From NCBI GenBank assembly GCA_017449215.1, contig JAFSJY010000006.1, forward strand, positions 1 to 64,000: a stretch of 64,000 nucleotides of DNA, read 5' to 3'. Below, in pieces: positions 1 to 64,000 of this stretch (within the stretch, counting starts at the first letter, position 1; each line of letters starts with the position of its first letter). The stretch comes from Acholeplasmatales bacterium (GTDB taxonomy: Bacteria > Bacillota_I > Bacilli_A > Acholeplasmatales > Anaeroplasmataceae). The notes under the pieces are model-generated. The model did no database searches. It saw nothing but the letters and a program-made list of their open reading frames with translations, and was not told where the DNA came from. The position numbers were made by a program, and so were the translations under genes.

Positions 1-138
1 AGCTTCTCCTCCACCTTGTTCTGGTGTTACTTGGCTTCCGCCATTATCAGCAGGTTTAGTATCATCACCACATGATGCCAATGAGAATACTGCTGCGGCA
101 GCTAAAGCTAAGCCTAATAAAATCTTTTTCTTCTTCAT
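1..138 (-). CDS. Lipoprotein, N-terminal part only (runs off window start)
   Basis: The first 46 codons of a gene that continues beyond the window edge. The start is Lys-rich (MKKKK), followed by a hydrophobic stretch and a lipobox LASC, so Cys22 or so would be lipidated and the protein anchored outside the membrane. After the Cys comes a low-complexity Asp/Gly/Pro/Gln linker, typical of substrate-binding lipoproteins of ABC transporters, but no functional domain is inside the window. A ribosome binding site AAGGAAGGG lies about 9 bases upstream. A cre-like site sits just before it, which would fit a sugar-related lipoprotein; the product itself is unknown. Confidence 0.75.
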   Translation of the reverse strand, partial: MKKKKILLGLALAAAAVFSLASCGDDTKPADNGGSQVTPEQGGGEA

Positions 139-155
139 TTTTACTTACCCTTCCT

Positions 156-170
156 TTGAAAACGTTTTAT
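156..170. promoter_or_regulatory. cre-like / LacI-family operator
   Basis: TTGAAAACGTTTTAT contains the palindrome AAAACGTTTT and matches the CcpA cre consensus at 13 of 15 positions (my own count by eye). It lies about 20 bases upstream of the lipoprotein start, where a repressor would block transcription. Could equally be the site of a local LacI-type regulator. Confidence 0.45.
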
Positions 171-250
171 AACGATACTAACATTATAACAAATATTTAA
201 CTATTTTTAAAGATTTGTGTACCGATTTTGATAAAAAAGTAAACGAAATA

Positions 251-283
251 AGAAAAAAAGTGTATTTCATATAGAAATACACT
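251..283 (-). terminator. Terminator of secA
   Basis: Perfect 10-bp stem (259-268 with 274-283, 5-base loop) followed on the minus strand by a run of Ts, seven bases after the secA stop codon. Confidence 0.9.
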
Positions 284-290
284 AATTATT

Positions 291-2888
291 TTACTTTCTT
301 GTTAATCCATGACAGAACTTAAATTTCTTACCAGAACCACATGGACATTTATCGTTTGGACCTACATTTGCAAATACATCATTTGCGTTTGTCTTAGGTT
401 CACCAGCTCTTGTAGTAGATAAATCTTGATTAGTAGATAAGCCCTTCATTTGATCTGGAACCTCTTCTACATTTCTTGTAACTCTAACTCTTGCATGCAT
501 TGCTGCAACTAGGATTTCCTCATTCATCTTCTTATTAAGCTTTTCAAACTTTATATAACCCTCTCTTTGATATAATTCAAGTGGGTCAGTTTGAGCATAA
601 GATTGTAAATGAATACTTTGACGGAAGCCAGCCATATCATCGATATGCTCTCTCCAGTTTCTATCTAGGATAGGTAGAATAATTCTCTTAATGAATAATT
701 CTGCTTGGTCATAAACTAATGTAGGATTATTCTTTAATTCCTCTTCAGGAATAACTGAAGTTAAATCCTCCTTTAGCTTATTTAATCTATCAGTAATATC
801 AGCATTTGCCTTTTCATAAATGTATTCAATCATTTCTTGATCATCATCAATACTCTTAATTACATTTAAGTCAATTAAATTATTACCAAATAATCTTTCA
901 TTAAATGTCTTAACAAGCTTTTCATCCTCGAATTCCTTAGCATCAGAATTCATGAAATCCTCAACTGTATTTGTGATTGAAATCTTAACAATCTTAGATA
1001 ATACTTCTTCAAGCTTTTGAGCCTTAACAACCTCTTGACGCTCTTCATAGAAGATTTCTCTTTGACGTCTAATAACATCATCATACTTTAAGACATTCTT
1101 ACGAGAGTCATAGTTCATACCCTCAATCTTAGTTTGAGCCATAGTAACCATCTTAGCAAGCATTCTAGATTCTAGTGCTTCTGATTCATCACCATCGTTC
1201 ATCATTCTAACGATTGAAGCTAATCTCATCTTAAATGAATCTCCACCAAATCTTTGGATTAAATCATCCTCAGTTGAAATAAAGAATCTTGAATAACCAG
1301 GGTCACCTTGACGACCAGAACGACCTCTTAACTGGTTATCGATACGTCTAGATTCAAATCTTTCAGTACCTAATACTGCTAAACCACCAAGTGCGGCAAC
1401 ACCAGGAGCTAACTTAATATCGGTACCACGTCCAGCCATGTTTGTAGAAATTGTAATTGCACCAAGCTCACCAGCATGTGCTACGATTTCAGCTTCTCTT
1501 GCATGGTTCTTAGCATTTAATACCTCATGTGGTAAATTTAATTTTTCAAGCATTTCATGTACTAGCTCTGATGTTTCAACGTTAGCTGTACCTACTAGAA
1601 TAGGTTGACCCTTTTCATGACGCTCTTGAATTTCCTTTACTAAGGCATTGAACTTAAATTCCTTTGTTAAGAATAATTTATCTGGAGCATCATTTCTAAT
1701 AACAGGCTTATTTGTTGGAACCTCAACAACATACATGTTATAAATATCTCTAAATTCTTCCTCTTCAGTCTTTGCAGTACCTGTCATACCAGATAGTTTC
1801 TTATACATTCTGAAGAAATTTTGATAAGTAATAGTAGCTACTGTAATAGTTTCCTTCTTAATTTCTACGCCTTCCTTAGCTTCTAGAGCTTGGTGTAAGC
1901 CTTCAGAGAACTGACGTCCCTTAAGAATTCTACCTGTAGATGCATCAACGATTAATACCTCTCCATCTACAACTACATATTCCTTACCATTTTCGAAAAT
2001 ATAAACAGCCTTCATAGCGTTATTAATTCTATGAACAAGCATAACATTTTCAATATCATATAGATTTGATACTCTAAAGAATTGCTCTGCCTTTTCAATA
2101 CCAGAAGGTAATAAGGCAACAGTTCTAGATTCAACATCTATTTCATAATCCTCAGGCTTTAGCATCTTAACAAATGCATCTGCTCTTTCATATAAGCCAT
2201 TATCATCCTTAGTTGGACCAGAAATGATAAGTGGTGTTCTTGCATCATCAATTAAAATTGAGTCAACCTCATCGATGATTGCATAATTTAAGCCTCTAAC
2301 CTGAGTAACATCCTCATAATTAGAAACCATGTTATCACGAAGATAATCGAAGCCTAATTCTGAGTTTGTAGAATATACGATATCACAGTCATAAACTGCT
2401 CTTTTTTGTTGCTTATCTAATTCACGTAAATTTAAGCCAACAGTTAATCCTAACCATCTATAAATATCACCGATGATACCTTCAGTTTCACGTCCAGCTA
2501 GGTATTCGTTAACTGTAACGATATGTACACCATTACCACTTAAAGCATTTAAGTAAGCAGGGAATACTCCTGTTAATGTTTTACCTTCACCAGTTTTCAT
2601 TTCAGCGATATTACCACCATGAATAGCACATGCTCCAATTAATTGGCAAAAATATGCTTTCATTCCTGATACACGGAATGCAGCCTCACGTGCTACAGCG
2701 TATGCCTCAACTAAAATATCATCTAAAGTTTTTCCATTCTTTAATAATTCCTTAAAATAAGGAGTTTTAGCTTTCAATTCATCATCAGAAAGTCTAACCA
2801 TTTCAGGCTCTAAATCCATTATCTTATGTGCTAGCTTTGCACATCTTTTCATTTCTCTATGACCTGAGTCTAAAAATTTGAATGCCAT
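291..2888 (-). CDS. secA: Protein translocase subunit SecA
   Basis: Motor ATPase that drives preproteins through the SecYEG channel at the membrane. The 865-residue product has the family's normal length. Visible are the Walker A segment TGEGKT near residue 100, the DEAD-like IIDEVDSILIDDARTP near 205, the second helicase half with GTERFESRRIDNQLRGRSGRQGD split over motifs V-VI, and a C-terminal zinc-binding SEC-C tail CPCGSGKKFKFCHG. The start ATG has a GAGG site nine bases upstream and its own promoter further up (2943-2971). The gene follows hpf, the usual Bacillota order, but hpf has its own terminator, so secA is probably transcribed alone here. Confidence 0.98.
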   Translation of the reverse strand: MAFKFLDSGHREMKRCAKLAHKIMDLEPEMVRLSDDELKAKTPYFKELLKNGKTLDDILVEAYAVAREAAFRVSGMKAYFCQLIGACAIHGGNIAEMKTGEGKTLTGVFPAYLNALSGNGVHIVTVNEYLAGRETEGIIGDIYRWLGLTVGLNLRELDKQQKRAVYDCDIVYSTNSELGFDYLRDNMVSNYEDVTQVRGLNYAIIDEVDSILIDDARTPLIISGPTKDDNGLYERADAFVKMLKPEDYEIDVESRTVALLPSGIEKAEQFFRVSNLYDIENVMLVHRINNAMKAVYIFENGKEYVVVDGEVLIVDASTGRILKGRQFSEGLHQALEAKEGVEIKKETITVATITYQNFFRMYKKLSGMTGTAKTEEEEFRDIYNMYVVEVPTNKPVIRNDAPDKLFLTKEFKFNALVKEIQERHEKGQPILVGTANVETSELVHEMLEKLNLPHEVLNAKNHAREAEIVAHAGELGAITISTNMAGRGTDIKLAPGVAALGGLAVLGTERFESRRIDNQLRGRSGRQGDPGYSRFFISTEDDLIQRFGGDSFKMRLASIVRMMNDGDESEALESRMLAKMVTMAQTKIEGMNYDSRKNVLKYDDVIRRQREIFYEERQEVVKAQKLEEVLSKIVKISITNTVEDFMNSDAKEFEDEKLVKTFNERLFGNNLIDLNVIKSIDDDQEMIEYIYEKANADITDRLNKLKEDLTSVIPEEELKNNPTLVYDQAELFIKRIILPILDRNWREHIDDMAGFRQSIHLQSYAQTDPLELYQREGYIKFEKLNKKMNEEILVAAMHARVRVTRNVEEVPDQMKGLSTNQDLSTTRAGEPKTNANDVFANVGPNDKCPCGSGKKFKFCHGLTRK

Positions 2889-2942
2889 ACTACATTACCT
2901 CAACAATTTTTTTATTTATACAAATAAACAATATTCTTTTCA

Positions 2943-2971
2943 ATTATACATTAAAACGCTTTAACTTACAA
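2943..2971 (-). promoter_or_regulatory. secA promoter
   Basis: -35 TTGTAA (2966-2971), 17-base spacer, -10 TATAAT (2943-2948), about 55 bases upstream of the secA start. Confidence 0.75.
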
Positions 2972-3039
2972 GAAATTAAGATATAAAATCTTAACTATCT
3001 TGAATTAAAAGTAAACTATTGTCTTGAAAAAATAATTAT

Positions 3040-3205
3040 TTTCAAACGAAAAAGAAAACGCCGTTCGCAGTGGCGCTCTTATGAATAACTAAAGTTTTCT
3101 CAGGAGTAGTCCAATTGCTTAGGCTTCCTTCTATCTATATTTTAGTCAATTATTTTTAATTAGTAATATTATTTTAATGAGTATACAAATACTCATTTTT
3201 TATTT
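3040..3205 (+). ncRNA. Possible small RNA in the hpf-secA gap
   Basis: The 2889-3248 gap contains, besides the secA promoter, a structured segment at about 3055-3135 and a strong plus-strand terminator at 3176-3205. On the plus strand GAAAAC (3054-3059) can pair with GTTTTC (about 3094-3099), closing an inner CGCC/GGCG hairpin, and a second hairpin forms from GGAGTAGTC with GGCTTCC (about 3103-3128). Both flanking genes are on the minus strand, so a T-run terminator facing plus implies a plus transcript. No convincing plus promoter was found, and I do not recognise a known RNA family. A minus-strand reading, with the CGCC/GGCG hairpin followed by TTTTCTTTTT, is the alternative. Confidence 0.4.
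3176..3205 (+). terminator. Plus-strand terminator between hpf and secA
   Basis: Nine-bp perfect stem AATGAGTAT/ATACTCATT with a 4-base loop, followed on the plus strand by TTTTATTT; no T-run on the minus side. Confidence 0.75.
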
Positions 3206-3210
3206 CTATC

Positions 3211-3240
3211 CAAGAAAAATGGAGTACATCTCTGTACCCC
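3211..3240 (-). terminator. Terminator of hpf
   Basis: GGGGTAC/GTACTCC stem (3234-3240 with 3221-3227) followed on the minus strand by ATTTTTCTTG, eight bases after the hpf stop. Confidence 0.85.
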
Positions 3241-3248
3241 AAATTTTA

Positions 3249-3779
3249 TTATTTAGTTTCAGTTTCAATGACAGCATAATCGCCATCAGTTCTAACATAA
3301 ATTACGTTAGTTCTTCTTGTTTCCTTATCTAAATATACAAAGAAATCATGTCCTAAAGCTTCCATTTGATCAATTGCCTCTTCCTTAGTCATTGGCTCTA
3401 GATCTAGATGCTTTTCTCTAGTGATTTTTTGTGTGCCTGCTTCCTCATCAGGTGCTTCCATATTTCTAATGGATTTCTTACCAAGCTTATCCTTTACCTT
3501 GTCATTTCTTCTCTTAATTTGTGTAACAAGCTTGTCGATGGCACCATCAATTGCGGCATAAATATCAGGCTGTTGTACTTCTGCACGAAGAATGATATCT
3601 TTTGACGGAATTGTAACCTCAACCTTATGGAATGATTTGTATACCTTACATACAACACGTGCACTTACGTTATCGTAATCAGATAAAATTCCTTCCAATT
3701 TTGCTAATTTCTTAACGGCATAATCCTTATTTGAATCGCTAGGAGTAAAACCGTTCTTTCCTACAACTTCGACTTTCAT
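3249..3779 (-). CDS. hpf: Ribosome hibernation promoting factor, long form
   Basis: Binds 30S subunits and dimerises 70S ribosomes into inactive 100S particles in stationary phase. The product has 176 residues: an N-terminal HPF/RaiA domain (about 1-100, beginning MKVEVVGKNGF) and a C-terminal dimerisation domain (about 118-176, ending near YVRTDGDYAVIETE), the two-domain 'long' architecture typical of Bacillota. The start at 3779 is chosen because an AGGAG site lies eight bases upstream; the longer frame from 3815 adds 12 residues with no support. It sits between a ComF-like remnant and secA, matching the usual comFC-hpf-secA neighbourhood. Confidence 0.95.
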   Translation of the reverse strand: MKVEVVGKNGFTPSDSNKDYAVKKLAKLEGILSDYDNVSARVVCKVYKSFHKVEVTIPSKDIILRAEVQQPDIYAAIDGAIDKLVTQIKRRNDKVKDKLGKKSIRNMEAPDEEAGTQKITREKHLDLEPMTKEEAIDQMEALGHDFFVYLDKETRRTNVIYVRTDGDYAVIETETK

Positions 3780-3877
3780 ATCGATCACTCCTTTTCTGTA
3801 CTTATAGTATATCAATATTTGATTATATTTTCAATATAAACTTATTAAAATAAAGTCTATTAAATATGAAAGGTCTA

Positions 3878-4246
3878 TTATTTTACATTAAAGGTTAAAA
3901 TAATTAAATTACTTTCAAAGAGTTTAGAAATCCCATCTAAGATAGCAAATGTATCATCATTTAAATCTATTTCATCAAAGAATAATAAATGATTATTTTC
4001 CTTTTTATAGAAGGCATTAAATATCTTACTATATTCCTTAATATAATAATTCATGTCAATATAATACTTCTTATCAAACATAGATATAATAGTACATTCA
4101 TAAATATCTAATTGGATTTTTTCTAATCTAATATTAATTGGATATTGCTTATAGCATCTATTACAGATATATTCCCTTTCTATTTTAAATAATTCTAATA
4201 TACTTCTTTTAATATAAAAATTATTGTTACAAAATGCACATTTCAT
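3878..4246 (-). CDS. Small zinc-finger protein, possible ComFC remnant
   Basis: The 122-residue product starts MKCAFCNNNF and carries a second CxxC (CNRCYKQYP) about 27 residues later, a spacing like the N-terminal zinc finger of the competence protein ComFC. The phosphoribosyltransferase domain that makes up the rest of ComFC is absent; the remainder is Asn/Ile/Tyr-rich and I recognise nothing in it. Position immediately upstream of hpf is exactly where comFC sits in many Bacillota. ATG 4246 is preferred over GTG 4255 because AGGTG precedes it by six bases. Either a degenerate ComFC or an unrelated small zinc-ribbon protein; DNA uptake function is not supported. Confidence 0.6.
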   Translation of the reverse strand: MKCAFCNNNFYIKRSILELFKIEREYICNRCYKQYPINIRLEKIQLDIYECTIISMFDKKYYIDMNYYIKEYSKIFNAFYKKENNHLLFFDEIDLNDDTFAILDGISKLFESNLIILTFNVK

Positions 4247-4310
4247 TAACATCACCTAAAGTGATAATACCACATATTTTTTTGATAAAATCATTTTCAA
4301 TTTTGAAAAA

Positions 4311-4333
4311 AATAAAAAGCACCAAAAGGTGCT
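4311..4333 (-). terminator. Terminator of the metK operon
   Basis: AGCACC TTTT GGTGCT stem followed on the minus strand by TTTTATTTTTTT, eight bases after the metK stop. Confidence 0.9.
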
Positions 4334-4340
4334 ATTTCAT

Positions 4341-5492
4341 TTACTTTAATAATGCCTTTAATTCCTCAACCTTATCTAAATGCTCCCAAGGTAGGTCGAT
4401 ATCAGTTCTACCAAAATGACCATAGGCAGCAGTTTGCTTATAGATAGGTCTCTTTAAATTTAATGTAGTGATAATTCCTTTTGGAGTTAAATTAAATAAT
4501 TCTCTAACCTTATTTGAAATTAATTCCTCACTAACCTTATTAGTACCAAAAGTATCTACTAATACTGATGTAGGCTCTGCAACACCAATTGCATAAGATA
4601 ATTGGATTTGAACCTTCTTAGCAAGACCTGCCGCTACAATATTCTTTGCAATATATCTTGCCATATAGCAAGCTGATCTATCTACCTTAGATGGGTCCTT
4701 ACCACTAAATGCTCCTCCACCATGGCATGCTGCACCACCATAAGTATCAACAATAATCTTTCTACCTGTTAAGCCTGAATCTCCTTGAGGACCACCAACA
4801 ACGAATCTACCTGTTGGGTTAATTAAATATTTAGTATCAGCCATAATTAAATTAGCTGGAATAACCTCATCAATAACATACTTCTTAACGTCCTTAGCGA
4901 TTTGGTCTAATGTGATTTCAGGAGCGTGCTGAGTAGAAATTAATACTGTATCAACACCAACAATCTTATCATCATCATATAAAATAGTTACCTGAGTTTT
5001 TCCATCTGGTCTTAAATAAGGTAATGTACCATTCTTTCTTACATCAGCTAATCTCTTAGCTAGCTTATGAGCTAATGTAATAGCAAGTGGCATATATTCC
5101 TCTGTTTCATCAGTTGCGTAACCAAACATAATACCTTGGTCACCAGCACCCTGCTCATGGTCACTAGATTCATCAACACCCATTGCGATATCAGGAGATT
5201 GTGGGTCAATTGCACATAATACTGCTAAATTATCGGCATCAAAGCCAAATTTACCTCTATTATAGCCAATTTCTTTTACAGTATCTCTTACGATAGTTTG
5301 TACATCTACATAATGGCTAGTTGTAATTTCACCGAATACCATTACCATACCTGTTGTACAAATAGTTTCGCATGCTACTCTACCATTTGGGTCATGCTTT
5401 AAAATATCATCTAATATAGCATCACTGATTTGATCCGCAATCTTATCAGGATGTCCTTCTGTTACACTTTCACTTGTAAAATATCTTTTCAT
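4341..5492 (-). CDS. metK: S-adenosylmethionine synthetase
   Basis: Makes SAM from ATP and methionine in the cytoplasm. The 383-residue protein is full length. Signatures include [16 protein letters not shown] near residue 14, the GAGDQG hexapeptide in the middle and the phosphate-binding [16 protein letters not shown] near residue 260. It is the last gene of a closely packed unit priA-fmt-HD-GYP-like-TSCPD-metK headed by a SAM-sensing riboswitch about 5 kb upstream, so its own product probably shuts the operon down. The 10-base gap to the preceding gene holds the AGAGG site. Confidence 0.97.
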
Positions 5493-5502
5493 TTTCCTAC
5501 CT

Positions 5503-5745
5503 CTAAATTCTTTCCTTTAATGCCTTAGCTAATTGATCTGCACATGATGTTCTCTTAACACCACATGTGTTACCCTCTAATATTTCAATTACCTTTTTAG
5601 CATCCATACCTTCTACTAGCTTACTAATAGCCTTTAAATTACCTGGACAGCCTCTTTCAAAAGAGACATTATGAACCTTGCCATCATTATCAATATCAAA
5701 ATTGATTTTTACTGCGCATGTTCCACTTGTTTTATATTCGTACAT
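5503..5745 (-). CDS. TSCPD domain protein
   Basis: An 80-residue protein matching the small TSCPD family (the C-terminal cysteine domain seen in B12-dependent ribonucleotide reductase, here stand-alone as in TIGR03905). Recognisable are the N-terminal [15 protein letters not shown] strand, FERGCPGN, and the Cys-rich end [16 protein letters not shown]. The biochemical role of stand-alone members is not established; a redox or metal role is guessed from the paired cysteines. Four bases separate it from the preceding gene and ten from metK, so it is co-transcribed with both. Confidence 0.85.
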
Positions 5746-5748
5746 AAT

Positions 5749-7089
5749 CTACTCCTCATCATAAATTGCTTCAAAGTCTGCATCAAATCTTGAGAATCTA
5801 TCAAATACTAATGAATCAAAATATACCTTAAAGCTCTTTTCTAATGTAGCCATAGTATTTTTATGATTATAAGCCTTCTTATATCTTCTTACACTTCTCA
5901 TAGAAATATATATTTCACAGATAAGAATAATTTGATCATTAATATTAGTTAAAGAATTTCTTGTTCTCTTAATATAATCATCATCTGATGCATTATCAAG
6001 CACATGTCTTAAAATATCTTCACTTTTTCTTTTTAATTCTAATCTTGCAATTAATTTTTCACCTAAATCAGTATTCTTTCTAACAGAATTAAATCTATCA
6101 TCAATACTCATTTCATCATTAATTCCAAGCTCAAATTTTGAATTAACAATTAATTTAGTATAATCAGCTAGCTCATCAATCTCCTCAAGCTTTAAGCTTA
6201 GTAGGGATGCTAGCTTCTTAACCATACCAGTTAAAATCATATTTTCGTGTAAATCATCCTCTGTTACCTCTATATTAGGTAAAGTGATTGCGAAAATATT
6301 TTGAACTGATTTAATATAATCCTCTTGAACCTTACGTCTTTTAGCCTGTTCCTTTTTTCTTTCCTCTTGCATATAATTAGTCATCGCTACATAAATATAT
6401 AGAATTAGCATATATGCAACAAGTAAGATAGTTCTAACTAAAATATCTCTAAGTGCTGTACCTGTTAAAATAGTTACGAATGTATCCCATATATTTGAAT
6501 TTTGAGCAAGGCTTACTAAGCTATATGTTACAGTAAAATGTAATATAGTAATTAATACCAATACCCAAATAAAAATATTTTTAAGCATCTTCTTATTCTG
6601 ATAAAAGGCACACATTAATAATGAAATATATATTAATATATATCCAGCTTCTGATAAGTAATTAGAGCCATCATCACCAGATTCACCATATTTTAATTTA
6701 ATATAAACTAATACGGATGATAAGAACATATAAAATGCCGATACATACATCGCCATTGTTTGTGATAAATTATCGTTTGGTCCCTTATTTATTAGCTTAC
6801 CTAAGAAATAGTTAACTAGCATTGTTACAGGGAGTAATAATATAGTTAATAAAATATTTGATGTATTTGATGGATTACCTAATGTAATAATAGTGAAGAT
6901 TAATGTATACAATAGGTTTACAACAAATACGATATTTTTAATAACGATATTTTTACGGTATAAAACCATATTATCATCTGTTATATCAATACCATTTTCA
7001 AAACCAAATTTATCCTGGAAAAATGTTGATTTTTCAAATCTTTTAGTTATTCTTTTTTTCAAATTCTTTAAAGAACCTTTTAAAGACAA
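5749..7089 (-). CDS. Membrane protein with degenerate HD-GYP-like domain
   Basis: About 446 residues. Residues roughly 45-235 form six or so hydrophobic segments, followed by a cytoplasmic half that aligns in layout with HD-GYP cyclic-di-GMP phosphodiesterases, most clearly the end (RRYKKAYN..., then KVYFDSLVFDRF...FEAI, the usual FDP-x-L/V-x-x-F ending). The catalytic signatures are gone: the HDIGK site reads TKLIVNSK and no HHE-WDG-GYP is present. It is therefore probably a sensor or scaffold rather than an enzyme. The start is uncertain: TTG 7089 has GGTGGTGA five bases upstream, while the longer frame starts at TTG 7104. A TATAAT at about 7112 suggests an extra internal promoter. Confidence 0.7.
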   Translation of the reverse strand: MSLKGSLKNLKKRITKRFEKSTFFQDKFGFENGIDITDDNMVLYRKNIVIKNIVFVVNLLYTLIFTIITLGNPSNTSNILLTILLLPVTMLVNYFLGKLINKGPNDNLSQTMAMYVSAFYMFLSSVLVYIKLKYGESGDDGSNYLSEAGYILIYISLLMCAFYQNKKMLKNIFIWVLVLITILHFTVTYSLVSLAQNSNIWDTFVTILTGTALRDILVRTILLVAYMLILYIYVAMTNYMQEERKKEQAKRRKVQEDYIKSVQNIFAITLPNIEVTEDDLHENMILTGMVKKLASLLSLKLEEIDELADYTKLIVNSKFELGINDEMSIDDRFNSVRKNTDLGEKLIARLELKRKSEDILRHVLDNASDDDYIKRTRNSLTNINDQIILICEIYISMRSVRRYKKAYNHKNTMATLEKSFKVYFDSLVFDRFSRFDADFEAIYDEE

Positions 7090-7141
7090 GAAAATCACCA
7101 CCAATCCTTATGATTATAACATAATTATATGTCTTTTTCTA

Positions 7142-8056
7142 CTACTCTAGAACCTGTCCTACAGTAAATAGCTTTTGTCCATTAGAGAATTCCTTACCTG
7201 TAATAATTTTCTTACCAGGCATTTGTACTAATTCAAGGCTTATTGCACCATCCTTAGTTTTAATTAATATTTCCTTTTTAATAGAAAGGATAGTACCAGG
7301 TAATTCATTACCTGAATACTCTCTTATACTTGCCTTATATACCTTTAAATTAATATTAGAAACATTAATATAAGCACCAGGAGTCATTGCTAGACCTCTA
7401 ATTTGGTTAACAATATTTTTACTTGTATTATTTAATTTGATTAATTCCTCTTCCTTTTCAATATTCTTTGAATATGTGGATTTAGAATCATCCTGAGGAA
7501 TACCTAAATTCTTATCACTTACAATATCCTCTATTGTATTTAATAATAAATCTCTACCTATAACAGAAAGCTTTTCAAATAAAGTAGTTGAATTATCATC
7601 ATCCTCTATTTGATATTCTGCCATAGAATAAATCTTACCAGTATCTAAGCCTTTTGCCATTTCCATAATAGTAACACCAGTTTTAGTATCACCATTAATT
7701 AAGCATCTTTGAATTGGTGCTCCACCTCTATGAAGTGGTAATAAAGATCCATGAACATTTATTTTATATTTAAATAAATTTAATATTTTAGAAGGAATAT
7801 ATTGTCCATAGGCAGCTGATACTAATACATCAGCCTTTGCTTCTAAAATATCAGAATAGGCATTTGCTATTTTTTCTGGTTGAATTAGCTTTAATCCTAA
7901 TTCAGTTGCTAAATTAGCCACTGGTGTAGGAATTAATGCACCCTTTTTCTTTTCTCTATTAGGCTGACTAATAACTAAAGCTATTTCATATTTATCATTT
8001 AAACCAGATAAAACATTACATGCAAATTCTGGAGTTCCCATAAATACTATTCTCAT
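7142..8056 (-). CDS. fmt: Methionyl-tRNA formyltransferase
   Basis: Formylates initiator Met-tRNA using 10-formyltetrahydrofolate. The 304-residue protein has the expected N-terminal MRIVFMGTPEFA, the SAAYGQYIPSKIL and NVHGSLLPLHRGGAPIQ catalytic region with the formyl-transferase Asn-His, TGVTIMEMAKGLDTG, and a C-terminal tRNA-binding domain. It follows priA directly (adjacent coordinates) with AAGGAGG five bases before the ATG, the normal priA-fmt order, though def and rsmB that often accompany them are missing. It is inside the SAM-riboswitch operon, linking formylmethionine and SAM supply. Confidence 0.96.
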   Translation of the reverse strand: MRIVFMGTPEFACNVLSGLNDKYEIALVISQPNREKKKGALIPTPVANLATELGLKLIQPEKIANAYSDILEAKADVLVSAAYGQYIPSKILNLFKYKINVHGSLLPLHRGGAPIQRCLINGDTKTGVTIMEMAKGLDTGKIYSMAEYQIEDDDNSTTLFEKLSVIGRDLLLNTIEDIVSDKNLGIPQDDSKSTYSKNIEKEEELIKLNNTSKNIVNQIRGLAMTPGAYINVSNINLKVYKASIREYSGNELPGTILSIKKEILIKTKDGAISLELVQMPGKKIITGKEFSNGQKLFTVGQVLE

Positions 8057-10390
8057 TTACATCCTCCTTATATCTAGGCTTATATCCTTATTCGCTTGAT
8101 AGATTGGATATAAGTCCTTTATTTTATCTAATACCTTATCCTCTAAAGCTTGAATTTGAATAATATATCTATAAATATCACATTTCTTAAATGGATAAGC
8201 AGTTACAGGACCTAATATTAAGGAATCCTTAGCTACATGCCTTAATCCCTCTGCGATATTATAAGCTTCAATATTAGCCTTATCCTTATCTAATGATTTA
8301 ATCATTATTTCAATACATTCAGAAAATGGAGGCATTTTAGTCATTTCTCTATTATTAATTTCATAATTATAATATGATTCATAATTATGATTCTTAACAC
8401 TATTAATTACGAAATGATTTGGATTATATGATTGAATAATAACATTACCAGATTTATCACTTCTTCCAGCTCTACCTGAAACCTGCTCTAAAAGGTTAAA
8501 TGTAACCTCATTAGAATCATATAAAGGATAATGTAATGACAAATCAGCATTTATAACACCAACTAATGTTACATCCTTAAAATCTAATCCCTTTGTAATC
8601 ATTTGAGTACCAACTATAATATCAGCCTCATGATTCTTAAATACCTTATAATAATTTTCATAATCACTCATTTTAGATATAGAATCTAAATCAACCTTTA
8701 ATATTCTTGCCTCAGGTATTAAGGTTTGTACCTCAGAAACAATCTTTTCAGTGCCACTACCTAAATATCTAATCTTATCTGAATTACAGCTAGGGCACTT
8801 AATGACATTAGGTGTTATATAGCCACAATGATGACATACTAATGAATTAATATTTTCATGGTAGGTTAATGCAATATCGCAATGAGGACATTTGATAACA
8901 GTACCACAACTTCTACACATAACGAATTTAGAATAGCCTCTTCTATTTATAAATAGAATTGATTGTTCATTATTCTTATAGCACTTTTTTAATTCTTCCT
9001 GTAATTTAATTGATAATACAGATTTATTACCATTAGCTAATTCTTCTCTTAAATCAACTAATTCAACCTTAGGTAAAGGCTTAGAATTAGCTCTATTTTT
9101 TAATTCTAATAGCTCATATATGCCATTAGTGGCATAATAATAATCTGATACCTTAGGTGTTGCAGTACCTAAAATTAAAGGAATATTATAATGCTTAGCA
9201 CGAATTGTTGCGATTTCAACTGCGTTATATTTAGGATTATTAGTTTGAATATAGCTATTTTCATGAGCCTCATCTATAATGATTATTCCTAAATTCTTAA
9301 TTGGAGCGAATATAGCTGACCTAGCTCCAACTACTATTTTTACATTACCAGATATTATTCTTTTCCATTCCTCATATTTTTGTTTAACAGTAAGTCTAGA
9401 ATGTAGAATTGCAATATCATTTTTAAATCTAGAATATAAAATAGATGTAATTTGTGGAGTTAATGATATTTCAGGTACAAGCATCAATGCTGTTTTATCT
9501 GTATTTAATAAATTATTAATCCATCTAATATATATTTCAGTCTTACCTGAACCTGTAATACCATGTAATAAATATGTTTTATATTCATTATAATCTATAC
9601 TTTCATATACACGCTGTTGATCTGGATTTAATACAATATCATTATTATATACAATATTATTCTTATATGAATTATCTTCCTCTAATATCTTATCATAGAT
9701 AGATATAACCTTTTCCTCTACCATCTCATTAATAAGAGGTCTTTTATATCCCATATCAGATATTAATGTTTCTAATTCTATATCTATACCCATTTCATCT
9801 AAATAATTAAATAATTCATTTTTCTTCTTTGATCTAGAATAATAATTATCTAAATTTAAATGGACCATCTTAATAATATTTTCATCCTTTTTACCCTTTA
9901 ATTTAGTATCTAGATATAAAATATTATTTTCTACGGCCTTATATATTATTTTTTGATTATCATCATCTAATGAATCAATTACTATTTCCTTTTTTCTTCC
10001 AAATAATAATTTTAATTCATCATCTAAATTAGATTTATCATATGGTATAGCAACTCTTTGATATTTAATTTTTAAAGCACTAGGTATCATCGCATCTAGT
10101 ACAACTGAATAGAATGAGAAATTATTTATTGCAATATATTTAGCAATATCTATCAATTCTTCATTTAAGACAGGCTTAACATCTAACGTATCTATAATTT
10201 CCTTTAAATTATTTTTATATTCTGTTTCTTCCTTAATTTTAATAACATATCCAGTTCTTTTTAAATTACCAAATGGTACTATTACTCTAAAGCCTGGCTT
10301 TAATATATTAATTAATTTTGAGGGAATAATATAATCAAATGTTTTATTAACTTGCTTATTCTTAATATCTATTATTATTTCAGCATACAA
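8057..10390 (-). CDS. priA: Primosomal protein N' (replication restart helicase)
   Basis: 3'-5' helicase that reloads the replisome at stalled forks. The 777-residue product begins at TTG 10390, chosen because AGAGGAGG lies eight bases upstream. Motifs in order: N-terminal 3'-DNA-binding domain, Walker A GITGSGKTEIY near residue 280, DEAH (IIIDEAHENSY), GTATPKVSDYY, then the zinc-binding cluster CRSCGTVIKCPHC ... CHHCG ... CPSC, and VTLVGVINADLSLHYP plus SGRAGRSDKSG in the second RecA lobe. First gene after the SAM-sensing leader. Confidence 0.96.
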   Translation of the reverse strand: MYAEIIIDIKNKQVNKTFDYIIPSKLINILKPGFRVIVPFGNLKRTGYVIKIKEETEYKNNLKEIIDTLDVKPVLNEELIDIAKYIAINNFSFYSVVLDAMIPSALKIKYQRVAIPYDKSNLDDELKLLFGRKKEIVIDSLDDDNQKIIYKAVENNILYLDTKLKGKKDENIIKMVHLNLDNYYSRSKKKNELFNYLDEMGIDIELETLISDMGYKRPLINEMVEEKVISIYDKILEEDNSYKNNIVYNNDIVLNPDQQRVYESIDYNEYKTYLLHGITGSGKTEIYIRWINNLLNTDKTALMLVPEISLTPQITSILYSRFKNDIAILHSRLTVKQKYEEWKRIISGNVKIVVGARSAIFAPIKNLGIIIIDEAHENSYIQTNNPKYNAVEIATIRAKHYNIPLILGTATPKVSDYYYATNGIYELLELKNRANSKPLPKVELVDLREELANGNKSVLSIKLQEELKKCYKNNEQSILFINRRGYSKFVMCRSCGTVIKCPHCDIALTYHENINSLVCHHCGYITPNVIKCPSCNSDKIRYLGSGTEKIVSEVQTLIPEARILKVDLDSISKMSDYENYYKVFKNHEADIIVGTQMITKGLDFKDVTLVGVINADLSLHYPLYDSNEVTFNLLEQVSGRAGRSDKSGNVIIQSYNPNHFVINSVKNHNYESYYNYEINNREMTKMPPFSECIEIMIKSLDKDKANIEAYNIAEGLRHVAKDSLILGPVTAYPFKKCDIYRYIIQIQALEDKVLDKIKDLYPIYQANKDISLDIRRM

Positions 10391-10411
10391 TTATATTACC
10401 TCCTCTACAAA

Positions 10412-10437
10412 ATAAAAAAGCCAAATTAATGGCTTTT
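10412..10437 (-). terminator. Terminator of the SAM riboswitch expression platform
   Basis: AAAAGCCA/TGGCTTTT stem (430-437 with 416-423 of the 10 kb block) followed on the minus strand by TTTTTTATT, before the priA ribosome site. Its first strand GCCAT can also pair with the aptamer's closing strand AUGGC, the expected antiterminator. Confidence 0.85.
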
Positions 10438-10540
10438 AATTTTTAATTAATGCCATCAAACAAGTTTTAGCACCTTGCATATTGCAGGTTGCTTGGTAGT
10501 CATTGAGCTTGTCTCTCGTACCATCTTTATAGCAATTAAA
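10438..10540 (-). promoter_or_regulatory. SAM-I-type riboswitch (short, no P4)
   Basis: On the minus strand the leader shows the SAM-I core: P1 GCUAU (10529-10533) with AUGGC (10452-10456); P2 GGUA-CGAG...CUC-AAUGAC-UACC with a kink-turn-like UGA/CGA; the conserved AGCAACC ... AAGGUGCUAAAA forming P3; and a pseudoknot of the P2 loop ACAAG with CUUGU. The helix P4 normally following the pseudoknot is missing, as in some SAM-I/IV variants. A terminator follows, so bound SAM should stop transcription of priA-fmt-...-metK. Family assignment is by eye. Confidence 0.8.
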
Positions 10541-10568
10541 TTATACAATTTTTATTATTAATTTACAA
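10540..10568 (-). promoter_or_regulatory. Promoter of the SAM-riboswitch operon
   Basis: -35 TTGTAA (10563-10568), 17-base spacer, -10 TATAAT (10540-10545). Predicted start at about 10533, exactly at the first base of riboswitch helix P1. Confidence 0.8.
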
Positions 10569-10589
10569 TTAAAATATTAATATATTTTA

Positions 10590-11954
10590 TTAAAAGAATG
10601 ATAAATTCATTGCGATTCTTTCATCCATCATATTCATATGATATAAAGGTCTCGCAACTGCCTTTAATACCACAAATAATAATAATGATTGAGGTAATAA
10701 ATAAATTATATTCTTAGGAAGTGATGTTAATAATAAATATGTTATAGTAGCATCATATGATAAACCAAACATAATACTTCTTGAAATAGTACCTATTATT
10801 ACATTGGCAATTAGATTTACTAAGACTCTCGCAATTAAGCATCTTGTAAATGTAACATATGTTTTATGGAAGCATAAAGCATATGCAAAGCATGCAAACA
10901 TTGCTTGAATTGTATATCCAATAAAGAAATCTCCATTTGGCATAATTAAATATCCAACAACATCACTAATAACTCCTATCATTAATGATGGATATGGTCC
11001 AAATAGCATGCAGGCAACTGCTAGGAATAAAAATGAGAAACTTAATCCTAAATCACCAAAGCCAGATGGAATTGGAATAAATTTACATGCCATTACACAT
11101 GATAATAATAATGCTATTATTACTAATGATTTAATATCCTTAAATGTATTTAATGAATTTCTAAAGAATGATCTATGAAATGGTGTTCTATAAATAGTTT
11201 CATTATCATATTCTCTTTTTGCTAAATCAGTTATCTGATTAGTAAATATTAATATAACAATGATTGATACTCCAAAGCCAATTAAAAATCCATAAATAGA
11301 TGCTTGAATTAAAGCTGTCTTTTTACTACTTCCAGACTTTTCAGCTGTTAGTAATACATTATCATCACTTAATGAATTTTCTTCATAATAATCATTATCA
11401 AATATTTTTATAATACCCTTAATGGTTTTACCATTATTAGTTTCATCATACTTTTCATATTCAGTATATAATTCTTCGGGAAGTGAAATTATTACTAAAT
11501 GCTTTAAAAAGCCCTTAGCGGCAGTATCATTATAATTTACATTACCTTCTTTATCCTGTAAATTAAATGCAGATTTATTTACATAGATAGTATATGTATT
11601 CTTACTATCCTCTTCTATTGATATATTTTCTATTTCAACATATTTATAGGTTGATATTTTAGAACCTGTATAATAGCTTACAGATACATTTTTAACCTTA
11701 TCGATATTTTCTTTACTGATAATATCATTAGCATTTAGATTTAAATCAATTGTATATCTAAAGCTAAATTTAATCATTGTTTCATCCTTAACAACAAAAT
11801 TAGTAACTAATAATGATGTTAATAAGCCGATAATTGATAATATGATAATTATCAAATATCCCTTTGTTAGAGCTTTTAAGAACTTCTTAAAAAAGCTCTT
11901 TTCCTGTACCTCGTTTTGTACAGTTTCTTCTACTTCAATATTATTTTCTTCCAT
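10590..11954 (-). CDS. Folate ECF-transporter S component with N-terminal two-TM extension
   Basis: 454 residues. The C-terminal part (about 270-454) is a hydrophobic, five- to six-segment ECF S-component; it has FIPIPSGFGDLGLSFSFLF and LFGPYPSLMIGVISDVVGYL, as in FolT-like proteins. The N-terminal part is unusual: a TM segment near 30-55, about 150 residues probably outside, and a second TM near 215-240, an arrangement reminiscent of Wzz-type chain-length proteins. Typical FolT is only about 180 residues. A THF riboswitch upstream supports folate as substrate. The start is ATG 11954 with GGAGG ten bases before it; the longer frame from 12071 merely translates the riboswitch. The energising EcfA/T genes are not in the window. 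Confidence 0.8.
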   Translation of the reverse strand: MEENNIEVEETVQNEVQEKSFFKKFLKALTKGYLIIIILSIIGLLTSLLVTNFVVKDETMIKFSFRYTIDLNLNANDIISKENIDKVKNVSVSYYTGSKISTYKYVEIENISIEEDSKNTYTIYVNKSAFNLQDKEGNVNYNDTAAKGFLKHLVIISLPEELYTEYEKYDETNNGKTIKGIIKIFDNDYYEENSLSDDNVLLTAEKSGSSKKTALIQASIYGFLIGFGVSIIVILIFTNQITDLAKREYDNETIYRTPFHRSFFRNSLNTFKDIKSLVIIALLLSCVMACKFIPIPSGFGDLGLSFSFLFLAVACMLFGPYPSLMIGVISDVVGYLIMPNGDFFIGYTIQAMFACFAYALCFHKTYVTFTRCLIARVLVNLIANVIIGTISRSIMFGLSYDATITYLLLTSLPKNIIYLLPQSLLLFVVLKAVARPLYHMNMMDERIAMNLSFF

Positions 11955-12014
11955 AAAAAAAGGCCTCCAAAAAAAATTAGAGTCCCACCTAAAAATAAAA
12001 AAACATTCTATTTT

Positions 12015-12104
12015 ACAGCGGACGCACAAAACCACCGCCACATTAGTGTTCGTCAATACCCAACTTCCCATGGTAAAGCACTTAACGCGATTTTGCTACT
12101 CTGT
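12015..12104 (-). promoter_or_regulatory. THF (tetrahydrofolate) riboswitch, class I
   Basis: The minus strand reads AGAGUAG, then AUCGCGUUAAGUG, GGGAAGU, ACGAA, GGCGGUGG and UGCGUCCGCUG in the order and spacing of the THF-I aptamer. P1 is ACAG/CUGU, P2 CAAAAUC/GGUUUUG. Downstream, CUCUAA can pair with UUGGAG, which hides the GGAGG of the transporter gene, suggesting control of translation start. Confidence 0.88.
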
Positions 12105-12119
12105 TTATTAAACAATGAC

Positions 12120-12148
12120 ATTATATTATATTAATATTACGTTTACAA
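12120..12148 (-). promoter_or_regulatory. Promoter of the folate transporter gene
   Basis: -35 TTGTAA (12143-12148), 17-base spacer, -10 TATAAT (12120-12125); predicted start about 9 bases before the THF aptamer. Confidence 0.75.
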
Positions 12149-12159
12149 GAAAAAATTTA

Positions 12160-12187
12160 AAGAAAAAGCTACTATTTCTAGTAGCTT
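12160..12187 (-). terminator. Terminator of the pfl genes
   Basis: Nine-bp stem AAGCTACTA/TAGTAGCTT with a 4-base loop followed on the minus strand by TTTTCTTT, eight bases after the stop of the small formate-lyase gene. Confidence 0.9.
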
Positions 12188-12194
12188 AGTCTAA

Positions 12195-12428
12195 TTACAT
12201 AGATTCATGAATTGTACGGCTAATTACATCATCTTGTTGCTCTTTTGTAAGCTTGATGAAATTAACTGCATATCCTGATACACGAATTGTTAATTGAGGA
12301 TACTTTTCAGGATGAGCCTGTGCGTCTAATAATGTTTCACGATTGAAAACATTAACATTTAAATGATATCCTCCATCATTTACATATGTATCTAGCATTT
12401 GAACTAAATTATCTACTCTTTGTGACAT
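12195..12428 (-). CDS. Glycyl-radical domain of pyruvate formate-lyase, separate small protein
   Basis: 77 residues corresponding to the C-terminal end of Pfl[20 protein letters not shown], then [12 protein letters not shown] with Gly52 as the radical glycine, and [15 protein letters not shown] at the end. In ordinary PflB this is fused to the catalytic body; here a TAA ends the large gene and this gene starts 24 bases later with its own AGGAGG site ten bases before the ATG. The two products together (677 + 77 residues) equal one full PflB. It resembles the spare-part protein GrcA/YfiD, but the large gene lacks this domain altogether, so the small protein is presumably essential for activity. 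Confidence 0.93.
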
Positions 12429-12452
12429 AAATTAATATCCTCCTTTTATTTA

Positions 12453-14486
12453 TTAATCTTCGTCTTTACCAAGTGAAGCTGGTGTAATAGAGAATGTATT
12501 AGAAATACCATCTCTTGAATAATCATATGGAAGCTTAGCTACTGACTCTAAAGATGCAAGTGCACCATGAGAATCTCTACCATGCATTGGGTTTGCACCT
12601 GGAGCTAATGGCTCTCCAGCCTTTCTACCATCTGGTGTATTACCAGTCTTCTTACCATAAACTACATTTGAAGTAATAGTTAAGATTGACATTGTAGGAA
12701 CAGAATTACGATATGTATAATGCTTCTTAATCTTGTTCATGAATGTCTTAACAAGCCATACAGCAATCTCATCTACTCTATCGTCATTATTACCATACTT
12801 AGGGAAATCTCCCTCAGTCTTGAAGTCAACAATTAAGCCTTCTTCATCTCTAATTGGGTATACATTTGCATACTTAATTGCAGAAAGTGAATCTACTGCA
12901 CAAGATAAACCTGCGATACCTGTAGCGAAGAATCTACCAACCTTAGTATCATGTAAAGCCATTTCTAATGCTTCATATGAATACTTATCATGCATATAGT
13001 GAATTAGATTTAATGTATTAACATAGATGTCAGCTAACCACTCCATCATAATGTCATACTTATGCATAACTTCATTATAATCTAACTTGCCATCACCTAA
13101 GATAGGAGCATATTCAGGACCTACCTGTAATGCCTTACCAGTCTTCTTATCCTTTGTTAATTCGTCCTTACCACCGTTCATAGCATATAATAATGCCTTA
13201 GCTAGGTTAGCACGAGCACCAAAGAATTGCATATCCTTACCCATTCTCATAGATGATACGCAGCAAGCGATACAGTAATCATCACCCATTTCAGGTCTCA
13301 TTAATTCATCTGATTCGTATTGAATTGATGAAGTTTCAATTGAAAGTTTAGCACAATATTGCTTGAAGTTCATTGGTAATCTCTTAGACCATAAAACTGT
13401 TAGGTTTGGCTCTGGAGCTGGTCCTAGGTTCTCTAATGTATGTAAAATACGGAAAGAGTTCTTAGTTACTAATGTTCTACCATCAGTACCCATACCACCA
13501 ATTGATTCAGTTACCCAAGTTGGGTCTCCTGAGAATAATTCATTATAAGATTGAATACGAGCGAATCTAACCATACGAAGCTTCATAATGAAGTGATCCA
13601 TTAATTCTTGAGCTTCATCCTCAGTTAATACTCCTCTTTCAAAATCTCTTTCAATATAAATATCTAGGAATGTAGAATTACGTCCAATTGACATAGCGGC
13701 ACCATTTTGGTCCTTAACTGCAGCTAAATAACCAAAATATAATGCTTGTATAGCTTCCTTAGCACTAGTAGCAGGCTTAGAAATATCAGAACCATATGAA
13801 GCTGCCATTTCAGTTAAAGCCTTTAATGCCTTAATTTGTTCTGCAACCTCTTCTCTATCTCTAACACGCTCTGGTGTCATTTCACCAACGATTAAAGCCT
13901 TGTCCTCTTCCTTCTTCTTTATTAAGTATGCAGTACCGTATAATGCGATTCTTCTATAATCTCCAACGATTCTACCTCTACCATAAGTATCAGGTAAACC
14001 AGTAAGGATGTGAGCTGTACGACAAGCTCTCATTTCTGGAGTATAAACATCAAATACACCATCATTATGAGTCTTTCTATACTTTCTAAAGAACTCAGAC
14101 CACATAGGGTTAATCTTATAACCATACATTTCAGCAGCTTGCTCTGCCATCTTAATACCACCAAATGGCATAAATGCTCTCTTTAATGGCTTGTCAGTTT
14201 GAAGACCAACAATCTTTTCATATTGCTTATCTATATAACCAGGCTGATGAGAATTAACTTGAGATACGATATCAGTATCACAATCTAATACACCACCCTT
14301 TTGTCTTTCTTCCTTCATTAATGCTCTAACTTCATTCCAAAGGATAATAGTGCTTTGAGTAGCTGGTGCTAGAAAGCTAGCATCACCCTCATAAGGCTTA
14401 TAGTTTCTTTGAATGAAATCACGTACATTAATTTCATCATTGCTCCACTTGCCAGGAACAAATCCTTCCCATGCTTCATTAAACAT
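12453..14486 (-). CDS. pflB: Pyruvate formate-lyase catalytic body without glycyl-radical domain
   Basis: Converts pyruvate and CoA to acetyl-CoA and formate in fermentation. The 677 residues match PflB from the N-terminal [10 protein letters not shown] to SISNT-like [13 protein letters not shown] and stop at LGKDED, just where the radical domain would begin. The two catalytic cysteines are present (IACCVSSM, Cys408-Cys409), as are FMPFGG and [11 protein letters not shown]-type segments. The start has GGGAG nine bases upstream. Because the radical glycine is encoded in the next gene, activity must need assembly of two polypeptides and activation by PflA encoded 0.5 kb upstream. Confidence 0.95.
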
Positions 14487-14508
14487 TGTCTTTATCTCCC
14501 TTTCTTTA

Positions 14509-14529
14509 ACTATATATAATATATATAGT
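14509..14529. promoter_or_regulatory. Perfect AT-rich inverted repeat before pflB
   Basis: A 21-base palindrome (arms ACTATATATA, centre at 14519) between the pflB promoter and ribosome site; possible operator or mRNA hairpin. Its regulator is unknown. Confidence 0.4.
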
Positions 14530-14544
14530 CAATAAACATTCACT

Positions 14545-14573
14545 ATTGTACACTTTTAAAATTAAAACTTCAA
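14545..14573 (-). promoter_or_regulatory. pflB promoter
   Basis: -35 TTGAAG (14568-14573), 17-base spacer, -10 TACAAT (14545-14550). A cre-like TTGAAAACGTTATTT lies at about 14617-14631, some 45 bases further upstream, also overlapping the end of the thioredoxin-like gene. Confidence 0.6.
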
Positions 14574-14625
14574 CATAAAAATGCTATAAAGTACATTAAA
14601 AGTTAGTCTAAACTAATTGAAAACG

Positions 14626-14955
14626 TTATTTTAATTCTTTTCTTATTTCTTCTACCTTTGCATCTAGCCATAATTCTAAAATTTCTTCTGGCTGGAATCC
14701 CTTGCATCTAGCTTTAATTTCTTGATTATATAAAACTAAAATAGTAGGAACTGCCATAATTTCAAATTTCTCAATTAATGGCATAGTATCATTATCTGCT
14801 TCTATATGAAATAGATTAACACCATCCATTTTAGAAACTAATCTATCTAGAATTGGCATTAAGGTAAGACAATTAGCACATGACTCACCAGATACCTCAA
14901 CAATAGATATACCCTTTAAATTATTATCTAAATCATTTTGTGTTTTAAGCCACAT
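14626..14955 (-). CDS. Thioredoxin-like protein
   Basis: 109 residues with a thioredoxin fold pattern: a CANC active-site pair near residues 26-29 (in SGESCANCLTLMP), the cis-proline segment MAVPTILVLY near 68, and an acidic helical tail. The central pair differs from thioredoxin's CGPC, so the redox partner may be specific. The gene starts inside the 3' end of pflA (11-base overlap) with AGGAG before the ATG, so the two are one transcript and translation is coupled. A role in protecting or reducing the formate-lyase system is inferred from position only. Confidence 0.85.
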   Translation of the reverse strand: MWLKTQNDLDNNLKGISIVEVSGESCANCLTLMPILDRLVSKMDGVNLFHIEADNDTMPLIEKFEIMAVPTILVLYNQEIKARCKGFQPEEILELWLDAKVEEIRKELK

Positions 14956-15688
14956 CTTTAATCACTCCTAAAAGATATTTGGCATGTCTTACCTCTTCCT
15001 TAGATGGAGTCTCTATTCCTTCTAATCTATATGGAATACCTAAATTCTTATATTTATTAATTCCCATAGTGTGGTAAGGTAATACCTCAATCTTATCTAC
15101 AGTCTTTAATGTATCAATAAATTCCTTAGTTTTAATTAAATATTCATCATTTAATGTAATTGTAGGTACAAGTACATGTCTTATCCACATATGGATATTA
15201 TTATCAGATAAATATTTAGCAAACTTTAATACATTCTTATTCGATTTACCAGTTAATTTAATATGCTCATTATCATCAATATGTTTAATATCTAATAAAA
15301 CTAAATCAGTATATTTAATTAACTCATTAAATTTTTCCATTAATAGAGAATCATCTTCATCAAAGCAGATACCCGACGTATCAAGTGCTGTATGAATCTT
15401 ATTCTTCTTTAATAGCTTAAATACCTCAGTAACAAAATCAATTTGCATTAAAGGCTCTCCACCAGTAATAGTTACACCACCACCAGTTGAAAAATATCCT
15501 CTATACTTTAATGCTTCCTTAACTATATCCTCAGGAGTAAATTCTTGAGCACCATCCTGTGTCCAAGTGTCTGGATTATGGCAATACATACATCTTAAAG
15601 GACAGCCCTTAACAAAGATAACATATCTAATTCCTGGTCCATCTACTGTACCACCAGCAAAAAACGAATGAATTTTACCTATCACCAT
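14945..15688 (-). CDS. pflA: Pyruvate formate-lyase activating enzyme (radical SAM)
   Basis: Uses SAM and a 4Fe-4S cluster to abstract hydrogen from the radical glycine of formate-lyase. 247 residues with the CPLRCMYCHNPDTW cluster (CX3CX2C) near residue 30, TGGEPLMQ, and KHIDDNEHIKLTG regions typical of PflA. The ATG at 15688 is preferred to GTG 15694 because GGGAG sits five bases before it. Its substrate glycine is in the separate small protein encoded at 12195-12428. Strong own promoter at 15735-15763. Confidence 0.95.
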   Translation of the reverse strand: MVIGKIHSFFAGGTVDGPGIRYVIFVKGCPLRCMYCHNPDTWTQDGAQEFTPEDIVKEALKYRGYFSTGGGVTITGGEPLMQIDFVTEVFKLLKKNKIHTALDTSGICFDEDDSLLMEKFNELIKYTDLVLLDIKHIDDNEHIKLTGKSNKNVLKFAKYLSDNNIHMWIRHVLVPTITLNDEYLIKTKEFIDTLKTVDKIEVLPYHTMGINKYKNLGIPYRLEGIETPSKEEVRHAKYLLGVIKDVA

Positions 15689-15734
15689 AACCACTCCCTT
15701 CTAATAAATCTAATGATTTATTTCTTACATCTAC

Positions 15735-15763
15735 ATTTTAAGTTATAAATGTTAACTTGTCAA
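15735..15763 (-). promoter_or_regulatory. pflA promoter
   Basis: Near-consensus: -35 TTGACA (15758-15763), 17-base spacer, -10 TAAAAT (15735-15740). Confidence 0.8.
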
Positions 15764-15769
15764 TGGTTA

Positions 15770-17179
15770 TTAAGAATTATTCTCAATAAGTTTATATCTT
15801 AACCATTTTATAGAATCTTCCTTCCAGCGAGATACATATTCTATTTCCTTATTCTTATCTCCACCAGAGGATTCACTATTTGCAAGTGATAATCCATGAC
15901 CTCCCATAGGATACATATGGTATTCACAATTAACATTTGCATTCTTATATGCTTCTACTAATAATAAGGAATTCATTACATGAACTGATTCATCAGTAAA
16001 TGTTGACCATAAGAATAGTTCAGGTGAATCAGATTTAACTTCTTTTTCTAAGGATAGCTTATTTAATAAATCTGAATCATTAATTCCATCCTTTAATAAA
16101 TTAACAAATGATCCCTTATGCCAATATCTATCATCAGCTGTGATAACAGGATATCCTAATATTAAATAATCTATTCTAGGATTATCATAATTCTCCTTAT
16201 GTAAGGCTACCTCTAATATATTATGTCCACCTGCACTAAAGCCAATTCCAATAATCTTAGATACTCTATTATCATTCTTATATAAATTAATTACATAAGC
16301 TAATGCTTGACCTGGGGCAGGATAGATATTTAAATCCTCCCTATAATTAACTATTACAGAATGGAATCCATTATCATTATAAAATTTAGCCACTGGTTCA
16401 GATTCTCTAGGTGAAGTATATTTATAACCTCCACCGGCAGAAATTATTATTAAAGGTCTCTTATTATCATCTATAAAATATTCTCTATAATAATTATCTG
16501 TATCTAAAATAGGAATCATAGGTGTTGAATCACCTAAAATAATTTTAAAATAATCATTTCTTAAAACAAGCTTTTCATCCTTTTGAATAGTATCCTTAAT
16601 AGTAGGCAAGAATTCTTCAAGTTTTTTTAATCTCTTCTTATATTCATTAATAAATGTTTCTTCCTTCTTTTTTAATAAAATAGGACCATATTTTAATTCA
16701 AATGAGGCATATTTACTATTACCTGGAATAAATATAGCAACCTCGTAATATTTATTATCATCTACTAATGAATATTCATCACTAATAATAAATCCATTAT
16801 TATTTAAATATTTTCTAACTAAGTAAAAATCAGAATTAGCAGAAATTATTAATTTCTTATTCTTAATCTTATCTAATGAGCTATTTAATATATCAATTAT
16901 TAAATTACCACCCATACCAGATATGATAGCTGTATCAAATTCATCATTAACATTCTTAAATCCATCAGATTTTACAATTTTAACCTTATCCTCAATTTTA
17001 TGAGATATGATATTCTTTTTGGCTATCTCAAGTGGACCATCATTTATATCAGATGCGATAGCATATGATACTCCATAATCCTTAATTGCCTTTATTACTG
17101 TATAGGCGTGGTCACAGCCGATATCACAAATAATATTACTATTCTTAGCAAGTGATGCAATTAAATCAATTCTCTTCAC
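15770..17179 (-). CDS. Fusion of tRNA (adenine22-N1)-methyltransferase TrmK and an alpha/beta-hydrolase esterase
   Basis: 469 residues. Residues 1 to about 212 are a TrmK-type SAM methyltransferase (CDIGCDHAY near 18, ASDINDGPLE, SGMGGNLI near 87), which modifies A22 in tRNA. Residues about 220-469 are a lipase/acetylxylan-esterase-like hydrolase with SAGGGY in the oxyanion region, nucleophile elbow GFSAGGH (Ser315), Asp396 in TFTDESVH and His428 in GGHGLS, so the triad looks intact. The frame is continuous with no internal start at the junction. It overlaps the sigma-factor gene by 14 bases. I know of no functional link between the two activities; TrmK is normally a separate protein of about 230 residues. 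Confidence 0.88.
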   Translation of the reverse strand: MKRIDLIASLAKNSNIICDIGCDHAYTVIKAIKDYGVSYAIASDINDGPLEIAKKNIISHKIEDKVKIVKSDGFKNVNDEFDTAIISGMGGNLIIDILNSSLDKIKNKKLIISANSDFYLVRKYLNNNGFIISDEYSLVDDNKYYEVAIFIPGNSKYASFELKYGPILLKKKEETFINEYKKRLKKLEEFLPTIKDTIQKDEKLVLRNDYFKIILGDSTPMIPILDTDNYYREYFIDDNKRPLIIISAGGGYKYTSPRESEPVAKFYNDNGFHSVIVNYREDLNIYPAPGQALAYVINLYKNDNRVSKIIGIGFSAGGHNILEVALHKENYDNPRIDYLILGYPVITADDRYWHKGSFVNLLKDGINDSDLLNKLSLEKEVKSDSPELFLWSTFTDESVHVMNSLLLVEAYKNANVNCEYHMYPMGGHGLSLANSESSGGDKNKEIEYVSRWKEDSIKWLRYKLIENNS

Positions 17180-18308
17180 TGTCTAATTCCTCCCATAATT
17201 CCTCTAAGACCTTTCCGTATTCAGATGTTTTTAGTCTTCTTAATATTCTTGTGATTTGTTGTCTTATAGCCTCTCTTGTAACACCATAGCAGGCACCAAT
17301 ATCCTCTAATGTCATTGGTTCAGCACCTCCAAAGCCAAATCTTTTATACATAATATCTCTTTCCTTATCAGTTAGGATAGCTAATGCCTTATTTATTTCC
17401 TTTATTCTGATATTAGAGAATGTATATTGATATGGATTAGGATTATCCTTATCAGGAATAAAATCACCAAATGATGACTCTTCATCATCTCCAACCTCTT
17501 GATCCAGGCTCTTTGGCTTCTTTTGAATATCCATAAATTCATATATTCTTGCCTCAGGCATATCTAAATATTCAGCTATTTCTTTAACAGTAGCCTCTCT
17601 ACCTAATTCATTATATAATTCAGTTTTAGCTCTATTATATTTAATTAGATTATCATTAATATGAACTGGAATTCTTATAGTTCTAGTATTTTCAGTAATC
17701 TCTCTTATAATAGATTGCTTAATCCACCATGTAGCATAGGTTGCGAATTGGAAATTTAATTTATAATCAAACTTATCGGCAGCCTTTAATAAGCCCATAT
17801 TACCAGCTTGAATTAAATCCTGAATAGGCATTCCTCTTCCTACATATTTTTTAGCAATGAAAACTACTAATCTTAAATTAGCAGATACTAATTTATTTTT
17901 AGCTATTTCAGCCTTTTCAATTTTATAAACTAAATCATCATATATTTTCTTATCTACATTAATATCTAATTTATCTATTTCAAGTGAAGCTAATTTACCA
18001 TTCTCAATCTCTTTAGCAAGCTCTACTTCCTCTTCCTTAGATATTAATTTAACAGTACCAATATCTCTTAAATAGATATTAGTAATACTCTTATCATCTG
18101 TTCTATAAATATCCTCATCAATTTCATTAATATTTTCTTCTAAATTATCAGGAATGATAGAAATATTTAGGTCAGATAATATATCAATCACCTTAAAATA
18201 TTCATCCGAAGATGGTGAAAATAAGTCTTCAATTTCTGAAACTTTAATTTGATTATTATTTAATTTACTTTTTTCTGTTAAATTATTTAATTTCTCATTA
18301 AATTCCAT
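17166..18308 (-). CDS. Second RpoD-like sigma-70 factor
   Basis: 380 residues with all core regions: 1.2 (NIYLRDIGTVKLISKEEE), 2 (NLRLVVFIAKKYVGRG, FATYATWWIKQSIIREI), 3, and 4 (LTDKERDIMYKRFGFGG and the helix-turn-helix LEDIGACYGVTREAIRQQ). The N-terminal region also resembles the other RpoD in the window (21098-22303). The usual -10 recognition residues are conserved, so promoter preference may overlap with the main sigma. It sits directly before trmK, the place rpoD itself holds in many Bacillota, which suggests a tandem duplicate. Start ATG 18308 is preceded by GGTGGT. Confidence 0.9.
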   Translation of the reverse strand: MEFNEKLNNLTEKSKLNNNQIKVSEIEDLFSPSSDEYFKVIDILSDLNISIIPDNLEENINEIDEDIYRTDDKSITNIYLRDIGTVKLISKEEEVELAKEIENGKLASLEIDKLDINVDKKIYDDLVYKIEKAEIAKNKLVSANLRLVVFIAKKYVGRGMPIQDLIQAGNMGLLKAADKFDYKLNFQFATYATWWIKQSIIREITENTRTIRIPVHINDNLIKYNRAKTELYNELGREATVKEIAEYLDMPEARIYEFMDIQKKPKSLDQEVGDDEESSFGDFIPDKDNPNPYQYTFSNIRIKEINKALAILTDKERDIMYKRFGFGGAEPMTLEDIGACYGVTREAIRQQITRILRRLKTSEYGKVLEELWEELDSEEN

Positions 18309-18352
18309 ATGACCACCACCCCATTGAAATTATAACATAGAATAAGTAAAAT

Positions 18353-18399
18353 GAGGCTTATAAAAACATAGTTTTTAATCCTACATTTTCATAAGCCTC
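18353..18399 (-). terminator. Terminator of the SGNH lipoprotein gene
   Basis: GAGGCTTAT/ATAAGCCTC 9-bp stem with a 29-base, partly paired loop, then ATTTTACTT on the minus strand. Confidence 0.65.
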
Positions 18400-18409
18400 G
18401 AGGGAGGGA

Positions 18410-20131
18410 TTATGCGCCTTGGCTTTCGCCTGTTTTAGTATATGTTACTTGGCTAAATTCTACTACTGTTCCTCTAGCTCCAAACATACCTAAATAGAAA
18501 TATTCTGAGTCTTTTGCAACAAAGTCAAAGTCTAAATAATTTGTTGTATAAGTTTTAGTACCAATCTTTGTTTCACAAATAACGCTTTGACCAGTTCTAG
18601 TAATCTTAAATTCTAATTCATCATTAACTGCTGGATAAGCACTTAATGTATTATTTGATTTAGTGATTTCAGTTAGGTTAGTTCTTGAGAAGTTAGCAAC
18701 TATATCAGTTGCTTTATTTCTAAATATACCAGCCGCTACATAATTAGATAATAATGAAGCATCCTGAGCTGGTAGCCAGCAAGCATCTCTTAGCATAATA
18801 CCAAAGCCATCCTGCTTATCATCACCATTAACCTTTAATACCTTAGCCTTAACAGAGAATTCAAAGTCATCATTTATAGAAATTTGCTTGAAGCAGAATG
18901 CTATACCTTCTGCTGTATTAGAAATCTTACCCTTATAATAAGTTGCCGCACTCTTAGATTGACCAACCTGGAATACACCAGTAGATGTCTCCTTTGCAAT
19001 ATATCCATTGCTTGCAGATGCTGGATCTCCACCTGCATCACCAAATGCAGTTCCATACCAGCCAGCAGTTGTTGTTTTAAATTGATCAGCTGGAGAGTAT
19101 GTAGCTAAATTAGGCGCTGAATATGGAGAATATTTATATAAAGAATTTACCTTTAAATCCTTTTCTTTTGTAGGAGCTGTAATTTCATCCTTTACATAAT
19201 TACCTAGATAACAGCTACTGTCCTTATATAATTCTGTTGCTATATAATAATCAAAAGTCATCGCACCAAAATTATTAATATGAGTCTTATCAACTGTTGA
19301 TAAATTAGGCTCAGTTTGAGATGAACCAGCAGTTATAGCATGGTAATATACTGCATTATCATATCCAATTTCAGTATATAAATTCTTTGTATAGGTTGTT
19401 AAATCAATAACCTTAACATTCTTCTCTTGACCTAGTTCAATAATTGCTTGACTATAATTACCAGTTGAAGTTATATGAGCACTTGAGCCGGTATAATCAC
19501 CAGTAGGTGAAAGTCTTACTATAGGTGTACATAAAATTGGAGTCGCACCCTTAGATTCTGCTAATTTAATATAATTTTCATATAAGCTATATTTAAAAGA
19601 TGTATTATCAGTAATTGGCTTTGAAGCGTCTGTAAATCTAGTTGCGTCATCTGATTTTTCATCATTATGACCAAATCCAATCATTAAATAGTCACCAGAT
19701 TTAATGTTACTAGAAATATCAGAATAATATGCTGTAGTTAAATAATCCTTTGAGCTTCTACCTGAAGCGCCATAATTCTTAATTGTAATATTTTCAGTAT
19801 AGTCCTTAATATGACCACCCCAGCCACATCTTTCATAAAAATATGTAGTATCCTTAGGTGTTCCTGATTCAGTTAGAAATTCATCAACTGTTGAGTCACC
19901 TACAATATATAATGTTGATGTCTTACTTAAATCAGCTGGCTTATTTCTTTTATTGCTATTAGAAGTATTTCCAGCATCAGTATTAGGTGTAGTACTATTA
20001 GTACCTTCATTATTAGTGTTGCTTCCGTCATTTATGCTTGGTTCATTATCCTTATTTTCTTCAGCCTCACCACAAGCTGTAAGCATAAAAGATAACGCAC
20101 CAAATGATAATAATAATTTCTTTAATTTCAT
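18410..20131 (-). CDS. Secreted SGNH-hydrolase lipoprotein (acetylesterase-like)
   Basis: 573 residues starting at ATG 20131, which follows GGAGG; an ATG 15 bases upstream lies before that site and was rejected. Signal peptide with lipobox MLTAC, then a Ser/Thr/Asn-rich linker (about 25-70). The SGNH domain (about 75-310) has GDSTVDEF (nucleophile Ser), NYGASGRSS, GFGHND (block III) and DKTHINNFGA (catalytic Asp/His), like rhamnogalacturonan acetylesterases. The C-terminal part (about 350-570) looks like a beta-sandwich, perhaps carbohydrate binding. Likely deacetylates plant polysaccharide outside the cell. The divergent AraC gene is the probable regulator. Confidence 0.88.
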   Translation of the reverse strand: MKLKKLLLSFGALSFMLTACGEAEENKDNEPSINDGSNTNNEGTNSTTPNTDAGNTSNSNKRNKPADLSKTSTLYIVGDSTVDEFLTESGTPKDTTYFYERCGWGGHIKDYTENITIKNYGASGRSSKDYLTTAYYSDISSNIKSGDYLMIGFGHNDEKSDDATRFTDASKPITDNTSFKYSLYENYIKLAESKGATPILCTPIVRLSPTGDYTGSSAHITSTGNYSQAIIELGQEKNVKVIDLTTYTKNLYTEIGYDNAVYYHAITAGSSQTEPNLSTVDKTHINNFGAMTFDYYIATELYKDSSCYLGNYVKDEITAPTKEKDLKVNSLYKYSPYSAPNLATYSPADQFKTTTAGWYGTAFGDAGGDPASASNGYIAKETSTGVFQVGQSKSAATYYKGKISNTAEGIAFCFKQISINDDFEFSVKAKVLKVNGDDKQDGFGIMLRDACWLPAQDASLLSNYVAAGIFRNKATDIVANFSRTNLTEITKSNNTLSAYPAVNDELEFKITRTGQSVICETKIGTKTYTTNYLDFDFVAKDSEYFYLGMFGARGTVVEFSQVTYTKTGESQGA

Positions 20132-20207
20132 CTTTTTTACCTCCATTAATAATTTAATTATATTTTTAATTACTTACTATATGAAGCGTTTTATATGTCA
20201 TTTTTTA

Positions 20208-20236
20208 TTACATTTTGTCGTAAAATAGTATATAAT
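20208..20236 (+). promoter_or_regulatory. Promoter of the AraC-type gene
   Basis: -35 TTACAT (20208-20213), 17-base spacer, -10 TATAAT (20231-20236), in the divergent region shared with the SGNH lipoprotein gene. Confidence 0.65.
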
Positions 20237-20257
20237 TACAATAAATGGAGTGATATT

Positions 20258-21079
20258 ATGTTTAATTCGAATGCTTCTATAAAATTTATGATGGCAAAAA
20301 TTTTCTTTAATTTAGCTAATTTTAGCTTTAAAAAAATTGATGAAGTAACCCCTGTAACATCACATGGAAGTGATACAGTTGAGGTCAATTTTATTAGGAA
20401 AGGTAAGGGAATGGTTAAAATCAATGATATTGAATATGAGGTAAATCAAGGTTCATATATAATCATCCCAGAATTTGTTTCATATTCATTAATTCCTATT
20501 GAACCTATAGAAATATATTCTGCATATTTATTAATTGATAATAAGGCTGGATTTAAGAATTATGTACCTCTTCTTAAGGAAAAATATATTGGTAATTTAA
20601 TTGAATTAAAATATGATTTTGATGAGCTATGTGATGAATTAAAAAGATTAGATTTTGGATATAATGAAATAGCTACTTCCCTATTTAAAAAAATAATAGT
20701 TAAAATATTAAGAAATGAAAAAATTAATGAAGAAAGAGTATCATATTATAAAATTGAAAGCCTACAATATGATATTGAAAATATCATTAATAATGAATTT
20801 AGTACAATAACATTAGATGATTTAGCAAATAGATTACATATAGGAACTAGAGAGCTACAAAGATATTTATTAAAGAATTATAAAAAGAGCTTTAATGAAT
20901 TAAAGACTGAGGCTAGAATGAATTATTCTGCCAATAAATTAATATATACTGATATTAAAATATCAGAATTATATGAAGATGTAGGTTATTCAGCCCCAGA
21001 GCATTTCTCTTTAGCATTTAAAAAATATTTTAATATGTCACCTAATGAATATAGGAAGCAAAATAAAAAGCACCAGTGA
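20258..21079 (+). CDS. AraC-family transcriptional regulator
   Basis: 273 residues; the start at 20258 has TGGAGTGA seven bases upstream. The N-terminal half is a cupin-like sensor (GSDTVEVNFIRKGKGMVKI and the following strands). The C-terminal 100 residues hold two helix-turn-helix units: LDDLANRLHIGTRELQRYL and ISELYEDVGYSAPEHFSLAF, ending in the family signature KKYFNMSPNEYRKQ. Divergent from the SGNH esterase gene, so it probably activates it in response to a sugar. The stop codon is inside the terminator hairpin. Confidence 0.92.
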   Translation: MFNSNASIKFMMAKIFFNLANFSFKKIDEVTPVTSHGSDTVEVNFIRKGKGMVKINDIEYEVNQGSYIIIPEFVSYSLIPIEPIEIYSAYLLIDNKAGFKNYVPLLKEKYIGNLIELKYDFDELCDELKRLDFGYNEIATSLFKKIIVKILRNEKINEERVSYYKIESLQYDIENIINNEFSTITLDDLANRLHIGTRELQRYLLKNYKKSFNELKTEARMNYSANKLIYTDIKISELYEDVGYSAPEHFSLAFKKYFNMSPNEYRKQNKKHQ

Positions 21080-21090
21080 TGGTGCTTTTA
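21063..21090. terminator. Bidirectional terminator between araC-type gene and rpoD
   Basis: AAAAGCACC/GGTGCTTTT stem with a 6-base loop; T-runs on both sides serve the plus-strand AraC gene and the minus-strand rpoD. Confidence 0.9.
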
Positions 21091-21097
21091 TTCATAA

Positions 21098-22303
21098 TTA
21101 ATGATTTGTCATGAAGTCCTTAAGCTTACGGCTTCTAGATGGATGCTTAAGCTTTCTTAAAGCCTTAGCCTCAATTTGTCTAATACGCTCACGAGTAACA
21201 TTAAATTCCTTACCAACTTCCTCTAATGTTCTTTGTCTACCATCGATTAGACCAAAACGTAATCTTAATACTCTTTCTTCTCTTTCTGTTAATGTAGCTA
21301 AAACAGAATCTAATTCCTCTCTTAGCTTCATCTTTGCAGTATATTCATATGGGTCAAGTGCGTGTGGGTCAGAAATGAAATCACCAAGTGATGAATCCTC
21401 TTCCTCACCTACTGGAGCCTCTAATGAAATAGGCTCTTGAGCGATACGTTGAATTTGTTGTACCTTCTCAACAGAAATACCCATCTTTTCAGCTACCTCC
21501 TCAGGAGATGGCTCTCTAGATAATTCTTGTACTAATTGGCGCTGAACTCTAACAAGCTTATTGATAGTTTCTACCATATGAACTGGAATACGAATAGTTC
21601 TAGCTTGGTCAGCTACAGCTCTTGTGATAGCCTGTCTAATCCACCAAGTTGCGTATGTAGAGAACTTATATCCTCTTCTATGATCAAACTTATCTACGGC
21701 CTTCATAAGACCCATATTACCTTCTTGGATTAGATCTAAGAATTGTAAACCTCTAGATAAATATCTTTTAGCGATAGATACTACTAATCTTAAGTTTGCA
21801 TTAACAAGCTTATCCTTAGCCTCGCTTGCTGCCTCAACTCTATCTAATAAAGCCTCATATTCTTCACTAGATACAGTATTCATATCGTCAGCTTCAATCT
21901 TAGCTACAGCTTCCTTAGCCTCACGACCATCCTCAACTAATTCTGCTAGTTCAATTTCTTCATCATAAGAAAGTAGAGGAATTTTACCAATGTCTTTTAA
22001 ATACATTCTAACAGGGTCATCAACTCTAATTGATGATGGTAATTGGTCATATGTAGATACATCGACCTCTTCCATATCTGCTAAATTTGGCTCTAATTCT
22101 GAATCATCTGGTTCACTATCATCGATTGATTCCTTTGATGGAACAATATCGATTTCCTTAGCGATTAAAGCTTCCTCTAGCTTATCATAATCGTTAGAAT
22201 TCTCATCATCACTACAATACTTTAAAATATCATTTGAATAGATTGTATTGTTGTTTGCCTTGCTTAATTCAACAAGTTCCTTTAATGCTAATTCAAAATC
22301 CAT
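21098..22303 (-). CDS. rpoD: RNA polymerase sigma factor RpoD (primary sigma)
   Basis: 401 residues; region 1.1 at the N-terminus, acidic stretch (about 60-85), then [19 protein letters not shown] (1.2), [29 protein letters not shown] (2.3-2.4), region 3, and RERILRLRFGL-type region 4 with [17 protein letters not shown]. The gene follows dnaG by two bases, with GGGAGG inside the dnaG end, the standard macromolecular-synthesis order glyS-dnaG-rpoD. This is the housekeeping sigma; the paralogue 3 kb downstream is more divergent. Confidence 0.97.
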
Positions 22304-22305
22304 AA

Positions 22306-24129
22306 CTAACTTTTCCTCCCAGCATCATTATGCTTTTTCTTATCTTGTTTCTTTTTATTATCAAACATCTTTTGTAGCATTACTACTCTATCTTCATCTG
22401 ATGATTCTTGAAATCTTTTTTGCATCTTTCTATTGTCATAATCATCAGCTAATGAATTAAATTTCTTAATACATTTATCCAATTCAGCTTCATTGCATTC
22501 ACAAGGATATTTATTGATTTCATCAATTAATTCTACAAACGAATCCATTGTATTTACATCAAGTAATTGCATAAATTTACCTTGGTCAAATACATCAAAA
22601 TTTGCATAATAAGAATTAATTAATGTATCCCAAATATTAAAATATTCCTGTGATAAAACTTGAAGTGAATTCATTATTCTAGAATCAATTAATTTAGCTA
22701 AATATTTACTTTGTATTGCATATACAAAGATTTGTATTTCTGCTAAATTAGTATAATTTCTAGTTCTTTTTTTGACTGGTTCAACTTGAGGCGGAACCAC
22801 TTCTACAGGATAATCATAATTTTCATATGCATTATTCCTTGCATGAGTACTTACATATTTATCATAATCTCTTCTAACTGCATCAATTGATACATCTAAA
22901 TCCTTAGATAATCTTGATAAATATTGTTCCTCTAAAATACTACTTTCAAGACTAAAAATTAATTTAAATAATTCTAATCTTAAATTATCTAAAACATCTC
23001 TATCAGCTAAATTCTTATTTAAGAATAATACCTGATATTGATATTCGATATCATCTATAATATGTGATTCAAAATATTTTACATATTCCTCTTCACCATA
23101 TTTTAAAACATATTCATCTGGGTCCATCTTAGCTGGTAATAATACTAAATGAACCTTAAAGCCAGCATTTTTAAATACTTTAATTGCCTTTATTGAGGCA
23201 TTTATACCTGCTTGGTCTCCATCATAACAAATGACAACATTATCTGTATATCTTCTTAGCTTATTAGCCTGATTAATTGAGAATGCTGTACCTAGTGAGC
23301 ATACAGCCTCTCCAAGGCCTGCCTTATAGGCAGCTATAACATCCATCTGACCCTCATGTAAGATTACACGATGAGTTTTATTAATGAATTTTTTAGCTAA
23401 ATGTAAATTAAATAATGTTTCATTCTTAATGAATAATTTTGTTTCTCTTGAATTTATATATTTTGGCTGACTCTTATCAGGATTATTAAATATTCTAGCT
23501 GAAAAGGCAATTGTATTACCATTTTCATCCTTAATAGGAAACATTATTCTACTATTAAATAAATCATAATAGCCCTTATCATTTTTATCTATCAATGACA
23601 TATCTGCCATATCAAGCTCTAAGAAGCCTTGCTTTAATAGTACCTGATGAATTGTATCACCATTTGAAGGTGATAAACCAATTTCAAATTCCTCAAGAAT
23701 ATTCTTTTTAATTCCTCTAGATTCTAAATATTTTAAAGCCTCAACTCCTGCCTTATCAGAATTTAAATATAGCTTATAAAAATCCTTAGCAGTATTCATT
23801 AGCTTATAATAATTAGAATTTACATTATTCTTCTTTGGTACTGAATCCTTATATTCAACACCATTGAATTCGCATAATTTAATTATTGCGTCTCTAGTTT
23901 CAATATTTTCTATTTCTCTAATAAAGGTTAAGGCATTACCACCCTTATGGCATCCAAAGCAATTAAAGATGCCCTTTTCAGGTGATACTACAAACGATGG
24001 AGTCTTTTCATTATGGAAAGGACAGCATCCCATGTAGTTTTTACCTTTCTTTTCTAAAGAAACATATTTAGATACTAGGGAAACCAAATCGGTTTGACCT
24101 ATAAGATTATTTAATTCTTCATCAGTCAA
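22306..24129 (-). CDS. dnaG: DNA primase
   Basis: Synthesises RNA primers for replication. About 607 residues: CHC2 zinc domain ([11 protein letters not shown] ... [10 protein letters not shown]), Toprim catalytic core with EGQMDVI and CYDGDQAG, and a C-terminal helicase-binding region from about residue 440. The start is probably TTG 24129, eight bases after AGGGAG; the longer frame from GTG 24138 would overlap that site. Between glyS and rpoD as in other Bacillota. Confidence 0.95.
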
Positions 24130-24151
24130 ATCAATCACTCCCTAATTTTTA

Positions 24152-25531
24152 TTAAAACTTTAATTTTGACTCGATATATGGAATTACTTCTTCAATCTTT
24201 AAAGTAATTTGTTCCATAGTATCTCTATCTCTTACTGTAACAGTACCATTATTCATTGTTTCATCATCAACACAAACGCAGAATGGAGTACCAATTGCAT
24301 CTTGTCTTCTATATCTCTTACCGATATTAGCTGTTTCATCATATACAGCTTGGAATCTTTCGCTTAATAAATCAAAGATTTCTAAAGCCTTCTCTGAATG
24401 ATTCTTCTTGATTAATGGAAGGATAGCTACTTTATAAGGAGCTAAAGCTGGATGTAATCTTAATACATTTCTTACTCCACCCTTTTCATCCTTTTCCTCA
24501 TCGTAAGCACTGAATAATACTGAAAGTAACATTCTTTCAACACCTACAGATGGTTCAACAACGTATGGTAAATACTTCTCATTTGTTTCTGGATCTAGAT
24601 ATTCTAGATTTTGCTTAGAATGATTTTGATGAGCATTTAAGTCATAATTTGTACGGCTTGCAATACCCCATAATTCACCAAAGCCCCAAGGGAAATCAAA
24701 TTCGATATCTGTTGTAGCATTTGAATAGAATGATAATTCCTTTTGGTCATGATCACGATATCTTAACTTATCCTTATCTACACCAATAGAAACTAAGAAA
24801 TCCATACAATACTTTCTCCAGTAGCTGAACCATTCAAGCTCAGTACCTGGCTTACAGAAGAATTCTAATTCCATTTGCTCAAATTCTCTTGTTCTGAAAA
24901 TGAAGTTACCTGGAGTAATTTCATTTCTAAATGATTTACCAATTTGACCTACACCAAATGGTAGCTTTCTTCTTGTAGTTCTTTGAATATTCTTAAAGTT
25001 AACAAAGATACCTTGTGCTGTTTCAGGTCTTAAATAAACCTCAGCCTTAGCATCCTCAACAACACCCATATGAGTCTTAAACATTAGATTGAATTGACGA
25101 ATGTCTGTATAGTCTAAAGCACCACAAGTAGGACATACTACATTATTATCCTTTAAGTATTGTGTTAATTCTTGATTAGACATACCATCACCAGTTAAAG
25201 CACCATGAGTGAAATCCTCAATTAATTTATCTGCTCTAAATCTAGAATGACACTTCTTACAATCAACTAGTGGGTCAGAGAATGATCCGATATGACCAGA
25301 TGCAACCCAAACCTCTTTATTCATTAATAATGCAGAATCTAGACCTACATTATAACGATTATTTTGAACGAACTTCTTCCACCAAGCATCCTTAATATTC
25401 TTCTTTAATTCAACACCAAGTGGACCGTAATCCCAAGAATTAGCTAAACCGCCATAGATTTCACTTCCTTGGAAAACAAAACCTTGTTCCTTTAGATATG
25501 AAACTAAGCCTTCAAGCGTAATTTTTTGCAT
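24152..25531 (-). CDS. glyS: Glycyl-tRNA synthetase, dimeric class II type
   Basis: 459 residues, the single-chain alpha2 enzyme rather than the alpha/beta glyQ-glyS pair. Features: N-terminal EQGFVFQGSEIYGGLANSWDYGPLG, motif 2 RNEITPGNFIFRTREF, the glycine-specific EFFCKPG region, motif 3 GVERMLLSVLF, and the C-terminal anticodon-binding domain. Two CxxC-like pairs (CKKCH, CPTCG) may bind zinc. ATG 25531 follows GGGAGG; the longer frame adds 11 unsupported residues. No T-box leader was seen in the short upstream gap. A TATAAT at about 25580 with TTGCGG 17 bases before it may be its promoter. Confidence 0.96.
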   Translation of the reverse strand: MQKITLEGLVSYLKEQGFVFQGSEIYGGLANSWDYGPLGVELKKNIKDAWWKKFVQNNRYNVGLDSALLMNKEVWVASGHIGSFSDPLVDCKKCHSRFRADKLIEDFTHGALTGDGMSNQELTQYLKDNNVVCPTCGALDYTDIRQFNLMFKTHMGVVEDAKAEVYLRPETAQGIFVNFKNIQRTTRRKLPFGVGQIGKSFRNEITPGNFIFRTREFEQMELEFFCKPGTELEWFSYWRKYCMDFLVSIGVDKDKLRYRDHDQKELSFYSNATTDIEFDFPWGFGELWGIASRTNYDLNAHQNHSKQNLEYLDPETNEKYLPYVVEPSVGVERMLLSVLFSAYDEEKDEKGGVRNVLRLHPALAPYKVAILPLIKKNHSEKALEIFDLLSERFQAVYDETANIGKRYRRQDAIGTPFCVCVDDETMNNGTVTVRDRDTMEQITLKIEEVIPYIESKLKF

Positions 25532-25599
25532 AAAATCTACCTCCCAAAATATGTTTATACACATACTCGCTATTTTACTATTATAATAAATAAAATGAA

Positions 25600-25629
25600 A
25601 TGCCGCAAGTTAATCGCGGCACTTTTTTT
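25600..25629. terminator. Terminator between alcohol dehydrogenase gene and glyS
   Basis: TGCCGC/GCGGCA stem (601-606 with 616-621 of the 25 kb block). T7 follows on the plus strand, a weaker TTCATTTTATTT on the minus strand; it most likely ends the minus-strand dehydrogenase gene. Confidence 0.65.
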
Positions 25630-25661
25630 AAAAATATTTAATTTAGTAATATATTTATATA

Positions 25662-26837
25662 TTACATTGCTCTTTTTAGGATATCTAGAAGCTCATCCTT
25701 ATTTAATTTCTTATATCCACCATTCAATAAGAATGTAGCATTAACAACATCATCTAAATTAGAAGGTGTAACACCTAAATCAGAAATTCTCATTACAAGA
25801 CCAATTTCCTTCATCCAATCAGACATACATCTTAAGCCTTCCTTTGCTACTAAAGTTGCATCATTATTGAATCTATAGGATTCAACACCCCATACAACCT
25901 CTGCAAATCTTTTGAATTTTAATAATCCAAATGGCATTACATATTCATAATATGGAATTGATACAGCTGATAATGTCATACCATGAGTTGCGTTAGTTAC
26001 AGCTCCGATAGCCTGACCAATCATATGTACCTCCCAGTCTTCTGTTTTACCCTTAGATACTAATGTATTTAATGCCCATGTTGCTATCCACATGATATTA
26101 CTTCTAGCATCATAGTCTTGAGGATTCTTAATAGCTACTCTAGATGCACTAATTAATCCTCTCATTAAGCCTTCCATAATATAATCAGATGCTGTGTCAT
26201 CATTATCAGAAAAATATTGTTCCATAATATGAGACATAATATCAAAGATACCAGCTACCATTTGATATCTAGGCACAGTATATGTTAATGTTGGGTCTAA
26301 AATAGCAAATTTAGGGAAATTATAAGCTCCAAACACCTTTCCTATTTTAAGCTTTTGCTCTGTATTAGTAATAACTGAACCACCATTCATTTCAGATCCA
26401 GTTCCAACCATAGTTAAAATAGAACCAATTGGAACACATTCACAATCAGCCTCTTGCATATCTAAATAATACTTCTTCCAAGGATCTTCTCCCTTTAGAT
26501 TAATAGATGCGGCTAATCCCTTACAATAATCAATTACAGAGCCTCCACCAACAGCTAAAATAAATTCAATCTTATTTTCTCTTGCAACCTGAATACCCTC
26601 ATATAACTTTTCAAGTGTTGGATTAGGCATTACACCTGGTAATTCTGTAACTTTTTTATTAGCCTCATTTAAGGCATTCATAACCTTATCATAAAGGCCA
26701 GTCTTTTTAATTGATCCGCCACCATAAACTAATAAAATATTAGTTCCATAATTAGCTAATTCATCCTTTAATTTATTTACTGAATTTTCACCAAATATTA
26801 ATTTGGTAGGATTATAATACTCAAAATTTCCTCTCAT
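25662..26837 (-). CDS. Iron-containing alcohol dehydrogenase (butanol dehydrogenase type)
   Basis: 391 residues of the group III NAD(P)-dependent Fe alcohol dehydrogenases, closest in look to BdhA/YqhD. The nucleotide site is GGGSIKKTGLYD near 40 and GGGSVIDYCK near 100; metal ligands are in the FDIMSHIMEQYF and GAVTNATHGMTLSAV segments. Reduces aldehydes to alcohols to recycle NAD(P)H during fermentation; the real substrate is not shown by sequence. Its ATG overlaps the stop of the small upstream membrane-protein gene by four bases. Confidence 0.93.
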   Translation of the reverse strand: MRGNFEYYNPTKLIFGENSVNKLKDELANYGTNILLVYGGGSIKKTGLYDKVMNALNEANKKVTELPGVMPNPTLEKLYEGIQVARENKIEFILAVGGGSVIDYCKGLAASINLKGEDPWKKYYLDMQEADCECVPIGSILTMVGTGSEMNGGSVITNTEQKLKIGKVFGAYNFPKFAILDPTLTYTVPRYQMVAGIFDIMSHIMEQYFSDNDDTASDYIMEGLMRGLISASRVAIKNPQDYDARSNIMWIATWALNTLVSKGKTEDWEVHMIGQAIGAVTNATHGMTLSAVSIPYYEYVMPFGLLKFKRFAEVVWGVESYRFNNDATLVAKEGLRCMSDWMKEIGLVMRISDLGVTPSNLDDVVNATFLLNGGYKKLNKDELLDILKRAM

Positions 26838-27031
26838 CTTTTATTATTCCTCCTAAATGGATTAAACATACCGGCAAAGCTAAGAACTAAACCTGATAAT
26901 ATTAATGATATTATTGAAATGATAAAATAAGGATTTTCAGTACCCTTAGTACATACAAAAATAATACCAACTAATAAGAATGCAATCCCTATTCCACCTG
27001 ATATAAAAAATATCGTTTTTTCTCTATTCAT
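26834..27031 (-). CDS. Small two-TM membrane protein
   Basis: 65 residues with two hydrophobic segments (about 8-28 and 36-56) joined by a short polar loop and a basic C-terminus (FRRNNKR), so both ends are predicted inside. No family recognised. The ATGA overlap with the alcohol dehydrogenase gene indicates co-transcription and coupled translation. A TAAAAT box about 20 bases upstream with TTAGAC 18 bases before it may be the promoter of the pair. Confidence 0.7.
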   Translation of the reverse strand: MNREKTIFFISGGIGIAFLLVGIIFVCTKGTENPYFIISIISLILSGLVLSFAGMFNPFRRNNKR

Positions 27032-27080
27032 AGCTAAATACCTCTAATATAAATTTTATCATTTAATATGGATTTTGTCT

Positions 27081-27103
27081 AACAAAAAAAGCCCAACCGG
27101 GCT
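27081..27103 (-). terminator. Terminator of engB
   Basis: AGCCC/GGGCT stem with a 4-base loop followed on the minus strand by TTTTTTTG, right after the engB stop. Confidence 0.88.
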
Positions 27104-27104
27104 A

Positions 27105-27689
27105 TTATTCTACAAATTCATCTAATACTGATAAGAATTCAGGTAAACCAATTCTTTTTTCACTAGATGTAATAATTAAATTATCATTTTCATCTAGATT
27201 TAATGTATCAATAATTTGTTGCTTGCACTTTTTTCTTTCAATATTTTTAATCTTATCAGATTTAGTAGCTATAATAGTTACTCTCTTATTATAATATTTT
27301 AAGAAATTATACATTAAGCAATCATCCTCAGTAGGCTTATGTCTAAAATCAACTAATAAAAATACCATTTTTAGATTATCTCTATTAGTAACATATTCCT
27401 CTATCATTTTACCAAATGTTGCCTTAATAGATTTAGCTACATTAGCATAGCCATATCCTGGAACATCTACAAAGTAAAATAAATTATTAATTAAAAAGAA
27501 ATTTAATGTTTGCGTTTTACCAGGATTTGAAGATGTTCTAGCAAGCTTATTTCTGTTACAAACCATATTTATAAAAGAAGATTTACCAACATTACTTCTA
27601 CCACAAAACATAAATTCTGGATAATTACTTTCTGGAAGAGTTTTTAAATCAACTGCAGATGTAATAAATTCAGCATTTTTTATTTGCAT
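27105..27689 (-). CDS. engB: Ribosome biogenesis GTPase YsxC/EngB
   Basis: 194 residues, normal size. G1 GRSNVGKSS near 30, G2 region NPGKTQTLNFF, G3 DVPGYG near 75, G4 ATKSDK near 142 and G5 TSSEK near 170. Needed for 50S subunit assembly. Last gene of a tightly spaced set with the Nudix, M32 peptidase and two flavoprotein genes, which begins at 32194; only three bases separate it from the Nudix gene. Confidence 0.96.
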   Translation of the reverse strand: MQIKNAEFITSAVDLKTLPESNYPEFMFCGRSNVGKSSFINMVCNRNKLARTSSNPGKTQTLNFFLINNLFYFVDVPGYGYANVAKSIKATFGKMIEEYVTNRDNLKMVFLLVDFRHKPTEDDCLMYNFLKYYNKRVTIIATKSDKIKNIERKKCKQQIIDTLNLDENDNLIITSSEKRIGLPEFLSVLDEFVE

Positions 27690-27692
27690 AAT

Positions 27693-28106
27693 TTAAAATC
27701 CTTTCATTTCAATAACAAAATCACTTTCGATTAAAATATCCTTTATTTGTTTAAATTTAATTAAATTTAATGCAACATCAATTGTATATTTCTTACAAGA
27801 TTGAATATTTGAATCATTAGGCTTTAATTCCTCATCCTGGTACTTAGCTAAAAAATAAGTAACCTCCTTAGAATGGCCCTTACCAGCCATATTATAATGG
27901 ATAGTTCTCTTAAAGTCAGGTAGGATTGTTGGTGTAATACCAGTCTCCTCGTAGCATTCTCTTAATGCACACTCTAACTCTGTTTCTCCTCTTCTAATAT
28001 GACCCTTAGGAAAGCCATATGTGCCACTTGGCTCCATAATTAAAACATATTCTCTACAACCTTGCTTATCGGTGTATAAAATTACACCACATGAATGTTC
28101 TTCCAT
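27693..28106 (-). CDS. Nudix hydrolase (Ap4A hydrolase-like)
   Basis: 137 residues with a full Nudix box, GHIRRGETELECALRECYEETG, positions about 35-57 (given here in part: GHIRRGETE ... REC-YEETG). The N-terminus CGVILYTDK and GTYGFPKG match bis(5'-nucleosyl)-tetraphosphatases, which clear Ap4A and similar side products. Three bases upstream of engB and three downstream of the peptidase gene. Confidence 0.88.
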   Translation of the reverse strand: MEEHSCGVILYTDKQGCREYVLIMEPSGTYGFPKGHIRRGETELECALRECYEETGITPTILPDFKRTIHYNMAGKGHSKEVTYFLAKYQDEELKPNDSNIQSCKKYTIDVALNLIKFKQIKDILIESDFVIEMKGF

Positions 28107-28109
28107 AAT

Positions 28110-29606
28110 CTACTCCTCAACACCATAAATTAGAGTGAATTTTTCTTTCAAATACTTAATATAATAATCAGGATTAAATTCTTCATTAGTTGCTAGCTTA
28201 ACAATTTCAAGATTCTTTTTAGAAGCACCATATTTATGGACATGGCTTCCTAACCATTCTCTAATTGTCTTAAAATCACCCTTTTCCATACATGCATCAA
28301 TATCTATATCCTTTTTCATAGAATAATAGAATTGAGCACTCATTGCTGAGCCTAAGGCATAGGTAGGAAAATATCCAAATCCAGATGCCCAGTGTATGTC
28401 TTGGTAACAGCCTTCCTTCTTATTTTTAGGTTTAATACCTAAATACTTTTCCATTTGACAGTCAAATTCATCACTAATACCATCAGTATTAAGTTTACCA
28501 CTAAATAATTTTTTTTCAATGTTATATCTTATAAGAACATGAAAAGGATATGTTAATTCATCTGCCTCAGTTCTAGTTAGCTGAGCATAAACATCATTAA
28601 CGTAATAATAAATATCATCCTCTGTATAATCCTTTAATTCATTAGGGAAATATTCTAATAAAATAGGATAAAAATAATGAATAAATGCCTTACTTCTACC
28701 TAAATAATTCTCAAAGAATCTAGATTGAGATTCATGAATTGCACATGAAGCTCCACCTTGGAATACAGTCCCATCAAATCTTTTATCTACCTGAAGCTCA
28801 TAGATAGCATGACCAACCTCATGCATTACAGAATAGATATTTGAGAATAATAATTCTTCACTATAAGATGTAGTAGTTCTTACATCATTAGAATTAAATC
28901 CATTAGTAAAAGGATGTAATGTTTCACCAATATAGCCATTTGTATCATCATAGCCCATCATCTCACAAATTCTTTTTGTAAGCTTTCTTTGCTTATCGAT
29001 ATCAAATTTAACATTCTTAATATTTTCATTATACTTTTTAGGCATAGATAATATTTTCTTTAATAAAGGATAAATTTCTTTTTCTAACTTATTAAAGAAT
29101 TCATCATACATGGATTCAGTAAAATCATCCTCCATCTCATCTAATAATACATCATAACCCTTATATTTATCCTCTAAGCATTTAATATACTTTTTATAAT
29201 ATTCTACTTCCTCATTAATATTCTTATCGAATTCAGAATAATCTCCTGTTTCTTTTCCCTTTTCCCAAGATAATGAAGTCTTAGATATTATTTCATATCC
29301 TAATTCTCTTAAATCAGAAGGAATCTTTCTTTGCTTAGTTAATTCCTTTAATTCCTTCTTAATCATTTCTATTTCGATATCCTCTAATCCGCTAGGATTA
29401 TTATTTAATTCCTTAACTAGATTATAATATTCATCTGATGTAGCTATTCTATCTGCCTCTATCGCAAAATAATTATATACATCCATAGAATTTTCTTTAT
29501 CTAGCTTAGGACATACAGTAGCCTCATCAAAGGCTAATACATTACATGCATAAGTTAAATTTTTTAATCTTGTTCTAAATTCTTTATATTTTTCTACATT
29601 ACTCAT
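28110..29606 (-). CDS. M32-family metallocarboxypeptidase
   Basis: 498 residues like Taq carboxypeptidase. The zinc site is HEVGH (in VMHEVGHAIYELQ near 265) with the distant Glu in AIHESQSRFFENYLGRS; the family segments TEADELTYPFH and ALGSAMSAQFY are present. Removes C-terminal residues from peptides in the cytoplasm. ATG 29606 overlaps the preceding flavoprotein stop by eight bases; the longer frame from GTG 29618 is less likely. Confidence 0.93.
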   Translation of the reverse strand: MSNVEKYKEFRTRLKNLTYACNVLAFDEATVCPKLDKENSMDVYNYFAIEADRIATSDEYYNLVKELNNNPSGLEDIEIEMIKKELKELTKQRKIPSDLRELGYEIISKTSLSWEKGKETGDYSEFDKNINEEVEYYKKYIKCLEDKYKGYDVLLDEMEDDFTESMYDEFFNKLEKEIYPLLKKILSMPKKYNENIKNVKFDIDKQRKLTKRICEMMGYDDTNGYIGETLHPFTNGFNSNDVRTTTSYSEELLFSNIYSVMHEVGHAIYELQVDKRFDGTVFQGGASCAIHESQSRFFENYLGRSKAFIHYFYPILLEYFPNELKDYTEDDIYYYVNDVYAQLTRTEADELTYPFHVLIRYNIEKKLFSGKLNTDGISDEFDCQMEKYLGIKPKNKKEGCYQDIHWASGFGYFPTYALGSAMSAQFYYSMKKDIDIDACMEKGDFKTIREWLGSHVHKYGASKKNLEIVKLATNEEFNPDYYIKYLKEKFTLIYGVEE

Positions 29607-31155
29607 TTTTAACACCACAAACTATTTTTATAGCACATTTTAAGCCATCTAATGCCGCGCTTGTAATACCACCAGCATAGCCAGCTCCCTCACCAATTGG
29701 ATAGATTCCCTTAATTGATGATACGCCATTTTCATTTCTTAATATTCTAATTGGGCATGATGATCTAGATTCAATTCCAATTAATATCGCATCAGGATGA
29801 TTAAATCCTTTTATTTTATTATTAAAATCTAAGATTCCATCCTTTAAACCTTGAATTACAAAATCCGGAAGACATCTTCTTAAATCAGTAAAATATAATC
29901 CATGAGGATATGTTGTATTTACACTTCTTAAATTAGAAGCTACCTCATCATTTAAGAATTCCTTTACTAAATTAGAAGGAGCTCTATAATCATTAGATAA
30001 TGAATATGCTAATCTTTCATATTTTTCTTGATAATCAATACCATCTAATACATTACCATTATCATAATCTGATGGCTTTACATCTACAAGTAAAGCTGAA
30101 TTAGAATTAATACTATTTCTATCATTATTGCTCATTCCATTTACTACAATAGTATTTAAATCTGATTGGGAAGCCATTACATAGCCACCAGGACACATAC
30201 AGAATGTATAAATACCTCTATCATTTTTATGAGTAGATAGCTTATAATAGGCAGCTGGTAAATATTTATAAAATTCACCATATTGTGCCTTATCTATTAA
30301 TTCCCTTGGATGCTCTATTCTTACACCCATAGAAAAGGCCTTTTGTTCCATATTAATATGCATATCGTTATATAGATGTCTAATAGTATCCTTTGCACTA
30401 TGGCCTAATCCTAATAATAAATGCGATGTATTAAATTTATATTCCTTATCATCTATTACTGATTTAGCATATACCTCTAAATCATTCTCACCCTTAGCAT
30501 CTATAAACTTTGTATCGAAATAAAATTCTCCACCTAATGATTCTATTTCAAGTCTTATATTCTTAACTATTTTTTCTAAATAATCAGTACCAATGTGAGG
30601 CTTTGAATCATAGATTACATCTTCCTTAGCTCCATGAAGATAAAATTCATTTAATATCCAATTAATAAGTGGATCCTTTAAATTTGTTGTTAGCTTACCA
30701 TCAGAAAATGTACCAGCTCCACCCTCACCAAATTGAATATTAGAATTAGGTGATAATACCTTATTCTTTAAGAAATTATCTACTTTTTCTTTTCTAATTT
30801 CAATTTTAGAGCCACGTTCGATAATTATAGGACTTGCCTTACATCTAGCTAAATAAAGAGCACTAAACATACCTGCAGGGCCAAATCCTACAATGATAGG
30901 TCTATCATCATAAGGATAGGCAGGATATTCTAATTCTATTTTCTTCTCTTTATAAATATCTACATTTTTAGAATGTATCTTATCGTTTGTATCAATCATT
31001 AAATTATAGACTAATTTAATATTAGATTTATCTCTTGCATCAATAGATTTTAATAAGATTTTATATTTAAAATTATTAATTTTTAATTTAGATTTTATTT
31101 CCTGCTCTAAATTAGTCTTAGGACTTATTTTAAAATTATTTATTTGATATTTCAT
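29599..31155 (-). CDS. FAD-dependent dehydrogenase (COG2509-like)
   Basis: 518 residues. After an N-terminal domain of about 85 residues comes the dinucleotide site VGFGPAGMFSALYLAR near 93 and later IGEGAGYAGGITSAALDG near 490, typical of uncharacterised NAD(FAD)-utilising dehydrogenases found across Bacillota. Substrate is unknown. Start ATG 31155 has GAGG nine bases upstream, inside the end of the preceding flavoprotein gene (20-base overlap), so the two are probably made together. Confidence 0.9.
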   Translation of the reverse strand: MKYQINNFKISPKTNLEQEIKSKLKINNFKYKILLKSIDARDKSNIKLVYNLMIDTNDKIHSKNVDIYKEKKIELEYPAYPYDDRPIIVGFGPAGMFSALYLARCKASPIIIERGSKIEIRKEKVDNFLKNKVLSPNSNIQFGEGGAGTFSDGKLTTNLKDPLINWILNEFYLHGAKEDVIYDSKPHIGTDYLEKIVKNIRLEIESLGGEFYFDTKFIDAKGENDLEVYAKSVIDDKEYKFNTSHLLLGLGHSAKDTIRHLYNDMHINMEQKAFSMGVRIEHPRELIDKAQYGEFYKYLPAAYYKLSTHKNDRGIYTFCMCPGGYVMASQSDLNTIVVNGMSNNDRNSINSNSALLVDVKPSDYDNGNVLDGIDYQEKYERLAYSLSNDYRAPSNLVKEFLNDEVASNLRSVNTTYPHGLYFTDLRRCLPDFVIQGLKDGILDFNNKIKGFNHPDAILIGIESRSSCPIRILRNENGVSSIKGIYPIGEGAGYAGGITSAALDGLKCAIKIVCGVKNE

Positions 31156-32194
31156 TAATAAGTACCTCACTAACCTCTATGGCTGATAAGAACGCAAAGG
31201 ATAAATTAAATCCACCACATAATCCATCACAATCTATTACTTCTCCCATAAAGAAAATATGATTATCAGATTTTAAAGATAAATTATCATTTAATGATGA
31301 TAAATCTATGCCACCATTTGATACCTGAGAAAATTCAAAATCATAAGTTGATTTAATATTAAATTCTAGCTTCATAGGATCTAAATTATTCTTATTAACA
31401 TAATCTAATAATTTAGGATTTAATACAGTAATATATGAATCATATTTCTTATCTACTAATGAAACAATTAATTTAATATTCTTCTCTTTTGTATAATTGT
31501 AATAGCTAGATAGATTCATAATACAAATACCTGATATACCATCATCCTTAAATATTATTTCTCCATCCTCTTTATGAATTAATTTATCATTCTCTAATAA
31601 GGATACAGTAGCCTTAGCTCTAACACCTGAAATTGTCTTTACATTTTCTTTTAGCTTAAAGCCAGTTAATGATGGCTTAAATTTATTAAACTTTAAATCT
31701 AAGGATTCTAATATAGAATAATCAAGCATCTGCTTATATGAAGATGGACTTCCAATACCAATAGCTACATAATCAAAGGCTTCATTATAATCATTTAAAA
31801 AATATTTATTATTCTTTTTACTTACTTTATTAATATGAAGATTAACAACATTTAATTTGATGTTTTTAGTTAAAGCATTTAAAACAGATAACGATGATTC
31901 AGATAAAGGATATAATCTTCCTTCATTATCAGCTTTAGTATAGATATTTAATTTATTAAATTCATTAAATAATCTTTCTTTATGCTTATTTATTAATATA
32001 GATGCTAATCTATTATTATGATAATATTTCTTATCTAAATTCAAATTAGATATATTACATCTACCATTACCTGATGCTAGGATTTTTCTTCCAATTTTAC
32101 CATCATCAAAAATAGTATATTTAATATTATTTTGTTCTAATAAATTAGCTAAAAATAAGCCTGAAGCACCCGCTCCAATTATCGCAATCTTCAT
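31136..32194 (-). CDS. BaiN/HI0933-family flavoprotein
   Basis: 352 residues beginning MKIAIIGAGASGLFLANLL, an FAD-binding Rossmann motif, with GRKILASGNGRCNISN near 37 and the C-terminal GEVIDCDGLCGGFNLSFAF, both hallmarks of the HI0933/YhiN family. A little shorter than the usual 400 residues. Function in this family is mostly unknown; some members act on bile-acid intermediates. Start ATG 32194 is supported by GGTGAT. First gene of the run that ends with engB. Confidence 0.88.
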   Translation of the reverse strand: MKIAIIGAGASGLFLANLLEQNNIKYTIFDDGKIGRKILASGNGRCNISNLNLDKKYYHNNRLASILINKHKERLFNEFNKLNIYTKADNEGRLYPLSESSLSVLNALTKNIKLNVVNLHINKVSKKNNKYFLNDYNEAFDYVAIGIGSPSSYKQMLDYSILESLDLKFNKFKPSLTGFKLKENVKTISGVRAKATVSLLENDKLIHKEDGEIIFKDDGISGICIMNLSSYYNYTKEKNIKLIVSLVDKKYDSYITVLNPKLLDYVNKNNLDPMKLEFNIKSTYDFEFSQVSNGGIDLSSLNDNLSLKSDNHIFFMGEVIDCDGLCGGFNLSFAFLSAIEVSEVLINEISNK

Positions 32195-32281
32195 AATAAT
32201 CACCATATCGATTATATCATAAATATATTATTTATAATATATAATATAGATTTGAATAAAAATCATATTAAATAAGAGACA

Positions 32282-32310
32282 TTTACAAAGTGCTAAATAT
32301 AATGTATAAT
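32282..32310 (+). promoter_or_regulatory. Promoter of the antisense RNA
   Basis: -35 TTTACA (32282-32287), 17-base spacer, -10 TATAAT (32305-32310), pointing towards the small-toxin gene. Confidence 0.8.
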
Positions 32311-32324
32311 ATTGTTGTCGAGAG

Positions 32325-32340
32325 ACAAATGAGCTGAATA
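32325..32340. repeat. Direct repeat copy 1 of the toxin-antisense locus
   Basis: ACAAATGAGCTGAATA, repeated at 32387-32402 with one mismatch; the two copies flank the shared terminator. Confidence 0.85.
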
Positions 32341-32344
32341 AAGT

Positions 32345-32384
32345 GAAAATGGGATGTTCGTGCATCCCCTTTTCGCATTTTTGG
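32345..32384. terminator. Shared bidirectional terminator
   Basis: GAAAA-T-GGGATG / CATCCC-C-TTTTC stem (arms 32345-32356 and 32363-32374) with T-rich tails on both strands; ends both the plus antisense RNA and the minus toxin mRNA. Confidence 0.75.
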
Positions 32385-32386
32385 AT

Positions 32387-32402
32387 ACAAACGAGCTGAA
32401 TA
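32387..32402. repeat. Direct repeat copy 2 of the toxin-antisense locus
   Basis: ACAAACGAGCTGAATA; lies within the toxin mRNA region (as its complement), upstream of the shared terminator on that strand. Confidence 0.85.
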
Positions 32403-32467
32403 GCAATATGCATTCTAGACTACATATTACCTCAAAGAGATTGGGGCCCCATCTAGTCATCTACTAA

Positions 32468-32539
32468 CTATTTTTTAATAGTTAATAGAATACAAGTTAT
32501 CATAACAAGTACAATAACAAGAATAACTAGATATTCCAT
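32468..32539 (-). CDS. Small hydrophobic peptide, putative type I toxin
   Basis: A 23-residue peptide beginning MEYLVILVIVLVMITC and ending in a short basic tail (TIKK): one membrane-spanning helix and little else, as in type I toxins. The start is strongly supported by GGAGG six bases upstream. It was too short for ordinary gene finding. The minus transcript would start near 32621, include a 12-codon leader ORF, this gene and a 3' region overlapping an antisense RNA. Size and gene order fit Fst/TxpA-like toxins, but I see no sequence match to a named family. It could instead be a small regulatory membrane peptide. Confidence 0.7.
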   Translation of the reverse strand: MEYLVILVIVLVMITCILLTIKK

Positions 32540-32552
32540 GACTAACCTCCAC

Positions 32553-32591
32553 TCACACAGCCGTTATATCCAACTTCTGTGAAAGTCTCAT
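32553..32591 (-). CDS. 12-codon leader ORF before the small hydrophobic peptide
   Basis: Encodes MRLSQKLDITAV, with GGAGG five bases before the ATG, and stops 13 bases before the toxin start; the toxin's own GGAGG follows the stop directly. Such a pair suggests coupled translation, as with mok before hok. May be non-functional in itself. Confidence 0.5.
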   Translation of the reverse strand: MRLSQKLDITAV

Positions 32592-32627
32592 TTGTTCCTC
32601 CGATGCAGCACATATTGTGCCAGCATA

Positions 32628-32656
32628 AGTATATAATATGTATTTTTTATATGCAA
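32628..32656 (-). promoter_or_regulatory. Promoter of the putative toxin mRNA
   Basis: -35 TTGCAT (32651-32656), 17-base spacer, -10 TATACT (32628-32633). The mRNA would begin near 32621 with a GCACA-ATA-TGTGC hairpin. Confidence 0.6.
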
Positions 32657-32797
32657 ATTACCATATTTTTAGCACCAATTTTTTTGAGAAAAATACCAAA
32701 ACACAAGCATATATTTTATTTAGAATATATATTAAAAATATGATATTTTGAGAAAAAAATCTTAAAAATATATACTAAAACATTTTCATAAAAAATT

Positions 32798-32828
32798 AAG
32801 AAAAACACACCGAAATTGTCGGTGTGTT
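32798..32828 (-). terminator. Terminator of the zinc-ribbon protein gene
   Basis: Ten-bp stem AACACACCGA/TCGGTGTGTT with a 5-base loop, then TTTCTTAATTTTTT on the minus strand. Confidence 0.92.
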
Positions 32829-32836
32829 ATTTCTAA

Positions 32837-34486
32837 TTAACGGTTCATATTTAATTCTTTTTCGATGTTATACATTCTCTTCTTATACTTTTCAATCTTA
32901 TCTTCGATTGGGTTAAGACGAGATGCTAACTCTCTCTTCTTAGTAACGATTTGCTTACGAGTCTTATTTAATTGCTCCATGTAAGCTGCACGTTCCTTGT
33001 TAGAATAAACTGGGTTATCCTTTAATACTTGAAGACGAATTGCTTCTTCCTCAAGCTTCTTTAATTCAGTTAATTCTGGCATCTTTAGTTTTGAATTCTC
33101 AAGTTCAAAGATTTCATGGTCAAGCTTAGAATGTTCATCAAGTAATTGCTTCTTTTCTTCTTGATGTTCTTCCCAATACTTTTCATTCTTAATCTTCTGT
33201 TCAACACGGTCACGCTTACGGATATCAACGAACTTATCGTCAAGTTTCTTCTTTTCAGCTTTGATAGCTTCTAGACGTTGATTACGTTCTGCCATTGAGC
33301 ATTCAAGACCAACCTTAGTCTTGCCATTCTTAGTAATGTAACCCTTATTACGGATAATAGATTCATGCATCTTTACAACGCTTGATAGGATAGCTGTAAC
33401 TGTACCATGTCTCTTTGCTAGGTCAATTAGATAATCCCAACAATAAATACAAATGTCTTGAGTCTCAACATACTTCTTGTATGCTTCTACAGTTTGAGTT
33501 TCCTTCTTCTTACCATAATCTTGGATAGCTTGCTTACTAACCTTTGTAACAACGGCTGAGATATTTGATGCAAGTTTATCTTCATAAGTTGCAATATCTA
33601 CACCAAATGTTTGGTTTGCTAATCTCATCATAGGATCAGCTTGATTGATAACATCTTTTACTTCTTCAAAGTTCTTTGTAGTAGGATCCTTTGCAAAATT
33701 AATGCATCCCTTTAATACGAAAGCAACCATAATATCAATTAAGTTAGTTCTTACTGTAAATTGATAATCGTCGATTTCATCCTTGTCAGATCTCTGTAGA
33801 CATGTATTCCAACAATTGATAGCTTCCTTGAAACGGAAGTTTTGAGGATTAGACAGTCTAGCAGCACAGTTACCCTTCATTAACCATGCGTCTGTGTTAT
33901 TAGCGTCAATTTCAATAACACGGTTTGCGTAATTTTCTGCATCAACATAATTTTCTGAATCATATGCATTTTCTGATAAAATGAATAGATTTTCAATCAT
34001 TTGTGCAGTTCCTACGTTAGCACTAGTATCAAGGTTTCTAACAACCTTCTTTTGTGCTGGTGCAGCTGCTGGCTTAGCAACTACTGTTGTAGGCTTAACA
34101 ACAACTTTCTTAATAACTGTAGGTTGTCCCTGCTTAGCGCCTGGGACAGCAGGTTGAGGTGTAACACCGGCAGGCTTCTTAAATTGAGATACAATCTTCT
34201 TTGCAGCTCCTGCGTCAGTTTCTTTTGCAGCTGTAGGTTTTGCAACTATAACCTTTTTAACTACTGCAGGTCCAGCTTTTGGCATAGCAACTTGGCTTCC
34301 AACTGGTTCATCATCTTCTGGTGCTTCATTTACTGTTGCATTTTGATGTGGAGTATCTGATACTTCCCTGAATAGTGTCTTGGCTTGTTCAATAGTGTAC
34401 TTTGCACCACAAACCTGACATTCAAACATTCCTTCTACCTTGACGAAATCAGATTCACCACATAAATCACATACTATTTTCTTCAT
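32837..34486 (-). CDS. Zinc-ribbon protein with helical repeats, unknown function
   Basis: 549 residues. N-terminal zinc ribbon CDLCG...CQVCGAKYT (about 5-35), an Ala/Pro/Lys/Val-rich linker (about 50-150) with repeated VVKKV-like units, a TPR-like helical part (about 155-330, e.g. AWLMKGNCAARLSNPQNF), and a long charged coiled coil to the end (about 400-549). Similar TFIIB-type zinc-ribbon proteins are frequent in gut Bacillota, but no function is known to me. Codon use is slightly richer in G+C than neighbours, as in highly expressed genes. Start ATG 34486 follows AAGGAG. It is single-gene and carries a leader of about 360 bases. Confidence 0.85.
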   Translation of the reverse strand: MKKIVCDLCGESDFVKVEGMFECQVCGAKYTIEQAKTLFREVSDTPHQNATVNEAPEDDEPVGSQVAMPKAGPAVVKKVIVAKPTAAKETDAGAAKKIVSQFKKPAGVTPQPAVPGAKQGQPTVIKKVVVKPTTVVAKPAAAPAQKKVVRNLDTSANVGTAQMIENLFILSENAYDSENYVDAENYANRVIEIDANNTDAWLMKGNCAARLSNPQNFRFKEAINCWNTCLQRSDKDEIDDYQFTVRTNLIDIMVAFVLKGCINFAKDPTTKNFEEVKDVINQADPMMRLANQTFGVDIATYEDKLASNISAVVTKVSKQAIQDYGKKKETQTVEAYKKYVETQDICIYCWDYLIDLAKRHGTVTAILSSVVKMHESIIRNKGYITKNGKTKVGLECSMAERNQRLEAIKAEKKKLDDKFVDIRKRDRVEQKIKNEKYWEEHQEEKKQLLDEHSKLDHEIFELENSKLKMPELTELKKLEEEAIRLQVLKDNPVYSNKERAAYMEQLNKTRKQIVTKKRELASRLNPIEDKIEKYKKRMYNIEKELNMNR

Positions 34487-34956
34487 GTGTTTTCTCCTTT
34501 TCAATTTTCTTATTTGCCTAACCCTGTAGTACGCGTCCGTTTTCGGTAGGGCATGTTGTTTTTAAAAATTTGTAACTAGCGTTCCAAGCAAAATGGGCAC
34601 TATCACTTTTAGATTCACAAGCACCAATGAAATGAAAATAAAAGCTTATCTCAAGATATAAATGTGCGTTTGTCGGAAAATAGAGTTATTTTAACTCACA
34701 CTAAAATTTTTAGTTTTGCATACTACTTTATGTTCAATCATAGTAGGACTATGATCATAACCTAATTAAAAGAAATTGAGATAAAAACAAGATTTTAATA
34801 TTTATAATATTAGTATTAAAATCAAAACATAACAAAAAACGATCAATATTCTTATTAATATTATATCAAAGTTATTTTTTTATTCAAGAAAGTTTTAGTT
34901 CAAATATTTCACTTTTGTGCGTTTTGCACAATAAATATCTAAAAATATAGAAAAAA
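34487..34956 (-). promoter_or_regulatory. Long structured leader of the zinc-ribbon gene
   Basis: No gene was found in this 470-base stretch. On the minus strand a promoter candidate lies at about 34859-34886 (TTGAAT, 16 bases, TATAAT). Downstream are an attenuator-like hairpin (GATTTTAATA/TATTAAAATC, 34791-34823, followed by TTGTTTTTATC), a 7-bp inverted repeat ATCATAG/CTATGAT (34737-34755), GAGTTA/TAACTC (about 34683-34698), and near the start codon a GC-rich hairpin CCCT...AGGG enclosing CCG-AAAA-CGG (about 34517-34552). No known riboswitch class was recognised. Confidence 0.45.
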
Positions 34957-34976
34957 AGCTAGATTATGCTCTAGCT
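34951..34976 (-). terminator. Terminator of the GT8-acyltransferase gene
   Basis: AGCTAGA/TCTAGCT stem followed on the minus strand by TTTTTTTC; the stem includes the last codons and stop of the gene. Confidence 0.88.
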
Positions 34977-36763
34977 TCTTGTGTTGTATATTCCAATTTT
35001 ACATGGTATACAGATTCATAAATATCCTTCCAAACACGATAATTCTCATCCATAATGTATTTTACATTATCAATCTTGCTCTTATTAGGATCTGGATAAA
35101 TAGGCTTAGAAATATGAATTGTATATTCCTGGATTGGATATCCATCAGTACCAATCTTATCAGTATCTTCCATTGTGATGAAGCATGGAACTACTGGTAC
35201 ATTAGCAGCAACGGCAAACTTATAGGCACCTTCCTTTAAAGGCTTAGGCTTTCTATAATTCCACCACATACTCTGCTCTGGATATACTAATACTAAATGA
35301 CCTTGCTTTAAAAGATTATTCATAGATCTCATAAACTTAGCCATTGTCTTTGCATTGCTTGATAATGGTAATGTATAGCAATTTCTCATTAGGAATCCAT
35401 AGAATCCAGAATAAGATGTATAATTACCCTCTCTGATAACTCTAAAGAATTTCTTCTTTTTTCTTTCCTTCTTTGATTTAATTGATTCCTCATATGCTAC
35501 CTGAATAGCAAACGAATCAAAGGCATTAAAATGATTACATGTTAGAATAGCACCTGTATCAAGACCTTGAATATTTTCAATGCCCTTTACTTCCTTAATA
35601 ATAATTTGGTCTTCTCTTACCATCTTATTTAAGAACTTTCTAGCAATGAAATAAGCATATCTAGTCTTAATCTTACTCTTTACGCTCTTTCTTTCATAAT
35701 CAATTTGATCTGGTAATAATTCCTTAGTAGGTGGATCTTGCTCAACATCCTGATCAAAGATACCTGCCTTTTCTAATTCTCTAATCTTCTTTTGAACCTG
35801 AAGTCTATCAATTGATTTTCTCTTGATCTTACCTTCATTTAATAGCTTAAAATAACTGTCAGGACGTTTAATTTCATTTTCTGCCATTACAAATAAGTTA
35901 GCAGCGCCCTTTAAGTCATTATCTCTTTGCTCATCAGTATAATTGTCTAAGATTGATTTAATATCATCATAATAACAAGTCATCTTAGCATATTCCCAGA
36001 AATACTTTTGAAGTCTAATGTTGTCAAAATGCCATGGCTTATTCCACATTAGATAATGAATCATATTGATTTCACTATCCTTATATTTAATTTCACCATA
36101 GATTTCAGTATTCCAAGAATTATCAATCCATGTAACTCTATGATTACACATAACATTTAAATAATCCTCATCCTGAATTAAAACGAAATTATATAAATCT
36201 AATAAATCAATGAATTGATCTAAGATACATTCTTCTCTAAATAGCTTTGAATTGATTAATAATAAACCAGCATTGAAATATTCATTTCTAGAAACACCAG
36301 TTACAGTTTCAACATAATCACCATAAATCTTAGTTTGAATAATTGCTTGTTCCTGACAAGCACCAACTAAATTATTACCTAATTCATGATTATAGAATTC
36401 ACTAATATCTCCTAATACAACTGTGTCAGAATCAATATAGATTGCCTTATCATATTCTGGATACATCTCAGCAATAAAGAATCTAAAATATGTTGTTTTA
36501 GAATAATAATGACGTATTGGTAATCTATCCTTGATAGATTCATAATAATCAGTTACATCAGGGAAGAATAAATTGAAGTTATCAGGTAATAAGCCCTTAG
36601 TTCTATTTTTTGTTTCTTCACTGATACCAGCATTTAATATATAACAATTATATGTATAATCTTTATTAGCGTTACAAGCGATTGATTTTAAAGTTACCAT
36701 CGCAAATTTTACATAGTTATCATCACAAGCAAGAAAGATCGGAATAATTTTATTATTTTCCAT
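34964..36763 (-). CDS. Fusion of GT8 glycosyltransferase and PlsC-type acyltransferase
   Basis: 599 residues. Residues 1 to about 285 are a GT8 (LgtC-like) glycosyltransferase: IPIFLACDDNYVKFAMVTLKS, DxD motif YIDSDTVVLGDI (Asp111-Asp113), and FNAGLLLINSKLF. A linker of about 100 charged residues follows. Residues about 385-599 are a 1-acylglycerol-3-phosphate acyltransferase-like domain with NHFNAFD (His411-x4-Asp416) and VYPEQSMWWNYR ... LKEGAYKFA. One polypeptide may therefore both glycosylate and acylate a lipid or surface polymer. It follows a small SGNH-like gene by 12 bases. Confidence 0.9.
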   Translation of the reverse strand: MENNKIIPIFLACDDNYVKFAMVTLKSIACNANKDYTYNCYILNAGISEETKNRTKGLLPDNFNLFFPDVTDYYESIKDRLPIRHYYSKTTYFRFFIAEMYPEYDKAIYIDSDTVVLGDISEFYNHELGNNLVGACQEQAIIQTKIYGDYVETVTGVSRNEYFNAGLLLINSKLFREECILDQFIDLLDLYNFVLIQDEDYLNVMCNHRVTWIDNSWNTEIYGEIKYKDSEINMIHYLMWNKPWHFDNIRLQKYFWEYAKMTCYYDDIKSILDNYTDEQRDNDLKGAANLFVMAENEIKRPDSYFKLLNEGKIKRKSIDRLQVQKKIRELEKAGIFDQDVEQDPPTKELLPDQIDYERKSVKSKIKTRYAYFIARKFLNKMVREDQIIIKEVKGIENIQGLDTGAILTCNHFNAFDSFAIQVAYEESIKSKKERKKKKFFRVIREGNYTSYSGFYGFLMRNCYTLPLSSNAKTMAKFMRSMNNLLKQGHLVLVYPEQSMWWNYRKPKPLKEGAYKFAVAANVPVVPCFITMEDTDKIGTDGYPIQEYTIHISKPIYPDPNKSKIDNVKYIMDENYRVWKDIYESVYHVKLEYTTQEARA

Positions 36764-36775
36764 TTATGTTCTCCT

Positions 36776-37222
36776 TTATGCATTAACAAGCTTCATACAT
36801 TCATTATAATACTTGTTATCAAATTGATTCATAGCCTTTATATCACTTATAACTTGGTTATAAGGATTAACATCAATGCTAGAATCAGAGTTAAATTCCA
36901 TTATTACAGGAACAACCCCTTTACATATTAACACATTTACTATATTCTGTAAATTTTTTTTGAAATTTTCAACAGATATATTTTTTAATTCATTTGTTCC
37001 AAATGAAATTAAACAGATATCATAATCATGATGCTTAATGAAGCAATCAACTAATGATAAAGCTCTCTTTGAAGTTAATTCATAATTAGAGATATTATCA
37101 ATTTCATATGACTCATATAATGCATCTACGTATTTTCTTTTTGGTAATACAACAAATTTGCCATCAACGTATGCTTCTCTCATAAATTTATCATTTCCAA
37201 TTAATAAAATTCTCTTTTTCAT
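36776..37222 (-). CDS. Small SGNH-like protein, probably partly degenerate
   Basis: 148 residues. The N-terminus RILLIGNDKFM resembles SGNH block I with Asn in place of the GDS serine context, and YDICLISFGTNELKN resembles block III (GxN). The last block with catalytic Asp/His is not evident, and the protein is shorter than usual (about 200). Either inactive or a divergent esterase. Directly upstream of the GT8-acyltransferase gene in the same transcript. Confidence 0.6.
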   Translation of the reverse strand: MKKRILLIGNDKFMREAYVDGKFVVLPKRKYVDALYESYEIDNISNYELTSKRALSLVDCFIKHHDYDICLISFGTNELKNISVENFKKNLQNIVNVLICKGVVPVIMEFNSDSSIDVNPYNQVISDIKAMNQFDNKYYNECMKLVNA

Positions 37223-37269
37223 AACTTAAACCTCCTATTACAAAACTATATCATCTAGTTTTCAATATT

Positions 37270-37298
37270 AGTTTATCTCATTTTCTTATAATAGTCAA
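37270..37298 (-). promoter_or_regulatory. Promoter of the SGNH-like/GT8-acyltransferase pair
   Basis: -35 TTGACT (37293-37298), 17-base spacer, -10 TAAACT (37270-37275). Confidence 0.7.
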
Positions 37299-37317
37299 TG
37301 TTTTTTTAGACAAAATA

Positions 37318-37346
37318 TTGTATTATTTAATATATTATGATAAAAT
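37318..37346 (+). promoter_or_regulatory. Promoter of the plus-strand hypothetical gene
   Basis: -35 TTGTAT (37318-37323), 17-base spacer, -10 TAAAAT (37341-37346). Confidence 0.65.
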
Positions 37347-37368
37347 TTTTTTAGTCGGAGGTTTTGGT

Positions 37369-38028
37369 ATGGAAAACATTAAGAAGTCACTTGAGAATTG
37401 GTTAAATGATTTAAATAATTTTAGCTTTAGAAATTATGAGGATTTACCTGAACTTGAATTATATATGGATCAAGTAATGAAATATCTTGATAAGCAATTA
37501 TATATATTCCAAACATCTACATCAGATAAGCAAATAACTACTTCTATGATTAACAATTATGTTAAGGGTGAAGTTGTTCCAGCACCAATATCTAAAAAAT
37601 ACTCTAAGGAGCACCTAGCTGTTATCCAAGAGGTTTGTACATTAAAGCAGGTTTTATCTATCGCCGAGGTTAAGCAGGTATTAGATAAGACTCATAAGCC
37701 TGGACAAGAAAATCCAGAATCATATAATGAATTTAATTTAATGAATTCTACTACTACTTCTAATGTAGTTGAGGAAACATTCAAAAGATTAAATGATGTT
37801 GATGATAATGATATTGAAGCTTTAAATAAGATTGCACTTGATTATGCTATTATAGCTAATTCATATATTGAAATTGCCAAAAGAATTCTTTATCTGAATA
37901 GAAATTATGAATTCTATCAAAAGGCTAAGGAAGAATATGCAAATGCTGAAAAAGAACGTTTAGAGAAAGAAAAGAAAAAAGAAAAGAAACAGGAAGAATC
38001 TGAAAATAAGGATTCAGAGGAAAACTAA
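37369..38028 (+). CDS. Hypothetical cytoplasmic protein with charged C-terminus
   Basis: 219 residues from ATG 37369, which has GGAGG eight bases upstream; the longer frame adds an unsupported 17 residues. No family recognised. It is largely helical and acidic, and the last 35 residues are almost only Lys and Glu. No signal peptide or TM segment. Stands alone with its own promoter and terminator. Confidence 0.75.
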   Translation: MENIKKSLENWLNDLNNFSFRNYEDLPELELYMDQVMKYLDKQLYIFQTSTSDKQITTSMINNYVKGEVVPAPISKKYSKEHLAVIQEVCTLKQVLSIAEVKQVLDKTHKPGQENPESYNEFNLMNSTTTSNVVEETFKRLNDVDDNDIEALNKIALDYAIIANSYIEIAKRILYLNRNYEFYQKAKEEYANAEKERLEKEKKKEKKQEESENKDSEEN

Positions 38029-38054
38029 AAGGACTCAATCGAGTCCTTTATTTT
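38028..38054. terminator. Convergent terminator between hypothetical gene and proC
   Basis: AAAGGACTC/GAGTCCTTT stem with a 4-base loop, T-rich on both sides. Confidence 0.88.
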
Positions 38055-38854
38055 TATTTACTTAATTCTCTACTTCTATTTGCACAAGCCTTACTACATT
38101 CATAAATAGCTTCTTCAAATTTATATTCATATAATTTTTCTAAGCCTGCAATTGTAGTACCACCCTTTGAGCATACATTAGTAATTAATTGATCAATTGA
38201 TTCATCTGATTTTAAAATAAGTGAGGCAGATGAAATAATTGATTGACATGTAAGCTTCTTAGCTGTTTCATAATCAATGCCATCCTTTACAGCCTGATCA
38301 ATAAATGCTTTAGCAAATAATTCTAGATATGCAGGCATTGAACCATTTAATGCTAAAGATTCATCCATTTTAGATTCATCAATTGGATATGCAACTCCAA
38401 TTGAAGATAAAATATCAAATACCTGATTATAATAAATTGAGCTAATATCCTTTGAGCATACAGTCGCTACTGCCTTTTTAATTAATGCTGGAGTATTAGG
38501 CATAACTCTAATAATTTTAGCATTTTTAAAATGAACCTCTATAGATGAAATAGTAATACCTGCCATAATAGACATAATACCCTTACCATTAAAATCTAGT
38601 TCATCAGCTATTTTAGCTACCTCTGGAAATACCTGTGGCTTTACAGATAATAATGTTAAATCACATAGCTCAAATACTCTCTTTGGATCATTCTTTACAT
38701 AAGTAAAGCCCTCATCACCATATGTTTTAACCTCTTCATCAGTATATAAATTTAATAAAATATCTTCTTTCTTGAATACACCAGATGCGATAATACCTCT
38801 TAGGATACTAGATCCCATCTTACCTACACCTAAAATACCAAATTTATAACTCAT
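38054..38854 (-). CDS. proC: Pyrroline-5-carboxylate reductase
   Basis: Last step of proline synthesis. 266 residues starting YKFGILGVGKMGSSILRG (NAD(P) Rossmann), with MPNTPALIKKAVATVC near 122 and the C-terminal signature SSASLILKS ... CSKGGTTIAGL. Start 38854 gives an ATGA overlap with the proA stop and is preceded by GGAGA. With proA and proB it forms one overlapping operon transcribed proB-proA-proC. Confidence 0.96.
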   Translation of the reverse strand: MSYKFGILGVGKMGSSILRGIIASGVFKKEDILLNLYTDEEVKTYGDEGFTYVKNDPKRVFELCDLTLLSVKPQVFPEVAKIADELDFNGKGIMSIMAGITISSIEVHFKNAKIIRVMPNTPALIKKAVATVCSKDISSIYYNQVFDILSSIGVAYPIDESKMDESLALNGSMPAYLELFAKAFIDQAVKDGIDYETAKKLTCQSIISSASLILKSDESIDQLITNVCSKGGTTIAGLEKLYEYKFEEAIYECSKACANRSRELSK

Positions 38855-40107
38855 TTTCTGCACTCTCCGTTCTTACCATCAATAATATATTTATAAGTAG
38901 TTATTTCCTTTAATCCCATAGGACCTCTTGCATGAAGCTTAGTTGTTGAAATACCAATTTCAGCACCAAATCCAAATTCACCACCATCAGTAAATCTTGT
39001 TGATGCATTATGATATACACATGCAGAATCAACCTCATTAACAAACTTTAAGTAAGCATCCATATTTTCAGTAATAATAGATTCACTATGCTTTGTTGAA
39101 TGCTCATTAATAAAGAAAATAGCTTCATCTACATTCTTAACAGTCTTAATAGCTACAATATAATCATTATATTCTGTATAATAATCTTCTTCAGTAGCCT
39201 TAAATCCATCAACATATTTTAATGCCTTTTCATCAGCTCTAATTTCAATTTTCTTATTAAACATATTATTGCCATTAAATGCATCATTTAATTTAGGTAA
39301 GAATTTATCTAAGATATCCTCATCTACTAATATATTTTCAATAGCGTTACATACTGAAGGTCTTTGAATTTTAGCATTGATAGCAACCTTAATTGCTTTT
39401 TCTATATCAGCATCCTTATGGATATATAATGAGCAATTACCCGCACCGGTTTCAATATATGGAACCTTAGAATTTTCAACTATATAATTTATTAATCTCT
39501 TAGAGCCTCTAGGAATTAATAAATCAATATATTCCTTCTTTCTAATAAGCTCATCAGTTGCACTTCTATCAGTTGATTCAATTAATGTAATGACATTAGG
39601 ATTAATAATATCCTTAATAGCATTTTTCATAATATTAACTAATGCCTTATTTGTATTAATAGCTTCCTTACCACCCTTTAATACACATGCATTAGCTGTT
39701 TTTAATGTTAATACTGAAATATCTACAGCAACATTTGGTCTTGATTCAAATACTGCTGCGATAACTCCAAAAGGTACTCTTACCTTTTTTATTTTTAATC
39801 CTGTTTCAGTAGTCCATTCCTCAATTACCTCACCAATATAATTAGGTAATTTCATAACATCAATAATAGAATCTGCAATGCTTAATATCTTATTCTTATT
39901 TAAAGATAATCTATCAACCATTACCTGACTAATTCCATTATTATGAGCATTAGCTACATCCATTTCATTAGCCTTAAGGATTACATTTATGTTATTTTCA
40001 TCCTTTAAAGCATTTGAAATATTTAATAATAATTTATTTCTATCATCATTAGATAGCTTTAATAATTCCTTACTAGCTATCTTACAATTATTTAACAAAG
40101 TGTCCAT
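38851..40107 (-). CDS. proA: Gamma-glutamyl phosphate reductase
   Basis: Reduces glutamyl-5-phosphate to the semialdehyde. 418 residues; VPFGVIAAVFESRPNV near 105, KTANACVLKGGKEA, the catalytic Cys region IQRPSVCNAIENILV near 250, and ASTRFTDGGEFGFGAEIGIST near the end. Start ATG 40107 has GGAG nine bases upstream and lies 20 bases inside the end of proB, so the two are coupled. Confidence 0.96.
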   Translation of the reverse strand: MDTLLNNCKIASKELLKLSNDDRNKLLLNISNALKDENNINVILKANEMDVANAHNNGISQVMVDRLSLNKNKILSIADSIIDVMKLPNYIGEVIEEWTTETGLKIKKVRVPFGVIAAVFESRPNVAVDISVLTLKTANACVLKGGKEAINTNKALVNIMKNAIKDIINPNVITLIESTDRSATDELIRKKEYIDLLIPRGSKRLINYIVENSKVPYIETGAGNCSLYIHKDADIEKAIKVAINAKIQRPSVCNAIENILVDEDILDKFLPKLNDAFNGNNMFNKKIEIRADEKALKYVDGFKATEEDYYTEYNDYIVAIKTVKNVDEAIFFINEHSTKHSESIITENMDAYLKFVNEVDSACVYHNASTRFTDGGEFGFGAEIGISTTKLHARGPMGLKEITTYKYIIDGKNGECRK

Positions 40108-41230
40108 AATAACCATCTCCTAATAAAACCAAATCATTCGCATGAATAATTTGTTTTTTTCCCTTATAGCCTAAGATTTCAGACATCTTATCAGAGGCTA
40201 CACCAATAGTTAATTTAATTTCCGCAGATGAATAATTAGTAATACCCTTAGCTAAAATATCACCATTTTGATTAATGACATTAATTACACTAGAGGCTAA
40301 GAATTCACCCTTAACATCCTTTATACCCTTAGGAAGAATTGATACTTTTTTATCTCTTAATAGCTTTTCAAGACCACTATCTACAACAATAGCACCTAAG
40401 GCATTAGATTTAAAAATAATCCAATGATCTCTTGATGCTAAAGCATCACCCTTAACAAATAGAGTACCTATTTCCTCTCCCTTAACAATCTTTTCTAAAT
40501 CATTAATACGATTAGAATTACAAATAATCATATTAACACCTGATGAAATAGATGATAATGCTGCATCAATTTTAGTTTCCATACCACCAGTACCAACATT
40601 AGTTGTCGCGCCAGAGACCATAGCTAAAATTGAATCATCAATCTTTTCAACCTTATTTATCATTTTAGCATCAGGATAAAGCTTTGGGTTTTTATCATAA
40701 AGACCATCTATATCAGAAAATAATACTAATAAATCAGCTTTAATCATCGGTGAAATAAGTGAAGCTAATGTATCATTATCTCCAACCTTAATTTCATCTA
40801 CTGCTAAAGCATCATTTTCATTAATAACCGGAATGATACCATTTTTAAACATACTATCTAATGTATCAGATAAGATAAGCATTCTTTTTCTAACCTGGAA
40901 ATCATCATGACTAATTAAAATCTGACCTAATACTAAATCATATAAAGATGCTACCTTATTATATGATTCCATTAGCTTAGCCTGACCTACAGCCGCACAT
41001 GCCTGCTTAAGACTTAGCTCCTTCGGCTTCTTATTAAGCTTAAGCTCATGCATACCTAAGGCAATCGCACCACTCGTAACTAGTGCACATTCAATGCCAT
41101 CATTCTTTAATTTTTTAAATACTGATAATATAGAAATAATAACCTCGTTATTTACACTCAAATCCTTATTTACTAGGCTTGATGAACCAACCTTAATTAT
41201 TACTCTTTTGATGTCCTTAAAATCTCTCAT
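40088..41230 (-). CDS. proB: Glutamate 5-kinase with PUA domain
   Basis: First step of proline synthesis, normally feedback-inhibited by proline. 380 residues: kinase domain (IIKVGSSSLVN at the start, INENDALAVDEIKVGDNDTL near 140, GTGGMETKIDAA near 210) followed by a PUA domain (about 275-375). Start ATG 41230 is supported by GGGTGAT; the longer frame adds eight residues. First gene of proBAC. Confidence 0.95.
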   Translation of the reverse strand: MRDFKDIKRVIIKVGSSSLVNKDLSVNNEVIISILSVFKKLKNDGIECALVTSGAIALGMHELKLNKKPKELSLKQACAAVGQAKLMESYNKVASLYDLVLGQILISHDDFQVRKRMLILSDTLDSMFKNGIIPVINENDALAVDEIKVGDNDTLASLISPMIKADLLVLFSDIDGLYDKNPKLYPDAKMINKVEKIDDSILAMVSGATTNVGTGGMETKIDAALSSISSGVNMIICNSNRINDLEKIVKGEEIGTLFVKGDALASRDHWIIFKSNALGAIVVDSGLEKLLRDKKVSILPKGIKDVKGEFLASSVINVINQNGDILAKGITNYSSAEIKLTIGVASDKMSEILGYKGKKQIIHANDLVLLGDGYYGHFVK

Positions 41231-41285
41231 AATATCACCCAAACTTGTTTTCAATTATACAATATTTAAAACTAAAATAAAACTT

Positions 41286-44200
41286 TTATCTGAATTTTTC
41301 AAGTAAACCCTTTATTTTTTCCTTTTTCTTATACTGTCTACCATAAACATATCTATAATGATTAGCTAGACATGCCTTTATTTCTTCTGGACTATTTATT
41401 TCATCTAATATCATAGTAGCACCATATTTACTAGCTATATAGGACATATCCTTAATAGAATCAAAGTTAGCCTTATGATAATCATAAAATAAATAATTAG
41501 CCTTACCATCAAATAAATCTAATATATTTCTAGTGGCAACACCAATACCTAATGATTTAATATAATTTATTTCAATAGATTTAATATTGTCACATAGAAT
41601 TACTAACGCATTAGGATTTATTTTATAATACTCTAATCTCTTTAAAATAAATGGAGCTAATGTACCATCAAATGCTTCCTCATGAATAGGAATGAATACA
41701 GTTATAAATGACTTAAATTCAGTCTTAATCATTTTCATTTCCTTCATAGCATTATCAATTACATATTTATCAAATCTTTTAATTAGATTCTTTCTTTTAG
41801 CAATTGATTCCATCAATGAATATTCTATTTCATATGATTCATGGCTTGGATTAATATAATATCCTAATACTGATTTAGTTTCTATATCTACAATTTGTTG
41901 ATAATAAAGTGCTATTTTAGATGTATCTAATGCCTCACTAATAGCATTAACCTTTTCATTTTCTAAAAATCTTTGCTTATTTAATTCTCCATTAAAATGA
42001 GCTATATGATTCTCCTTAGAATCTAAAATATATGTATCATTTAAAGCATCTAGAGCGTTACCTAATATTGTATTAGTATCAATATTAGTAACACCCTTAC
42101 CCATTCTATATACACCTGCATTAAATAATATAGAGAATCTATTATTTTTTTTATATAAAGCAGTTGATACAGAATTTAATATATTTGTTAATTTAGATTC
42201 TACTGCTCTTTTATCTACTATATTTCTCATCAATATAACAAATCTATCACGCTCTAAATGATAACAATCATATTTAAAATCATTTTCTATAGCTTTATTT
42301 AATTCAATACCTACAAATTTAATAATTTGCGATTGTAAATTATATCCATATAATTCTCTAAATATTTCAAAATCCTGAATCTCAATTACAGCAAGTGTTA
42401 AATGATCTAGCTCTAGGGCTAACTTTAAATCATCTATTAGCTTAACCTCAGTATTCATATTTGAAATAGGATTCTTATATGCTAAATCCTTTAATACATC
42501 CTCTTTATTTTTAATTGCAGAAATATCATCAATTAAGGATGTTAGCCATAAATCTCCATCTACTATTTCAGGATAGAATGTTTCTTTTACAAAAACATAA
42601 TCATTATCCTTCCTATATTTATATTCAATGCTTCTACCCTTTTCTAATGAATATGATATTTCATCTACTAAATTTCTATATTCAATTTGATAATTAGAAT
42701 CAATATTATAAATATAATCCTCTCTTCTTAATTCAGGAATTGTACCTAAAATGGATACGGCAGATTCATTTAAATGAATATAGCCATCCATTTCCTCTTT
42801 AATTCCTGAATTCATATTATTAATTAAGAAGAATGTTCTATTATTATCTCTTTCTAGCTTTTCTTGATTTAGATAAATCATTAATCTTGTATTAATAATA
42901 CCATTAATAATTTTTATAGATTCAAAAGCTAATCCTTCATTCATAAAATTACCAATACCAACATATGATATAGATCCTATAGGTCCATATTCATTATGAA
43001 GTGGGAATGAATAAATAGATGTACCCTCACTATATTCTTCTCCATTTACAATATTGATATTATATGTTCTATCTGTATCATCAGAAAATATTTCAGTATC
43101 CTGTAAATAAGAAACGTAATTTGGTGTTTTTTCTATATCTGAAACATTTAGCTTTTTATCATATGCTCTATCCTTTTTAAATTGAAGCCCTTTAAAGCCC
43201 TTCTTTTCATATAATAAATAGATTTCATCTATCTTAAATGCTTTAGCTATTTCAATACAGGTTAATCTAAATAATTCTCTAAATTTTAAATTAGGATTTT
43301 TATTAGTTAATGCCTCTAATACATTTTCTAATGTTTTAAATTCAGGAACTACCTCAAAAGTCTTTTTAGAATTAATCTTTTTTATTACTTCCTGAGTTTG
43401 AATTATTTCTTCCTTTGGCTTAGGATTTAAAATATTTCTCCTATAATTTACCTCAGGCATTTCAATTTTAATTTCTTGTTCCTTATTAAAATCAATAGTA
43501 GGAATTACTATATCCTCATATGATTCTTTTCTTTTTACTTCTTTTACTTTTTCTTTTTTCTTTTCCTTAATAGCAGGATTCTTTATCTGCTCTAGGGCTT
43601 GTATTCTATCTGAATAATCCTTAATAGCATCTGTATTTTGAAGTCTTGCATAGGTTGCCTTAGCTGCATAAAGAAAATCTATAGAATCGTCTAAATACTG
43701 TTCTCCTACTACATCATCTAAATTAGATACAATAATAGATGCTTGCTTAACATTATTGTATGCAAGATATGATTTTATTAATAATGTAGATGCTTTAATT
43801 GAATATAAAACATTATCATTAGCTTCTTTTAAAAAGTCCTTACCCTCAAATATTACCTTAGTATATTTTTCCTTAGAATAATCTATATATAGTAAATTAA
43901 AATGTAATACTAATAGCTTATCAAACATTAAATTTTCTTTATAATATGTTTCTAGTTGTGGCAATATGTTAATATATTCATCAAAGCTTCTTTCATAATA
44001 ATAAATAGATGCTAGGCTTTCCTTTGCGCTAATAGCTTCCTCTTTAGATATATCATCACTTAAATATTCCTCTAAATATTCTCTTGCCTTTACTAAATCA
44101 TTTGTCTTTAAAGCTAGATTAATTTTATCCTTTGTATAAGCACTTAAAGAGGATATTGGTAAATATCCTTTTTTTAATTCAATATATTTATTTACCTGAT

Positions 44201-44471
44201 CATATCTTTCTACATCAGTACATATTTTAATAATTGCATTATATAAAGCAATTACTGATCTATTTTCCATTTTAGCTACATCAGCTGTATATGGATAGAT
44301 TAGCTTTAAGGCTTCATTTGTATTTCCTAGCTCATGGATTATTTCTGCCTTAAAGCATAGTGCCATAATATATTCATAGCCATTTTTTTCAGAGGATTCT
44401 AAAAATAAATCAATCTTATTGATTGAGGCTTTAGTCTTATTAAGATTTAGAATCTCTGATAGCTTTGCCAT
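41286..44471 (-). CDS. Large TPR-GAF/PAS-GGDEF-EAL protein with degenerate catalytic sites
   Basis: About 1061 residues. In order: TPR-like helical repeats (about 1-300), a charged linker, a GAF-like region (about 370-560), a PAS-like part (about 570-690), a GGDEF-like domain (about 700-850) and an EAL-like domain (about 870-1060). The GGDEF site reads LERDRFVIL and the EAL position reads LGYYINP, so neither cyclase nor phosphodiesterase activity is expected; it may bind nucleotide or protein partners. No TM segment. Start ATG 44471 has only a weak ribosome site; GTG 44483 is the alternative. It follows the phosphoesterase gene with a short overlap or gap. Confidence 0.78.
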   Translation of the reverse strand: MAKLSEILNLNKTKASINKIDLFLESSEKNGYEYIMALCFKAEIIHELGNTNEALKLIYPYTADVAKMENRSVIALYNAIIKICTDVERYDQVNKYIELKKGYLPISSLSAYTKDKINLALKTNDLVKAREYLEEYLSDDISKEEAISAKESLASIYYYERSFDEYINILPQLETYYKENLMFDKLLVLHFNLLYIDYSKEKYTKVIFEGKDFLKEANDNVLYSIKASTLLIKSYLAYNNVKQASIIVSNLDDVVGEQYLDDSIDFLYAAKATYARLQNTDAIKDYSDRIQALEQIKNPAIKEKKKEKVKEVKRKESYEDIVIPTIDFNKEQEIKIEMPEVNYRRNILNPKPKEEIIQTQEVIKKINSKKTFEVVPEFKTLENVLEALTNKNPNLKFRELFRLTCIEIAKAFKIDEIYLLYEKKGFKGLQFKKDRAYDKKLNVSDIEKTPNYVSYLQDTEIFSDDTDRTYNINIVNGEEYSEGTSIYSFPLHNEYGPIGSISYVGIGNFMNEGLAFESIKIINGIINTRLMIYLNQEKLERDNNRTFFLINNMNSGIKEEMDGYIHLNESAVSILGTIPELRREDYIYNIDSNYQIEYRNLVDEISYSLEKGRSIEYKYRKDNDYVFVKETFYPEIVDGDLWLTSLIDDISAIKNKEDVLKDLAYKNPISNMNTEVKLIDDLKLALELDHLTLAVIEIQDFEIFRELYGYNLQSQIIKFVGIELNKAIENDFKYDCYHLERDRFVILMRNIVDKRAVESKLTNILNSVSTALYKKNNRFSILFNAGVYRMGKGVTNIDTNTILGNALDALNDTYILDSKENHIAHFNGELNKQRFLENEKVNAISEALDTSKIALYYQQIVDIETKSVLGYYINPSHESYEIEYSLMESIAKRKNLIKRFDKYVIDNAMKEMKMIKTEFKSFITVFIPIHEEAFDGTLAPFILKRLEYYKINPNALVILCDNIKSIEINYIKSLGIGVATRNILDLFDGKANYLFYDYHKANFDSIKDMSYIASKYGATMILDEINSPEEIKACLANHYRYVYGRQYKKKEKIKGLLEKFR

Positions 44472-44476
44472 ATTAT

Positions 44477-44926
44477 TTACCACTTTCTTTTATATTTTTT
44501 ATAAGCCTTATCATCCTTATAGAATGTTATTTGATGCTCATCTATAATTACATAATATCCATCCTGATAAGCACCTGGATTTATAAACACAATACCTTCT
44601 TCAATAAATAAAGTAGGATTATGGGTATGACCAAATATTACATAATCAGCTTTATTGCTTAATCCCTTAAATAATAATCTAGTAAAATCATATTTTACAT
44701 CATATAAATGACCATGAGTTATTAAAACATTTCTATCCTCTATTTTAATATTTACCTCATTTAATCCATTAAAGTCACAATTACCCTTTACATAGATAAT
44801 TCCATTTTGTTTAATTGTATCAATTGATTTTCCATAGTCACCAGCATGCAAGATATAATCAAATTCATTAAATTTTATATCATCTAAGCTTCTATAATGA
44901 CTATCTGATAATATTAAAATTCTCAT
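44477..44926 (-). CDS. YfcE/MJ0936-type metallophosphoesterase
   Basis: 149 residues with the calcineurin-like metal motifs in order: SDSHYR, HAGDYG, VKGNCD, ITHGH and FGHTHNP, then INPGAYQDG. Family members hydrolyse phosphodiesters in the cytoplasm; the natural substrate is uncertain. Overlaps rdgB by 26 bases, a pairing common in Bacillota. Confidence 0.92.
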   Translation of the reverse strand: MRILILSDSHYRSLDDIKFNEFDYILHAGDYGKSIDTIKQNGIIYVKGNCDFNGLNEVNIKIEDRNVLITHGHLYDVKYDFTRLLFKGLSNKADYVIFGHTHNPTLFIEEGIVFINPGAYQDGYYVIIDEHQITFYKDDKAYKKYKRKW

Positions 44927-45497
44927 CTATTCTATCCTTTATTTTCATTAATGCCTTATTTCTATGTGAAATAGTATTTTTCTTTTCTAGCGGCACTTCC
45001 GCAAATGTCTTACCAAATTCTGGAATATAGAAATATGGATCATATCCAAAGCCACCATTTCCTCTTCTATCATCAATAATAATTCCAGAAACAGTACCTA
45101 TTTCAGTAATATAATCTCCATTTGGATATGCAATACAAATTGCACATTCATAATGAGCATTTCTATTTTCAATGCCATTTAAATTTTTGATTAATAATGC
45201 ATTATTATCTTCATCATTATGTGTACCTGCATATCTAGCTGAATAAATACCAGGAGCTCCATTTAATGCGTCTACGCATAATCCTGAATCATCACTTATA
45301 GCTATAACATTTAAATCCTTGGCAACTGTCATAGCCTTAATAATAGCATTTTCTTCAAATGTATTACCATTTTCTTCTATTTCCTTATCATATCCAATTT
45401 CCTTTAATGTTTTAAATTCTAGATTTGGATTATCTAAAATAGATTTAAATTCTCTTACCTTATTTTTATTGTTTGTCGCAATTACTACTGTTTTCAT
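44901..45497 (-). CDS. rdgB: XTP/dITP diphosphatase (RdgB/HAM1)
   Basis: Removes non-canonical purine triphosphates (ITP, XTP) before they enter DNA. 198 residues: IATNNKNKVREF at the start, ENAIIKAMTVAKD, SDDSGLCVDALNGAPGIYSARYAG near 70, GFGYDPYFYIPE near 150 and ISHRNKALMKI at the end. AGGAG precedes the ATG. Divergent from coaD. Confidence 0.96.
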   Translation of the reverse strand: MKTVVIATNNKNKVREFKSILDNPNLEFKTLKEIGYDKEIEENGNTFEENAIIKAMTVAKDLNVIAISDDSGLCVDALNGAPGIYSARYAGTHNDEDNNALLIKNLNGIENRNAHYECAICIAYPNGDYITEIGTVSGIIIDDRRGNGGFGYDPYFYIPEFGKTFAEVPLEKKNTISHRNKALMKIKDRIDENFNIIR

Positions 45498-45635
45498 AAA
45501 ATCTCTCCTAATACAATTTTATCATAAAATATTAATAATTCTCATAATTTTAATTATGAGAGAAATAAATATTTGCCATATCTTTTATTTTTTTGAATTT
45601 ATGGTATAATTTCCGTGTATTAGGTGGTAAAAATT

Positions 45636-46115
45636 ATGAGAAAATGCGTATACCCTGGTTCATTTGATCCAATTTCAAATGGCCATGTAGATTTAATAAG
45701 AAGAGCTTCTAAGCTATTTGATGAGGTACATGTAGTAGTTGCTATAAACCCACAAAAGAAAACAGCTTTTACATTAGATGAAAGAATTAAGATGGTTAAT
45801 GATTGTGTTAAGAATATTCCTAATGTAATTGTTAAAGGTTATGATGGTTTAGTTGTTCAATATTGTAAAGAAAATCAAATTGGAGTAATTTTAAGAGGTA
45901 TGAGAAATTATTCTGATTATGAAAATGAATTTGCCTTATTTCAATATAATAGAGATTTATATCCTGGAATTGAAACAGTTCTTCTTATGCCAACAACAAA
46001 GCTTCAAATTGTATCAAGCTCTGCAATTAAAGAATTAGTTTCATTTGGTTGTGATATTTCAAAATATATTCCAGCAGAAATTAAGGATAGAGTTTTAGAA
46101 AAATTATCTAAATAA
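45636..46115 (+). CDS. coaD: Phosphopantetheine adenylyltransferase
   Basis: Penultimate step of coenzyme A synthesis. 159 residues: YPGSFDPISNGHVDLI (HxGH-type NGH) at the start, LRGMRNYSDYENEF near 88 and the ISSS-like IVSSSAIKELVSFGCD. Start ATG 45636 has AGGTGG eight bases upstream. A TATAAT at 45605-45610 is probably its -10 box. Confidence 0.96.
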   Translation: MRKCVYPGSFDPISNGHVDLIRRASKLFDEVHVVVAINPQKKTAFTLDERIKMVNDCVKNIPNVIVKGYDGLVVQYCKENQIGVILRGMRNYSDYENEFALFQYNRDLYPGIETVLLMPTTKLQIVSSSAIKELVSFGCDISKYIPAEIKDRVLEKLSK

Positions 46116-46121
46116 GAAAAT

Positions 46122-46150
46122 AAGCTTCAGGATTTCCTGAAGCTTTTCTT
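46122..46150. terminator. Convergent terminator between coaD and GGDEF gene
   Basis: AAGCTTCAGGA/TCCTGAAGCTT 11-bp stem, T-rich on the plus side; serves coaD and probably the minus gene too. Confidence 0.9.
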
Positions 46151-47137
46151 TTAGCTTATAACTATTGATTTTAAGTATTTCTTTCTTATATACATCTTTT
46201 CATCTGCCTTAGCAAATACAGCATTAAATGCATGATCCTCTAATGAATTAAAATCTGCCATACCTACTGATACAACAGGCTTCTCATTATCAATATTATT
46301 ATCGATAATTTCATTAAATTTATTTAATAATTCATCTCTATTATTAAAATCATCACCATCAAGTATAGCTACAAATTCATCTCCACCAAATCTATAAACC
46401 TCAGTATTCTTATAGACTTCCTTAATCATATTATAGCTTTCCTTAATATAATAATCGCCATATTCATGTCCCTTTGTATCATTAATTACCTTTAATCCAT
46501 TAATATCAAATACTACAATTGAGAATTCTTCAATATTATTTTTATCAATCAATGAATCCATTTTAGATTCAATTTCTACAAAGGCATGCTTACTCTTCGC
46601 ACCAGTTAATGGATCAACATATACTAATTCCTTAGCATGTCCTAATTCTAAATCCATAACCTTTTCTCTTTTTAAAGATGCTTTTAGCTTTCTTACGACC
46701 GCTTCCTTTTCAGAACCTACTACATAAATATGGATTAAACAAATACTTATTATAGAACCAAATGTATAAATAGGTAGATGAGGGAACATAAACTGAACGA
46801 TAATAGATAGTGCCATAAAGATACCAAATAGACCTATAGCTAAGAATCTATATCTATTTAAGTTTTCCTTATCGTAATAAAAGAAAAATAATGATACTGA
46901 CGATACTATTGCGAATAATATAATCTGTAATATAAATAATAAATGTCTTCCCCAATATGGGATATATTCGATTCCATCTACATCAAATAATACTGGCTTA
47001 AAGAAATTGATTATAGTCATCACAATTAGATAAAGGAAGATTATAGCTCCACCTATCATAACAGTTATACTCATCTTCTTACCCTTATTTGCATAGGAAG
47101 CTACGAATATTGTCCAAAGCATTACTGATATGGTCAT
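46151..47137 (-). pseudogene. Diguanylate cyclase, main part of a frameshifted gene
   Basis: Contains several membrane segments and then an intact GGDEF domain: FDINGLKVINDTKGHEYGD and the active site RFGGDEFVAILDG, so the enzymatic part could make cyclic-di-GMP. The reading frame continues upstream of the first ATG (47137) to about 47229, reading FVCDALWGFYDEYHY, a segment that belongs to the membrane domain but is separated from its start by a frameshift in a T8 run (minus strand). The first part of the gene is annotated at 47137-47358. One extra T would join both into a protein of about 400 residues. Confidence 0.8.
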
Positions 47138-47358
47138 TAATATGAAGAAGACATTTGTATTTGCAAATAAAGCTGTTGAATAATGATATTCATCATAAAA
47201 GCCCCATAATGCATCACAGACAAAAAAAACATTGTGACAATTAAATATATACGATAAATTTTATATGTTTTCGGTAAATTATGCTTTTTAAATAATATTT
47301 CTTTGTTAATAATTAAACAAACAAATAATGCGCATAAGCCCATTATAGAATAAACCAT
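47137..47358 (-). pseudogene. N-terminal fragment of the frameshifted diguanylate cyclase
   Basis: Starts at an ATG with AAGGAAG eight bases upstream and encodes two TM segments (YSIMGLCALFVCLII and IYLIVTMFFL), then passes the T8 run (plus-strand A8 at 47222-47229) and reads a frame unlike the family until a stop at 47137. Adding one T leads directly into the frame of the GGDEF part. Promoter TTGTGT-17-TATAAT at 47402-47430. Reported either as one broken gene or two pieces. Confidence 0.75.
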
Positions 47359-47401
47359 ATAGACCACTTCCTTAAATTTGTCCGAAATTGTACTTTTTCT
47401 C

Positions 47402-47430
47402 ATTATACAATTTATTCAAAAAAAACACAA
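47402..47430 (-). promoter_or_regulatory. Promoter of the GGDEF gene
   Basis: -35 TTGTGT (47425-47430), 17-base spacer, -10 TATAAT (47402-47407). Confidence 0.6.
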
Positions 47431-47440
47431 TATTTAAGAA

Positions 47441-47471
47441 TAAAAAAAAGCTTCAGGGCTAAACCTGAAGC
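47441..47471 (-). terminator. Terminator of the starch-binding-like protein gene
   Basis: GCTTCAGG/CCTGAAGC stem followed on the minus strand by TTTTTTTTATTC, five bases after the stop. Confidence 0.92.
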
Positions 47472-47475
47472 AATC

Positions 47476-48360
47476 TTACTTATCTCTCCAATTATAAATG
47501 ATGTCTTCTATTTCTAAATCCTTATCTAGATAATATTGGTGATTTTTGATTTCCTCACCAAACATACCTTTTTCAACACCATTCCAATTTTGTGATAATG
47601 AAATCTTAAATTCTAAATTAAAATTCTTAGGGAATTTAGCATTAATAATGAAGTAATCCTCAACCTTAGTTAATTCTAAAACCTTATCCTCACTCCAATT
47701 AGTGTAATTAGTAAATAAGAATAATCTATCAGTCATCTTACCTTTAATCATAACCTTTAGCTTAACATTTACCATTTCAATCATTGGGGCTTCCTTAACC
47801 TCTACTACTGGGTTAGGCTTTACCTCTACAACTGGCTTTTCCTTATATTCTTCTACATGATAATAATCATCAGTATTTTCATCTATATATCTAATTCTTT
47901 TCTTAATTAGACCAATTTCAACTAATTCATCAAATGATTTTTCAGGATAAACTAGGTTATAGTCTATATCCTCTGCCCCAACTATTTCATTTAAGCCTGC
48001 CTTAGCTAACGCCTTTTCCATTAATCTAATTGCGTTCTTTAAATCCTTAGCGCTATCTATAATTAGTTTTGTTGGATAATTAACATACGCTTTAGTTTCT
48101 GATACATCTGTAATGCCATATTTTTCATTAATCTTATTAGGATCTAATGCAAAATATACAACTAAATTCTTTTTAAAGCCTTTAATGATAGCTACCTTAT
48201 TTTTGCCGTTAGCTACTCTATCCTTATAAAAGCTTTGTACTAATAAAACATCTTTTCTTGTGTTTACTACATCCATTAGAGTTTGGTATGATTCCATCAT
48301 AAATCCTCTTTCTAATGTTAATTTAGCCTTTAATGATTTTGAATAAGTAATTTTTTCCAT
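47476..48360 (-). CDS. Two-domain cytoplasmic protein with CBM20-like end
   Basis: 294 residues from ATG 48360 (GGAG eight bases upstream). The N-terminal part (about 1-120; SLKAKLTLE, then GFKKNLVVYFALDPNKI and DVSETKAYVNYPTKLII) resembles a domain that recurs in uncharacterised Bacillota proteins; I have no name for it. After a Pro/Val/Glu linker (about 175-200), residues about 205-294 look like a starch-binding-type fold: FLFTNYTNWS, then FKISLSQNWNGVEKGMFGEE and a final IIYNWRD, as in CBM20-like modules attached to esterases. No catalytic domain is attached, and there is no signal peptide. Confidence 0.65.
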   Translation of the reverse strand: MEKITYSKSLKAKLTLERGFMMESYQTLMDVVNTRKDVLLVQSFYKDRVANGKNKVAIIKGFKKNLVVYFALDPNKINEKYGITDVSETKAYVNYPTKLIIDSAKDLKNAIRLMEKALAKAGLNEIVGAEDIDYNLVYPEKSFDELVEIGLIKKRIRYIDENTDDYYHVEEYKEKPVVEVKPNPVVEVKEAPMIEMVNVKLKVMIKGKMTDRLFLFTNYTNWSEDKVLELTKVEDYFIINAKFPKNFNLEFKISLSQNWNGVEKGMFGEEIKNHQYYLDKDLEIEDIIYNWRDK

Positions 48361-48445
48361 AATATCATCTCCAAAAAGTATTATAATACTTTTATTTGAA
48401 ATATTAAACATTTTAGAAGAAAAAGTATAGTTAAAAATGTTTTAA

Positions 48446-48476
48446 ATATTAAAAAGGCACCTCTTTCGAGATACCT
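48446..48476 (-). terminator. Terminator of the methyltransferase gene
   Basis: AGGTATCTC-GAAA-GAGGTGCCT hairpin followed on the minus strand by TTTTTAATATTT. About 95 bases of further structured 3' region (48477-48571; e.g. ATAAG/CTTAT and CAATAA/TTATTG pairs) separate it from the gene. Confidence 0.85.
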
Positions 48477-48571
48477 GTATAATATTTAGTATGACATTTT
48501 TCACAATAAGCGCAACAAACTTATCGTTACTGTTATTGAGACAATCATTCAATAGAAATAAAAACTAACAA

Positions 48572-49324
48572 TTATTTATTTGCTATAAAAAATAATCTAG
48601 GCATTAATAAGAAATATGTTCCATCATCAAGCATAGTATATTTTTTATTAATTAATTCTTTTAAATCATTAATAAACATTTCTTTATCATTTATTCTATC
48701 CAAATAAGGCTTTAAACCAGAACCACTATACCATGTAATAATATCGTCAATATTATTTACATGATGAACATAGGTAGTCTCCCATATTTCTATCTTTTTA
48801 AAGCCTATTTTATTTAATAAATTATAATATCCATATTTATCTAAATTATGGAAATTATTAATATTCTTTAATTCTGGATATTTATCATCTATAAGCTTAT
48901 ATAGCATTTTATAAAATTCAGATTCTTGGGTTAATGGTATTTGAATCGCTACTACTCCATTATCCTCAAGATGATTAAATATTTCATTAAATAATAATTC
49001 TTGATTCTCTATCCAATGGATACAAGCATTTGAATATATTAAATCAAACAATCCAAATTTATTAAAATCATCAGGCATAAATGCTTTTATAAATCTTAAA
49101 TTTGGATAATTATTATTAGCTTTTAATAGCATATTATCATCAGCTTCTGCCCCAATAATATTTGCATTATTATATTTTTTATATAATTCATAAGTACTAT
49201 TACCAGGTCCTGATCCAATATCTAAAATATTCTTATGATCATTAAGTCTAGATATTAAATCTTTTGATGGTCTATGTCTTTCTTCAATAAATTTTGAATA
49301 TGTATTAGAATCCCATTTAGCCAT
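48572..49324 (-). CDS. Trans-aconitate 2-methyltransferase-like SAM methyltransferase
   Basis: 250 residues starting MAKWDSNTYSKFIEERHRP, the typical opening of Tam, followed by ILDIGSGPGNSTYELYKK (SAM-binding motif I) near 35, DLIYSNACIHWI near 95 and a C-terminal substrate-binding part with ETTYVHHV. The enzyme methylates trans-aconitate or a related small acid; specificity cannot be read from sequence. Start ATG 49324 is supported by GAGAGG; the longer frame is rejected. Confidence 0.85.
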   Translation of the reverse strand: MAKWDSNTYSKFIEERHRPSKDLISRLNDHKNILDIGSGPGNSTYELYKKYNNANIIGAEADDNMLLKANNNYPNLRFIKAFMPDDFNKFGLFDLIYSNACIHWIENQELLFNEIFNHLEDNGVVAIQIPLTQESEFYKMLYKLIDDKYPELKNINNFHNLDKYGYYNLLNKIGFKKIEIWETTYVHHVNNIDDIITWYSGSGLKPYLDRINDKEMFINDLKELINKKYTMLDDGTYFLLMPRLFFIANK

Positions 49325-49400
49325 AATAATACCTCTCTTCTGTTTATATTTTAATATAATTCTATATTTAAGTAAAACATTATTGAATTTCATTTACTTT

Positions 49401-49769
49401 ATGAGAAAATGCGTAGAGCTATTTTTTATTATACTTTTTAATGCTTATAATTTTAATCTTATATATGAGGATGAAAATAATTTATCCGACAATTATGGCC
49501 AACCTCTTATAAAAATTAAAGAGAATTTTGATAGACTAGATAATGAGACAAAGGCTCTAGTTCTTGAATTTGCTAATCGTGAAATATATGATGAAACCAT
49601 TGATCTAAAATGCCTAAATTGTGACTACGAGGAACTAAATCAAGATTATGAAGAAATAGAGGAAATGTGGGATGGTATTGATTATCCTAAATTATATTGT
49701 CCTAAATATGGTAAAGGAAAATTTGTACCACTAGATATTTGGAAACAAAAAAACAAATATAAAAGATAA
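49401..49769 (+). CDS. Small hypothetical protein, possibly truncated
   Basis: Up to 122 residues. The second half reads like a real protein: an acidic helical region, a CLNC pair and CPKYGKGKFVP, as if a second CxxC had lost one cysteine. The start is doubtful; no ribosome site precedes ATG 49401 and the first 25 residues are hydrophobic, so a 5' truncation is possible. A plus-strand terminator 21 bases after the stop supports transcription. No family recognised. Confidence 0.45.
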   Translation: MRKCVELFFIILFNAYNFNLIYEDENNLSDNYGQPLIKIKENFDRLDNETKALVLEFANREIYDETIDLKCLNCDYEELNQDYEEIEEMWDGIDYPKLYCPKYGKGKFVPLDIWKQKNKYKR

Positions 49770-49790
49770 AACAAACTTTAATACTACCAT

Positions 49791-49816
49791 CCTAGATTTT
49801 GATATCTAGGATTTTT
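49791..49816 (+). terminator. Terminator of the small plus-strand gene
   Basis: CCTAGAT/ATCTAGG stem with a 6-base loop followed by ATTTTT. Confidence 0.75.
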
Positions 49817-49861
49817 GAGTTTATACTTACTGAAATACGCCTAAATAGAATTTCCTAATAA

Positions 49862-49886
49862 ATAAAAAAGACCTACAAAGTAGGTC
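49862..49886 (-). terminator. Terminator of pta
   Basis: GACCTAC-TTT-GTAGGTC stem followed on the minus strand by TTTTTTATT. Confidence 0.9.
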
Positions 49887-49914
49887 AATTTTATAAAATT
49901 TATAATAATTAGAA

Positions 49915-50937
49915 TTATTCAGCCATACCTGCAGTGATGATAGCCATCTTGTAAACTTCATCAGCGTTGCAGCCACGAGATAAGTCGTTGATTGGAGCAT
50001 TTAATCCTTGTAGGATAGGACCATAAGCTTCATAACCACCTAATCTTTGAGCAATCTTGTAACCAATGTTACCAGCTTCGATTAATGGGAAAATGAATGT
50101 ATTAGCTTGACCTGCAACCTTAGAATCAGGACACTTAGTCTTAGCAACTACTGGTGATACAGCAGCATCGAATTGGAATTCACCATCGATAACTAATTCT
50201 GGATTTAACTTTCTAGCTTCAATTACTGCGTCATGAGATAATTGAACAGTTCCACCCTTACCAGAACCATATGTAGAGAATGATAATACTGCAACCTTTG
50301 GATCAATACCGAAGAAAGCAGCAGTCTTTGCAGACTCAACAGCAACCTCTGCTAACTTTTGAGCAGCTGTAACTGTTACAGCACCAGTTGCCTTATCAAC
50401 TGTATCCTCATAAGAAATGTTGATTGCACAGTCACCCATACAAATCTTCTCTTCCTTACCATCCTTCTCACGGAATAAAATGAATGAAGATGATACTAAA
50501 TTAGCACCCTTCTTAGTCTTAACTAATTGTAATGCTGGTCTAACTGTATCAGCAGTTGAATAAGTAGCACCACCTAATAATGCGTCTGCCTTACCCATCT
50601 TAACTAACATAGTACCAAAATAATTTGACTTCTTTAATGATGAAGCGCACTCTTCCATAGTCATCTTACCCTTACGTAAGTCGAACATGCACTTAACCAT
50701 TTCATCGAATCCTTCATATGTTAAAGGATCTAATACAGTAGCCTTAGAAACATCGAAGTTTCCAGCCTTTGCTGCAGCAGCAACTGCTTCTTTATTTCCA
50801 CATAAAATAACATCCATTAAATCATCTGCTTGTAATCTAGCAGCAGCTTCAAGAATTCTAGCATCAGTACCTTCTGTAAAAACGATAGTCTTTCTAGATG
50901 CCTTTAAATTAGCAAGTAACTTATCAAACATAGCCAT
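49915..50937 (-). CDS. pta: Phosphate acetyltransferase
   Basis: Converts acetyl-CoA and phosphate to acetyl phosphate, the step before ATP formation by acetate kinase. 340 residues, the short single-domain form: VFTEGTDARILEAA at the start, SKVAGQANTFIFPLIEAGNIGYKIAQRLGG (here in pieces) near 280 and GPILQGLNAPINDLSRGC near the end. Start ATG 50937 has GGAGG ten bases upstream. Uses acetyl-CoA made by formate-lyase; ackA is not in the window. G+C is a little higher than neighbours, as in highly expressed genes. Confidence 0.96.
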   Translation of the reverse strand: MAMFDKLLANLKASRKTIVFTEGTDARILEAAARLQADDLMDVILCGNKEAVAAAAKAGNFDVSKATVLDPLTYEGFDEMVKCMFDLRKGKMTMEECASSLKKSNYFGTMLVKMGKADALLGGATYSTADTVRPALQLVKTKKGANLVSSSFILFREKDGKEEKICMGDCAINISYEDTVDKATGAVTVTAAQKLAEVAVESAKTAAFFGIDPKVAVLSFSTYGSGKGGTVQLSHDAVIEARKLNPELVIDGEFQFDAAVSPVVAKTKCPDSKVAGQANTFIFPLIEAGNIGYKIAQRLGGYEAYGPILQGLNAPINDLSRGCNADEVYKMAIITAGMAE

Positions 50938-51034
50938 AATAATAATTCCTCCATTTATCAATATTTATTCATATTTAAATGACCATAAGCATTATATCAC
51001 AATTATGAATAATTGTCATATAAAAATTATAAAA

Positions 51035-51055
51035 ATAAAAAGGGCATCTAGCCCT
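51035..51055 (-). terminator. Terminator of the DUF1292 gene
   Basis: AGGGC/GCCCT stem followed on the minus strand by TTTTATTTTT; overlaps the stop region of the gene. Confidence 0.8.
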
Positions 51056-51305
51056 CGTTATAAATCTCTTCAATTATAGAAATGACATCATCATTCTCTT
51101 CTATGAAATATTGATTTTCACCATCAATAACCTCTACTCTAAATACTATTGCCATATCCTCTTCTAAATCATCATACTTTTTAGTTGGCATTAATATTTG
51201 GTATGCATATCCATCATATTCTATTTCAGCTTCTAAATAAAAATCTAATTTTTTACCATTATCACCAGTAATAGTAATAATTTCAGGCTTGTTCTCTTGT
51301 TTCAT
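51048..51305 (-). CDS. DUF1292 family protein
   Basis: 85 residues of the small acidic DUF1292 (YrzB-like) family: EIITITGDNGKKLDFYLEAE, EYDGYAYQILMP and a final IIEEIYNE. Function unknown; elsewhere the gene lies in other Bacillota operons. Start ATG 51305 has AAGGAA eight bases before it and lies inside the end of the acyltransferase gene (23-base overlap), so it is the last gene of that transcript. Confidence 0.82.
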   Translation of the reverse strand: MKQENKPEIITITGDNGKKLDFYLEAEIEYDGYAYQILMPTKKYDDLEEDMAIVFRVEVIDGENQYFIEENDDVISIIEEIYNEG

Positions 51306-52080
51306 TTTCAGATTCCTTTCTAACATACTTATGTATGCTATATGTAGAATACATATTTATTCTTTCTTTCATCTTATTATATATTAGATTTGTTAAATCA
51401 TCTAATCTTTCTTTTGAATCTAATTCATTATTTGGATAAAATGGTCCATCTACATATACTGTTAGTTTAGGTCTTTTAATCATTTTTCTTCTTGAATAAC
51501 AATAAGATAATGTATAGCATGGAGCATTTAGTAATACCTGATACTTTATGTTAACTGAATCAAATGGTCTAACATTTGTATAATATGGCCAAATATGTGC
51601 CTCAGGGTAAATAGTAATGCTTTGTTTCTTTTCTATTCTTCCCTTCATAAATCTAAACAAATTCTTTTTTGCTTGATATGTATCTCCTAAAGGAGTAGCA
51701 CCTAGTGCCTTAACTAATAATTTTATACCTTTAATAGATGTAGTTTGTGATGTTACTATAATATAATTCTTTCTACATCTAATTATATTTGGTGTAAATG
51801 CATCTGGTAAATAATTAGTATGGTTACCATAAATAAAATATCCCTTATTTTTACATTTCCTTAAGACCTTTTTGTTCTTAATTCTATATCCAAACCATAC
51901 CTTTAATATTAACCAAGCCAATGGCTTAACTATAATTTGGTAAACAATAAATGCAAATATATGATAGAAAGGATTTTTAGATTCATATTTATATCTTTCA
52001 TCTACTATATCTGAATGTAAATTTTGAGTTACTGCAAAATCATCACCATATGATTCATAATAAAATGTTTTACTTTTCAT
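51283..52080 (-). CDS. PlsC-like lysophospholipid acyltransferase
   Basis: 265 residues. One hydrophobic segment (about 40-60, HIFAFIVYQIIVKPLAWLIL) followed by NHTNYLPDAF (the HX4D-like motif), ALGATPLGDTYQAKK and IYPEAHIWPYY (motif III). Transfers an acyl chain to a lipid at the membrane. Overlaps the glycosyltransferase gene by 11 bases, suggesting joint work in glycolipid synthesis. More divergent than true PlsC. Confidence 0.85.
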   Translation of the reverse strand: MKSKTFYYESYGDDFAVTQNLHSDIVDERYKYESKNPFYHIFAFIVYQIIVKPLAWLILKVWFGYRIKNKKVLRKCKNKGYFIYGNHTNYLPDAFTPNIIRCRKNYIIVTSQTTSIKGIKLLVKALGATPLGDTYQAKKNLFRFMKGRIEKKQSITIYPEAHIWPYYTNVRPFDSVNIKYQVLLNAPCYTLSYCYSRRKMIKRPKLTVYVDGPFYPNNELDSKERLDDLTNLIYNKMKERINMYSTYSIHKYVRKESENETREQA

Positions 52081-53218
52081 TTAATTTATATGCGTCCTTT
52101 ATCATTAATTCCATTTTATCCATGCATTCATCAAAATCAAATCTAGATGCTGAATTAGCATATTTTGCCTTCATTTCTTTTAATTCTTCTGGATGATCAA
52201 ACCAATAATCAATTTTATCTCTTAATGAATCTGGATCATTTACAGTAAATAAGCTTCTTTCATCTAACGCAAATTCCTTAGTTGCACATTTAGGTGAATT
52301 TGCAATGACTGGAACAAGACCACAGCAAATTGCCTCTAAGCATGAAATAGCTTCTATTTCAACCTCAGCTGGATGACAATATAAATCTGCATAATTAATT
52401 ATCTTAACTAATTCCTCTCTAGAATAGAAATTTATAATAGGCTGATTAGTTAATAGTTTACTAGATAGCTTTAATATTTCATCCTTTCTAGGACCTTGTC
52501 CTGCAAGGATTAATTGAATATCCTTTTCATATTTAGATTTACTAATGGCCTTTATTAAAATAGAATGACTTTTTTCTAAAGATAATCTACCAGTAAAAAG
52601 GATAACCTTTTTATTCTTTAATTCCTCTGGTCTTTCTGATTCTGTTGGCTTAAATATCTTTTGAACACCATTAGATATAACATATCCATTAGTATCACCA
52701 ACTATATCCTCAAATACGTTTCTAATGAAATTAGTTGGGTAATGTATACAATCAGCATATTTATATGCCTTATTGTAATAATGCTTATAAATAACCTTAT
52801 TAACCATTTTAGAATTCATTAATCCTAAGATATGGCTTGATACATTTTCTGCTTGAGCATGGAATCCGATAGTCACAGGCTTATGTAATTTCTTTTTAGC
52901 AAATCTCGCAGCCTTAGGACCAATAAATAAAGGTATCATAACATGGACTACATCACAATCCTTCATAGCCTCATAAAATATCTTCTTTTTAGGTCTTCCT
53001 ATAACTACATTATTCTTATCAACAATATTTTGTAAAACCTTAGGTAGCTTCAATTTTGGGACAAAATAAAAATCATCACCATTATGATATTTAGTAACTG
53101 GGCAAACAATTTTTACCTCATGTCCTTTTTCCTTAAGGCTTCTTATTAAATTCATAGCGGCAATGGTTGTTCCATTATTTTCTTCGTCCAAAACGTCAGA
53201 CACTACACAAATTCTCAT
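52070..53218 (-). CDS. GT4 glycosyltransferase (diacylglycerol glucosyltransferase-like)
   Basis: 382 residues with a GT-B fold: MRICVVSDVLDEENNGTTIAAMNLI at the start (in part), VIMPLFIGPKAARF-like stretch near 100, and the donor half ILFTGRLSLEKSHSILIKA near 205, ILAGQGPRKDE, and PAEVEIEAISCLEAICCG near 290 (EX7E). Resembles enzymes that add glucose to diacylglycerol. With the acyltransferase and DUF1292 genes it forms one overlapping operon; promoter TTGTTT-17-TATAAT at 53246-53274. Confidence 0.88.
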   Translation of the reverse strand: MRICVVSDVLDEENNGTTIAAMNLIRSLKEKGHEVKIVCPVTKYHNGDDFYFVPKLKLPKVLQNIVDKNNVVIGRPKKKIFYEAMKDCDVVHVMIPLFIGPKAARFAKKKLHKPVTIGFHAQAENVSSHILGLMNSKMVNKVIYKHYYNKAYKYADCIHYPTNFIRNVFEDIVGDTNGYVISNGVQKIFKPTESERPEELKNKKVILFTGRLSLEKSHSILIKAISKSKYEKDIQLILAGQGPRKDEILKLSSKLLTNQPIINFYSREELVKIINYADLYCHPAEVEIEAISCLEAICCGLVPVIANSPKCATKEFALDERSLFTVNDPDSLRDKIDYWFDHPEELKEMKAKYANSASRFDFDECMDKMELMIKDAYKLNEK

Positions 53219-53245
53219 AAAAATAATCCTTTTCTATACATAGAA

Positions 53246-53274
53246 ATTATACCCTAGTATAATCCTTAAAACAA
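53246..53274 (-). promoter_or_regulatory. Promoter of the GT4-acyltransferase operon
   Basis: -35 TTGTTT (53269-53274), 17-base spacer, -10 TATAAT (53246-53251). Confidence 0.6.
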
Positions 53275-53282
53275 GGACAAAA

Positions 53283-53310
53283 AAGAAAAGGGAATGATTT
53301 AAATCATTCC
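53283..53310 (-). terminator. Terminator of the alpha-galactoside operon
   Basis: GGAATGATTT/AAATCATTCC palindrome (53291-53310) followed on the minus strand by CTTTTCTTTTTTG. Confidence 0.88.
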
Positions 53311-53314
53311 ACTT

Positions 53315-53761
53315 CTATTCCTCATCTATTACATCATCATTTAATAATGGATTATCTATTGTTTCCATAAAGAAATATTCTGGTAATTCCTCGCTTGTTG
53401 GGAATAAATCCTTTAATATAAACATAAAATCATACATTTTATTTTCTTCAAATGTCAAAGGAAAAGATTTTTCCTTTAAATCACCATTATCATATAAAAG
53501 ATAAATAGTAAATGCTGATACATTATCTAAAATAATGTCATCATCATTATTAAAATATTTTTCTATTAATTCAGTTGCAATTAAAAACTTCTTTTGAAAT
53601 ACTTTACTTTGTGTATTGTAATTCCATTCATATGTATCAGCTCCATCTATGGCCTTTACATATGAAATATAATCAGATGTAAATTCTAATCTATCAACAT
53701 ATGAAAATGGAGAAAATGAATTTGAGGATGAATCAATTGTAATTTTAATAATTTTACTCAT
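53315..53761 (-). CDS. Hypothetical acidic protein
   Basis: 148 residues, strongly acidic at the C-terminus (DDVIDEE), no signal or TM. The Ser/Phe-rich start and regular strands (LEFTSDYISYVK, TIYLLYDNGD) suggest a beta-rich fold. No family recognised. Its ATG overlaps the galK stop by one base, so it belongs to the galactoside operon as last gene. Confidence 0.75.
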   Translation of the reverse strand: MSKIIKITIDSSSNSFSPFSYVDRLEFTSDYISYVKAIDGADTYEWNYNTQSKVFQKKFLIATELIEKYFNNDDDIILDNVSAFTIYLLYDNGDLKEKSFPLTFEENKMYDFMFILKDLFPTSEELPEYFFMETIDNPLLNDDVIDEE

Positions 53762-54918
53762 TATTCTTTAGATACTCCATCAGGGATTTCACATTCAAAT
53801 ATATCACATGTAATTCCTAATGCCTTAGAATAACCTGAGATTACAGTCTTTTTAAATTCTTCTATAGAATCCTTCTTTACAATCGCTATAGCACATCCAC
53901 CAAAACCAGCACCTGTCATTCTAGCGCCAAGGCAACCCTTATTCTCTCTTGCTAATTTAGTGATTGTATCAAGGTGTTCTCCTGTAACCTCATAGTTATC
54001 CTTAAGTGAAAAATGAGATTCATTTAAAAGCTTTCCAACAAGCTTTAAATCATTTTTAAGTAGGGCATCCTTAAAATCAGATACTCTCTTATTTTCAGAT
54101 ACTACATGTAATACTCTTCTATATAGAAGATCATCATTTAATACCTTTTTGATTTCATCCATTTCTTCCATTTTATATTCACATAGATTATTAGCATGAC
54201 GGAATTTTTCCTTTAGCTTATCTAAGGCTAAATCACATTCTCTAACTCTTTCATTATATTTAGAATCAGTTAATGTTCTTGGCTTATTTGTCTTTAATAC
54301 TAATAAGCTATAATCTCCTAAATCAAATGGGAAATAATCATATTTATATTTATAACAATCTAATAACATTGCATGATTCTTCTTACCTAGTGCTATTATA
54401 GCTTGGTCCATAATACCACAAGATAAGCCACAATATTTATTTTCTGTTTCCCATGCGATTAATGATACTAGCTTATTATCAATATCAAAATTATATTCAC
54501 TTTTTAATGTATAAATTGTTAAGTCTAATATAGCGGCAGATGATGATAATCCAGAACCCATTGGTATTTCTGATGTAAATAACATATTAAAGCCTTGTTC
54601 AATTTTAAATCCATTTCTAGCTAATGTATAAACGGCACCTATTGGATAATTTTCCCAAGAATTACCATTCTTAGATAAATCATCTAGATTTCTAGTTACA
54701 GCCTTCTTCTTATTTAATGAGCAAAGATGGATTTCCTTATCATCTCTTTTTGAAAAATAGCATTTAGTATAAATACCAATTGTAGATGGGAATACTAAAC
54801 CACCATTATAATCAATGTGCTCTCCTATTAGATTTATTCTAGCTGGAGCCTTATAAACAGCTTCAACCTCTTTTCCATATAATTGCTTAAATACATCCTT
54901 TACATCAATGTTTTCCAT
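53761..54918 (-). CDS. galK: Galactokinase
   Basis: Phosphorylates galactose to galactose-1-phosphate. 385 residues: APARINLIGEHIDYNGG near 23 (GHMP signature with galactose site), MGSGLSSSAAILDL near 120 (ATP-binding loop) and ARMTGAGFGGCAIAIVK near 340. Overlaps its neighbours closely on both sides in the alpha-galactoside operon. galT and galE are not in this window, so the fate of galactose-1-phosphate is encoded elsewhere or differs. Confidence 0.96.
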   Translation of the reverse strand: MENIDVKDVFKQLYGKEVEAVYKAPARINLIGEHIDYNGGLVFPSTIGIYTKCYFSKRDDKEIHLCSLNKKKAVTRNLDDLSKNGNSWENYPIGAVYTLARNGFKIEQGFNMLFTSEIPMGSGLSSSAAILDLTIYTLKSEYNFDIDNKLVSLIAWETENKYCGLSCGIMDQAIIALGKKNHAMLLDCYKYKYDYFPFDLGDYSLLVLKTNKPRTLTDSKYNERVRECDLALDKLKEKFRHANNLCEYKMEEMDEIKKVLNDDLLYRRVLHVVSENKRVSDFKDALLKNDLKLVGKLLNESHFSLKDNYEVTGEHLDTITKLARENKGCLGARMTGAGFGGCAIAIVKKDSIEEFKKTVISGYSKALGITCDIFECEIPDGVSKE

Positions 54919-54919
54919 A

Positions 54920-56359
54920 TTATCTCTCCCCTACTGCAAGCTTAACGCATTCATAGCCACCATCATAATATCCTTCATTCTTAAGCTTACCAATTACCTC
55001 TACCATATGCTTAATATGAGATTTATCATTAATTAATGTATCTAGCATATTGCATAATGATTTTTCTGTTGGACATTCAAATGTCGCATCTCCTAGCTCA
55101 GAGCCATGAACTGCACCATATGCCTCATGTCCACCAATATGACGCATGAATAGCTTTGGAATTGGATAAAATACTAATTCACTAGGCTTAGTTACTAATA
55201 AATCAGAAACTGGCATTAATAAATTAGTTGAATAAACGGCTTCAAAAATGTTCTTATTATATATTGAGTATAATCCTTCTACTCTTGAATTTCTAGATTC
55301 TTCAACGAAATTCTTTAATTTATCGTATTCATTAAAGAATGTTTTACCTAAATTAAACCAAGGTAATTTAGAACACATCTTATCATAAACATCTTTATGA
55401 TCTCCAAAATTAATAAATAGAGCTACCTGCTTCTTATCCATATATGGCTTTAAGTACTTAATCATAGATAGGAACATATCAAAGCCAGCACCAGCACCAC
55501 CAACAGTTAATAATAATCTAATTGGTTCAACCTTTTCTAATCTATTAATTCTCTTTTCGTTATCCTTCTTTAAATTAACTAATAATTCATGGTCTACATA
55601 ATGACCAACAATCTTTAATGAATTATCAGGCATAGGCTTAAGTGGCTTCTTATCAAAGCCATTTAGCATCTTATATCCATGATATGCAAATTCAGTTTGA
55701 ACTGTATGAATAGCACCCTCAGATAAATGTAAGCCCATAGGCCAATTATCTGGAATGGCATTAACTACATGAGTTAAGCCAGCATGAATAGCTGCCTGGC
55801 TTGGCCATACGTGAGTTGCAATATATGGAATATCCTTTGGAATATTCTTAAATATTGGAACTAATAATTCAGTATTCTTTTGGTCCGCAGCGTTATAAGT
55901 TATTTTTCTAAATCCTTCACTATTTAATGGTTCCCAATAGAAATGATTAAATAATTTTGATTTTTGGCTTAGCTTTGAGCCCATAGAATATAAATCATTT
56001 TGATTTCTAATCCATTTAGAGCCAGTGGCATCAAATGATGCTAAATCTAACCAAATTGGATCATAGCCTAAGGCCTTAGCACATGAAGCCATGGCAATAC
56101 TAATTCTATAATGACCGAAGCCCATTCTAATATTACCAACAATTAAAGGCTTCTTGGGGAATTCCTCATTAGTATCCTTAAATACAATATTAGATGCATT
56201 AATATAATCTAATGTTGGTATTTTTTCAAATCCTAATTTATAATCAGCATTTGAATCATCTCCAAATTTCTTTAATGCCTTCTTCTTTGATTTATTTGCT
56301 TTCTTTACAACCTTATTAGGGATTTTATTTCCGAAAATTACAGATGTTTTATCTTCCAT
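54920..56359 (-). CDS. Unassigned GT-B-like protein of the galactoside operon
   Basis: 479 residues. Starts with a basic region (KKANKSKKKALKKF), then KPLIVGNIRMGFGHYRISIAMAS near 92, whose GFGHYR resembles the acceptor-side glycine loop of MurG/MGDG-synthase-like glycosyltransferases. Later comes LLLTVGGAGAGFDMFLSMIKYL near 280 and PSELVFYPIPKLFMRHIGGHEA near 390, matching the layout of the donor domain. I cannot name a function; a galactosyl- or glucosyltransferase or a phosphorylase-like enzyme is possible. It lies between the alpha-galactosidase and galK genes, one base before galK. Confidence 0.7.
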   Translation of the reverse strand: MEDKTSVIFGNKIPNKVVKKANKSKKKALKKFGDDSNADYKLGFEKIPTLDYINASNIVFKDTNEEFPKKPLIVGNIRMGFGHYRISIAMASCAKALGYDPIWLDLASFDATGSKWIRNQNDLYSMGSKLSQKSKLFNHFYWEPLNSEGFRKITYNAADQKNTELLVPIFKNIPKDIPYIATHVWPSQAAIHAGLTHVVNAIPDNWPMGLHLSEGAIHTVQTEFAYHGYKMLNGFDKKPLKPMPDNSLKIVGHYVDHELLVNLKKDNEKRINRLEKVEPIRLLLTVGGAGAGFDMFLSMIKYLKPYMDKKQVALFINFGDHKDVYDKMCSKLPWFNLGKTFFNEYDKLKNFVEESRNSRVEGLYSIYNKNIFEAVYSTNLLMPVSDLLVTKPSELVFYPIPKLFMRHIGGHEAYGAVHGSELGDATFECPTEKSLCNMLDTLINDKSHIKHMVEVIGKLKNEGYYDGGYECVKLAVGER

Positions 56360-58013
56360 TTATTATCTCTCCCCTCACTGTATCATATGTTATTTTTTCT
56401 ATCTTATCATTATATTTATATTCAATATGAATGTAATCATTATCTCTTTCATACTTTATATCTTTAGCGTCCTTAAATAGCTTTAACGCATCCTCTAATA
56501 TTTCCTTTGTTTTATCATTATAGGTTGCGATATTATCAGATGTCATTAATACACTACCAAATAAAGCATTAATAGTTAATAAAGCTTCCTTTTGCTTATT
56601 ATTAAGCTCGATGTTTTCATCTCTTAATAAAAAAACATCTGGATCATTATAGAATAAATGCTTATTAAAGATACTTCTATAAATAGTATTTTGAAGAGTA
56701 ACCTTTGTTGAGATTCTTTCTCTATGAGCAAATCTCATAAACCAAACATCATCAAATTTTAATGATACATCTGGTCCTACTCTTAAATAATCAAAATATG
56801 AAGATGATGTAGATGGTATAGCACCACATCCTAAAATAAGCTTATTTTCTAAAATATCTCTTACAAATTTATATCCCTTTTCTGTAGCCATTGCCTTAGT
56901 CTTATCATAATATCTAGGTAATGTTACTGCATATAAGAAATCTAGTTTGAAAAAATCAAATCCTAAATCAATATAATATCTTAAGCATTTTTCAATATAA
57001 GCAAGTGTATTCTTATTATCCATATCAAGTAGATAGAATCCACTCCAGTTTCCACCTGCTTTAACTAAATTATTTTTCTTATCTCTTTTAAATAATTCCT
57101 TATGCTCTCTAAATAGCTTTGATTTTTCTTCTGCCACAAATGGAGCAAGCCAAATACCAGCCTTATAGCCCTTTTCATGAATCTTTTTTACTATAGCCTC
57201 AAAGCCATTAGGGAATTTATTCTTATCGATATCTAGCCAGTCACCAACAAATGTTTCATAGCCATCATCGATTTGGAATAGATTAAATCTACTATCTAAT
57301 CCTTCTAAATCTCTTAATATGATTTCTTCATTTATATTTTGGTAATAATTATACCAAGATGTATATCCAAATATCTTTTCTGAATACTTATATGGATATA
57401 ATTCATATAAGCCATTTAGGCCTTCTTCATTATTATCGAATAATGAATAATCGAATAGAGTAAATTCCTCACCCTTCTTTAAATGTAATTTCTTAATATC
57501 AGAAACTACATTTATTTTTCTTTCTTTTCTTAATATTTCATATACTAAATATGCATTTCTAAAATTGTAATTATATGAAAAGAATTCCTTCTTACCCTTT
57601 ATATAGAAAATATCATATCCATGTAGCTTATTAGTTGAATAATCATATGATAAAACATCTCCATATCTATCAAATGCGAATCTATTTAATAATAAATCTC
57701 TTGTTTTATCAAATGTATCATTCTTTTTAAATTTCTTAAAAAATCTTTTAGCTCTTCTTGCTATTTTTTCTTTTTCGTATAAATAGCATTCCTTAGTATC
57801 AGTCCATGACTGATAGCCATTTAAGAAGAATTTAGAATCATCACTAAATTCAATATCTAATGAATTAGAAGCATAATTTAATACTAAATCATTTAATGCT
57901 TTTACTGTGATTTTTTCTCTATGAGCAGATTTTTTTATTTCAATAATGATATTATTATCTGATTCAGATACATCATATTTTTTATCATTAATGATATAAG
58001 TCAAATTTAACAT
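56349..58013 (-). CDS. Alpha-galactosidase, GH36-like
   Basis: 554 residues, shorter than classic GH36 enzymes (about 720), no signal peptide, so it acts inside on imported oligosaccharides. The barrel shows FGYTSWYNYYQNI, FQIDDGYETFVGDW near 240, KAGIWLAPFVAEE, FFKLDFLYA (nucleophile Asp) near 335 and LGCGAIPSTSSSYFDYLRVGPD near 390 (acid/base region). Cleaves melibiose- or raffinose-type alpha-galactosides. AGGAGG precedes its ATG, and it follows the transporter gene by four bases. Confidence 0.9.
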   Translation of the reverse strand: MLNLTYIINDKKYDVSESDNNIIIEIKKSAHREKITVKALNDLVLNYASNSLDIEFSDDSKFFLNGYQSWTDTKECYLYEKEKIARRAKRFFKKFKKNDTFDKTRDLLLNRFAFDRYGDVLSYDYSTNKLHGYDIFYIKGKKEFFSYNYNFRNAYLVYEILRKERKINVVSDIKKLHLKKGEEFTLFDYSLFDNNEEGLNGLYELYPYKYSEKIFGYTSWYNYYQNINEEIILRDLEGLDSRFNLFQIDDGYETFVGDWLDIDKNKFPNGFEAIVKKIHEKGYKAGIWLAPFVAEEKSKLFREHKELFKRDKKNNLVKAGGNWSGFYLLDMDNKNTLAYIEKCLRYYIDLGFDFFKLDFLYAVTLPRYYDKTKAMATEKGYKFVRDILENKLILGCGAIPSTSSSYFDYLRVGPDVSLKFDDVWFMRFAHRERISTKVTLQNTIYRSIFNKHLFYNDPDVFLLRDENIELNNKQKEALLTINALFGSVLMTSDNIATYNDKTKEILEDALKLFKDAKDIKYERDNDYIHIEYKYNDKIEKITYDTVRGEIINGR

Positions 58014-58017
58014 AGAC

Positions 58018-59643
58018 TTATTCCTCCTTTTCTTCTGGAGTATCTTCCTTAGCCTCTTCCTTTACTTCTTGAGTTTCTTCAACGGCTTCTTCAGTCTTTA
58101 CTTCTTCAACTGTTCCATTTTCAGCACTTACTGATTCTTCAATAGCATTAACCTCTGCCTCAGTTTCAAGACCAAGCTTTAAATGAGATTCTTCAATAGT
58201 CTTCATTACCTTCTTCTCATTATAGAAGAATAATATTAAAGCACCTAATAAACAGAATATTACAGCCGCGATAGCAACGATTGTTACACCTGTAGGTGAT
58301 GCAGAAATGTCATTTGATGAAGGATCTACTGCCTCAGCACCAATAATTGCTAAAGATGTAAATACTAGCATAGCAATTGATTGACCAAGCTTCATAGCAA
58401 ATGTACGAGCAGCGAAGAACATACCTTCTCTCTTTTCACCTGTTACAATAGCATCCTCTTCAGCAACATCGGCAACGATTGCTTGAGGAATAATACCAAG
58501 TAATGCCATTGGGAATGCAGCTACAACAACGATTGCAATACCTACTGCATAGCTTAATCCAGATTCTTGACCCTTAGTAATTAAATAAGATAATGCAGTT
58601 ATAACATATGCAAGTGCTAAGCCTAGGAAGCCTGCGATAACAAGCTTCTTCTTACCCCACTTAGAAACTAGCTTAGATACAATTGGGTAGAAGCATGCAG
58701 ATAATACTGTCATACCACCTAAAAGATACATAGTCCAAGCCTCAGGTAAGCCAATAGTTAGCTTAACAAAGAATGGTAAGCCTGTTTGGAATAATGTTAA
58801 ACCAATGAAATACATAACATCACTACCAGAGAACTTTAAGAAGTTCTTATTCTTAAATGTAGCCTTTAAAGACTTAAATGCGTTAGTCCCAGCTGGCTTA
58901 GCCTCTACGAAATCAGTTTCCTTTAGTAGGAATGTAGGAATAAGCATTGCGATACATGCTATAATAACTAGTGGAATGAAGCAAATTACATAGCTCCAAT
59001 AATATCCAACACCAAAGCCTCTTACAACACCTGCAAATACGAATGGTAGGTAAGCAATTAATGTACCAGCAAAATATGTTAATGAAATATATGTAGATAT
59101 ATTCATTCTATCTTCTTGTGTTTTACCAAATTCAGAAATTAAAGCATTATATGGAGTACAATAAATAGTCATGAATGTATAGAATAATACAAGCATAATA
59201 GCAACCCAAGCAACGTTCCAGCCAGTTGGCTCAGTACCTCCTGTGAATAATGAAGGTGCCATAAATACTAAAATTGTAATTACTGCAAATGGAATAGCAG
59301 CGAACTTCATGAAAGGAATTCTTCTTCCCTTCTTATTCTTTGAATTATCACTTAGATTAGCGATTAATGGATCTGATACTGCATCCCATACTCTACATAG
59401 GGCAGTTATTAGTCCTAGGATTGTTAAGAATCCACCAATGATTAAGCCTGGTTTAATAATAGTATAGAAATCTAATTCTGTACCTGAGAAATAATTTAAT
59501 GTATTTCCCGCTGAATCTACAGCCTTTGTTGGTAAATAAAAAGATACCAACCAAGCACTGATAATACCTCCTAGGATTGACCATCCTAGCTGACCAATAG
59601 CGAAAATCCACATTTGTTTTTTAGTAAGTCTCTTTGTGTTCAT
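58018..59643 (-). CDS. GPH-family sugar:cation symporter (melibiose permease-like)
   Basis: 541 residues with about twelve TM segments in the MFS layout of the glycoside-pentoside-hexuronide family (W-AVSDPLIANLSDNSKNKKGRRIPFMKF near 88, given in part, with the conserved loop DNS-K-GRR). A Glu-rich tail of about 50 residues follows the last segment. Imports alpha-galactosides with Na+ or H+. Second gene of the operon after the TetR regulator; GGAGG before the ATG. Confidence 0.93.
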   Translation of the reverse strand: MNTKRLTKKQMWIFAIGQLGWSILGGIISAWLVSFYLPTKAVDSAGNTLNYFSGTELDFYTIIKPGLIIGGFLTILGLITALCRVWDAVSDPLIANLSDNSKNKKGRRIPFMKFAAIPFAVITILVFMAPSLFTGGTEPTGWNVAWVAIMLVLFYTFMTIYCTPYNALISEFGKTQEDRMNISTYISLTYFAGTLIAYLPFVFAGVVRGFGVGYYWSYVICFIPLVIIACIAMLIPTFLLKETDFVEAKPAGTNAFKSLKATFKNKNFLKFSGSDVMYFIGLTLFQTGLPFFVKLTIGLPEAWTMYLLGGMTVLSACFYPIVSKLVSKWGKKKLVIAGFLGLALAYVITALSYLITKGQESGLSYAVGIAIVVVAAFPMALLGIIPQAIVADVAEEDAIVTGEKREGMFFAARTFAMKLGQSIAMLVFTSLAIIGAEAVDPSSNDISASPTGVTIVAIAAVIFCLLGALILFFYNEKKVMKTIEESHLKLGLETEAEVNAIEESVSAENGTVEEVKTEEAVEETQEVKEEAKEDTPEEKEE

Positions 59644-59657
59644 TTTTTCATTCCTCC

Positions 59658-60266
59658 TTATGCTTTAAGACTTTTTAAAATTATATCAACGAGATTTTTT
59701 ATAACCTTTTTACCATCATATAAGTTATCTGATTTTAAGATAGATTTTTCTTTAGCTACCTTTTTACATAAATTTAAAAGTGCTAAGGTAGTTGAATAAT
59801 AAAATGTATCTATATCATCAATCTTTATAATAGTCTTATCATTTAATCCCTTATTATAGCTTTTTAGGAATAATTCCTTATATGTATTTATTGAATCCTC
59901 ATATTCATCATCTGGGCTTTTTGATTCTTGTTCTATATATGAATCAAAATCATTTAAGAACTTAAAATAATTAATATCCTTATCATATACATATAAATAT
60001 ATTTCATAAAATCTTTTAATTGCTTCAAAGCCTGTATCATTTTCATTTAATATGAAATAATCCTTAGTAACCTCTTCTGACATTGATGTAGCACAGGCTA
60101 CCACTAGATTTATCTTCTTTTTAAAATATCTATAAACCGTGGCTTCACCAATATTAGCTTTTACTGCAATATTTTGAATTGTAACTGATGCGATAGAATT
60201 TTTTAAAAACAATTCCTTACTCACATCTATAAGCTTTTCTCTTGTTGACTCTTTTACTTTTCTCAT
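59658..60266 (-). CDS. TetR-family regulator of the galactoside operon
   Basis: 202 residues. The N-terminal helix-turn-helix is SVTIQNIAVKANIGEATVYRYFKKK (about 26-50, with NIGEATVYRYF as recognition helix); the rest is a helical ligand-binding domain. First gene of the transcript with transporter, alpha-galactosidase, GT-B-like protein and galK, and an operator-like palindrome overlaps its transcription start, so autorepression and control by a sugar are likely. TetR control of such operons is less common than LacI or AraC. Confidence 0.92.
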   Translation of the reverse strand: MRKVKESTREKLIDVSKELFLKNSIASVTIQNIAVKANIGEATVYRYFKKKINLVVACATSMSEEVTKDYFILNENDTGFEAIKRFYEIYLYVYDKDINYFKFLNDFDSYIEQESKSPDDEYEDSINTYKELFLKSYNKGLNDKTIIKIDDIDTFYYSTTLALLNLCKKVAKEKSILKSDNLYDGKKVIKNLVDIILKSLKA

Positions 60267-60299
60267 ATTTAATTCCTTTGATATAAATCGCTTTCATTT

Positions 60300-60316
60300 T
60301 GATAGTTTGTCTATCA
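60300..60316. promoter_or_regulatory. Probable TetR operator
   Basis: TGATAGTTTGTCTATCA, 6-bp arms with a 5-base centre, lies just downstream of the -10 box and over the predicted start site. Confidence 0.6.
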
Positions 60317-60318
60317 TT

Positions 60319-60347
60319 ATGATAATTCATAATTAATATTATGTCAA
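60319..60347 (-). promoter_or_regulatory. Promoter of the alpha-galactoside operon
   Basis: -35 TTGACA (60342-60347), 17-base spacer, -10 TATCAT (60319-60324). Confidence 0.75.
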
Positions 60348-60354
60348 CGTAGCA

Positions 60355-60395
60355 TAATAAAAAAACTGCGTTAATCAATATGATTACTGCAGTTT
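60355..60395 (-). terminator. Terminator of the pseudouridine synthase gene
   Basis: Long hairpin AAACTGC-AGTAATCA/TGATTAAC-GCAGTTT (60363-60395) followed on the minus strand by TTTTATTATG. Confidence 0.85.
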
Positions 60396-60405
60396 GTGGA
60401 TTATC

Positions 60406-61245
60406 TTAATATGAAAGCCATGTAGGTTTATCTTCTACAATTTTTATTTCTTCTTTGGTAAAAGGATTAATAAAAGATAGATAATAGCTTGTTAGATGTA
60501 ATTTATCTATATCATCATTACCATAAATTACATCTCCAAACAATGGATGATTTAAATAGCTTGATGTTAATCTTATTTGATGAGTTCTACCTGTTTCTAA
60601 GATGAATTCTACTAATGAATTACCATCTATTTCCTTTAATACCTTATAATTAGTGATAGATTCCTTACCATCACTAGCTATTATTCTTTTATAGTTATCT
60701 CCATCCTTTTTGATATTAAGGATAATTTTATCCTCCTTCTTATCAAAAATACCATGACAATATGCTAAATATTTTCTTGTAATATGCTCATGTGTTGGTT
60801 GTAATAATGATGCTGCGTAGGTGTTTTTAGCTATTAGTACTAATCCTTCTGTATCCTTATCTAATCTATTTAAAATAGATACATTAAGCTCATTATTATT
60901 TTCCTTTAAATAATATAGAGCCTCCTGATATAAGGATTTAGGATTACCCTTAGTTGGAATAGATAATAACCCACTTCTTTTAAATACTACAAGATAATTA
61001 TCATCCTCATATCTTACATCTAGCTTAGATTCATATAATTCCCAATTAATTTCATTTTCTTTATTATAATGGATAGTTATAATATCTCCTTTTTTAACTA
61101 AAACAAATGTTTTAGTTTCTTCTCCATTTAAATAAATTGGACAATTATATCCCTTTATATGCTTATATAATTTTCTAGATACATGTGTTTTTAATTCCTC
61201 TGATAGTCTTATGCCATCATTATTTACAATAAATTCTAATTTCAT
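60406..61245 (-). CDS. RluA-family pseudouridine synthase
   Basis: 279 residues. An S4-like N-terminal part (about 12-60) is followed by the catalytic domain with NRLDKDTEGLVLIAKN near 125 (catalytic Asp in RLD) and EFILETGRTHQIRLTSSYLNHPLFGD near 215 (in part: GRTHQIR). Modifies uridine in rRNA or tRNA; RluD or RluA specificity cannot be told. The ATG has no clear ribosome site, and a TAAAAT lies only about 6 bases upstream, so a leaderless message is conceivable. Confidence 0.9.
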   Translation of the reverse strand: MKLEFIVNNDGIRLSEELKTHVSRKLYKHIKGYNCPIYLNGEETKTFVLVKKGDIITIHYNKENEINWELYESKLDVRYEDDNYLVVFKRSGLLSIPTKGNPKSLYQEALYYLKENNNELNVSILNRLDKDTEGLVLIAKNTYAASLLQPTHEHITRKYLAYCHGIFDKKEDKIILNIKKDGDNYKRIIASDGKESITNYKVLKEIDGNSLVEFILETGRTHQIRLTSSYLNHPLFGDVIYGNDDIDKLHLTSYYLSFINPFTKEEIKIVEDKPTWLSY

Positions 61246-61342
61246 ACTTTAATTTTACCATATTTTTTTATTTTTACTTTTTTATATTTGCTATTTTTGA
61301 TATAATTATTTATATAAAATTTCGATTTAAGGAGTTGATTTT

Positions 61343-62593
61343 ATGGCTGATATTTTAGGCGAGGCTCAAAGATGTCTTAAATGTAAAAAACCAATGTGTA
61401 AGGATGGATGTCCTGTAGGTACTGATATTCCTACTATTATGCAAATGCTATTAGATGGTCATATGGATGAGGCAGGAGAAAAGCTATTTGAAAATAATCC
61501 ATTAACAGCTTTATGCTCAAGAATTTGTCCTCATGAAAAAAATTGTATGGGTCATTGTGTATTAAATAGAAAAGGTACACCTATTAAATTTTATGAGGTT
61601 GAACAATATATTTCTACCTTCTTCTTAGAGAAGGCAACATTAAAGGCTTCTAAGCCAAATGGATATAGATTAGCAATCATTGGTGCTGGTCCTGCTGGTT
61701 TAACACTAGCTATCATTATGGCTAAAAAGGGCTATAAGGTTACAATCATTGATTCTAAGGATAAGATTGGTGGAGTATTAAGATATGGTATTCCTGAATT
61801 TAGATTACCAAAATCATTATTAGATCTTCTTTTAAAGAGAATGTATGAATTAGGTATTTTATTTAGACCTAATACATTAATTGGACCTTCAATTACAATT
61901 GATGATTTATTTAGAGATGGATATGACGCAATCTTCATTGGAACTGGTGTATGGAATCCTAATAGATTAAAGATTGCTGGTGAAACATTAGGTAATGTAC
62001 ATTTCGCAATTGATTATTTAAAGAATCCAGATTCTTATGATAATTTAGGTGACCATGTAAATATCATTGGTGCTGGTAATGTTGCGATGGATGCAGCTAG
62101 AACAATTTTAAGAAAGACACATGCTAAGGTTGATATTATCTTCTTCCGTGGGCATGAGGATGTAACAGCATTAAAGGAAGAATTAGATTTAGCTATGATT
62201 GATGGTGCTAAGATGAATTATTATCTAAACACAATCAAGATTGAAGATGATGGTATCATTGTAGAAAAGATTGAAAAGGTTGAGCATGAGGATGGTACAG
62301 TTGAATATGTAATTGATCATGACCATCCATTTAAGATGCCTTCTTCTGCAGTTATTATCGCAATTGGTCAAGGTGCTCAAACAAATATTGTTAAGAATAC
62401 AAAGCAAATTGATACAAACCAAAAGGGCTTAATTGAGGCTGATAAGAAGGGTGCTACAACTAGACCTGGTGTATACGCAGCCGGAGATGTAGTATCTGGT
62501 GCTAGAACAGTTGTTGAAGCTGTTGCCGCTACTAAACTAGCCGCTGAAGAAATCGATAAGTACGTTAAAGAAAAGCATGGAATAAAAGAGTAA
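61343..62593 (+). CDS. GltD-like NADPH-dependent iron-sulfur oxidoreductase
   Basis: 416 residues. N-terminal double cluster domain CLKCKKPMCKDGCPVG and CSRICPHEKNCMGHC (two 4Fe-4S sites), then two Rossmann modules: IIGAGPAGLTLAIIMAKKG near 112 and NIIGAGNVAMDAARTIL near 235, ending with GVYAAGDVVSGARTVVEAVAA. Resembles the small subunit of glutamate synthase, but no large subunit gene is nearby, so it may serve another partner or act alone as in other GltD homologues. AAGGAG seven bases before the ATG; TATAAT at 61301-61306. Confidence 0.92.
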   Translation: MADILGEAQRCLKCKKPMCKDGCPVGTDIPTIMQMLLDGHMDEAGEKLFENNPLTALCSRICPHEKNCMGHCVLNRKGTPIKFYEVEQYISTFFLEKATLKASKPNGYRLAIIGAGPAGLTLAIIMAKKGYKVTIIDSKDKIGGVLRYGIPEFRLPKSLLDLLLKRMYELGILFRPNTLIGPSITIDDLFRDGYDAIFIGTGVWNPNRLKIAGETLGNVHFAIDYLKNPDSYDNLGDHVNIIGAGNVAMDAARTILRKTHAKVDIIFFRGHEDVTALKEELDLAMIDGAKMNYYLNTIKIEDDGIIVEKIEKVEHEDGTVEYVIDHDHPFKMPSSAVIIAIGQGAQTNIVKNTKQIDTNQKGLIEADKKGATTRPGVYAAGDVVSGARTVVEAVAATKLAAEEIDKYVKEKHGIKE

Positions 62594-62604
62594 AAATAAA
62601 AATA

Positions 62605-62665
62605 GGCTGTAATAACTAGTTTTTGGATATTTATTCATTACCTAGTTAACAGCCGTTTTATTTTT
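62605..62665 (+). terminator. Terminator of the GltD-like gene
   Basis: Extended hairpin GGCTGT-AACTAG / CTAGTT-ACAGCC with a 22-base loop followed by TTTTATTTTTC. Confidence 0.75.
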
Positions 62666-62695
62666 CATATTTATGAATCCATATATTTTTTTCTT

Positions 62696-64000
62696 TTATT
62701 TATTTTCTTTTAATTTTATTTCACCTAAATAATTGACATCATCTATATAACATCCATTCATAAGCTCATAACATCTTTGCATATCATCAGTAATTTTTAG
62801 ATATATCTTTGTACTTAAATTACTATCTATTATTGTTTCTAGATTAATATTATTATTTGTATCACTCAAGCTTTTTGTAATTTTAGCAACTGATTTACCA
62901 TCATCAAAATATAATTGTGCTTTTAAATTTCTTGTGACCGGACTAAATCCCATATTAGCTATTTTTATATCTACAAATAATCTATTATTCTTAACTGAAT
63001 AATCAAAGCTATCTACATATAATTTAAAACCCATATGATTAACCATATATGTATAGAATGATTGATTATTATATGTTTTATTTTTCCATGAAACAATTAT
63101 TGAATCGTCCCATTCATAATTCAAATAAGTTAAATTAACTAAATTCATTTCCTTTATAACTTCATCATAAGAAAAATAATCTGTAGGCTCACCAATACAT
63201 TCACCACCAAAGACAGTATTAAGCTTATTAATGAATTTAGTTTCTTTTTCTCTTGCTTCTAAAGTTTCATATGTACCAGTATCTAAATCAGTGCCGTAAT
63301 ATCCATCATTATATATTCCTAGACGATTATTATCATTATTATATTCTTCTAAATTCTCTATTGAATATCCCAAATATTTATATATAAATACAGGCTTTCT
63401 AGCTAAAATTGGAAGTGTTTCAACTTCCTTTAGCCAAGAATTTAATAATTCATTATATACATCTTGCTTATCTAATAATGATGTATGCATTTCACCCCAT
63501 GGTCCTATAAGGCCACATTCAACAGCAATTATTAAATCTTTATAATCATTAATTACCTCAGCTAATCTTTTAATATGATTTTTTATCATATCTAATTGTG
63601 GTTCCATATTTGCGTTACCATGAAATTTGTCGTATGCAAATCTAATAATTAGTGAGCATTGATTAACTTTAGCTTGGGTAAAATAATAATTTAATAGCTC
63701 TAGTGCATCATCTGAAATATCATAATCATCTATACCATTAGTCACATTAGAGAAATCAGATAAATCTATTCTTAAATGATAAAATCCTCTGTACATAAAG
63801 TCATGATTTTCAGGTATTTCAGAATCTCTTTTTAATTCTATATATTTAGTGTTATAAAATCCCATTCCTGGATTTTTAACTTCAGTTGTTTTTATTTCAT
63901 TATTAAATCCAGATAGTTCATAATCATCTGTTATATTACTAATTTTGTTTGTTTCATCAGATGCCTGAGGAACTTCAGATATTTCATCTAAACCATTATG
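62696..64000 (-). CDS. DUF4874/DUF4832 protein, N-terminus beyond window
   Basis: The frame is open to the last base of the window (435 codons), so the ATG at 63865 is internal: it belongs to KNPGMGFYNTKYIEL, the NPxxGFY opening of DUF4874. Further features are FYHLRIDLSDFSN, ECGLIGPWGEMHTS near the middle and GIYNDGYYGTDLDTG, which mark a TIM-barrel-like domain followed by a beta-sandwich DUF4832-like end. Such proteins are often secreted and linked to polysaccharide use or display; the Ser/Thr/Asp-rich stretch at the window edge suits a linker after a signal peptide. Function unknown. Confidence 0.82.
   Translation of the reverse strand, partial: HNGLDEISEVPQASDETNKISNITDDYELSGFNNEIKTTEVKNPGMGFYNTKYIELKRDSEIPENHDFMYRGFYHLRIDLSDFSNVTNGIDDYDISDDALELLNYYFTQAKVNQCSLIIRFAYDKFHGNANMEPQLDMIKNHIKRLAEVINDYKDLIIAVECGLIGPWGEMHTSLLDKQDVYNELLNSWLKEVETLPILARKPVFIYKYLGYSIENLEEYNNDNNRLGIYNDGYYGTDLDTGTYETLEAREKETKFINKLNTVFGGECIGEPTDYFSYDEVIKEMNLVNLTYLNYEWDDSIIVSWKNKTYNNQSFYTYMVNHMGFKLYVDSFDYSVKNNRLFVDIKIANMGFSPVTRNLKAQLYFDDGKSVAKITKSLSDTNNNINLETIIDSNLSTKIYLKITDDMQRCYELMNGCYIDDVNYLGEIKLKENK

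Follow-up and report, generated by a model that had tools for sequence, protein, structure and literature searches.

Riboswitches of the SAM-I (S-box) class, RF00162 in Rfam, are characterized by a P1 stem, a P2 with a K-turn, a P3 core, a loop-tail pseudoknot, a set of pocket nucleotides, a terminator/antiterminator platform and an association with metK, and P4 ranks among the helices with strong covariation in that Rfam family (PMC8250186). Several related classes have been described. SAM-IV (RF00634) has a SAM-I-like core and the pseudoknot PK-1 without P4, and additionally carries P5 and PK-2 (PMC6890682). SAM-I/IV (RF01725), which belongs to the same clan and has the same core, possesses P4 and is devoid of PK-1 and of the P2 internal loop (PMC6890682, PMC2864571). 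Finally, the spermidine riboswitches (PMC10853860) are SAM-I-derived, terminator-based OFF switches.

Here we describe a leader found in a 64,000-nucleotide stretch of the genome of an Acholeplasmatales bacterium (contig JAFSJY010000006.1, hereafter the window), which shares all the SAM-I traits listed above except P4. Contrary to SAM-I, this form has a 3-nt linker in the place of the P4 stem-loop, and its operon begins with priA and fmt. We consider it very probable that the leader is a P4-less variant of SAM-I acting as a SAM-OFF transcription attenuator. Its fold, the loss of P4, the terminator, the alternative pairing, the operon order and the recurrence in relatives are all established computationally.

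The RF00162 model aligns over its full length to positions 10535-10450 of the reverse strand. It scores 56.1 bits there, above the gathering score of 44.4, with an E-value of 2.9e-10 within the window, and this is the sole SAM-I match in the 2.05-Mb genome. The compact SAM-I-type riboswitch without P4 that the initial annotation had proposed is confirmed, with only 2 nt of the window filling the P4 stretch of the model in the Infernal alignment. From 5' to 3', the leader consists of the promoter, P1, the K-turned P2 with CAAG in its loop, P3, CUUG, UUU, a single G and the P1 3' strand AUGGCA, and the parts of the aptamer are the following:

10450-10535, reverse strand: P4-less SAM-I aptamer (RF00162, 56.1 bits; P4-less covariance model R1, whose training set includes the window, 93.9 bits)
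10529-10534, reverse strand: P1 5' strand UGCUAU, partner of 10456-10451 (sequence, folding; inner pairs in 97-100% of 182 unique aptamers)
10494-10523, reverse strand: P2 with K-turn and loop ACAAG (Rfam alignment, covariation)
10508-10511, reverse strand: pseudoknot 5' strand CAAG in loop L2 (sequence; CAAG/CUUG in 175 of 182 relatives, covarying CUGG/CCAG in 2)
10469-10493, reverse strand: P3 with the SAM-pocket core AGCAACC / AAGGUGCU (Rfam alignment; invariant columns)
10461-10464, reverse strand: pseudoknot 3' strand CUUG (Rfam alignment, relatives, covariation)
10458-10460, reverse strand: 3-nt linker UUU in the place of P4 (Infernal alignment; relatives)
10451-10456, reverse strand: P1 3' strand AUGGCA, also the antiterminator strand (folding; covariation with the terminator arm)

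The K-turned P2, the P3 core (AGCAACC/GGUGCU) and the pseudoknot from L2 to J3/4, with 4 bp between CAAG (10511-10508) and CUUG (10464-10461), can all be read from the sequence as previously claimed, and the tail does run directly into P1. The SAM-I feature that is absent is the P4 stem of the four-stem junction. P4 is lost as a unit, with three linking nucleotides left; in T. tengcongensis numbering, excision of the P4 hairpin as a unit would presumably leave just about that number. A hidden P4 is excluded, as the succession of pseudoknot strand, 3 nt and P1 leaves no space for it. Given its predicted SAM-I-like mode of action, its SAM-I-like score and its missing P4, the RNA is filed as a P4-less variant of SAM-I.

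Since SAM-IV likewise does without P4 (PMC6890682), it might appear a suitable class for this RNA. However, searching the genome with the RF00634 model yields nothing even at E=10, the K-turn of SAM-I is retained, and neither P5 nor PK-2 is apparent, with the terminator placed directly after P1 and L3 being a short loop. As for SAM-I/IV, RF01725 reaches 33.9 bits, below its cut-off of 41.1, and the window form is the reverse of that class, with P4 absent and PK-1 present. The comparison of the three models that had been suggested as a check therefore places only SAM-I above its cut-off, and we regard membership in SAM-IV or SAM-I/IV instead of SAM-I as practically negligible.

The nucleotides located within 5 A of SAM (6-8, 11-12, 44-47, 57-59 and 87, according to PMC6890682) follow the SAM-I consensus and are near-invariant among relatives, with the exception in the window of nt 8, which is A instead of C at a position that Rfam gives in lower case (less conserved). 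These pocket letters, together with the metK association, point to SAM as the probable ligand. Two features count against this assignment: the loss of a helix covarying so strongly in the Rfam family could weaken binding, and the deviating nt 8 lies near the ligand. This last nucleotide would also fit a variant that has given up SAM and senses a different ligand, for example spermidine or SAH, a shift that known SAM-I variants have made, and some P4-less relatives precede genes without a known link to SAM. The spermidine-sensing variants, which reject SAM, are altered at SAM-contacting nucleotides of J1/2 and of the P3 internal loop (PMC10853860), whereas the window aptamer keeps the canonical equivalents of G11, A12, C44-C47 and G56-C59. 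Moreover, metK is present in the operon and in many relatives, and the genes downstream are priA, fmt and metK rather than polyamine genes, making a change of ligand improbable.

A survey of 100 genomes yielded 119 SAM-I loci besides the window's own, which were classified by type. Type A, P4-less and with a CAAG/CUUG-type pseudoknot, comprises 71 loci in 59 genomes; type B, canonical and with a P4 hairpin, 37 loci. The remaining 12 loci form type C, which also lacks P4. Of the 52 SAM-I loci in the family to which the window belongs, 51 are of the P4-less type A, mostly heading a priA-fmt-X-TSCPD-metK operon. The type-A loci, together with P4-less loci from public contigs, provide 182 unique aptamers. 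The linker between the pseudoknot and G86 measures 3 nt in 182 of 182 parsed aptamers, a length that both the parser and the search pattern demand, and one 2-nt and one 5-nt linker are found among five unparsed relatives. P1 nucleotides 4-7 pair with 87-90 in 97-100% of the 182. An alignment of 32 P4-less sequences has standard pairs in 92.8% of its pair cells and two-sided changes at 14 pairs, a value as high as this being reached by 0 of 500 shuffles, and slid controls giving 31-40%. The model R1 gives 65-95 bits to the tested type-A loci, 52-56 to type C and 26-44 to canonical P4-bearing loci, so that the three forms separate cleanly.

The expression platform surrounding the aptamer is composed of these elements:

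10540-10568, reverse strand: predicted sigma-70-type promoter TTGTAA-17-TATAAT, its -10 element ending 4 nt before P1 nt 1 (scan; consensus match)
10416-10437, reverse strand: intrinsic terminator AAAAGCCA-UUAAUU-UGGCUUUU, followed by a U-rich tail (scan, folding)
10399-10406, reverse strand: Shine-Dalgarno AGAGGAGG, spaced 8 nt from the UUG start codon at 10390 (sequence)

The distance from promoter to P1 is exactly 4 nt in 26 of 51 family leaders and 5 or 6 nt in 14 more. With the promoter ending 4-6 nt before P1 in 40 of 51, the RNA probably starts within P1, which supports, as a prediction, the earlier placement of the first base of P1 at the start of transcription. The terminator hairpin (10437-10416) lies between the aptamer and the Shine-Dalgarno, and the proposed alternative pairing of the P1 3' strand with it is recovered by scan and folding. 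In ViennaRNA, P1 plus terminator has -28.1 kcal/mol and the antiterminator using the P1 3' strand -26.6 kcal/mol, this antiterminator being the optimal fold when the nascent RNA is 110-116 nt long. A terminator is in reach in 162 of the 182 unique P4-less aptamers. The complementarity between the P1 3' strand and the 5' arm of the terminator averages 6.7 bp, compared with 4.8 for shuffled arms. The variable nt 91 and its partner in the terminator arm are paired in 64% of cases, where independence would give 44%; none of 5000 shuffles does as well, which is not a strict probability because the sequences are related.

These elements suggest the following course of events. RNA polymerase would start at the base of P1. 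When SAM is bound, the core formed by P1, the K-turned P2, P3 and the loop-tail pseudoknot would retain the P1 3' strand, allowing the 10437-10416 hairpin to form and to end transcription before priA. When SAM is scarce, the P1 3' strand would instead pair with the 5' arm of the terminator, and the polymerase would enter priA and fmt, reaching X, TSCPD and metK by read-through. SAM-OFF logic is standard for SAM-I, and we infer OFF switching, as well as the degree of metK control, for this locus. Counted in favor of the SAM-OFF reading are the family members, which mostly head the same operon, and the presence of the same aptamer form directly before metK homologues in other taxa.

The absence of P4, plus the existence of two lineages with the operon and no detected switch, would also be expected of a decaying, non-functional SAM-I remnant. 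However, this form is common to 51 of 52 SAM-I loci of the family and spread across phyla, and both the compensatory changes in the 32-sequence alignment and the covariation of nt 91 with the terminator arm contradict decay, leaving the remnant reading highly improbable.

In other P4-less leaders, the terminator is followed by a stretch resembling CUCUUUAUGG, which is reverse-complementary to the P1 5' strand and J1/2. It was seen between the terminator and the Shine-Dalgarno in L176, L175, L153, L275, L279 and G031:C13, among others, and a complement of this kind of at least 8 nt is present in 23% of 99 leaders, compared with 0.9% in shuffles. It is possibly an anti-aptamer element in the read-through RNA. 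By eye, no such stretch is apparent after the terminator of the window leader.

Downstream of the switch, the operon contains:

8057-10390, reverse strand: priA, which opens the operon and encodes the replication restart helicase (TIGR00595, 572 bits, cut-off 230)
7142-8056, reverse strand: fmt, methionyl-tRNA formyltransferase (TIGR00460, 266 bits, cut-off 201.5)
7113-7123, reverse strand: conserved extended -10 promoter TATGTTATAAT, putative, within the operon before gene X (motif match, relatives)
5749-7104, reverse strand: gene X (c5), with a membrane N-terminus and what looks like a degenerate HD-GYP-like C-terminus (profile of relatives)
5503-5745, reverse strand: TSCPD-domain protein (TIGR03905, 112 bits, cut-off 67.7)
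4341-5492, reverse strand: metK, SAM synthetase (TIGR01034, 603 bits, cut-off 309)
4318-4333, reverse strand: intrinsic terminator after metK (scan)

The switch heads priA-fmt-X-TSCPD-metK as initially described: this order recurs across the family, the genes are separated by short gaps, and a terminator could not be detected inside the operon. The accompanying claim that SAM controls the whole operon stands for priA and fmt, at its head, and is not fully supported for metK. Of 35 relatives, 22 carry the extended -10 motif TATGNTAWAAT in the fmt-X gap and 33 the looser TGNTANANT, against expectations of 0.5% (by dinucleotide shuffling) and 8%, respectively; the stringent form precedes no other operon gene, including fmt, TSCPD and metK. 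With such a conserved promoter, X-TSCPD-metK can probably escape the switch, and metK would be supplied independently of SAM. This loosens the metK link and counts against the SAM-OFF reading in its full extent, as do genus g4 and G014, whose operons have no detected switch. The same RNA could then mainly tune priA and fmt, with metK, X and TSCPD driven chiefly, and largely SAM-free, by the internal promoter, a plausible reading that we nevertheless lean against. A promoter match is silent on strength, and the short gaps without a detected internal terminator favor read-through. Furthermore, sister families carry P4-bearing SAM-I directly before metK and the P4-less form precedes metK homologues elsewhere, which makes metK the natural target. 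Under the SAM-OFF attenuator that we prefer, X-TSCPD-metK would thus probably have a second promoter downstream of the switch, priA and fmt would be the secure targets, and the control of metK would be partial or conditional. This extended -10 between fmt and X also occurs in L294, L295 and L299, three relatives in which the search detected no SAM riboswitch.

Gene X, whose true start is probably a later UUG according to a comparison of the gap sequences, has no library match above cut-off, and the window protein none in Pfam. A 12-member profile of X reaches the HD-GYP structure 4mcw with E=3.3e-5, in a match confined to the C-terminal part. HD_5 is weakly matched in 6 of the 12 members. X appears to encode a membrane protein that ends in a degenerate HD-GYP-like region, and the signalling role formerly assigned to it is a guess.

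Upstream of the switch, a THF riboswitch (12105-12014, reverse strand, 64.9 bits) precedes a folT-like ECF S component. A 22-bp gap separates the end of this gene from the SAM-switch promoter and, with no terminator detected in between, folate-controlled transcripts may enter the SAM switch.

Regarding the history of the family, the sister families bear P4-bearing SAM-I directly before metK. In the MetK tree, the earliest branch of the family (G032) retains a switch with P4, located at TSCPD-metK, and its priA-fmt genes lie on a separate contig; the next branch (g2) has a P4-less switch at priA. Gene X adjoined metK before the family arose. In genus g4, the operon has no detected switch, and folT stands directly before priA in three genomes; in G014, the operon is present without a switch match in a short upstream stretch. 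This distribution is consistent with a single event in which the P4-less form took the place of the P4-bearing one and was later lost in some lineages, on a tree with mixed branch support.

Outside the family, the exact type-A pattern occurs in at least 118 stretches of genome contigs. Among the matches listed, record titles name Bacillota, Elusimicrobiota, Spirochaetes, Synergistetes and Gastranaerophilales, although some metagenome-bin titles may be wrong. Within the phylum, the P4-less model finds matches in 42 of 245 sampled genomes at 1e-7, with canonical or type C loci among the weaker matches. The exact pattern is also present in 14 viral contigs and one named Ruminococcus phage. These viral aptamers (L268-L281; L282, 3001-3084, in Ruminococcus phage NatCom_28274) often precede a protein of about 100 aa without assigned function. 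When the first downstream genes are grouped by single linkage, which is approximate, MetK homologues number 16, N-formylglutamate-amidohydrolase-like proteins 8 and a cluster of unknown-function proteins 26, many of about 100 aa. When proteins encoded after other P4-less switches were scanned with Pfam, nine small ones gave no match, the other three being an N-formylglutamate amidohydrolase, MetK and an ECF S component. Among plasmids, the sole match to the P4-less form is a Mycoplasmopsis cynos record of 987 kb that carries a plasmid label (NZ_LR214986.1), where the aptamer (L283, 2498-2587, R1 83.4 bits) lies before a DUF4116 protein.

No report of a P4-less SAM-I was found in the literature searched, which did not extend to the main SAM-clan and SAM-IV papers, and we hold with moderate confidence that the form is new. 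With evenly divided confidence, we propose a broader view: within the SAM clan, P4-less SAM-I would constitute a sub-architecture that has so far gone undescribed and has spread horizontally, reduced to the common core plus PK-1, present in several gut-bacterial phyla and their phages, and controlling metK, N-formylglutamate-amidohydrolase-like genes and several protein families of unknown function of about 100 aa; in the window's family, it would have replaced the ordinary P4-bearing switch of metK as this gene became part of the priA-fmt operon. Such a natural and widespread form would define a smaller aptamer core, would allow the purpose of P4 to be tested in an order where both forms exist, and would expose a regulon including a replication-restart helicase, initiator-tRNA formylation and small proteins of unknown function. 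The internal promoter is, in turn, a warning that operon order alone is insufficient for inferring SAM control of metK.

The type C loci (L093, L099, L102, L119, L125, L126, L128, L129, L132, L139, L141 and L143) precede a three-gene operon for a methionine-type ABC transporter. In them, C-G replaces the G43-C59 pair next to the SAM pocket (UACCAACC/GGUGGUA), and the pseudoknot has 5 bp (UAUAG/CUAUA); their ligand specificity might differ. In G082, a genome of the same order as the window, a RF01725 SAM-I/IV match just over the cut-off (L290, 2803-2699, reverse strand, 42.5 bits) is located between X and metK.
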